DNA of 25,707 nucleotides, taken from IMG/VR virus record IMGVR_UViG_3300040960_000486, positions 1 through 25,707 of that record. One strand, written 5' to 3'. The notes under the pieces were generated by a model that searched no databases, was not told where the DNA came from, and saw nothing but the letters and a program-made list of their open reading frames with translations. This DNA is from a virus. Both the position numbers and the translations under genes were made by a program. Of the stretch, positions 1 through 25,707 are shown piece after piece (positions within the stretch are counted from its first letter, which is position 1; each line of letters starts with the position of its first letter).

Positions 1-88
1 TGCTTGGGACGATGATAGGTTCTGCACCTCATGGGGTGAGGTTCGGGACAAGCTAGAGCAAATCCAGCAAGAACAGCAAGCGCAATAA
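1..88 (+). CDS. C-terminal end of a truncated upstream gene
   Basis: An open frame enters from the left edge (first full codon at position 2) and ends with TAA at 86-88. It encodes about 28 residues, ending in a Gln/Glu-rich helix-like tail (EQIQQEQQAQ). A perfect hairpin with a T-rich tail follows 4 bases after the stop, as expected at the end of a transcription unit. The fragment is too short to assign to a family; most of the gene lies outside the window. Confidence 0.6.
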   Translation, partial: AWDDDRFCTSWGEVRDKLEQIQQEQQAQ

Positions 89-92
89 GACT

Positions 93-117
93 GAGGGGCT
101 TCGGCCCCTCTTTCTCT
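93..117 (+). terminator. Intrinsic terminator with UUCG tetraloop
   Basis: The 7-bp perfect stem GAGGGGC/GCCCCTC (93-99 and 104-110) is closed by a TTCG tetraloop and followed by TTTCTCTT. It starts 4 bases after the stop codon of the truncated upstream gene, the classic position for Rho-independent termination. The same 18-bp hairpin recurs at 408-425 and 611-628, but without the T-rich tail. Confidence 0.85.
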
Positions 118-154
118 TAGTGCAAAAAAAATGCTAATCAGGTGCAAATTGTTG

Positions 155-184
155 TTGAAGATATTTTATTTCTGTGCGTATACT
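155..184 (+). promoter_or_regulatory. Probable sigma70-type promoter for the + strand small-gene operon
   Basis: TTGAAG (155-160) is separated by 18 bases from TATACT (179-184), giving 4/6 and 5/6 matches to the -35 and -10 consensus. It lies between a strong terminator and the first small gene, where a new promoter is expected. Initiation would fall near 190-192, upstream of the ATG at 215 and downstream of the alternative ATG at 131, which supports the shorter gene start. This is a by-eye prediction. Confidence 0.5.
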
Positions 185-214
185 GGGTCATCAACTTTGT
201 TAGGAGTAAGAAAA

Positions 215-403
215 ATGTTCACAGTATGTATCAAAATCGGCGCTTGCTACATGGCCCACGCGGAAGATGCTTGCAAAGAAACTGCAATTCGCAAGTCGGT
301 CGAGTTGAGCCGCAAGATCGTTAACTGGAAAGAAGGCGCAACGCCTCGCTTCACGATCATCTATCCAAACGGCAAGCAATTCGGTCGCAACGTAGCTGTG
401 TAA
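215..403 (+). CDS. Small hypothetical phage protein (62 aa)
   Basis: I do not recognise this family. The start at 215 is preferred over an in-frame ATG at 131 because an AGGAG Shine-Dalgarno sequence lies 8 bases upstream of 215 and the predicted promoter lies between the two ATGs. The product is basic in its middle part and has three cysteines (C5, C11, C20) near the N-terminus. The C-terminal half (TPRFTIIYPNGKQFGR) looks like a beta-strand pair. It is the first gene after the terminator/promoter and is followed by a UUCG hairpin. Position and size suggest an early-expressed accessory protein, but this is inference. Confidence 0.6.
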   Translation: MFTVCIKIGACYMAHAEDACKETAIRKSVELSRKIVNWKEGATPRFTIIYPNGKQFGRNVAV

Positions 404-407
404 TTTA

Positions 408-441
408 GAGGGGCTTCGGCCCCTCACCAACCAAACTGGAG
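408..441 (+). repeat. UUCG hairpin plus RBS cassette, copy A
   Basis: This stretch of 34 bases is identical to 611-644. It consists of the perfect hairpin GAGGGGC-TTCG-GCCCCTC (408-425), an unstructured linker, ACCAACCAAACT, and a GGAG Shine-Dalgarno sequence 9 bases before the ATG at 451. No T-tract follows the stem, so it is unlikely to be a simple terminator. It may act as a transcript-stability, processing or insulating element ahead of the ribosome binding site. Confidence 0.75.
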
Positions 442-450
442 AAAATAAAG

Positions 451-606
451 ATGATCACAATCGAACAGCCGAAAGGCAAGCGCTCAATCCGCATCACTGT
501 TCGCGGCTCAATTATGGGCTACATTGGCCGTTCTTGTTGGATAAATTTTGGAGAGCGCTCTGACCCAGCAGCTTACGAAAGAGCGCAAGAGTGGCTGAAC
601 GCATAA
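451..606 (+). CDS. Small hypothetical phage protein (51 aa)
   Basis: The frame opens at ATG 451, 9 bases after a GGAG Shine-Dalgarno sequence, and closes with TAA at 604-606. The product is 51 residues, basic at its N-terminus (KGKRSIRITVRG) and more acidic towards the C-terminal helix (PAAYERAQEWL). I do not recognise the family. The gene is bracketed by the two identical 34-base hairpin/RBS repeats, so it appears to be a cassette in a run of tiny early genes. A coding role is supported by the RBS, the compact spacing and the plausible folded-domain composition. Confidence 0.6.
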   Translation: MITIEQPKGKRSIRITVRGSIMGYIGRSCWINFGERSDPAAYERAQEWLNA

Positions 607-610
607 CCCA

Positions 611-644
611 GAGGGGCTTCGGCCCCTCACCAACCAAACTGGAG
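611..644 (+). repeat. UUCG hairpin plus RBS cassette, copy B
   Basis: This is identical over 34 bases to 408-441: stem GAGGGGC/GCCCCTC with a TTCG loop (611-628), the ACCAACCAAACT linker, then GGAG. It lies 4 bases after the stop of the 51-aa gene, and the GGAGG supplies the Shine-Dalgarno sequence for the ATG at 653. Like copy A it lacks a T-tract. Confidence 0.75.
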
Positions 645-652
645 GCAGAGCA

Positions 653-757
653 ATGCAACATAATATCAAAGAAATCATCGGAGACATCATCGGCGGCATT
701 TGCCTGTTCGGCATCGGCATTGGCGCGCTCATCTTCTTGCCGCTGATATTCGGGTGA
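653..757 (+). CDS. Tiny single-pass membrane protein (34 aa)
   Basis: This short ORF starts at ATG 653 with GGAGG 7 bases upstream and ends with TGA at 755-757. After a short polar N-terminus (MQHNIKEIIGD), almost the whole protein is one hydrophobic, glycine-rich segment (about residues 12-33) long enough to span the membrane. No family can be assigned from so short a sequence. It lies immediately after the second hairpin/RBS repeat and 4 bases before the next gene. Early phage membrane microproteins sometimes act on host envelope functions or superinfection, but nothing here shows the role. Confidence 0.6.
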   Translation: MQHNIKEIIGDIIGGICLFGIGIGALIFLPLIFG

Positions 758-761
758 ACCA

Positions 762-947
762 ATGTCTATGCGGGTGCAATTTCTTGACACAATCATCCAG
801 CTTGCTGAAGCTGAACTGGATCAGATTGAGAAAACATGGGCAGATGAGGAAATGCCACTGTCAGTTAAAAATCGCAGGCGCGAAGTTGAGGCGCGGCTGG
901 TGAAATATCAAACGCAACGTGATTTCTGGAGAAAGGCAGACAAATGA
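762..947 (+). CDS. Small helical hypothetical protein (61 aa)
   Basis: This 61-residue protein is rich in Glu, Arg, Lys and Gln with heptad-like spacing (FLDTIIQLAEAELDQIEKTW then KNRRREVEARLVKYQTQRDFW). It is probably an alpha-helical hairpin or coiled coil. It starts at ATG 762; a second in-frame ATG at 768 is also possible because the upstream Shine-Dalgarno signal is weak. Its last codons overlap the next gene through an ATGA junction (944-947), showing translational coupling in the operon. I do not recognise a family. Confidence 0.6.
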   Translation: MSMRVQFLDTIIQLAEAELDQIEKTWADEEMPLSVKNRRREVEARLVKYQTQRDFWRKADK

Positions 948-1126
948 CAGACAATTATACAGCCTTTGCGCGTAGGCTGGCCCGCAAACTAGACGTTATG
1001 AGACTAGACGCGAGGGCGATGAGAAATGAGCAATTAGCAGGCGACTTGCACGAATGCCTGATATTATTAGCCAAGATGGAGAAAGAGCATGATAGCAACG
1101 TATTTGACATTACTGATCGTATCTAG
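944..1126 (+). CDS. Small helical hypothetical protein (60 aa)
   Basis: The start codon overlaps the stop of the preceding gene (ATGA), with a purine-rich GGAGAAAGGCAGAC stretch upstream as RBS. The product is strongly helical and charged (TAFARRLARKLDVMRLDARAM), with no recognisable motif. Its C-terminal 38 bases overlap the start of the next gene in another frame. It belongs to the same compact operon of small early genes; the function is unknown. Confidence 0.6.
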   Translation: MTDNYTAFARRLARKLDVMRLDARAMRNEQLAGDLHECLILLAKMEKEHDSNVFDITDRI

Positions 1127-1310
1127 CGCAAGCAGCGACACGACTTATGCCAGCATCCCATATGAAACACGCGAACAGTGCGAGTTTGCTATGGTTATCA
1201 ACGCCGATGTGTGGCGCGAGAACGGCATGATGAGCCAATGCTATGTCACACACCTTGTAACATCATCATCGCCGCCTGTGCCGCGCCCAGAGGGCCTGAC
1301 AGATGAGTAG
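1089..1310 (+). CDS. Small exported protein with two cysteines (73 aa)
   Basis: The ORF opens at ATG 1089, with AGATGGAGAAAGAG just upstream (GGAG, 8-9 bases away), inside the 3' end of the preceding gene. The N-terminus (MIATYLTLLIVSSASS) is a short hydrophobic stretch resembling a Sec signal sequence. The mature part contains two cysteines (C31 and C51) that could form a disulfide in the periplasm. The C-terminal tail is rich in Ser and Pro. It overlaps the next gene by 8 bases. I recognise the general pattern of small exported phage proteins (a Tyr/Thr/Cys-rich region after the signal) but cannot name a function. Confidence 0.55.
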   Translation: MIATYLTLLIVSSASSDTTYASIPYETREQCEFAMVINADVWRENGMMSQCYVTHLVTSSSPPVPRPEGLTDE

Positions 1311-1536
1311 GTGGTGGTATCAGGCCATGCGTCACAAAGATGACGCTGGCCAACCCTATGTGGCCATCCATGAGGCTTACAGCCTGCACGATGGTCAGAT
1401 AGGGTGGACAGCCAAGCCAGTGCCTATCGAGGAGGATACTGTGGATGACCTGTGCCGCACCTTGCACGACATATTGAACGACATTGAGCGCCATGGTGTG
1501 CGGGACGTTGAAACATGGGAGAAAGTGGATGAGTAA
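1303..1536 (+). CDS. Conserved-type small phage protein (77 aa)
   Basis: This 77-residue protein has the layout Trp-Tyr-rich start (SRWWYQAMRHKDDAGQPYVA), an IHEAYSLHDGQIGWTAKPV core, and an acidic helical end (TVDDLCRTLHDILNDIERH). This resembles a widespread family of small phage/prophage proteins of unknown function with a 'xHExYxxxxGxxxxxTxxPV' core followed by a helix. The assignment comes from memory of the family pattern. It starts within the end of the previous gene (8-base overlap) and overlaps the next small gene (1529) by 8 bases. Confidence 0.65.
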   Translation: MSRWWYQAMRHKDDAGQPYVAIHEAYSLHDGQIGWTAKPVPIEEDTVDDLCRTLHDILNDIERHGVRDVETWEKVDE

Positions 1537-1660
1537 AGTTCAGTGCAGCAAATGCGATGGCGATGGACGCATTGTCGTCAAGCGTGAGATTGAGGGCAAA
1601 CTTGTGCCTGTGGTTGTGGTTTGCCCAGTTTGCCGTGGAGATGGAGAGTATTATAAATGA
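1529..1660 (+). CDS. 43-aa zinc-ribbon/DnaJ-type zinc-finger miniprotein
   Basis: This very short frame runs from ATG 1529 to TGA 1658-1660. It encodes two CxxCxGxG motifs (residues 6-13, CSKCDGDG, and 32-39, CPVCRGDG) separated by a basic-to-hydrophobic beta hairpin. This is the hallmark of a DnaJ central-domain-like zinc-binding module, here as a free-standing 43-residue protein that should bind one zinc ion through four cysteines. It overlaps the previous gene by 8 bases and the next by 4 (ATGA at 1657-1660), so it sits in a translationally coupled chain. Such miniproteins may act as adaptors or chaperone-like factors; the actual partner is unknown. Confidence 0.8.
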   Translation: MSKVQCSKCDGDGRIVVKREIEGKLVPVVVVCPVCRGDGEYYK

Positions 1661-2208
1661 GCGATATGGAAAAAGACTTCAGTGTTGAGATTAAAGTTCG
1701 CAATGGTCGATTGCTGACAGCTATCAGGGAAAAGTTTGGCACTATCGCTGAGATGTGCAGACAGACAGATGTAAATATACAGGCTGTTTATCACCTATTA
1801 TCCATGAAGAGAGGCCCGTTAAAGCGGAATGGGCAGCCTACTAGGGCCGCAGAAACCCTCATGATGGTCTTGGGCAAAAAGTTTGAGCAACTTTGGCCTA
1901 ATGATTTGGCATACAACACGATGGAGAAAAATACCGCTGAAGTGTTTATGGATATTGATGAGGTGCAGGCACTAACTCAGAAAAGCCCGCACGAAATGCT
2001 TGAGTTCAGAAACACAATAAGTGTCCTGATGAATAGCCTTAATGAGCGTCAAAAGGACATTATTCAACGCAGAATGAGCGGGGAAAAACTGAAAGAGATC
2101 GCAGATGATTATGACCTGACCCCGCAAAGTATTAGAGTGATAGAGTTCAAAGCAGTTAGAAAGATGAGGGCCAGAGCGGCTTATTTGGGGATAAGGGAGA
2201 TGTTCTAA
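1657..2208 (+). CDS. Phage transcription regulator: Cro/XRE-like HTH plus sigma70 region 4
   Basis: The 183-residue product has two DNA-binding-like parts. Residues about 17-80 form a Cro/CI-like helical domain (NGRLLTAIREKFGTIAEMCR, then VYHLLSMKRGPL and a helix ending KKFEQLWP). Residues about 123-173 look like sigma70 region 4: LNERQKDIIQRRM, then an HTH, LKEIADDYDLTPQSIRVIE, followed by KAVRKMRARA. The combination is familiar from phage 'sigma factor-like' proteins. It probably touches a -35 element and/or RNA polymerase to direct phage transcription, perhaps of the late operon; that target is inference. No region 2 is visible, so it is not a complete sigma factor. It is coupled to the genes on both sides. 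Confidence 0.75.
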   Translation: MSDMEKDFSVEIKVRNGRLLTAIREKFGTIAEMCRQTDVNIQAVYHLLSMKRGPLKRNGQPTRAAETLMMVLGKKFEQLWPNDLAYNTMEKNTAEVFMDIDEVQALTQKSPHEMLEFRNTISVLMNSLNERQKDIIQRRMSGEKLKEIADDYDLTPQSIRVIEFKAVRKMRARAAYLGIREMF

Positions 2209-2534
2209 TGATGACATTCTTTCAGACCGAGAGTGTTGGCCGACTGATTGACAGAGCGTTGACCCCAGTTGGCATTGATCTGCTTGAGTATATCGCGGCC
2301 CGCCAGCGCAGGCTTCAGCACACCTTTCTGGTCGATGTGATGCGCAAGGTTAATTATCGCAAAGGCCAAGCGCCTGCTGAGTTACTTGCACTTGAAACGG
2401 CTGGCCTTATTGACACTCACAAGTTTGACCTGATGGGGCCATCGAACAACATGAGGTTTGGCCAAAAGGTGTGCTATCGCCTGACCGAGGCGGGCTGGGA
2501 TATAGTCGGGGATAAACCGATTTGGTTGGATTGA
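2208..2534 (+). CDS. Winged-helix-like small regulatory protein (108 aa)
   Basis: The start overlaps the stop of the sigma-like gene (TAATG); a second ATG follows at 2211 and either may be used. The 108-residue product has a helical N-terminal half and a segment (KGQAPAELLALETAGLIDTH) typical of a winged-helix recognition region, followed by strands ending YRLTEAGWDIV, which resembles the wing and last helix of MarR/ArsR-like folds. The fold call is by pattern only. Tight coupling to the XRE/sigma-like gene suggests the two are made together and may act in the same transcriptional switch. Confidence 0.6.
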   Translation: MMTFFQTESVGRLIDRALTPVGIDLLEYIAARQRRLQHTFLVDVMRKVNYRKGQAPAELLALETAGLIDTHKFDLMGPSNNMRFGQKVCYRLTEAGWDIVGDKPIWLD

Positions 2535-2584
2535 TTTTTTGTGATACAAGATCAGTAACTTAAATCACCGAAAGCCAGCTTGGA

Positions 2585-3004
2585 ATGACCAACCAAGCCC
2601 AGAAAGAGCAAACGGGCCGTGCAGGCGAGTTCCTCGCGGCCTATATCCTTGAGAGTAATGGGGTGGAATGTCACCGCGTTGATCGCAGGGGTGACGATCT
2701 GTGGTGCAAATTGCCAAACGGCAGGCTTGTCACTGTGCAAGTCAAGGCCGCAGCAAATGCTAAAATCCCCAAAGTGGGTGGGCCAAAGGCAAACCGAAGC
2801 GCGTATTATCGCTATCACACAGCCACAATATGTGAGGCTGAATGGTATATATTTGTTGCACTTGATATTGAATTAATCCGAATGATGCCCGCCAGTGAAG
2901 TGAACGCGCATAGCGTAAACTTGCCGCCACACGCATTTAATGCTCAAGCACAAGCCGCCGATCTGGCGGTTTTTCTGTCTCAGAACGTGGGCAATTCTGC
3001 GTAA
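2585..3004 (+). CDS. PD-(D/E)XK nuclease-like protein
   Basis: The 139-residue protein matches the small PD-(D/E)XK endonuclease-like families (Holliday-junction-resolvase-like, PDDEXK_5 type). GRAGEFLAAYILESNG provides the first helix with E15; RRGDDLW provides the metal-binding Asp (D38, possibly D37); VTVQVKAA provides the Q52-x-K54 catalytic strand. A basic segment (KAAANAKIPKVGGPKANRSAYYRY) follows. It could process phage DNA, act as a resolvase or attack host DNA; the sequence does not say which. The Shine-Dalgarno signal is weak (TTGGA directly before ATG). A 50-base gap separates it from the previous gene. Its last codons contain a terminator-like hairpin and overlap, tail-to-tail, the end of the late operon by 25 bases. 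Confidence 0.7.
   Translation: MTNQAQKEQTGRAGEFLAAYILESNGVECHRVDRRGDDLWCKLPNGRLVTVQVKAAANAKIPKVGGPKANRSAYYRYHTATICEAEWYIFVALDIELIRMMPASEVNAHSVNLPPHAFNAQAQAADLAVFLSQNVGNSA
2952..2975 (+). terminator. Terminator-like hairpin at the convergence of the two operons
   Basis: AAGCCGCC (2952-2959) pairs with GGCGGTTT (2965-2972), with one G-T pair, around a GATCT loop, and runs into TTTTTC. This gives a canonical intrinsic terminator for rightward transcription. It lies inside the final codons of the nuclease-like gene, about 30 bases before its stop. On the - strand the same stem lies 7 bases after the stop of the last late gene but lacks a U-tract. Confidence 0.6.
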
Positions 3005-3258
3005 TCAGTGCCAGATTGCAACACGCAGGCCAACTGATCATTGATAATGCCGATCATCGCCCATGTGTTGTCAGGCGCGCGCCATATCTCAATTCTGGCT
3101 GGTGTGCCATCAGGTGCAATGGTTTGCGCCTCTGCAATCAAGCCAACGCCCTGCGAGATTAGGCTGTCGCGGAATGGTTCATATTGGACGCATTGCTGCT
3201 GTGCGAAGACTGGACTAGCCCAGAGTGCCAGTGCTGTCAGGATAATCTTGAGTTTCAT
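2980..3258 (-). CDS. Small exported two-cysteine protein at the end of the lysis cassette
   Basis: The start at 3258 is chosen over a longer frame opening at 3399 because AAGGA lies just upstream and the protein then begins with a clean Sec signal peptide (MKLKIILTALALWASPVFA, cleavage after residue 19). The 73-residue mature part has two cysteines (C23, C78) framing a beta-rich domain (PARIEIWRAPDNTWAMIGII, then CVLQSGTDY). This pattern resembles small periplasmic proteins common in Rhodobacterales genomes and their phages, whose role I do not know. It is the last gene of the leftward operon, directly after lysis genes, and overlaps the preceding gene by 44 bases. A role in lysis or envelope modification is inference. 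Confidence 0.65.
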   Translation of the reverse strand: MKLKIILTALALWASPVFAQQQCVQYEPFRDSLISQGVGLIAEAQTIAPDGTPARIEIWRAPDNTWAMIGIINDQLACVLQSGTDYAELPTF

Positions 3259-3421
3259 GTTGCCGTTCCTTGTCGAGTAGGGACAACAACAATGATGGCA
3301 CAGAAGCCAATCCCTGTAAAATGATAGGTTCTTCTTCAGCAGTGAAGGCTTGCGTTTTGCGGCGCTTAACCGCCCGCTGTGCGATTTCGCAAGCGGCAAT
3401 AATTCTGTCTAGGTCGGTCAT
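3215..3421 (-). CDS. Small hypothetical protein in the lysis cassette (68 aa)
   Basis: An in-frame start at 3460 exists, but ATG 3421 lies 10 bases after the endolysin stop with AGGCA upstream, so the 68-residue version is preferred. The N-terminal part is a helix (MTDLDRIIAACEIAQRAVKRR); the rest is polar with a hydrophobic stretch (ILQGLASVPSLLLSLLDKER) too short and polar to be a confident membrane segment. I do not recognise it. Its end overlaps the exported-protein gene in another frame, an arrangement reminiscent of nested Rz/Rz1 spanin genes, but neither product has the typical spanin features (no lipobox is seen). Confidence 0.5.
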   Translation of the reverse strand: MTDLDRIIAACEIAQRAVKRRKTQAFTAEEEPIILQGLASVPSLLLSLLDKERQHETQDYPDSTGTLG

Positions 3422-3431
3422 TTTATGCCTG

Positions 3432-3887
3432 TTAGTCTGAGAGTTGGAAGTGCGGGCCATCTAGGAATGCAGACCTGTGTTGGCTACGTCTTAGGTCAAC
3501 GTAGTCATTCATAGCATCTTCCATGCTGCCTTCCCAAGAGCAAATATTAGGTATATGCCACGCACAGCCCCAAACAATGCCAACCCCCACTGCCTCTGCG
3601 CCTTTGCGCATAGCCTCAGCAATCTCATGATACAAAGCTAATTCCCAGCTTGCTCTCGAACCCACAAAGGCCATAAGGTCAACTGCCTCGCCATCGATGT
3701 GGCGTGACCTCATGGTTTGACTTGCGCCTTTAGCGACTAACTTGCGCTGTTCTTCAATCGTGCGCAGGCCACAGATCACGCCAAAATCAACCTTGGTTTC
3801 AGTGATGGCATACTTCACAACAGCCACCAGACGCTCATCCACGCCCTCTAGCTTGCTCAAGCTGCGCTTGGATAGTTTGAATGTCAT
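3432..3887 (-). CDS. Endolysin: M15-family peptidoglycan peptidase
   Basis: The 151-residue protein carries the zinc-peptidase signature of the M15 (VanY/L-Ala-D-Glu peptidase) endolysins. SRHIDGEAVDL provides zinc ligands H63 and D70, and DGPHFQL provides the third ligand H146. The N-terminal part (KLEGVDERLVAVVKYAITE and GLRTIEEQRKLVAKG) is typical of the phage subgroup. It should cleave the peptide cross-links of host peptidoglycan at the end of infection. It has no signal peptide, so export would depend on the holin encoded immediately upstream, with which it overlaps by 4 bases (ATGA). A segment at about 110-140 containing Trp and several Arg extends the loop before the last histidine. 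Confidence 0.9.
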   Translation of the reverse strand: MTFKLSKRSLSKLEGVDERLVAVVKYAITETKVDFGVICGLRTIEEQRKLVAKGASQTMRSRHIDGEAVDLMAFVGSRASWELALYHEIAEAMRKGAEAVGVGIVWGCAWHIPNICSWEGSMEDAMNDYVDLRRSQHRSAFLDGPHFQLSD

Positions 3888-4306
3888 CTTGGCTCTGCCC
3901 CTCTGATGCGTTCCAAGGTGCGCATACCGCCTAGGCCAAGTAGGCCAAGCAGCACAGTCATCATCGACCCCATGTCAAATTCTGGCAGGGCTGGTGCTGG
4001 ATGCCCAGAGGCCACGATGGAAAAGATCAGCACAGGCTGCACCACATAAAACCAACCAAATGCTGCCACGCAGAGCCACCCGACTGCTGGTCGCCAACCC
4101 GCGCGGAACAAGCCCATCCAACCGCCGCCCGCGTTCTCTGCCTCAGCCTTGTTTACTTCAATTTGGGCAAGGGCAATCTCGTGCGCTTGACGGTCGGCGA
4201 GTGAACTAATCTCAAAGGCCAAACGATCGCGCTCGTCTTTATCGACGATAACTTTATCCAATATCTCAGATACTGGGCCGACCAGTGTATTTAAAATGCC
4301 TAGCAT
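3884..4306 (-). CDS. Holin of the GTA three-TM type
   Basis: The 140-residue protein has a charged helical N-terminal half (residues 15-58: DKDERDRLAFEISSLADRQ, EIALAQIEVNKAEA). It then has GWMGLFRAGWRPAVGWLCV leading into a membrane segment (about 72-98) and another hydrophobic segment (113-128, MGSMMTVLLGLLGLGG). The FxAGWRPxVGW core is the hallmark of the 3TM holin family first described for gene-transfer-agent release. It should permeabilise the inner membrane and release the M15 endolysin encoded next. ATG 4306 directly abuts the TAA of the previous gene. Confidence 0.85.
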   Translation of the reverse strand: MLGILNTLVGPVSEILDKVIVDKDERDRLAFEISSLADRQAHEIALAQIEVNKAEAENAGGGWMGLFRAGWRPAVGWLCVAAFGWFYVVQPVLIFSIVASGHPAPALPEFDMGSMMTVLLGLLGLGGMRTLERIRGAEPR

Positions 4307-4579
4307 TTATCCACCTGTTGATTTGAATGCGTATGTCACGCCAGCGGCCACGACAATCCAGAACACACGCTCTGCAAAGCGCAGGGCTTGGCCGTTTGTT
4401 CCGACCTTGCCCTTCATGTCTGTCACATCGTCCTCGACCTTACCAATGCGTTTGTCATGCGTATCCATGCGCTTAAACAGGGTGAGCATCCGCTCTTCCA
4501 TACGGGCCAATGACACAACAGCATCGGCCAGCTTGTCTAGTTTTTGCTCAATACGATCAAGACGCTGTTCATCAGACAC
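4307..4579 (-). CDS. XhlA-like coiled-coil protein with C-terminal membrane anchor
   Basis: A GTG start at 4579 is chosen because GGAG lies 7 bases upstream and immediately follows the end of the previous small gene; longer in-frame versions reach back to 4630. The 90-residue product is an amphipathic coiled coil (SDEQRLDRIEQKLDKLADAV, MEERMLTLFKRMDTHDKRI) followed by one C-terminal membrane segment (RVFWIVVAAGVTYAF). This layout matches haemolysin XhlA-type lysis proteins and related phage membrane proteins. Its position just before the holin supports an accessory role in lysis. Confidence 0.65.
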   Translation of the reverse strand: MSDEQRLDRIEQKLDKLADAVVSLARMEERMLTLFKRMDTHDKRIGKVEDDVTDMKGKVGTNGQALRFAERVFWIVVAAGVTYAFKSTGG

Positions 4580-4580
4580 A

Positions 4581-4718
4581 TCAATTCTCCAGCGCAATTT
4601 GCTGCAAGATGTATTCCATCTGAGCAACACTTATGGTCAGGTCATGCGTTGACTTCACTGTCCAACCAAGCAGGCTGACAATAGCAGCAAAAAGCACTGT
4701 GATTATTGCTTTCTCCAT
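4581..4718 (-). CDS. Small N-anchored membrane protein of the lysis cassette (45 aa)
   Basis: ATG 4718 is preceded by GGTGGGA and the frame ends in TGA at 4581-4583. The 45-residue product has one N-terminal membrane segment (AIITVLFAAIVSLLGW, about 4-19) and a short helical tail (DLTISVAQMEYILQQIALEN). The next gene starts one base after the stop. Similar tiny membrane proteins precede holin genes in many phages of this type. It may tune holin timing or act as a small holin/antiholin, which is inference from position only. Confidence 0.6.
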   Translation of the reverse strand: MEKAIITVLFAAIVSLLGWTVKSTHDLTISVAQMEYILQQIALEN

Positions 4719-4738
4719 GTCTGTCCCACCTTCACTGG

Positions 4739-5062
4739 TCATGTGATGTCATCTATGATTTCAACACGAATATACCCGTCATTAGGGAATGTCTCAACAC
4801 TGGCATCAGCGTAAGTCACCTCAAATTCCGCTTGGTATGATCCGATTGTCGCAGTATCAGCAGCACTCCACACATAACGCACAATGCCGCTCAGTGGCGT
4901 GACGATGCTTGCCGCTGCATCCACAGTGATTGTTGTGCCGCCCAGTGGCCGCATATGAAACTGCACAGATGATCCTGTCAGATCGACCGCATTGCCATCG
5001 GCATCTTGCAGAGTAGCCTGCATAATCGGGCTTGTGTCATTCTGTTTAATATAAAATGTCAT
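4739..5062 (-). CDS. BppU-like (Ig-fold) tail/baseplate protein
   Basis: The 107-residue protein has the pattern of the BppU N-terminal domain family: an N-terminal strand (FYIKQNDTSPIMQATLQDAD), a GNAVDLTGSSVQFHMRP core, a VRYVWSAADTATIGSYQAEFEV region and a C-terminal FPNDGYIRVEI strand. In lactococcal phages this domain attaches receptor-binding proteins to the baseplate; here it is a stand-alone Ig-like protein, probably decorating or adapting the tail tip. It starts one base into the stop of the repeat protein gene (TAATG), so the two are coupled and may be built into the same structure. Confidence 0.7.
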   Translation of the reverse strand: MTFYIKQNDTSPIMQATLQDADGNAVDLTGSSVQFHMRPLGGTTITVDAAASIVTPLSGIVRYVWSAADTATIGSYQAEFEVTYADASVETFPNDGYIRVEIIDDIT

Positions 5063-6486
5063 TACGCGGCCTCTTCCACGATTACGCTGTTGGGCGAGTT
5101 ATGCGTGATAATACACACATTACCACCAAACGTCACTAGCACAGCAGTTGTTTGATCCACAGCAATCTCATCAATCACCACACGATTTGGCCCATCGTTC
5201 AGCACAACGCCAGTGGCGTATATCTCATCCACAATCGCAGCATTACCGCCATCAGCCACAAGTGCCACATTGTTTGTCAGCCCGTCAGCCAATGCCACAC
5301 GCCCAACAGACGCATTCGGATACAGTGGCGGCACAATCGGCTGACCTGTCGTAATACCATCGCCTGACAGGCTATGCTCTTGCACAATCTGTGGCTGGCC
5401 AATGTCAGGCGCACCGCTGACCACAGGATCAGCCGCGAATGTCTCATCCTCATACATCGTGCTGGCCTGCACGATAGGCTGATCCGTTGTAATATTATCG
5501 CCAGCAAAGTTAATCACCACGACCAACTCAGGTGATTCCACCACGGCTGGCTGTGCATTGATATTAGCAGCACTCAGGTCATGCTCTTGCGTCAGGCCAA
5601 GCGTTGCAACAACAGGCGCACCAGCCGTAATTGGCCGCGCGTTAAATGTCTCATCCTCTTGCATCGTGATTGACGCAACAGATGGCGCGCCAGATGCAAC
5701 GTCACCGCCTGACAGTGCATGACCCTGACCAATGCTGGATGCTGCAACAGTGGGCTGACCCGCCGCAATGCCATCGCCAGCAAGAGGATAAACTTCTGTA
5801 ATATCCGTGCTGCCTATCACAGGCTGTGCCGTGGTGATGCCAGTGCCTGACAGCGCATGATCCTGTGTCAGGCCCGCAGCGCCGCAGACAGGGCTGCTTG
5901 CCGTAATAGCAGTGCCAGACAGTGCATGATCCTGTGAGATGCCTGACGCGCCAACTGTGGGGCTACCAGATACAATCGGCTGCGCGTTGAATGTCTCATC
6001 TTCTGCCATCGTAATGGCAGCCACAGATGCGGCGCTGGTAATGATGCTGTTGCCTGACAGGTCATGGATTTGAGCAAATCCTGCTGCATCACTTGTTGGC
6101 ACACCAGTGGAAAAGCTCACGCCTGACAGGGCATGATCCTGTGTGATGCTGGATGACGCTACGTCAGATGGGGCAGTGGAAATGTTCGCCGCTGTAAGTG
6201 CGTGGCCCTGCGTGATGCTAGATGCGGCAAGTGTGGGCTGTGCGGTGGTGATGCTAGTGCCAGACAGGGCATGGGTCTGGCCAATGCTTGACGCAGCCAA
6301 CGTGGGCTGCGCTGTGGTCAGGCTTAGGTCTTGCTCAGGGACATCATCGAAATTGCCAGACAGGGCATCGAATAGGCCAGTCTGATCGTCAAACTGCGGG
6401 GCAGACAGCAGATCAGTGCCGCCATCGTCAAACAGGCGTTGCCTGTCATCAAACAGACCGATCTGGCTGTCAAACAATCCCGCCAT
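5062..6486 (-). CDS. Tail-associated repeat protein (23-residue repeats, LFD-rich N-terminus)
   Basis: The 474-residue protein has three parts. Residues 3-48 contain a run of F-D-D/L-F-D motifs (GLFDSQIGLFDDRQRLFDD and onward). Residues about 54-395 are some 15 tandem repeats, nearly all exactly 23 residues, with consensus LSGxxITTxxPxxxxSxIxQxHA. Residues about 396-474 are a non-repetitive beta-rich end (VALADGLTNNVALVADGG, NRVVIDEI). Such repeats are typical of fibrous beta-structured phage tail proteins. Position between tail fibre genes and a BppU-like gene fits a tail fibre or tip decoration. The LFD motif is also present in the GpJ-like protein (10757-13663), hinting at a shared interface. 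No enzymatic domain is visible. Confidence 0.7.
   Translation of the reverse strand: MAGLFDSQIGLFDDRQRLFDDGGTDLLSAPQFDDQTGLFDALSGNFDDVPEQDLSLTTAQPTLAASSIGQTHALSGTSITTAQPTLAASSITQGHALTAANISTAPSDVASSSITQDHALSGVSFSTGVPTSDAAGFAQIHDLSGNSIITSAASVAAITMAEDETFNAQPIVSGSPTVGASGISQDHALSGTAITASSPVCGAAGLTQDHALSGTGITTAQPVIGSTDITEVYPLAGDGIAAGQPTVAASSIGQGHALSGGDVASGAPSVASITMQEDETFNARPITAGAPVVATLGLTQEHDLSAANINAQPAVVESPELVVVINFAGDNITTDQPIVQASTMYEDETFAADPVVSGAPDIGQPQIVQEHSLSGDGITTGQPIVPPLYPNASVGRVALADGLTNNVALVADGGNAAIVDEIYATGVVLNDGPNRVVIDEIAVDQTTAVLVTFGGNVCIITHNSPNSVIVEEAA
5300..6327 (-). repeat. Coding 69-bp tandem repeat array (23-aa units)
   Basis: About 15 units of 69 bases encode the 23-residue repeats. 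Two junction types occur: most units end QxHA/LSG, but three units end EDET and the following unit begins F(N/A)A (around 6000, 5655 and 5445). The first two such junctions are five units apart and the last two three units apart, suggesting that blocks of several units were duplicated together. The first unit is three residues short. Confidence 0.75.
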
Positions 6487-6497
6487 GTCCTGACCCC

Positions 6498-6869
6498 TTA
6501 CGCGGGATCAGGAATGCCAATCGCAACCGATGACAGCGTGAATGTGTTGCCAGATGTGACCGACTGAGAGGCTGTGAGTGAGCCAGTGGCAAGCAGGCGG
6601 CTGTTGCTCGTGTCAACAATCGCATAGTGCGTTGCCGTGCCTGTGCCTGTCACAGAGCCATCGCTGATCGCCGCAACAACAACCTCACGCCCACCGCCTG
6701 AGCGATCCTGTGGCGCGCCAATGGACAGGCTTGTGCTGTTGCCCAAGGTATATGTGGAAGTGGCCTCAGTGTATGTGGTGGCCTCTTGCGATGTCACATG
6801 GATTGCGTTTGCCTCTGTGTCCAGCACTGTTAGGCCATTATCTAGGACGCGATCATTCAGGGTTGCCAT
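6498..6869 (-). CDS. Conserved phage structural-type protein of unknown function (123 aa)
   Basis: The 123-residue protein starts MATLNDRVLDNGLTVLDTEA and contains TYTLGNSTSLSIGAPQDR, SDGSVTGTGTATHYAIVD and LLATGSLTASQSVTSGNTF. This matches a conserved family I remember from phages of alphaproteobacteria and from marine viromes, found among tail fibre genes; no function is established to my knowledge. It is beta-rich, Ser/Thr/Gly-rich and lacks signal or membrane segments, so it is probably a virion or fibre-associated protein. It is separated by only 11 bases from the repeat protein and 5 bases from the chaperone-like gene. Confidence 0.65.
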   Translation of the reverse strand: MATLNDRVLDNGLTVLDTEANAIHVTSQEATTYTEATSTYTLGNSTSLSIGAPQDRSGGGREVVVAAISDGSVTGTGTATHYAIVDTSNSRLLATGSLTASQSVTSGNTFTLSSVAIGIPDPA

Positions 6870-6874
6870 TGTGA

Positions 6875-7417
6875 TTACTCCTCTGGCCAGTCGTTAATCG
6901 GTGCATTGCCAGTGGCATTGCCATCTGCATCGGTGGGTGTCTCGAATAGCGCAACAAAAGCAGCATGATCCGCAGCACCATCAATAGCACTCTCAATAGC
7001 ACCACTCGCAGTGCGAACCGCCGCACGATAGTCAAGCACAGCCTGTGGCACTGCCTCGCCTGTCTCAGCCTGCCGCGTGACATACCAATCGCTTGGCGCA
7101 AGCAGACCGCCTGCTGTGGTCTTGGTCTGGCTCTTGTAAACCGACTTCAAGCCCTTGGTGATGACTTGCTCACCCTTTTCGTCAAGCACAGGATCGCCGT
7201 TTTCATCAACCGCAGGCACATCATCCAATGCCTTGGGCGTGTCAGCGTCCCACCAGAAGCGATTATCGTATGGTGCAGGGTCATCCTTCCATACCAAGCC
7301 TGCTGCCTGCTTTTCTGCATCACTCCATCGACCCCAGTTAGTCGGGTGCTTGATGCCATCGTTATCCGTCCAGCTTCTGCCTTCGCGGATGATCTTTCCG
7401 TTAAAAGTCCATGCCAT
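6875..7417 (-). CDS. Tail fibre assembly chaperone-like protein
   Basis: The 180-residue protein has an N-terminal WTFNGKIIREGRSW segment and a middle with Trp/Asp-rich loops. Its C-terminal half (GLLAPSDWYVTRQAETGEAV then VLDYRAAVR and a helical tail ending PINDWPEE) matches the 'DWYVxRxxExGxxxPxxxxxYRxxVR' pattern of phage tail fibre assembly/tail assembly chaperones. Such proteins help fold or attach fibre subunits and are usually encoded just after the fibre gene. That is the case here: it lies 5 bases downstream of the 832-residue LamG/SPRY/DUF7483-like gene. Confidence 0.75.
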   Translation of the reverse strand: MAWTFNGKIIREGRSWTDNDGIKHPTNWGRWSDAEKQAAGLVWKDDPAPYDNRFWWDADTPKALDDVPAVDENGDPVLDEKGEQVITKGLKSVYKSQTKTTAGGLLAPSDWYVTRQAETGEAVPQAVLDYRAAVRTASGAIESAIDGAADHAAFVALFETPTDADGNATGNAPINDWPEE

Positions 7418-7422
7418 GTTTG

Positions 7423-9921
7423 TTACCTCGCGTTGGCGTATTTGAAGGGGTTTTCGGCGAAGGCCATGTAGATTATTGTATTGGACGCGCCGTTTGTTGC
7501 ATCGTTTGACGCGGCAGCGCCTCTTGGCTTGAAGCCGTTACTCAAGAAATCAATGCTGTTATCTGTGGATGTGCTGTTTTCTGCCGCATCAGAATTGGGA
7601 TACAGCTTGTTTGCCGCCACATTGTAGCTTGATCTTGTGTTGTCAATCATAACCCAAGGCTGTGCTGCACTTGCATTTTTTAGTATCAAGAGTGAGGGGA
7701 GGAAACCCAAGTATACAAAGGGGCCATCAGGATCATCATTACCAACAAAGCTGCCAAACTTGGAATAGCCTTCGACTTCTGCGAAACAATACAAGACGCT
7801 GTCTTGGGAATTGTTAAAAAGTCTTGGTCCACTTGTGGCTGAGTATCCTCCAACAACAGTAGAAGTTGATGCCGCAGCACCCCACAAACCAGATACAGAG
7901 ACAGAGGCGTTAGTTTCATTTAGATGTAGAAATGTAGAATTGTTACTTGAACCAAAATATTTATGCCACACATGCCAATTATTACCTACGTATGTGCGTT
8001 CCTTTGCAATTATCACTGCTGGGGCAACGCCCAATCCATGACCTACTGTAAAGTTTCCATTTGATGATGGATTTGTAAAAGTTATTATCGAAAACTTTGC
8101 CTTTTCGTTCACAGAGACAGTGCTTGTGATTGACCCGTCAGTGTTCGAGGATGTGCCGTTCCCTGCAAGCCAAGACCAACCGACATAGGTGCGACCAGAA
8201 ACATTCGGGGAGTTTGCTCCCGCGCTGATTGCAAATCCATCAGCTTCAAAAGCGTTGACCAGAGTATCCGTGCCTTCAGCAGAAGTTTCATTGCTATTCA
8301 ACTCATACAAAACAGTTCCGTTGCCGCCACGAACCGCGTCATGCAAGCGATGCGCTTCAACGGTGCTTCTTGATTTCGTCCACAGAAAATCTGGTTGCCA
8401 ACCCACAGAGATTGACCTCGCAGACCCGTCACCCGTCCACAACACAGTATTAAAGTAATCCGCAGGCACATCATCCTGTGCAGGGTCAATGGCAGGCGTT
8501 GGCAAGTTCTGGGCCGCGAGAGCAAGGAAACCAGATGGTGGCGCATAAAAGAAATCACCCACGCCATTGTCGTCCGTGTTGCCTTGCGGGGTCTTGTTGC
8601 CTGCAAAGCTGCTGTCTTGGCCGAAGTTCATGATACAGCCCTGCTGATAAAATGTTGAGCTAATCCTAAAATCAACAGGTGTCAGTGTTGCTATAGGATC
8701 AGTTCCAGCCGCAGGATCGCCAATAGCAGTGCCAGAAGCGTTATAATAAGTCCCGTTTTTTCCAAGCCATATTTTACCAGTGCCACCATCATAAGCTATC
8801 TGCATGATGTCACCCGCAGCTAAGGTTGGAAAACTATAGCCGATCCAAGTGCCATCAACATTAATAGCACCATTGTTGGTTATATAGATTTCGATCTTGT
8901 TCCCGCCTGAATTTGTGATGTCATCTATTTTAAGAGATGCGGGCCTAAAGGGGTCTGTGGTGACAATGTTATAATACTCAAAGTAGTATTTATTTGTGGT
9001 GTCCAAATAAAAATTAATCTCTGAATACTGGTTACTTGCAGCGCCATTATAGCTTCTGAGATTGCCTTCGCTTAGAGTTGTGTTTCCAAACGATGGGTTT
9101 TTAGCAAGCGGGTTCCAAGTAGCAAAGTTTTTGCCAGTCGGGCTATCAAGCACCACATCAGTTGCGACAAGGTTATTCGCTGTCCAGTCATTTGCATTGC
9201 CAGACAGATCATCGCCAATGTTCGCGCTGTCAGAGAAATTCAGATAAAACCCGTTTGTGCCGTAGCTGCCTGCATACGACTTAGCCACCCACACGCCAGA
9301 CTTGAACTCACCGAAGTCAGTCGGGTCAAGCGCCTGCCCGTCAATGAAGTTTACTTCTGCGAGGTATTTATCAGAGTAAATATTTGCGCCGCCGTTTGTG
9401 GTTCTGCGACCTATTGCGTGTGGCGTTGTTGAATTTGTCACAAGGTCTGCATTTAGAGACGGGTATTCAGTTAAAGACAATGCGGTTTGCTGAACGCCAT
9501 TAATGTAAATTTTTACTCGATCAGAAGCTGTTGCTTCAGTTGTGTCCACAGTTAAAACAATATGATACCAAGCCGATGGGTCGCGCAGGGATGCAGTTGT
9601 TTCAACATTTATAAGATTTGCTACGTTTGTTTGCTCAAGTATACGCAGCCTTGTAGAACTGTTACTGTCCTCAATCCAGAACAACATGTGCGGATAGCTT
9701 GTGCCTGATCGAACACTAAGCAAGTTTTTTTCAACATTTGTATTACAGGGTTTAACCCAACCGCTCCAAGTCCAAGTCTTGCGATTCCCTGCACTCGCAG
9801 GAGTGCGGCTCAGGTAAGCACTGTCATTATCATTAAAGCGCAGAGATTGCTCTATCGTTGTCGGATAGAAGGCAGCACCGCTAGAATACATCCATTGCGA
9901 AGAACCGAATGGGCCACTCAT
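7423..9921 (-). CDS. Multidomain tail/receptor-binding protein (LamG + SPRY-like + DUF7483-like)
   Basis: The 832-residue protein begins with a Gly/Ser-rich tip (SGPFGSSQWMYSSGAAFYP). A LamG/concanavalin-like domain follows at about 25-210 (SLRFNDNDSAYLSRTPAS, WTWSGWVKP, KIYINGVQQT, YLAEVNFIDGQALD). A SPRY-like domain lies at about 305-430 (KYYFEYYNIV, GDIMQIAYDGGTGKIWLGKN, CIMNFGQDSSF). A long C-terminal region from about 490 (VLWTGDGSARSISVGWQPDF, LHDAVRGGNG, GWSWLAGNG) ends NTIIYMAFAENPFKYANAR, the typical ending of DUF7483-type tail proteins of marine phages. LamG and SPRY folds bind glycans or proteins, so this is the best candidate for the host-recognition fibre; that role is inference. 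Confidence 0.8.
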   Translation of the reverse strand: MSGPFGSSQWMYSSGAAFYPTTIEQSLRFNDNDSAYLSRTPASAGNRKTWTWSGWVKPCNTNVEKNLLSVRSGTSYPHMLFWIEDSNSSTRLRILEQTNVANLINVETTASLRDPSAWYHIVLTVDTTEATASDRVKIYINGVQQTALSLTEYPSLNADLVTNSTTPHAIGRRTTNGGANIYSDKYLAEVNFIDGQALDPTDFGEFKSGVWVAKSYAGSYGTNGFYLNFSDSANIGDDLSGNANDWTANNLVATDVVLDSPTGKNFATWNPLAKNPSFGNTTLSEGNLRSYNGAASNQYSEINFYLDTTNKYYFEYYNIVTTDPFRPASLKIDDITNSGGNKIEIYITNNGAINVDGTWIGYSFPTLAAGDIMQIAYDGGTGKIWLGKNGTYYNASGTAIGDPAAGTDPIATLTPVDFRISSTFYQQGCIMNFGQDSSFAGNKTPQGNTDDNGVGDFFYAPPSGFLALAAQNLPTPAIDPAQDDVPADYFNTVLWTGDGSARSISVGWQPDFLWTKSRSTVEAHRLHDAVRGGNGTVLYELNSNETSAEGTDTLVNAFEADGFAISAGANSPNVSGRTYVGWSWLAGNGTSSNTDGSITSTVSVNEKAKFSIITFTNPSSNGNFTVGHGLGVAPAVIIAKERTYVGNNWHVWHKYFGSSNNSTFLHLNETNASVSVSGLWGAAASTSTVVGGYSATSGPRLFNNSQDSVLYCFAEVEGYSKFGSFVGNDDPDGPFVYLGFLPSLLILKNASAAQPWVMIDNTRSSYNVAANKLYPNSDAAENSTSTDNSIDFLSNGFKPRGAAASNDATNGASNTIIYMAFAENPFKYANAR

Positions 9922-9932
9922 GTCAGTCCCCC

Positions 9933-10760
9933 TTATGCAAATGCAAGCTGTGGCGCGCCAAGCAAGATGCGACCCGATGCAGCGACAACGTATGGCACGA
10001 TGTCAGTCGTGGAAGCCGCAGAGGATAGCGTCAAGCCTGCACCACCCGCAGTCTCATAGTCAGTGCCAAGCGACACTGTGCGCCCGCCTGTGCCATCTTG
10101 GATAAACACGATGAAGCCAGACTGACCGACCTTTTCTGTAGTCGGGTTAGCCAGTGTGACGTTGCCTGTCAGGGTCAGCACAAAGTTCTGGTTGGCATTG
10201 AAGTCAAGCGTGACAGTGCCAGTGTTAGTGGTATCTGTGTCTGTTGTTGCTATAGCAGAGCCTTCAACGCTCATACCATAAGATTGCGTTCTGGCTTTGA
10301 TTGCACCGTTATAATAAAGAGAAACGCCCTCATCCCTGACGGCATAAATCATAGTCTCGTTATTTACAGCGTCTTGAACAAAAAAGTTAGTGGCTGCGCG
10401 AATATACATATCACCAGTGCCGAGGTCTTCAATAAAACTAGCGCTGCCGTTATGATAAATCTGAAGATCATCACTATCGCCCATTAGCAGTTTTTCATTA
10501 TCGCCAAACTGCAAGTTGGCCGTAACCGACCAAGTGTCATTGGTCTGGTCAAACGCAGCAAAGCTAATCCACGCATCATTGTCAGCATTGCGGATTTTCA
10601 GGATGTCTGTGGTTTCGTCATACCACCACTGGTAGGCATAAGTTGTGCTTGGCTCAGTTGCACCAGCAGAGTTACTCGCCAGCGCCTGAAACGCAGAGTT
10701 CATGTCGCTGCGGAAAGACGGGAAGCCTTGGTTCGCAATGTTAAAATCGTTCTGGCTCAT
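9933..10760 (-). CDS. Tail fibre protein (275 aa)
   Basis: The 275-residue protein starts MSQNDFNIANQGFPSFRSDM and has repeated short beta segments typical of marine phage fibres (QWWYDETTDILKIRNADNDAW, LMGDSDDLQIYHNGSASFI, GDMYIRAATNFFVQDA). It ends in a conserved C-terminal module (GTVTLDFNANQNFVLTLTGN, QSGFIVFIQDGTGGRTVSLG) found at the ends of many phage fibre proteins. The N-terminus probably anchors to the tail tip protein encoded directly upstream, with which it overlaps by 4 bases (ATGA). The next gene, the LamG/SPRY protein, begins 11 bases later. Confidence 0.75.
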   Translation of the reverse strand: MSQNDFNIANQGFPSFRSDMNSAFQALASNSAGATEPSTTYAYQWWYDETTDILKIRNADNDAWISFAAFDQTNDTWSVTANLQFGDNEKLLMGDSDDLQIYHNGSASFIEDLGTGDMYIRAATNFFVQDAVNNETMIYAVRDEGVSLYYNGAIKARTQSYGMSVEGSAIATTDTDTTNTGTVTLDFNANQNFVLTLTGNVTLANPTTEKVGQSGFIVFIQDGTGGRTVSLGTDYETAGGAGLTLSSAASTTDIVPYVVAASGRILLGAPQLAFA

Positions 10761-13663
10761 GCACTCAATTCCTTGCCATATCCTTTTGCCACATAGTCAA
10801 ACGTGACGGGGTTACTACTCACAGACGCACCTGTATATGTCGTAATAGTAAAGCCTGTGCGGCTCTTACCACTAATAACATAACGATCCCCGTCTGCCAA
10901 TGATGCTGCAATGCCGATGGCTGGTGTCACCTTAAACGCAGATGGGAACGTCACGTTCTGTGTGCCAGTGTATGTGATGTCATCATCAGCTTCAATCCTG
11001 TCTGGCATATCCACCTCAACGCTCAATTCACGCACGGCAGGCGCGTTGTTACCATCGCTTGTCTCAAGTATTGCGCGGAAGCGGATCGCCCGTGCAGCAA
11101 TATCGCCAACAAAGAAATCTTGCCAAGCAGACCAAGTGGGCGACCCTGCTGGATCATCATCGGTAAAGCTGACCTGTGTTCTGGCACTGATCGTGTCGAA
11201 CTGCGTGGCATCCCCGTCAAAGTTGCCTGAACGCGCGTCAAACAGGCCAGCAGCACTGTCAAACGTATTGGCATAGTCGAGAAAATCCACATCCATTGCA
11301 GCCTGCACACGGCTCACATACTTAGCGCCAAGATCAATGTAATCATGGAACTGATATGTGCCTGTGCTTGCCACAGTGCTGCCACCGCCACCATCAAACA
11401 AGCCAGTGGCATCATCAAAGTCGCCAGATACGCTGTCAAACAGGGTGCTTGTGTCGAGTGTGATATAAGGCCCAGTCTCATCGCTGACCAAGACCACAGT
11501 ATCTTTTGCGCCAGTGAATGTCGGATGCTCAACCAAGTTCTCCACAAAGTTGAGATTATCCAAATCAGCCACATTGGTCTGCACCACAACCGATGCAGCA
11601 TCCTCTGATGGGTTGCCCAGCTTATCCACAGCCTTGATGAAATATGTGCCTGTCTTGGATGGCAGGGTGATGCTGTTTGCAGGACGGCTGATCTTCTTAA
11701 TCACATCCACAGCGTTGTTGTATGACGCGCCAGTGGTCAGCGGTGAGAAACGCACCTTGTAGTGTGACAAGTCAAGATCGCCAACGGGTGTCCAAGTAAG
11801 GTGAAGCGTATTGCCAACCACGTTAGCTGCGAAGTTTGTCACAGTCTCTGGCGGTGTCTCAAACAATGTCGCATAGAAGCCAGTGATTGTATTCCACGGG
11901 CCACGCGCGCCAAACACATTGACCGACCTTGCCCGCACATCAAACAGGCCATCCGAAATACCAACAGCCTCAAAGCGATTGCCTGCTGCCTGACCCGCCA
12001 TGATCCAGTCAGTATCTGCGCTGCGCTTGAACTGCACCTCAAAGCGATCCGTGAACGGGCTTTGCGATGATGCGTCCATGATAAGCACACCAACGACCTG
12101 TTCATTAGCGACACGCAGTTCCGCATCAATCGACAAGCCAACTTCAGCCGTGCTGAATGGCGAAGGCAGGGTTGTGTTATTCTGGATCAGTGCCTTTTCT
12201 TCAGCAGTCCAGTCAAACGCAGCTTCGCTTGTCTCACGCAGGGTCAGGCTGACAGTCAAAGCACCCGCTTCGCCTGCACCAAACGACCAGCCAACCACCT
12301 CAAATTCTTTCTCAGTCCAGCCATAACGCTCATTGGTCAGGGCAATGATTTCGCCAACCTCAACGTCAAACGCATTTAGGCCAAAGTCAGCCGTGAATGT
12401 CATTTGCTCACGCCCACGATATAGCGTTAGCTTGGCAAGGCGCTGTGCGGTGGCGCTGCTTGTTGTGTATGGCAGGCGCAGATCAAGTGCAGTCTCTTGC
12501 CCACCATCCTCTGTGACGAATGTTGCGCCTTTGACCTCTGGATAGTCAGTGACGATCCACCGCTGTGAAGCATCGTTAAACGTGCCTTTGACGATGTTGA
12601 ACTGATCGCGCAGATTAACGCGCGTTGCCAAGCTGATTGGCCCACGCAGATCATCCAATGTCAGGGTTTTAGTCGGTGCGGTATAATCGCCAACTGTCAG
12701 CTTCCACTTGCCTGCACCCCAGAATAGCGATCCAGCACAGGCTGTCATCATGTCGCCAAGCACATCGCCATAGTTAATATCAGCGCGCGTGATGCCGTTG
12801 ATAGTGTATTTCTTCTCTGTGCCGCCGCCTGATAGGCTCACATTTTCATCACAGATATTCGCAGCCGCAGAGAACACAGTGTCGTCAATCTGATCGTCAG
12901 ACAGGCCATAGGCACTGGTGATGAAATCACGCACACACAGCGCAGCGTTGTTGCTGTAGGCCGTTGTTGCTGTGCGGGGGTCATATACTTTTTTGCCCTT
13001 CACTGTGGCTGTGACTAGCGGCAGGCCATTCGGAAAGGCATCTTGATCATACTCATAGCGCACATAGAGATAGGCAATGCCCTGCCCGCGAAATGCGCTT
13101 GTGATCTGATTACTTTCCGCAAGTAGTGTGCTGTCAACTGTCTGGCTGTCTGAGCCAAGGTGCTTCTTGATCCTGATCTTGCTGTTGTATGGATCGGTTG
13201 TGACAAAGCCATCGCCATCTAACGTGACCACTTCATCATTGAGATAGATGTCACCAATTTCTTCTAACTCATGCCCAGCAAGCACAATGATCTGGTGGAG
13301 AAACTTATTATCCGTGCCAGTGGTTTCGTAATATGTAATCGCGCCGCCCTTGCGGGTTTGACCATATACAAAATCATGCGGCGACAGCGGGTCTTTCTGA
13401 TTGACCAGAATGCCGCGCGAAGATGTGTCGCCGCCAAATGATGATAGTTCTGGTGGCTTAGGGGCAAGTGCCTTCATTGCCCATGATGTCACAAGGGATG
13501 TAGCAACAACACCAACTGCGTAATATCCAGCCAAGGCAAGGCCAGTCGCAGCAGCGCCAGCAGCCGTGCCGCCAGTGAGCAACAGTGAACCAATGGTGAC
13601 AGGCTCACGCGGGGCTGCGTCCCAATTTCTGTGCCGCAATACGTTGAATGGCTGATTTTTCAT
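10757..13663 (-). CDS. GpJ-like central tail tip / host-specificity protein
   Basis: The 968-residue protein has a hydrophobic Gly/Ala-rich N-terminal segment (about 22-66), as seen in TipJ/GpJ-type proteins. A hub region follows (SSRGILVNQKDPLSPHDFVYG, YLYVRYEYDQDAFPNGLP, tail-protein-3-like core with FNIVKGTFND). A fibronectin type III domain lies at about 600-693 (ETVTNFAANVVGNTLHLTW to GTYFIKAVDKLGNPSEDAA). A C-terminal part from about 740 has two LFD-rich clusters (741-759 and 797-824), followed by a domain containing DIAARAIRFRAIL. It should form the tip of the tail and hold the fibres. It starts within the stop of the DUF6950-like gene (ATGA). Confidence 0.85.
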   Translation of the reverse strand: MKNQPFNVLRHRNWDAAPREPVTIGSLLLTGGTAAGAAATGLALAGYYAVGVVATSLVTSWAMKALAPKPPELSSFGGDTSSRGILVNQKDPLSPHDFVYGQTRKGGAITYYETTGTDNKFLHQIIVLAGHELEEIGDIYLNDEVVTLDGDGFVTTDPYNSKIRIKKHLGSDSQTVDSTLLAESNQITSAFRGQGIAYLYVRYEYDQDAFPNGLPLVTATVKGKKVYDPRTATTAYSNNAALCVRDFITSAYGLSDDQIDDTVFSAAANICDENVSLSGGGTEKKYTINGITRADINYGDVLGDMMTACAGSLFWGAGKWKLTVGDYTAPTKTLTLDDLRGPISLATRVNLRDQFNIVKGTFNDASQRWIVTDYPEVKGATFVTEDGGQETALDLRLPYTTSSATAQRLAKLTLYRGREQMTFTADFGLNAFDVEVGEIIALTNERYGWTEKEFEVVGWSFGAGEAGALTVSLTLRETSEAAFDWTAEEKALIQNNTTLPSPFSTAEVGLSIDAELRVANEQVVGVLIMDASSQSPFTDRFEVQFKRSADTDWIMAGQAAGNRFEAVGISDGLFDVRARSVNVFGARGPWNTITGFYATLFETPPETVTNFAANVVGNTLHLTWTPVGDLDLSHYKVRFSPLTTGASYNNAVDVIKKISRPANSITLPSKTGTYFIKAVDKLGNPSEDAASVVVQTNVADLDNLNFVENLVEHPTFTGAKDTVVLVSDETGPYITLDTSTLFDSVSGDFDDATGLFDGGGGSTVASTGTYQFHDYIDLGAKYVSRVQAAMDVDFLDYANTFDSAAGLFDARSGNFDGDATQFDTISARTQVSFTDDDPAGSPTWSAWQDFFVGDIAARAIRFRAILETSDGNNAPAVRELSVEVDMPDRIEADDDITYTGTQNVTFPSAFKVTPAIGIAASLADGDRYVISGKSRTGFTITTYTGASVSSNPVTFDYVAKGYGKELSA

Positions 13664-14073
13664 TTAGGAACCCACGCTTTAGTCACATCTTCTAGCGGCA
13701 AATATAACACACCACGCGCTGAAAGGAACGCCGCCTTTATACCAACGCAGATGCCAAGCGCATAGCCGATATACCAGCGTTCAGCCTTCTTTGTTGCAAC
13801 CAATGCTCCGCGCGGTGGCGTGTAATTGATTGGCTGCAACTTTTGCTCAATCGCCTCATCGAAATCAATCGCGCCATATTCAACACGCAATCTGGATGGC
13901 AACATCGGCTCACCATCTTTCATGTATCGGCCAAGCCAGTCATCAGCATAGCCAAAGCCGTGATAGGCTTGAAAAGCCGCATTGCTGAACGTGAAGCAGT
14001 CATGCTCACCCCAGCGAAAAGGCTTATCCTTAACCTCACGCAGATAATCGTTTAGCTGCTTTTGCGACCCCAT
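13660..14073 (-). CDS. DUF6950 / NlpC-P60-like tail protein, probably catalytically inactive
   Basis: The 137-residue protein has the FRWGEHDCFTFSNAAF motif of phage NlpC/P60-type tail peptidases, with the would-be nucleophile C26. It ends in the conserved RWYIGYALGICVGIKAAFLS and LPLEDVTKAW segments of the DUF6950 family. In GTA-type phages a peptidase occupies this place between the hub protein and GpJ. However, no histidine occurs after H38, so the standard Cys-His dyad of an active NlpC/P60 enzyme is absent. It may be a structural remnant of the tail-tip peptidase. It overlaps the upstream gene by 22 bases and GpJ by 4. Confidence 0.75.
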   Translation of the reverse strand: MGSQKQLNDYLREVKDKPFRWGEHDCFTFSNAAFQAYHGFGYADDWLGRYMKDGEPMLPSRLRVEYGAIDFDEAIEQKLQPINYTPPRGALVATKKAERWYIGYALGICVGIKAAFLSARGVLYLPLEDVTKAWVPK

Positions 14074-14603
14074 ACGATCTCCGCGTCTTGAATAGCACTT
14101 ACATAATCGAAGAACGTATCTCCAGCGAAGCGCGCCTTTTGGCTTTCACTTGTATAACGGCGATTGCTTGCGCGTTCCAACTCAACCAACTTACTGTCAA
14201 CCAAGACAGAGATTGTGCTTGCCTCGCCGCTATCTTCAATTTGCATCGTATTTAACTGACCGCTAAACACTTCCACAAAGTCATCCACATCAATAGCGCC
14301 AAATAACACACGGCATTTGCGGCGCTGGTAAGGCTCTTGTAGGGCAAGCGATACCAATGACACAGCAACGCCACTGAGCGACACTGTGATTGACTTGGCA
14401 GACAGATCAGCAACCTCGCCAAGCCCTTCGATGTTCAGCAGATTGCCACCGCCAACATAGGTGTTGCCATCAATCGACCTGTTGCCATACCCAGTCCAAA
14501 TCCGCACTGGCCCACTGTCAAACAGCATCTCAACCGCATAGAACGGCTGCACCTCTGCCTGAGCCAGTGCTGTGAGCAATGCTGCTGGAACTGTGCGAGA
14601 CAT
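14052..14603 (-). CDS. Minor tail/hub protein (DUF2163-like, GTA gp13-like position)
   Basis: The 183-residue protein (MSRTVPAALLTALAQAEVQ, AVEMLFDSGPVRIWTGYGNR, GNLLNIEGLGEVADLSAKSI, QEPYQRRKCRVLFGAIDVDD, VLVDSKLVELERASNRRYT) matches the pattern of DUF2163-related tail proteins in alphaproteobacterial phages. In the GTA cluster the equivalent gene encodes a hub component that links the distal tail ring to the tip. Its place between the Dit-like protein and the DUF6950-like protein agrees with this. It begins at the stop of the upstream gene (1-base overlap). Family naming is from memory of the pattern. Confidence 0.7.
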   Translation of the reverse strand: MSRTVPAALLTALAQAEVQPFYAVEMLFDSGPVRIWTGYGNRSIDGNTYVGGGNLLNIEGLGEVADLSAKSITVSLSGVAVSLVSLALQEPYQRRKCRVLFGAIDVDDFVEVFSGQLNTMQIEDSGEASTISVLVDSKLVELERASNRRYTSESQKARFAGDTFFDYVSAIQDAEIVWGRKSS

Positions 14604-15202
14604 CAGATGGCCTCCATTGCGCCAAACGTGATGCCGTAAATGCTGGCCTCATTGATCGACCATGCTTGCTCATTGTTGGACAAGCGGAAGTTGCCCCTTG
14701 CATTTGATAATGTTGCAGATGCAGACGATCTGTTCACACGCAAAGCAGGCCAAATCTCAAGGTCAGCCGCAGCGCCAGTGCCTGTGTAATCAACAAGCAC
14801 CTTGTGGAGCGTGGCCGTTGATGCGCTGCCAAGCTGGATATAGTCGCCCGCAAGCAGAGTTTCACCGCTTGGCACAGTGGCGCTCACTGTGTTGTCGCCA
14901 GATGATCCTGTGATGCTGCATGATGTGGCTGTGCCGCGAATGCTTGAACAGGTTGTGTCGCCCAAGAGGAAAGTGCCGTATTGCCCACGCAGAGACACAA
15001 GGAAAGCGATCCATTGCTCTGCCGCTGTGCGCCGCATAGGTGGTAGGCTGACATCAACTTGCCACATCTGCCCTTGATAGGCGTGTGATTGACCTGCGAA
15101 CGTAAATGGTGACTGGCTGTATGCCACAGCGTTGATCGCACGCAATTCCACGCTGCGCGGGTTTGTGACTGTAGGCAGTGACAAAGGATACGAAATTGCC
15201 AT
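14603..15202 (-). CDS. Distal-tail-like protein (199 aa)
   Basis: The 199-residue protein starts MAISYPLSLPTVTNPRSVEL and contains QSPFTFAGQSHAYQGQMWQV, LPPMRRTAAEQWIAFLVSLRG and GTFLLGDTTCS. A later beta-rich region ends FRLSNNEQAWSINEASIYGI. This pattern is common in siphophages directly after the tape measure gene. Position and beta-rich composition suggest a Dit-like ring at the tail end (GTA gp12 position), although the sequence does not look like classical DUF2460. It overlaps the genes on both sides by 1 base. Confidence 0.65.
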   Translation of the reverse strand: MAISYPLSLPTVTNPRSVELRAINAVAYSQSPFTFAGQSHAYQGQMWQVDVSLPPMRRTAAEQWIAFLVSLRGQYGTFLLGDTTCSSIRGTATSCSITGSSGDNTVSATVPSGETLLAGDYIQLGSASTATLHKVLVDYTGTGAAADLEIWPALRVNRSSASATLSNARGNFRLSNNEQAWSINEASIYGITFGAMEAI

Positions 15203-16890
15203 TAGCTAAACGCCCTTCCATATGATCCACCGCGCCGCTTGGCATCGACCACTGCATTCTTTGCGCTCTCTGCGATCTGCGGCATGAGTTGCTTGATCTC
15301 TGTTCTGACAGTCTGTTGCACACCCGTGCTGACGTTGATCGTTTGATTTACGACAACACCGCCGCCGCCGCCCATAGCGCCTTTTGTCTGCGCCACACTC
15401 AGAATGCGACCTGCGCTTTGTGGCACGAATAGTTCGCGGCCATGCTCACCAACTGTGTATGGCTGACCAGCCTGCACAGCGCCACCTGATGCCTGACCAG
15501 TCGGTGTCATGCCAAAAATATTTCCGATTGCACCAGCAATGCCACCGCCACCGACAGTGCCAACCATGCGCTGCACAACAAGAACACGATAAAGCTGCTT
15601 GATAATGTCTGCGGCCATGCTGCGGAAAGCCTCTTTGGCAGTCATCGTTCCATCAATCATAGACATGAAAGCATTTTCCATGCCGCTCTCGACCATCTTC
15701 ATGGTTTCGCCAAGGCTTTCTGCTGTGAAGCCTACAGCCTCAAGCGCAGGGTTTGCCTCAAGTGCAGCCTCCATCAACTCCATATAGGCATCGCGCGCAT
15801 CTCTAACGCCAGCCGCGCCTGCACTCAAAGTTTGTGTATTTAACGCTGGAGGCGTATCATCATTCTGGCCAATAGAGGTTAACACAGCATTAATGCCATC
15901 CAATTCAGCGTGAAGCATTTCAAGCCCATTGACTGCGCCAGCGACATTCACATATGGGATGTTACCTTCAGGATCTATTGGGAATGCGCCAGTTCGACTT
16001 TCCTCCAAAATCATTGCATTGATTTGCTGTATCTGCCGTTGAATTTCATCTTTGCGCTCTTGCATTTGATCTTCTATAGGCATTGATGCAAACAAATAAT
16101 TAATTTGTTCTGCAATAACTCTAATGCCATTAGCCGCTGTGACCAATAATGGCGCAAGGCTCATAAGCGCAGCACTCAAATCAGCATTAATCACGCGCGA
16201 CAAGAGGCCAAGTTTATTCTCAGTTTCTTCTGCGCTGCGGATTAAATCCTCATCAATCACGATGCCAAGATCACGCGCGTTTTGACGCATACGCTCCATT
16301 CCATCTGCGCCTTCGCGCAGCAGGTTCAACATCGGAACGCCAGAACGGCCAAACAACTGCTGCGCCAATGCTGTGCGAGATGTGGCGTCCTCAACTTTGG
16401 TCATTTCCTCTGCAACAGTTTGCAGCGCCTGATCTAGTGGCATTTGTGCCAAATCATCTGCACTCAAATTAAGGTCATCCAAAGCATAACGCGCCTGACC
16501 TAAGCCCTGCCGCGCCTCACCCAAGCGCCGCGAGAACTGCATCATTGAGTTATCCAATGCCTCTTGCGAGACACCAGCCTCTTCAGCAACTGTGCGAAGT
16601 TCTTGCAGAGCATCAGTGGTCAGGCCGATGGCATCAGCCTTTTTGCCGATCTCATCCAACTCAGACACAACGCGGCGCACCTGTTGGACAATAAGACCAG
16701 CAGATAGTGCAGGTAAAAACGTGCGCGCTGCACCAGCCAACGCTGTGAACGAGCCACTTGCCGACATAAGACCGCGATTTGTCTGCTTAGAAAAACGCTC
16801 AACCCTGCGCTGCGCCCGATCCATTGCCCTTGTGAACTCACGATCACGCGCACTCAAAATCACGTTTAGCTGTTCTGCACTAATTGCCAT
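15202..16890 (-). CDS. Tape measure protein
   Basis: The 562-residue protein has a coiled-coil N-terminus (AEQLNVILSARDREFTRAMD, RAQRRVERFSKQT), a hydrophobic segment (about 47-70), a helical middle with the SQEALDNSMMQFSRRLGEARQG region, and a C-terminal TVGEHGRELFVPQSAGRIL motif followed by a Gly-rich stretch. That motif is very common near the C-terminus of phage tape measure proteins. It sets tail length and contributes to DNA passage. At about 0.15 nm per residue, 562 residues would give a tail of roughly 80-85 nm, which is short for a siphophage. The start overlaps the end of the frameshifted chaperone by 11 bases. Confidence 0.9.
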   Translation of the reverse strand: MAISAEQLNVILSARDREFTRAMDRAQRRVERFSKQTNRGLMSASGSFTALAGAARTFLPALSAGLIVQQVRRVVSELDEIGKKADAIGLTTDALQELRTVAEEAGVSQEALDNSMMQFSRRLGEARQGLGQARYALDDLNLSADDLAQMPLDQALQTVAEEMTKVEDATSRTALAQQLFGRSGVPMLNLLREGADGMERMRQNARDLGIVIDEDLIRSAEETENKLGLLSRVINADLSAALMSLAPLLVTAANGIRVIAEQINYLFASMPIEDQMQERKDEIQRQIQQINAMILEESRTGAFPIDPEGNIPYVNVAGAVNGLEMLHAELDGINAVLTSIGQNDDTPPALNTQTLSAGAAGVRDARDAYMELMEAALEANPALEAVGFTAESLGETMKMVESGMENAFMSMIDGTMTAKEAFRSMAADIIKQLYRVLVVQRMVGTVGGGGIAGAIGNIFGMTPTGQASGGAVQAGQPYTVGEHGRELFVPQSAGRILSVAQTKGAMGGGGGVVVNQTINVSTGVQQTVRTEIKQLMPQIAESAKNAVVDAKRRGGSYGRAFS

Positions 16891-17454
16891 CTACGCGCCT
16901 CACAAGTTCCTTATACTCATCAGCCGACATGGCCTCAGAACCAGCCTTCTTGGGATTGTGCGCTTCATGCCATCCCTCGAAGATATTGAATGTGTCTTTT
17001 GGCAACATATCACGAATTTCATCAGGGCGTAAACCAATGACAATGCCATTGCGAATTAACTGTCTAACATTCAGGCGGCTTGGGAGTTTTCCTTGATCTT
17101 TTTTTTTGATTTATTTTCCGCTTCCTCTATCGCATCTGGCATGAAGGCAACGCCCACAATCGCCTGCGCAAGTTGAAGCAAGTGCATGAGTTGATCTGGG
17201 CCGCATTCTGACAGAACCTTGTCAGCATCGTGATCCTTCATGCCACCGCCAACCAAGGCAAGTGCAACCAGATCACGCACCTCTGTGCTGCTTGGCTTTT
17301 TACCTCTGCCAAAAACACTTTCCCAGAAATCGAAGATACCGCGATGCTTATCTTCAAAACGCTCAATCTCGCGGTTGCGCAAGATGAACGTATAAGAGGT
17401 GCTGCCGATATACTCGACAACACCCCCACGCGGCGCTTGTGCCGTGATAGCCAT
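16880..17454 (-). CDS. Tail assembly chaperone, -1 frameshift fusion product (gpGT-like)
   Basis: Frame 0 (127 aa) ends at TGA 17071-17073. A -1 frame shift at the nine-A run (17107-17099) lets translation continue to TAG at 16882-16880. The join is complement(join(16880..17098,17098..17454)), giving 119 + 72 = 191 residues. The downstream frame has no stop and no ATG near its beginning; its first ATG is 31 residues in, and a TAA sits just upstream of the slip, so it is best expressed by frameshifting. The extension (RLNVRQLIRNGIVIGLRPDE, FNIFEGWHEAHNPKKAG) resembles a tail assembly chaperone C-domain. In lambda, gpG and gpGT bind the tape measure protein and recruit tail tube subunits. The gene sits, as expected, between tube and tape measure genes. 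Confidence 0.8.
17071..17454 (-). CDS. Tail assembly chaperone, frame-0 product (gpG-like)
   Basis: The 127-residue protein has a beta-rich N-terminus (RGGVVEYIGSTSYTFILRNR), a middle with FEDKHRGIFDFWESVFGRGK and LVALALVGGGMKDHDADKVL, and a very lysine-rich end (ENKSKKKIKENSQAA) encoded by the slippery A-run. It corresponds to the GTA-type gene between tube and tape measure. It should be the abundant product, with the longer -1 product made at a few percent or more. It overlaps the major tail gene by 1 base (TAATG). Confidence 0.75.
   Translation of the reverse strand: MAITAQAPRGGVVEYIGSTSYTFILRNREIERFEDKHRGIFDFWESVFGRGKKPSSTEVRDLVALALVGGGMKDHDADKVLSECGPDQLMHLLQLAQAIVGVAFMPDAIEEAENKSKKKIKENSQAA
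17098..17107 (-). other. Slippery sequence for -1 programmed frameshifting
   Basis: On the - strand nine A are followed by G; in frame 0 this reads TCA AAA AAA AAG ATC, so it contains the optimal A-AAA-AAG heptamer. A purine-rich GAGGAAG lies at 17127-17121, 13 bases before the A-run, and could serve as an internal Shine-Dalgarno-like stimulator as at dnaX. I see no strong downstream hairpin within about 40 bases. Confidence 0.8.
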
Positions 17455-17879
17455 TACGCAGCCGTAAACGTGACCGTGCCAGTGCTTTCAAGGCTGATGC
17501 TGTAGGTCACACCGCCTTCTGTCTCACCGCCAAACTCAAGCGATGTGATGCGGAATGCGCCTGCATATGTGCCAAAATCAGGAACGATCACTTGAAAGTT
17601 TGCCTGATTGTCATTCTGCATTGCCACAGTGTTCATGCGTGCTTCTGCGGTGCTGTCCTCAAAGAAACCATCGCCAGAGACAGACACGTTCTTCAAGCCA
17701 GCCAATGTCTCAGTCCACAATGCGCCTTCTGGCGTTGTGCAGTCTGGGGTGGTTACGTCAATCGCAGAGTTGTTGATCGTCAACGACTTGCTGTTCAAAC
17801 CGCAAAGGTTTGCAAAAGTTTCAGATACTTCGCCATCCCCGATCTTAACGAGCAAGGCGCGTCCAAGTTGTTTAGCCAT
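17454..17879 (-). CDS. Major tail tube protein (TP901-1 family)
   Basis: The 141-residue protein matches the TP901-1/GTA-type tail tube family: a start with LGRALLVKIGDGEVSETFA, CGLNSKSLTINNSAIDVTTP, a central GLKNVSVSGDGFF, and the C-terminal beta strands FRITSLEFGGETEGGVTYSI ending in GTVTFTAA. It forms the rings of the non-contractile tail tube. It is preceded by a special 33-base hairpin/RBS element (17884-17916) shared only with the major capsid gene, consistent with a need for high expression. A purine-rich GGAGG acts as the Shine-Dalgarno sequence. Confidence 0.88.
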   Translation of the reverse strand: MAKQLGRALLVKIGDGEVSETFANLCGLNSKSLTINNSAIDVTTPDCTTPEGALWTETLAGLKNVSVSGDGFFEDSTAEARMNTVAMQNDNQANFQVIVPDFGTYAGAFRITSLEFGGETEGGVTYSISLESTGTVTFTAA

Positions 17880-17883
17880 GATC

Positions 17884-17916
17884 GGCCTCCATTAATTGCG
17901 CTTGCCCACAGCGCGG
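17884..17916 (-). promoter_or_regulatory. Hairpin/RBS leader element upstream of the major tail gene
   Basis: This 33-base stretch matches 21178-21210 (upstream of the major capsid gene) at 28 positions without gaps, at the same distance (4 bases) from the start codon. On the - strand it contains GCGCTGTGGGCAAGCGC (17914-17898), able to form a 6-bp stem with one bulged G and a GGGC loop, followed by an A/T-rich spacer and the GGAGGCC Shine-Dalgarno region. It fills most of the 40-base gap. Confidence 0.7.
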
Positions 17917-17919
17917 AGT

Positions 17920-18339
17920 TTAGGCGGTTTCCTCAAGCATCGCTTGAAGCGCGATAACAGCCGTGTAGCCACGACCCTCATCATCTCTTGTAACCGAATA
18001 GGTCTGAAATATCAATTCGACCAAGGTGTGTCCCGTTACTGTAACAGAAGCCTCTTGCCGATGCAGCGCCTCTTTTACAGCCTCAACCATTTGCGTGGCC
18101 TCAACGCGACCAGATGCGCTGCGAGAATGAGCCTCAATAGAGATGCCCACAATCGACCCTTCGGTGGTGTCAGTGTCAAACGCGCTTGGCTCAATGTCAC
18201 CAAATCGCATATATGGGAATGTCACGTTCTGCGGTGGCTCATCATAGATACGAGTTGAGACAAGCGCAGTCACGCCGCTATTCGCAACCAATGCAGCGCG
18301 CAAACCCTTCTGCAAAGCAAGACCAAAACCATCAGCCAT
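17920..18339 (-). CDS. Tail terminator (DUF3168-like)
   Basis: The ATG at 18339 is preferred over a GTG at 18348 because GGAG lies 8 bases upstream of it but directly abuts the GTG. The 139-residue product has the DUF3168/tail completion pattern: ADGFGLALQKGLRAALVANS, VSTRIYDEPPQNVTFPYMRF, ISIEAHSRSASGRVEATQMV and a C-terminal beta-rich segment. It caps the tail tube and joins it to the head. Its end lies 40 bases before the tube gene, where the 33-base leader element is located. It overlaps the gp10-like gene by 8 bases. Confidence 0.85.
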   Translation of the reverse strand: MADGFGLALQKGLRAALVANSGVTALVSTRIYDEPPQNVTFPYMRFGDIEPSAFDTDTTEGSIVGISIEAHSRSASGRVEATQMVEAVKEALHRQEASVTVTGHTLVELIFQTYSVTRDDEGRGYTAVIALQAMLEETA

Positions 18340-18724
18340 TGACTGCACTCCTTGCTGCCTTGTTGATGGCGTTTCTAATATTGTTTCTGTGGCGCTTTGC
18401 TAGGTGTTTTTTCATGATATTGATATATGGCGCGGCTTTAGTCTCGCCTCTATTTTCACGCTTTGCGCCGCCCTCAACAGACTTAGCCTTGATCTGCGCC
18501 TCTTTTGTTGGTGGTGCGGCTTCAATAGATGCAGTCAAACCGCCGTTTTCATACTTTGTATGTATCCAACCCTTCAACTGTCCGCTGTCAACAGGCGCAA
18601 GCTGACGGGCTAGCCGCGCGCCAGCCTCAGCATTTCTTCTAATGACCTTGGCAATCTGAGTTCTTGTCTCAACGGGCAAGTCCTTTAATTGCTTTTGCAA
18701 TTTTTTAGCACCAGTAACTCTCAT
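18332..18724 (-). CDS. HK97 gp10-like head-tail/neck protein
   Basis: The 130-residue, strongly basic protein has the HK97 gp10 family pattern: VTGAKKLQKQLKDLPVETRT, a helical ARLARQLAPVDSGQLKG core, and a basic C-terminus (NIMKKHLAKRHRNNIRNAIN). The LAPVDSGQLK motif is highly characteristic. It belongs to the neck/tail-completion group. ATG 18724 overlaps the previous stop (ATGA) and the gene lies between the adaptor and the tail terminator, the usual order. Confidence 0.85.
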   Translation of the reverse strand: MRVTGAKKLQKQLKDLPVETRTQIAKVIRRNAEAGARLARQLAPVDSGQLKGWIHTKYENGGLTASIEAAPPTKEAQIKAKSVEGGAKRENRGETKAAPYINIMKKHLAKRHRNNIRNAINKAARSAVNG

Positions 18725-19059
18725 GTCGCCACACCCCGCTCTAGCTTAAACTCAAGCATGGTATTTTTGGCATCAGTCTGGATCACATCCTTGATGTTCC
18801 AAGTCTTGCCGCGACACACGACACGATCAGCCGATGTGATGGTCTGGGTGGTGCTGTCAGAACGCGCACGCATGGTTGCCTGACCGACATCAGACAACGC
18901 ACCGCCTTGGATGTCCTCTTTGCCAGTGACCTCGCGGATGTCCACAGATCGCGTGGCAAGTGTGGCCCAGCCTGTATATACGTTGCCGTAATCATCAACT
19001 GCGCCTTCGCTCAGTCGCTGAAAGGTCGCACGATCACGCAGCAGGCCAGCCTTAACCAT
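18721..19059 (-). CDS. Head closure / head-tail adaptor protein
   Basis: ATG 19059 is chosen over an in-frame start at 19083 because AGGCGG lies upstream and the protein then starts in the family's typical way (MVKAGLLRDRATFQR). The 112-residue product has AVDDYGNVYTGWATLATRSV, VDIREVTGKEDIQGGA and a closing beta strand pair (RVVCRGKTWNIKDVIQTD), matching SPP1 gp16-like/Phage_H_T_join adaptors that plug the portal after packaging. It overlaps the gp6-like gene by 8 bases. Confidence 0.85.
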   Translation of the reverse strand: MVKAGLLRDRATFQRLSEGAVDDYGNVYTGWATLATRSVDIREVTGKEDIQGGALSDVGQATMRARSDSTTQTITSADRVVCRGKTWNIKDVIQTDAKNTMLEFKLERGVAT

Positions 19060-19660
19060 ACCAACACCGCCTGTGCATATCAATCAAAGCGTCAAAGCCA
19101 TATGGTATATTCTTTGATATGCTTCCAACCAATTCATTTTCACGATGCTCATACCAATGACCGATCAGCATCATCATTGCGTGGCGAAGCGTGTCAGGCA
19201 CATCAGATGCAGATGTGCCATATCCGATTGTATATTCAATGCGGATTGCATCTGGACGATCCTCTGCAACAGGCCAGTTGAAGCCCTCTTTTGGCCCGAT
19301 TGTCTTGGTGAAATCAGTGCCATAAATCTCATAATTGCTGAGAGTGTCAGTCTGCAAATTGCCATCAATGTCGTAATACTTGACCGCATCAACAGAGATG
19401 ACAGGCCCAAGCGTCAGATTGACAGTTTGCGCTGGTGTGCTTGTAACCCACTGGCCCCACTTCTGCGAAATCATCGCATGACCAAGCGCACCCTTAACGT
19501 CAGTGTAAGCCACTGCAACATTGATAAGGCGATTGATCAGCGTGTCATCATCAGTATGCTCAATGCGCAACTGTGCCTTCACCTCCGTCAGCGTGACAGG
19601 GGTGGTGGCTGGAGCCTCAAGCAGTTCTAATGCGTCATGACAGGCAAGAGGCTTAACCAT
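19052..19660 (-). CDS. Head-tail connector (gp6-like)
   Basis: The 202-residue protein matches the gp6-like connector family of HK97/GTA phages: LTEVKAQLRIEHTDDDTLIN near residue 23, LINVAVAYTDVKGALGHAMI, QKWGQWV, and a C-terminal helical part (RHAMMMLIGHWYEHRENELV) with IPYGFDALIDMHRR at the end. It forms a ring under the portal. ATG 19660 lies 3 bases after the stop of the preceding small gene. Confidence 0.9.
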   Translation of the reverse strand: MVKPLACHDALELLEAPATTPVTLTEVKAQLRIEHTDDDTLINRLINVAVAYTDVKGALGHAMISQKWGQWVTSTPAQTVNLTLGPVISVDAVKYYDIDGNLQTDTLSNYEIYGTDFTKTIGPKEGFNWPVAEDRPDAIRIEYTIGYGTSASDVPDTLRHAMMMLIGHWYEHRENELVGSISKNIPYGFDALIDMHRRCWYG

Positions 19661-19663
19661 AGC

Positions 19664-19855
19664 TTATTCGTCCTTTACGGCCTTGCGTGTGAACCGCTTT
19701 TTTGTTGCGCGCTCAACCTTCGGTTCTTCAACTGGCTCTGCGATGCCAGCAGAGATAAAGCGCAATGCCTCAGCCTCATTAGCATCAATTACATCACCAG
19801 CGTTATGCGAAAAATCAATGCCTGCCATAGATGTTAAGAGTTTAATCTTGGGCAT
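19664..19855 (-). CDS. Small head-associated protein (DUF7210-like, 63 aa)
   Basis: ATG 19855 is preferred over an upstream ATG at 19867, whose codons themselves contain the GGAGG Shine-Dalgarno sequence for 19855. The 63-residue product (MPKIKLLTSMAGIDFSHNAG, DVIDANEAEALRFISAGIAE) is a small beta-strand/helix protein followed by a basic Lys/Arg-rich tail. It resembles the short proteins encoded between capsid and connector genes in many HK97-type phages, for which no firm role is known. It follows a hairpin that separates it from the capsid gene. Confidence 0.65.
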   Translation of the reverse strand: MPKIKLLTSMAGIDFSHNAGDVIDANEAEALRFISAGIAEPVEEPKVERATKKRFTRKAVKDE

Positions 19856-19874
19856 AATACCCTCCATTTCTAGA

Positions 19875-19912
19875 TCAACTTAATAAGCAGGGCGAACTTG
19901 CCGCCCTGCCGT
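19875..19912 (-). terminator. Hairpin after the major capsid gene (attenuator/terminator)
   Basis: On the - strand GCAGGGCG pairs perfectly with CGCCCTGC (19909-19902 and 19894-19887) around a 7-base loop, followed by TTATTAAGTT. It lies 13 bases after the capsid stop codon. The T-run is broken, so it may be a partial terminator that lowers transcription of the genes downstream of the capsid gene, or an mRNA-stabilising hairpin. Confidence 0.65.
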
Positions 19913-19922
19913 TAAATTGACC

Positions 19923-21173
19923 TTACGATGCGGCCAGTGCGAGGTGCTTGATTGCAGCAGTGTTGGAGAGAACACCGTCAAAGCGGATGTAGCCCAAGAT
20001 GCCGTAATCAGGTGCAAAACGCTCACGCGCAACGTAGATGGATGGTGCGCCAACCTTGCGAACATAGAACTTCGACATATCACCGAAGAGCATGATCTTG
20101 GAAGATGCGCCATCACCGATGCCAGCCATCGCTTGGTTGACTACAACATTGTAGCCCAACAAGTTCTGTGGGATGCCAGCTTGGTAGTTGCCCATCTGCC
20201 AGAGGTAGTTGCCGTTGCCGTCCTTCAACTTGCGAACCGCTGCCAAAGTGCTGTCATCCATCATGATGGCAGTGTTTGGTGCGGAACGGTAGGCTGGATC
20301 AACAGAGTGGATCAGGTCGATGATCTCATCAGCAGTTACTGCGTTAGTTGCGGCTGCAACTTTGCCTGCTGCTGAGTTGGTCACGATGCCCTCAACGTCA
20401 GAAGAACCAGAACCAGTGGTCAGCTTGCTGTTTGCAATGCGGCCAAGACGCTCACCGAGCAACTCGCCCAACAGGCTTTCCATGTTCAAGATGCTGTCTG
20501 CGTTGAGTTCTGCCGACCAGCGAACCCACTCGCTGTCGAATGCAAACGCGCCGAGCGACTTCTGACCAAAGGTAACGTCCTTGCCACCATCGTCTGTTGG
20601 CTGAGTGCCTTCAGTGTGCGCAACTGCGGTGACTGCGGTGTCATCTACAGTTGGGATGTTGAAGGTGCGGCCATCAGTGGAGTTGATGTAGGTGAAGAAC
20701 TGGTTGCCATACATTGGGCCAGTTGCAATCATCGCCTTCTCAATGAAGGTCGCCAACTCAGTTGGGACAGTGTAGCCACCAGCAGTAGCAGAAGTAGTCT
20801 GTGCGCGATGCTCTTTAAGAACATTGCGAACCTCTGCGTCCACATAGGCATCGCCACCTGCTGCAATCATTTCAGCAAATGCAGAGCGATAGTCCATCTG
20901 GAAGCCAGCGTCTACCGCAGGTGCGGAACCAGCTTCTGCCTGTGGGCGGCGCGAGAAATCAACTGCCTCGCCAGCGCGAAGTGCAGCTTCAACTTTCTCA
21001 AGACGCTCAACCTTAGCGGCCAGCTTGTCGTGGTCCGCCATCATTGCGTCAAACTCACGCTCAACTTCAGCAGCACGATCCTCTGGGGTTTCGTCCGTTA
21101 CATCGGACAGCTTTGCGCGGGCCTCAGTGGCGATACGCGCCATCTTCTCCCGCAGGTCTTTAATGTCAGCCAT
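19923..21173 (-). CDS. Major capsid protein (HK97 fold)
   Basis: The 416-residue protein is of HK97-family length and layout. A charged coiled-coil delta domain at about 1-75 (IKDLREKMARIATEARAKL, DHDKLAAKVERLEKVEAALR) probably acts as internal scaffold and is removed by the protease. The mature domain follows from about 95-110, with TSATAGGYTVPTELATFIEK, FNIPTVDDTAVTAVAHTEG and WVRWSAELNADSILNMESLL. The end has DYGILGYIRFDGVLSN. The gene is preceded by a special hairpin/RBS element (21178-21210) and followed by a hairpin, consistent with strong, insulated expression. Confidence 0.93.
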   Translation of the reverse strand: MADIKDLREKMARIATEARAKLSDVTDETPEDRAAEVEREFDAMMADHDKLAAKVERLEKVEAALRAGEAVDFSRRPQAEAGSAPAVDAGFQMDYRSAFAEMIAAGGDAYVDAEVRNVLKEHRAQTTSATAGGYTVPTELATFIEKAMIATGPMYGNQFFTYINSTDGRTFNIPTVDDTAVTAVAHTEGTQPTDDGGKDVTFGQKSLGAFAFDSEWVRWSAELNADSILNMESLLGELLGERLGRIANSKLTTGSGSSDVEGIVTNSAAGKVAAATNAVTADEIIDLIHSVDPAYRSAPNTAIMMDDSTLAAVRKLKDGNGNYLWQMGNYQAGIPQNLLGYNVVVNQAMAGIGDGASSKIMLFGDMSKFYVRKVGAPSIYVARERFAPDYGILGYIRFDGVLSNTAAIKHLALAAS

Positions 21174-21177
21174 TGTG

Positions 21178-21210
21178 GGCCTCCTTCAAATGCGCTTGCC
21201 CAAGGCGCGG
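21178..21210 (-). promoter_or_regulatory. Hairpin/RBS leader element upstream of the major capsid gene
   Basis: This is the partner of 17884-17916 (28 of 33 bases identical). On the - strand GCGCCTTGGGCAAGCGC (21208-21192) folds into a 6-bp stem with one bulged C and a GGGC loop, then a short A/T-rich spacer, then AGGAGGCC and the ATG 4 bases later. The stem in the two copies differs only around the bulge, so the fold is kept. Confidence 0.7.
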
Positions 21211-21221
21211 GACAGGGCCAA

Positions 21222-21236
21222 CAGCGGGAGCCGCTG
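21222..21236 (-). other. Short GC-rich hairpin after the protease gene
   Basis: CAGCGG and CCGCTG flank a CTC loop, starting 3 bases after the protease stop codon on the - strand. No T-run follows, so it is more likely an mRNA processing or 3'-end stabilising structure than an intrinsic terminator. Together with the leader element it makes the 66-base protease/capsid gap highly structured. Confidence 0.5.
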
Positions 21237-21239
21237 CTA

Positions 21240-22418
21240 TTACGCCAAGCGAGACTTCATGCGAAGCCGCCGTGCCGCTTGGGATTTCTTTTGCTCCTCA
21301 CGATATTGCTGCAAGGAACGCAAACCAATCTCTGTGCCATCATACGCAGGTGTGGTGACGATTGATACATCATAAAGCTGTAGGTCTTGAATACTACGCT
21401 TCGGCATATCGCCGCTGTCATCCCATTCCTGACGGGTCGGGATAAACGCAAACGACATCTTGTCCAGATCACCGCGCCGCATCTTTGGCACAATCGCGCG
21501 CACATCTGGGTCAGTCGGATCAAGTTCGCTTTCAATGTATAGACCGCGATCATCTTGCGTCAGGCGCAACGTGCCAGAGCGAGTGCGGGCCAGTGGCAAG
21601 CCATCATGATTGACCAAGAACACAACGTCATCACCGCGCTCAAGTGCAGATGCAAACGCGCCCGCCTCAATCACCTCAGTGAACATACCGCCAATGTTTG
21701 TCTCTTGACCAAACACAGCAGCATAGCCTGACACGCGGATCGGGCCATCATCTTCTTCACGAATTTCAACAGGCTCACTCAAAGCCCGAATTTCAGCATT
21801 TGCCATCTGTGCCTCCAATGTCTGCGGCAAAGATACCACACTTGAACGCTCATCGTCCACAGGTGCAGCAGGTTCAAACAAAAGTGGCTCAAAGTCATTG
21901 CGATCAAGCCATTCCAAAGCCTGTTCTTCAGTGAAAAATTCCACCTTAAAGCGGATGCTCTGGATGTCAGCAGCACCATCCTTGATGCCATAAATGAAAT
22001 CAACGCCCTGACCGCCCTCATCATTGCGCCTGCGAAAGCTGTCAAATTCTAGCGGATCACGAATGCGTGCTGCGTGTTCACCCTCATATGGGCGTGTCTC
22101 TGCGCGCTCATCATCTTCTTGCTCAAGGATGCGTGCCGCCCATGACTGACCAGCATCACCACCCCAAAGCGCCCACGCGATGCGACCATTGCTTGGGTAT
22201 CCATCCTGATCTGGATAAAAGCCTTCGCCCTCTTTATCGACCTCATGTCGCGCAAAGTAACTATTCATGCGGCGCACAGTATCCATCGAAAGATCGCGGC
22301 GATTGGCAATGTCACGCGCACGTGCGATACCGACCTCAGTGCCGCCACGGCCAAACTCACGCCGCCAAGCAAGGCCTCGCTCCGCTTCTTCTACCATGCC
22401 ATCATTAGGTGTTGGCAT
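21240..22418 (-). CDS. Prohead protease with N-terminal extension
   Basis: ATG 22418 is chosen because AGGGG lies 6-7 bases upstream; a longer frame opens at 22460. With this start the protein has 392 residues. The C-terminal half is an HK97-type (U35) prohead protease: EDDGPIRVSGYAAVFGQET, VFLVNHDGLPLARTRSGTLR with the likely catalytic His 271, MSFAFIPTRQEW with Ser 322, and LYDVSIVTTPAYDGTEIGLR. The first about 100 residues hold an extra domain (VEEAERGLAWRREFGRGGTE, ARDIANRRDLSMDTVRRMNS, ARHEVDKEGEG, IAWALWGGDAGQSWAARI). Such a domain is known beside or fused to phage head genes and its function is unclear. It cleaves the capsid delta domain. It overlaps the portal gene by 14 bases. Confidence 0.87.
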   Translation of the reverse strand: MPTPNDGMVEEAERGLAWRREFGRGGTEVGIARARDIANRRDLSMDTVRRMNSYFARHEVDKEGEGFYPDQDGYPSNGRIAWALWGGDAGQSWAARILEQEDDERAETRPYEGEHAARIRDPLEFDSFRRRNDEGGQGVDFIYGIKDGAADIQSIRFKVEFFTEEQALEWLDRNDFEPLLFEPAAPVDDERSSVVSLPQTLEAQMANAEIRALSEPVEIREEDDGPIRVSGYAAVFGQETNIGGMFTEVIEAGAFASALERGDDVVFLVNHDGLPLARTRSGTLRLTQDDRGLYIESELDPTDPDVRAIVPKMRRGDLDKMSFAFIPTRQEWDDSGDMPKRSIQDLQLYDVSIVTTPAYDGTEIGLRSLQQYREEQKKSQAARRLRMKSRLA

Positions 22419-23634
22419 CAGGAACCCCTGCGCTTTGCATTGCGATTGGAACAGTCGCACCTTGGATCATCAACTGATCGCCTGCTGGTAGCGGCTCAAG
22501 GTTCTCAATGTCACGCACCTCATTCGGAGTGCGGATGCCGTTCTGGATTGACGTTGCGTGACCCTCCATGCGGGTCTTAAAGTCACCGCGCAGCAAGCCA
22601 TCCACGTTAAACTCAACATACTGATTTGCGCCACGCCCAAATAGCTTCAAGTTTAACTCTTGCTCAAACTGCTCAATCCACCGCTTCAACGTGTGCTTCA
22701 CAAAATGAAGGTCTTGCTGCTCGGTGTTGCTGTATGTGCCTTTGCTCAGGTCTTGCAAAAATACTGGGGGCAAGCTGTAGATGCGCGCGATTTGCTCAAT
22801 GCTGAACCGCTGCAACTCAAGCAACTGCATTTCATTTGGATTAAAACCAACAGGCTTCAACTCATGCCCCATTGGGATAGCCATGACAGGCTTGCCCTCA
22901 CGCGCCAGCTTCATCGTGGTGTTTGCAACATCACTTGATGCCCGCGCAGCAGCAGCGCCAGATTGGAATGGGCCTTGCAACGTCATTGGCGGGATACCGC
23001 CAGACTGGAATGCTTTAGAACCATACTTGGTTGCAGCAATCGCCAGACCAATCGCATCCTTGTTGGTCATGATAGGGCCGCGCACATCCAAATTGTTTGG
23101 CTTCATCATAAATGAAACATCAATCACCTCAGTGGATGCGTATTTGATGCCCTTGTAGGTATAAACTTTGACCAATTTGCGGCCTTCATACACATGATCC
23201 ACGCGCGTATGGTTAGGATCAAGCGGCCAAATGTTGACAATCTGACCGCTGGCATTGCGCTCAATGTAGCTTACGCAGCGACCGCCAGTGAAAACTTGGT
23301 CGAAAAGATACTTGCGCCACTCGAAAGATGACATCTCATCGTTAGTAATATTGCTCAAAATGCGCGGTAAAGTTCCATTTGTTACAAGAACTCGACCTTT
23401 TCTTGTGTTTCTGTAGATATTTAGCGGCAATCCAGCCAATGTGCCGCTCAAGAAGTTTACCGCAGACCAGATCGCAGGCACGCCCAAAGCGTTGTCGATA
23501 GTGACATTTATGCCAGCTTCGGACAAACCGCCGCCCCAACCCATGACCTGCAAGAAGTCCTCAGCAGATACGGGGGCGTTTGGATTTTCCAGATTGCGGG
23601 CCTCCATGTTGCGGAAGCTGTCAAAAATACCCAT
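22405..23634 (-). CDS. Portal protein (HK97 family)
   Basis: ATG 23634 is chosen over a GTG at 23640 because GGAA is at a workable 7-base distance only for the ATG. The 409-residue product has the HK97 portal layout: VTIDNALGVPAIWSAVNFLS, AGLPLNIYRNTRKGR, YLFDQVFTGGRCVSYIER, KYASTEVIDVSFMMKP, EMQLLELQRFSIEQIARIYS followed by LPPVFLQDLSKGTYSNTEQQ, and LLRGDFKTRMEGHATSIQNG with TPNEVRDIENLEPLPAGDQL near the end. It forms the dodecameric DNA gate at one capsid vertex. It is 44 bases downstream of the large terminase gene and precedes the protease. Confidence 0.93.
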   Translation of the reverse strand: MGIFDSFRNMEARNLENPNAPVSAEDFLQVMGWGGGLSEAGINVTIDNALGVPAIWSAVNFLSGTLAGLPLNIYRNTRKGRVLVTNGTLPRILSNITNDEMSSFEWRKYLFDQVFTGGRCVSYIERNASGQIVNIWPLDPNHTRVDHVYEGRKLVKVYTYKGIKYASTEVIDVSFMMKPNNLDVRGPIMTNKDAIGLAIAATKYGSKAFQSGGIPPMTLQGPFQSGAAAARASSDVANTTMKLAREGKPVMAIPMGHELKPVGFNPNEMQLLELQRFSIEQIARIYSLPPVFLQDLSKGTYSNTEQQDLHFVKHTLKRWIEQFEQELNLKLFGRGANQYVEFNVDGLLRGDFKTRMEGHATSIQNGIRTPNEVRDIENLEPLPAGDQLMIQGATVPIAMQSAGVPDANT

Positions 23635-23678
23635 TGTCACTTTCCATGTGCGCGGTTTCTTCGGAATATATACTAGAT

Positions 23679-25184
23679 TTAGTCAAGCGTAAAGTTAGGG
23701 TCATCCCAAGCCGAAACAATCGTTTCTTCAAAAGCCGCAACACCAAGCGCCATAGCCAGTGCAACTAGCCCGTCAATTCTACCTACTGATCTGGCTTTGG
23801 TCAATTTTCTATTGCCCGCTGGGTCACGTTCCGCAACAGCATTTGCCGCGCACATATTCAAAATAGGATTATTGCCGTGGCATATCTTCTTGTCTGCCAC
23901 CAGACGTTCTAGCTTATCAACGGCAGGGGCCATGTCCTTGAAGCCCTGACCAAATGGCTGCAAACTTACAATGCAACCCATCGCATCCAATTCTTTTGTA
24001 AACTCATTGATGCGCCATCTGTCGTATGCCAGCAACTCAATCTGATATTCAGCCGATGCCTCTGCAACGCACTGCGCAACCACTGTGGGTGAAATCACTG
24101 GCCCGTCAATCAAAGTCAAATATCCTTGATCTGCCCATATGTCGTATGGGATTTTGTCGGTCTTTGACTTTTCCCTGATGCCATCGGCTGGAAGGAAGAA
24201 GTGAGACTTGATGTGATATTTTCCATCAATCGGGAACGCCATCACAAACGCAGTCAAGTCGCGGCTGGCTGACAGGTCAAGCCCAGCATAGCACAATGAC
24301 CCAGAAGGTATCTCTGGTTGCGCACTGTTTGCCTCCCACTCAGCACGGCTCAAGAATGGGCTTGTCGCCTCAATGCGCTGGTTGAGATACAACCATCGGA
24401 AGCTGTTTTCTTTCGCAGGCAATCGCGCGGCCTGCTTTGCAAAATCCTCAATATCGGTCAGGCTTCGGAACTCACCAAGCGCAGGGTTTGCAGCTTTCCA
24501 CGCTTTCTTGTCCATGACATCGCAGCCCTCTGGCGCTGTATATACATGGCTGACAATTCGCCTGTCTTTCGCATTCGCAGCATCGTCTAGCCAGATGCTG
24601 AACAGATCGCCATCGGTCGCAGCCTGCGTGCTGATCGCAATCAACAATGGATCATCGTGTGCGCCCTGCGCGGTTTCAATCGCCTCAATGAAGCCATCCT
24701 GTTGGCCGCGCACCTGACCGACTTCATCCAAGATTGCCAAGACAGGTGACAGCCCGTGCGCAGTGCCAGCCTCCGCAGATATAGCCTTGTATTCCACATT
24801 CATCGTCAGGCCAATCAGAGATTTCTGCGATGGCACGATGCGGATGATCTTGCTCAACGCAGGCGAAAGTCTGACCATCTTTTCAGCCAACTTAAACACA
24901 AGCGATGCCTGATCGCGGCTGCGTGCGCCACTGATGATCTGGCTATTCAGTCTCGCCTCTGGCCCAACAATGTGAGCAAGCAAGATGCCAGCGATCAGGG
25001 CTGACTTGCCGTTCTTTCGCGCCACGCTCAGATATGCCCGACTTGTGCCTTTCGGATTGTCGTAAATATCCAAGATAAATTTGCGCTGAAACTGCATCAG
25101 CTTAATCGGCTGACCGACTAGCTTGCCCTCTGGGACAAGGCAGAACTCCTCAATGAATTGGCAAACTCTCTCGCCGCGTGACAT
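23679..25184 (-). CDS. Terminase large subunit
   Basis: The 501-residue protein is of the HK97-type Terminase_1 family. The N-terminal ATPase has SVARKNGKSALIA as Walker A (residues 53-65), PVLAILDEVGQ as Walker B with D153/E154, and LLIAISTQA as the coupling motif (about 180-188). The C-terminal nuclease has LCYAGLDLSASRDLTAFVMA with its first acidic residue, ELLAYDRWRI, and a last acidic residue in SVGRIDGLVALAMAL. It cuts and pumps DNA into the prohead. ATG 25184 overlaps the stop of the small terminase gene. Confidence 0.95.
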   Translation of the reverse strand: MSRGERVCQFIEEFCLVPEGKLVGQPIKLMQFQRKFILDIYDNPKGTSRAYLSVARKNGKSALIAGILLAHIVGPEARLNSQIISGARSRDQASLVFKLAEKMVRLSPALSKIIRIVPSQKSLIGLTMNVEYKAISAEAGTAHGLSPVLAILDEVGQVRGQQDGFIEAIETAQGAHDDPLLIAISTQAATDGDLFSIWLDDAANAKDRRIVSHVYTAPEGCDVMDKKAWKAANPALGEFRSLTDIEDFAKQAARLPAKENSFRWLYLNQRIEATSPFLSRAEWEANSAQPEIPSGSLCYAGLDLSASRDLTAFVMAFPIDGKYHIKSHFFLPADGIREKSKTDKIPYDIWADQGYLTLIDGPVISPTVVAQCVAEASAEYQIELLAYDRWRINEFTKELDAMGCIVSLQPFGQGFKDMAPAVDKLERLVADKKICHGNNPILNMCAANAVAERDPAGNRKLTKARSVGRIDGLVALAMALGVAAFEETIVSAWDDPNFTLD

Positions 25185-25660
25185 CAGTTTGGCCGTGCAA
25201 GCAAATCACTGTCTAGTGGGTTGTCCGCTTCGATGTCTTTCGCCTTCGATCTGCGGCTTGCAATATCCCGCGCATCGCCACCCTTCGCGCGCGCGTGTAA
25301 TGATAAACTACGGCGCATTGCAAGCACATCCCCACTCAACGATTTTTGAACGCGCAATCGTGGGTTCTCAACAGTTGTTCCATTTTGGCGCACAGAGATG
25401 TAACCCTCTTGCCGCAGCATCTGCTGTTCTGTGTTCAGATCAGCCATTGTTCTTGCCAGCATCGCAGCCAACTCAAGCTGGTGTGCAGTCCACTCAGCCC
25501 GTGCGAACTCATCAATCACGTTCACGAAAAAAGGCATATCCGCATCAGTCAGTGGAACATTGCTTGGCGGCTCAATTTGCTTTGTTGCCGCTGTCATGAC
25601 GCGCACCTGTTCTGAGGTGCTGTCAATCCTTGCACGTTTGTTGCTTTTCTTTTCGGACAT
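25184..25660 (-). CDS. Terminase small subunit
   Basis: The 158-residue protein has a polar, basic N-terminus, a helical core (LTDADMPFFVNVIDEFARAE, AHQLELAAMLARTMADLNTE), and a C-terminal region (VENPRLRVQKSLSGDVLAMR, RSLSLHARAKGG) in which NPxLxVxK followed by an RxLxL helix is typical of phage small terminases. It recognises phage DNA and loads the large subunit. Its place directly upstream of, and overlapping, TerL makes the assignment reasonable despite the limited sequence signature. GGAG lies 10 bases before the ATG, a slightly long spacing. The promoter of the late operon is not seen in the 47 bases to the right. Confidence 0.8.
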   Translation of the reverse strand: MSEKKSNKRARIDSTSEQVRVMTAATKQIEPPSNVPLTDADMPFFVNVIDEFARAEWTAHQLELAAMLARTMADLNTEQQMLRQEGYISVRQNGTTVENPRLRVQKSLSGDVLAMRRSLSLHARAKGGDARDIASRRSKAKDIEADNPLDSDLLARPN

Positions 25661-25707
25661 TTAACATCAACTCCAGATAAATTCTCGGGTTAGCAAAAAA
25701 AGATGAG

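Follow-up and report, generated by a model that had tools for sequence, protein, structure and literature searches.

The major capsid protein (MCP) and major tail tube protein (MTP) genes in the window, by which we mean the whole 25,707-bp stretch of phage DNA that was analyzed, are each preceded by a copy of one short structured leader, and many phages have the same element in front of capsid, tail-tube and sheath genes that are not related to one another. The element probably lets the phage make far more of its capsid and tail proteins than of the products of neighbouring genes. A single phage particle takes hundreds of copies of the capsid and tail-tube proteins, whose genes lie among low-copy ones in the same operon; how such ratios are set is known mainly from a few model phages.

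Two leaders in one genome

The leader of the MCP gene, CCGCGCCTTGGGCAAGCGCATTTGAAGGAGGCC (21210-21178, minus strand), and that of the MTP gene, CCGCGCTGTGGGCAAGCGCAATTAATGGAGGCC (17916-17884, minus strand), are identical at 28 of 33 positions and both stop 4 nt short of the ATG (21173 for MCP and 17879 for MTP), just as the original prediction had stated. A repeat finder returned the pair as repeat D16 (43 nt, 81%), and GGGCAAGCGC occurs exactly twice in the whole record. The claim that the leaders are restricted to these two genes holds, with no other occurrence in the window, and so do the gene identities: the HK97-type MCP gene (19923..21173, minus strand) matches PF05065 (2e-51) and phrog_10 (1.6e-63), and the MTP gene (17454..17879, minus strand) matches PF06199 (2.8e-28) and phrog_1407 (8.4e-37). 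In close relatives, proposed as the place to test the prediction, the element likewise precedes the capsid and tail genes. Among the 87 related contigs where both leaders were readable, 86 have it at both places, and the pair is therefore well beyond chance.

The fold was first drawn as a 6-bp stem with a single bulge, and this drawing survives only in part. The lower GCGC/GCGC portion covaries, while the inner U-A pair shows hardly any variation and many relatives have C, G or A at the outer “U-A” (UU/AA) position, with the pair missing in many MTP leaders. The hairpin turns out to be one part of a two-helix element whose upstream strand, GCCN, lies outside the 33 nt that were originally considered. 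The earlier observation is confirmed, but it understates what is present. As first drawn, with a 4-nt loop, 2 bp and a 5' bulge, the small hairpin resembled the MS2-type coat-protein operator, which covers the replicase start, binds the coat protein and has no helix between loop and upstream sequence. This reading was dropped because the upper 2-bp/bulge part, and in particular its outer pair, is not conserved.

Architecture and covariation of the element

The consensus of the element is 5'-GCCN - 3-10 nt - S2a - CUU - N'GGC - AA - S2b - ~5-16 nt - GGAG - AUG, where S2 is a stem of 3-5 bp of any sequence and CUU is replaced by NNU in some families. The second helix, S1, is formed by the upstream GCCN and the hairpin loop N'GGC and crosses S2, so that the strands follow one another as in an H-type pseudoknot (S1a-S2a-S1b-S2b). 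In the MCP leader (all positions on the minus strand) the S1 5' strand GCCC at 21215..21218 has the loop GGGC at 21198..21201 as its partner, the two GCGC arms of S2 lie at 21205..21208 and 21192..21195, the AA linker (L3) at 21196..21197, and the Shine-Dalgarno (SD) sequence GGAGG, followed by CCC, at 21180..21184. The MTP leader (likewise on the minus strand) has GCCU at 17922..17925, overlapping the last codon and the stop of the tail-terminator gene, S2 arms GCGC at 17911..17914 and 17898..17901, the loop GGGC at 17904..17907, the AA linker at 17902..17903, and GGAGG, followed by CC, at 17886..17890.

The covariance analysis called for by the original prediction was run, and both helices covary. 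For S2, four of four pairs vary on both sides among 51 leaders, with a covariation score of 0.603 compared with 0.121 for shuffled leaders and 0.02-0.12 for slid structures. Leaders retrieved by protein homology alone have the TGGGCA loop in 92 of 99 cases, their arms are 95% paired (53% when shuffled), and GCCY is found no more than 12 nt from the stem in 92/92; in 170 of 182 leaders it precedes the stem by 4-9 nt. The S1 pairing was predicted first and then tested by asking whether the fourth base of GCCN covaries with the first base of the loop. Loops beginning with G, A or C go with an upstream C/U, U or G, respectively (C-loops with GCCG, A-loops with GCCT), and the non-redundant set gave 57 Watson-Crick matches out of 80 where 30 were expected (0 of 20,000 shuffles). 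Loops beginning with U fit the rule poorly (upstream base C in five, A in one and T in one). The variants are present in isolates, such as RHph_TM3_3_3 (S1 GCCG/CGGC, S2 GCGC/GCGC), RHph_N28_2 (S1 GCCT/AGGC, S2 GCAC/GTGC) and the sheath leader of Aurantimonas phage AmM-1 (S1 GCCG/CGGC). Within this covarying frame the loop GGC and the AA linker are invariant in the alignment, and a negative control search with the third loop base changed gave 16 matches, none of which had a start correctly placed after an SD.

Judged from covariation, both helices appear to be real, and they would make up an H-type pseudoknot or else compete with each other as in a bistable switch. The 2-nt L3 is tight for spanning a 4-bp S1, and the two helices may therefore form in turn, not together. 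When single leaders are folded by minimum free energy (MFE), S1 is favoured in some cases and S2 in others. Such single-sequence folds also offered a long closing helix, GCC..UCC with GGAGGC, that would sequester the SD; it is found in some MCP leaders only and was rejected as a general feature.

Strong stem-loops adjoin the element on its upstream side (mean z -1.32 versus -0.17, P=6e-9), and some of these are true terminators with a U-tract. Directly upstream of the MCP element, in the gap between the protease and MCP genes, lies the 8-bp stem-loop AGCAGCGG-CTC-CCGCTGTT (21220..21238, minus strand). Upstream of the MTP element, the 8-bp stem-loop CTTCAAGC-GAT-GCTTGAGG (17931..17949, minus strand) lies within the 3' end of the tail-terminator gene; it is kept in relatives but is also coding sequence, and shows no clear covariation.

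Occurrence among phages

The element precedes genes for 72 non-redundant proteins, mostly of the tail tube, capsid and sheath families, and isolate phages of Rhodobacter, Rhizobium, Sinorhizobium and Aurantimonas are among its carriers. There are one or two copies, which in distant phages too are always oriented in sense and followed by a start codon. This conservation and placement across unrelated phages, together with the covariation, strongly support the proposal that the most abundant virion proteins have a structured leader of their own. In genome annotation the element could mark genes of capsid, tail tube and sheath independently of protein homology.

It is missing before the genes examined in several phages with MCP homologues (Rhizobium 16-3, RHph_Y3_1, LagS-V1, two Bradyrhizobium phages and Brevundimonas Polewnik), and since the MCP homologues of the first three are close ones, the element is not essential for such genes. 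Further copies were not seen in RHph_TM3_3_14B, Strzyga and Caulobacter TMCBR2, and gene transfer agents, whose MTP is ~40% identical, are without it. The covariance model alone is too short for whole-genome searches; in a survey of 248 Rhodobacteraceae genomes only an Oceanicola prophage copy came with SD and gene, and the other readable matches lack SD or start and look like chance, which is why the element appears to be phage-specific. No Rfam 15 family was matched at the gathering threshold by the window or by 12 diverse loci, a permissive Rfam search of the leader region gave matches at chance level only, and the open-access literature gave us no description of a pseudoknot that phages have in front of capsid or tail genes.

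Possible functions of the element

The reading we favour, tentatively, is that the two leaders are copies of one cis-acting RNA element that acts after transcription and raises the yield of its cistrons from the polycistronic late mRNA, most likely by protecting a 5' boundary. Cleavage or termination of the transcript would take place at the adjoining upstream stem-loop; the message for capsid or tail protein would then begin with the compact RNA, which would protect it from decay that depends on the 5' end (by RNase E or RNase J) and keep the ribosome-binding site open. RNase J has been reported in Rhodobacter (PMC6238624). Of the functions originally offered, an enhancer of expression or mRNA stability fits this proposal.

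Going further, the element might be a bacterial counterpart of the exonuclease-resistant RNAs (xrRNAs) of viruses, a minimal pseudoknot used by many unrelated alphaproteobacterial phages, which we regard as rather unlikely. Like xrRNAs it would be a compact RNA with pseudoknot strand order, potentially able to halt decay in the 5'-3' direction so that the RNA downstream persists. Those of RNA viruses act on eukaryotic Xrn1 (PMC5760640, PMC7527734), whereas the element has another fold and sequence, and its resistance to RNase J is hypothetical. If true, decay by RNase J or RNase E would be blocked at cistron boundaries, and capsid, tail-tube and sheath messages would outlast the rest of the late transcript.

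The main rival to 5' protection, possible though somewhat doubtful, is that the element enhances or switches translation initiation, either as a ribosome standby site or as a switch in which the loop N'GGC pairs with the upstream GCCN (SD free, ON) or with a GCC after the SD (SD occluded, OFF). CC or GCC directly follows GGAG in 47 of 92 element leaders compared with 36 of 289 other genes of those contigs (P=2e-13), and this enrichment of bases able to pair with the loop points towards translation control. In almost every leader the element also lies immediately before the SD, and the split of the MFE folds between S1 and S2 is what a bistable RNA would give. However, about half of the leaders have no GCC after the SD, the base following this GCC does not clearly track the loop base (the numbers are small), and the distance between element and SD is loose, at 5-16 nt or, with a whole second hairpin inserted, 35-62 nt, which argues against a rigid ribosome contact.

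It is quite unlikely that the element is an operator for a trans-acting RNA-binding protein, a regulator of phage or host origin that turns the synthesis of capsid and tail proteins down or up, much as gp32 acts on the T4 gene 32 pseudoknot, even if an invariant GGC and AA in a covarying frame is typical of protein-recognised RNA. The leader pseudoknot of gene 32 in T4, T2 and RB69 is similar in being a phage mRNA structure of pseudoknot order upstream of a ribosome-binding site and affecting one cistron, and of its crossing helices both counterparts are supported by covariation here, possibly as alternating ones. It is one gene's autoregulatory operator, bound by that gene's own product ~67 nt upstream of the start (PMC3014915, PMC535899), whereas the element has another sequence and precedes many virion genes. 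Since their products are mutually unrelated, binding by the downstream product, and with it autoregulation, appears unlikely. The operator reading would call for a factor supplied by the host.

A DNA-level signal (promoter, terminator or recombination linker), or a recent duplication without function of its own, would fit two copies in one genome at intergenic or near-intergenic places but is hardly credible, since the compensatory changes in S1 and S2 indicate that pairing is required rather than a fixed DNA site, and since the element always stands in sense before a start codon, also in distant phages. Promoter and terminator scans found no promoter-like site and no terminator at the MCP or MTP leader, and the element was rejected as an intrinsic terminator, its hairpin being followed by an A/T-mixed spacer and the SD with no T-tract.

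The SAS/ESAS repeats of cluster K mycobacteriophages are likewise SD-containing repeats directly before start codons: a 13-bp sequence, GGGATAGGAGCCC (SD core GGAGCC), before several starts, with an inverted repeat upstream in about half of the cases, present in 11-19 copies in the non-structural half only; the authors of that work saw little evidence that the ESAS repeats pair as RNA (PMC3203893). The element in contrast has one or two copies and clear RNA covariation, and its different sequence and placement before structural genes only rule out membership. Being short, common to unrelated phages, a mark of high-copy genes and available as compensatory variants in isolates, it is directly testable by single and double mutants, and it may be usable as an expression part for alphaproteobacteria.

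Leaders of the capsid and tail tube genes

The minus strand of the window carries genes for terminase, portal, protease, the major capsid protein (MCP), connectors, the tail terminator, the major tail tube protein (MTP), a chaperone and the tape measure. The leader originally predicted to be shared by the MCP and MTP genes is genuine: the copies are identical at 28 of 33 positions, each ends 4 nt upstream of the ATG (21173 for MCP, 17879 for MTP), and within the 25,707-bp record GGGCAAGCGC stands at these two sites and nowhere else. These leaders represent a conserved two-helix RNA element of fixed placement, in which GCCN, the 5' arm of helix S2, a loop N'GGC, AA and the 3' arm of S2 are followed by the Shine-Dalgarno sequence (SD, GGAG) and the start codon, and helix S1 pairs GCCN with the loop.

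The leader set was built motif-free: the MCP and MTP proteins served as queries to retrieve viral contigs, in which the sequence upstream of the start codons was then read. The loop TGGGCA is present in 92 of 99 distinct leaders; in all 92, pairing of the surrounding arms (scored over 4 nt per arm) includes at least the inner three positions, and a GCCY lies at most 12 nt upstream. The remaining seven are loop variants, such as leader L241 with loop AGGC and upstream GCCT. The element precedes both genes in 86 of the 87 related contigs where both leaders were readable.

Covariation in S2 and S1

Among 51 leaders chosen for diversity, double changes occur at all four S2 pairs (GC, CG, UA, AU), 90% of S2 cells are paired (59.5% when shuffled), the covariation score is 0.603 (0.121 when shuffled), and the signal is lost when the partner is slid by 1-3 columns. 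Since selection of this set demanded at least three pairs, the protein-fetched set serves as the unbiased check, and here 95% of the arm positions in the 92 TGGGCA leaders are paired, with 10 distinct arm combinations, compared to 53% after shuffling. The upper two base pairs over a bulge, proposed as part of a 6-bp stem, find no support: the two bases 3' of the 5' arm vary (CU, UC, UG, CG, CC, AA), and the base opposite them is nearly always A.

For S1, GCCC or GCCU, complementary to the loop GGGC, peaks sharply 4-9 nt upstream of the stem (within 14 nt in 170 of 182 leaders), with near-zero background further upstream. Loops with a different first base should then pair with a matching upstream fourth base, which was tested by an HGGC-loop scan. 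In ATG-followed leaders, C-loops were accompanied by GCCG (20), GCCT (13) and GCCC (2), and A-loops by GCCT (4) and GCCC (1), while U-loops were mixed. In a non-redundant table (proteins less than 70% identical), the fourth base was C36 T8 G1 for G-loops, T3 C1 for A-loops, G17 T7 for C-loops and C5 A1 T1 for U-loops; where a context held several GCCN, the one closest to the usual spacing was used. Watson-Crick matches thus numbered 57 of 80, against a mean of 30 and a maximum of 44 in 20,000 shuffles. As a negative control, the third loop base was altered (GGHC); this form matched 16 times in that collection, and no match had both a long frame and a start suitably placed after an SD, the one 74-aa frame that appeared being spurious. 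We therefore conclude that GCC:GGC is fixed and that the fourth S1 pair covaries. S1 and S2 may form together as a pseudoknot or else alternately; minimum free energy folds of single leaders pick one or the other, varying by leader.

Downstream genes and distribution

Pattern scans independent of any gene identity placed the element before very-high-copy virion genes: HK97 capsids, other capsids (phrog_264, 1005, 4523, and a phrog_13692 protein similar to proteins annotated as capsids in Arthrobacter phages), several tail-tube families and tail sheaths. The downstream genes encode 72 non-redundant proteins, of which 19, 6, 5, 4 and 3 fall in different Pfam tail-tube families (matches may overlap), 10 match Phage_capsid, single members match additional capsid families, and 5 match the tail-sheath PHROG; the rest are without family assignment, and at least one is a chance match (a GTA DUF2460 protein).

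The element is found at the MTP gene of Rhodobacter phage RcapNL, before the tail sheath gene of Aurantimonas phage AmM-1 (GCCG with CGGC), in Sinorhizobium phage phiLM21, in a prophage of Oceanicola sp. 22II-s10i and, in variant form, in a Gemmobacter nectariphilus prophage. The homologous loci of Rhizobium phages RHph_TM3_3_3 (GCCG...GCGC ctt CGGC aa GCGC) and RHph_N28_2 (GCCT...GCAC ctt AGGC aa GTGC) differ by compensatory changes in both S1 and S2. All named hosts are Alphaproteobacteria. One pattern form matched 4 of 385 genomes of this class; the full element is present in two (Oceanicola and one other), and a third match lies at a tail-type gene without GCCN at the usual distance.

No Rfam family matches the element, and no description of it was found in the open literature searched. 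The T4-type gene 32 pseudoknot is possibly the sole viral example in translational autoregulation, according to a review (PMC3014915). The nearest positional analogue is the SAS/ESAS repeats of cluster K mycobacteriophages, which, unlike the element, are located in the non-structural half of the genome and for which their own authors saw little support for RNA pairing (PMC3203893).

Surroundings and possible role

The 40 nt upstream of the GCCN strand fold more stably than shuffled versions (mean z -1.32, versus -0.17 in control stretches, P=6e-9). In the window, an 8-bp stem-loop lies 1 nt (MCP) and 5 nt (MTP) upstream of GCCN. In the sheath family, terminator-type hairpins precede the element with the U-tract reaching GCCN; at the sheath-type loci L338, L357, L360, L389, L489 and L533 it stops 0-3 nt before GCCN, which raises the question of how the sheath mRNA arises. 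Between element and SD lie 5-16 nt, or 35-62 nt where an extra hairpin (e.g. GGACTGATCGTCGTGATGACAGACCAGTTCC) is inserted there. MCP leaders with such an insertion include L202, L132, L253, L191 and L298, and the hairpin seems to vary in a compensatory manner (L202/L132 GCC..GGC, L253). The long form also occurs upstream of an MTP gene (L228), and leader types therefore move between genes.

We infer that the element boosts high-copy cistrons post-transcriptionally. The somewhat more likely way is that the mRNA would be cleaved or terminated at this boundary and the element would protect the new 5' end, which is favoured by the loose SD distance, the tolerated inserted hairpins and the abutting stem-loops and terminators. 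Somewhat less likely is a translational switch, to which the enrichment of GCC behind the SD points (CC or GCC directly after GGAG in 47 of 92 element leaders versus 36 of 289 other genes, P=2e-13). Autoregulation by the downstream gene product is unlikely because these products are unrelated to each other.

The contig L259 (PBTA01000007, from a "Euryarchaeota archaeon" MAG) encodes close homologues of the window MTP (72%) and MCP (62%), lacks the element and is probably a misbinned phage contig. The phage of the window has a second, unrelated hairpin-RBS leader repeat: identical 35-nt leaders AGAGGGGCTTCGGCCCCTCACCAACCAAACTGGAG at 407-441 and 610-644 (plus strand), with a UUCG hairpin and an SD, precede a pair of small ORFs whose starts are at 451 and 653, and the hairpin recurs at about 92-115 before a T-tract, resembling a terminator. 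Finally, the ORF at 5062-6486 (minus strand) contains periodic repeats of 69 nt (23 residues) across about 5339-6300 and probably encodes a tail-fibre-like repeat protein.
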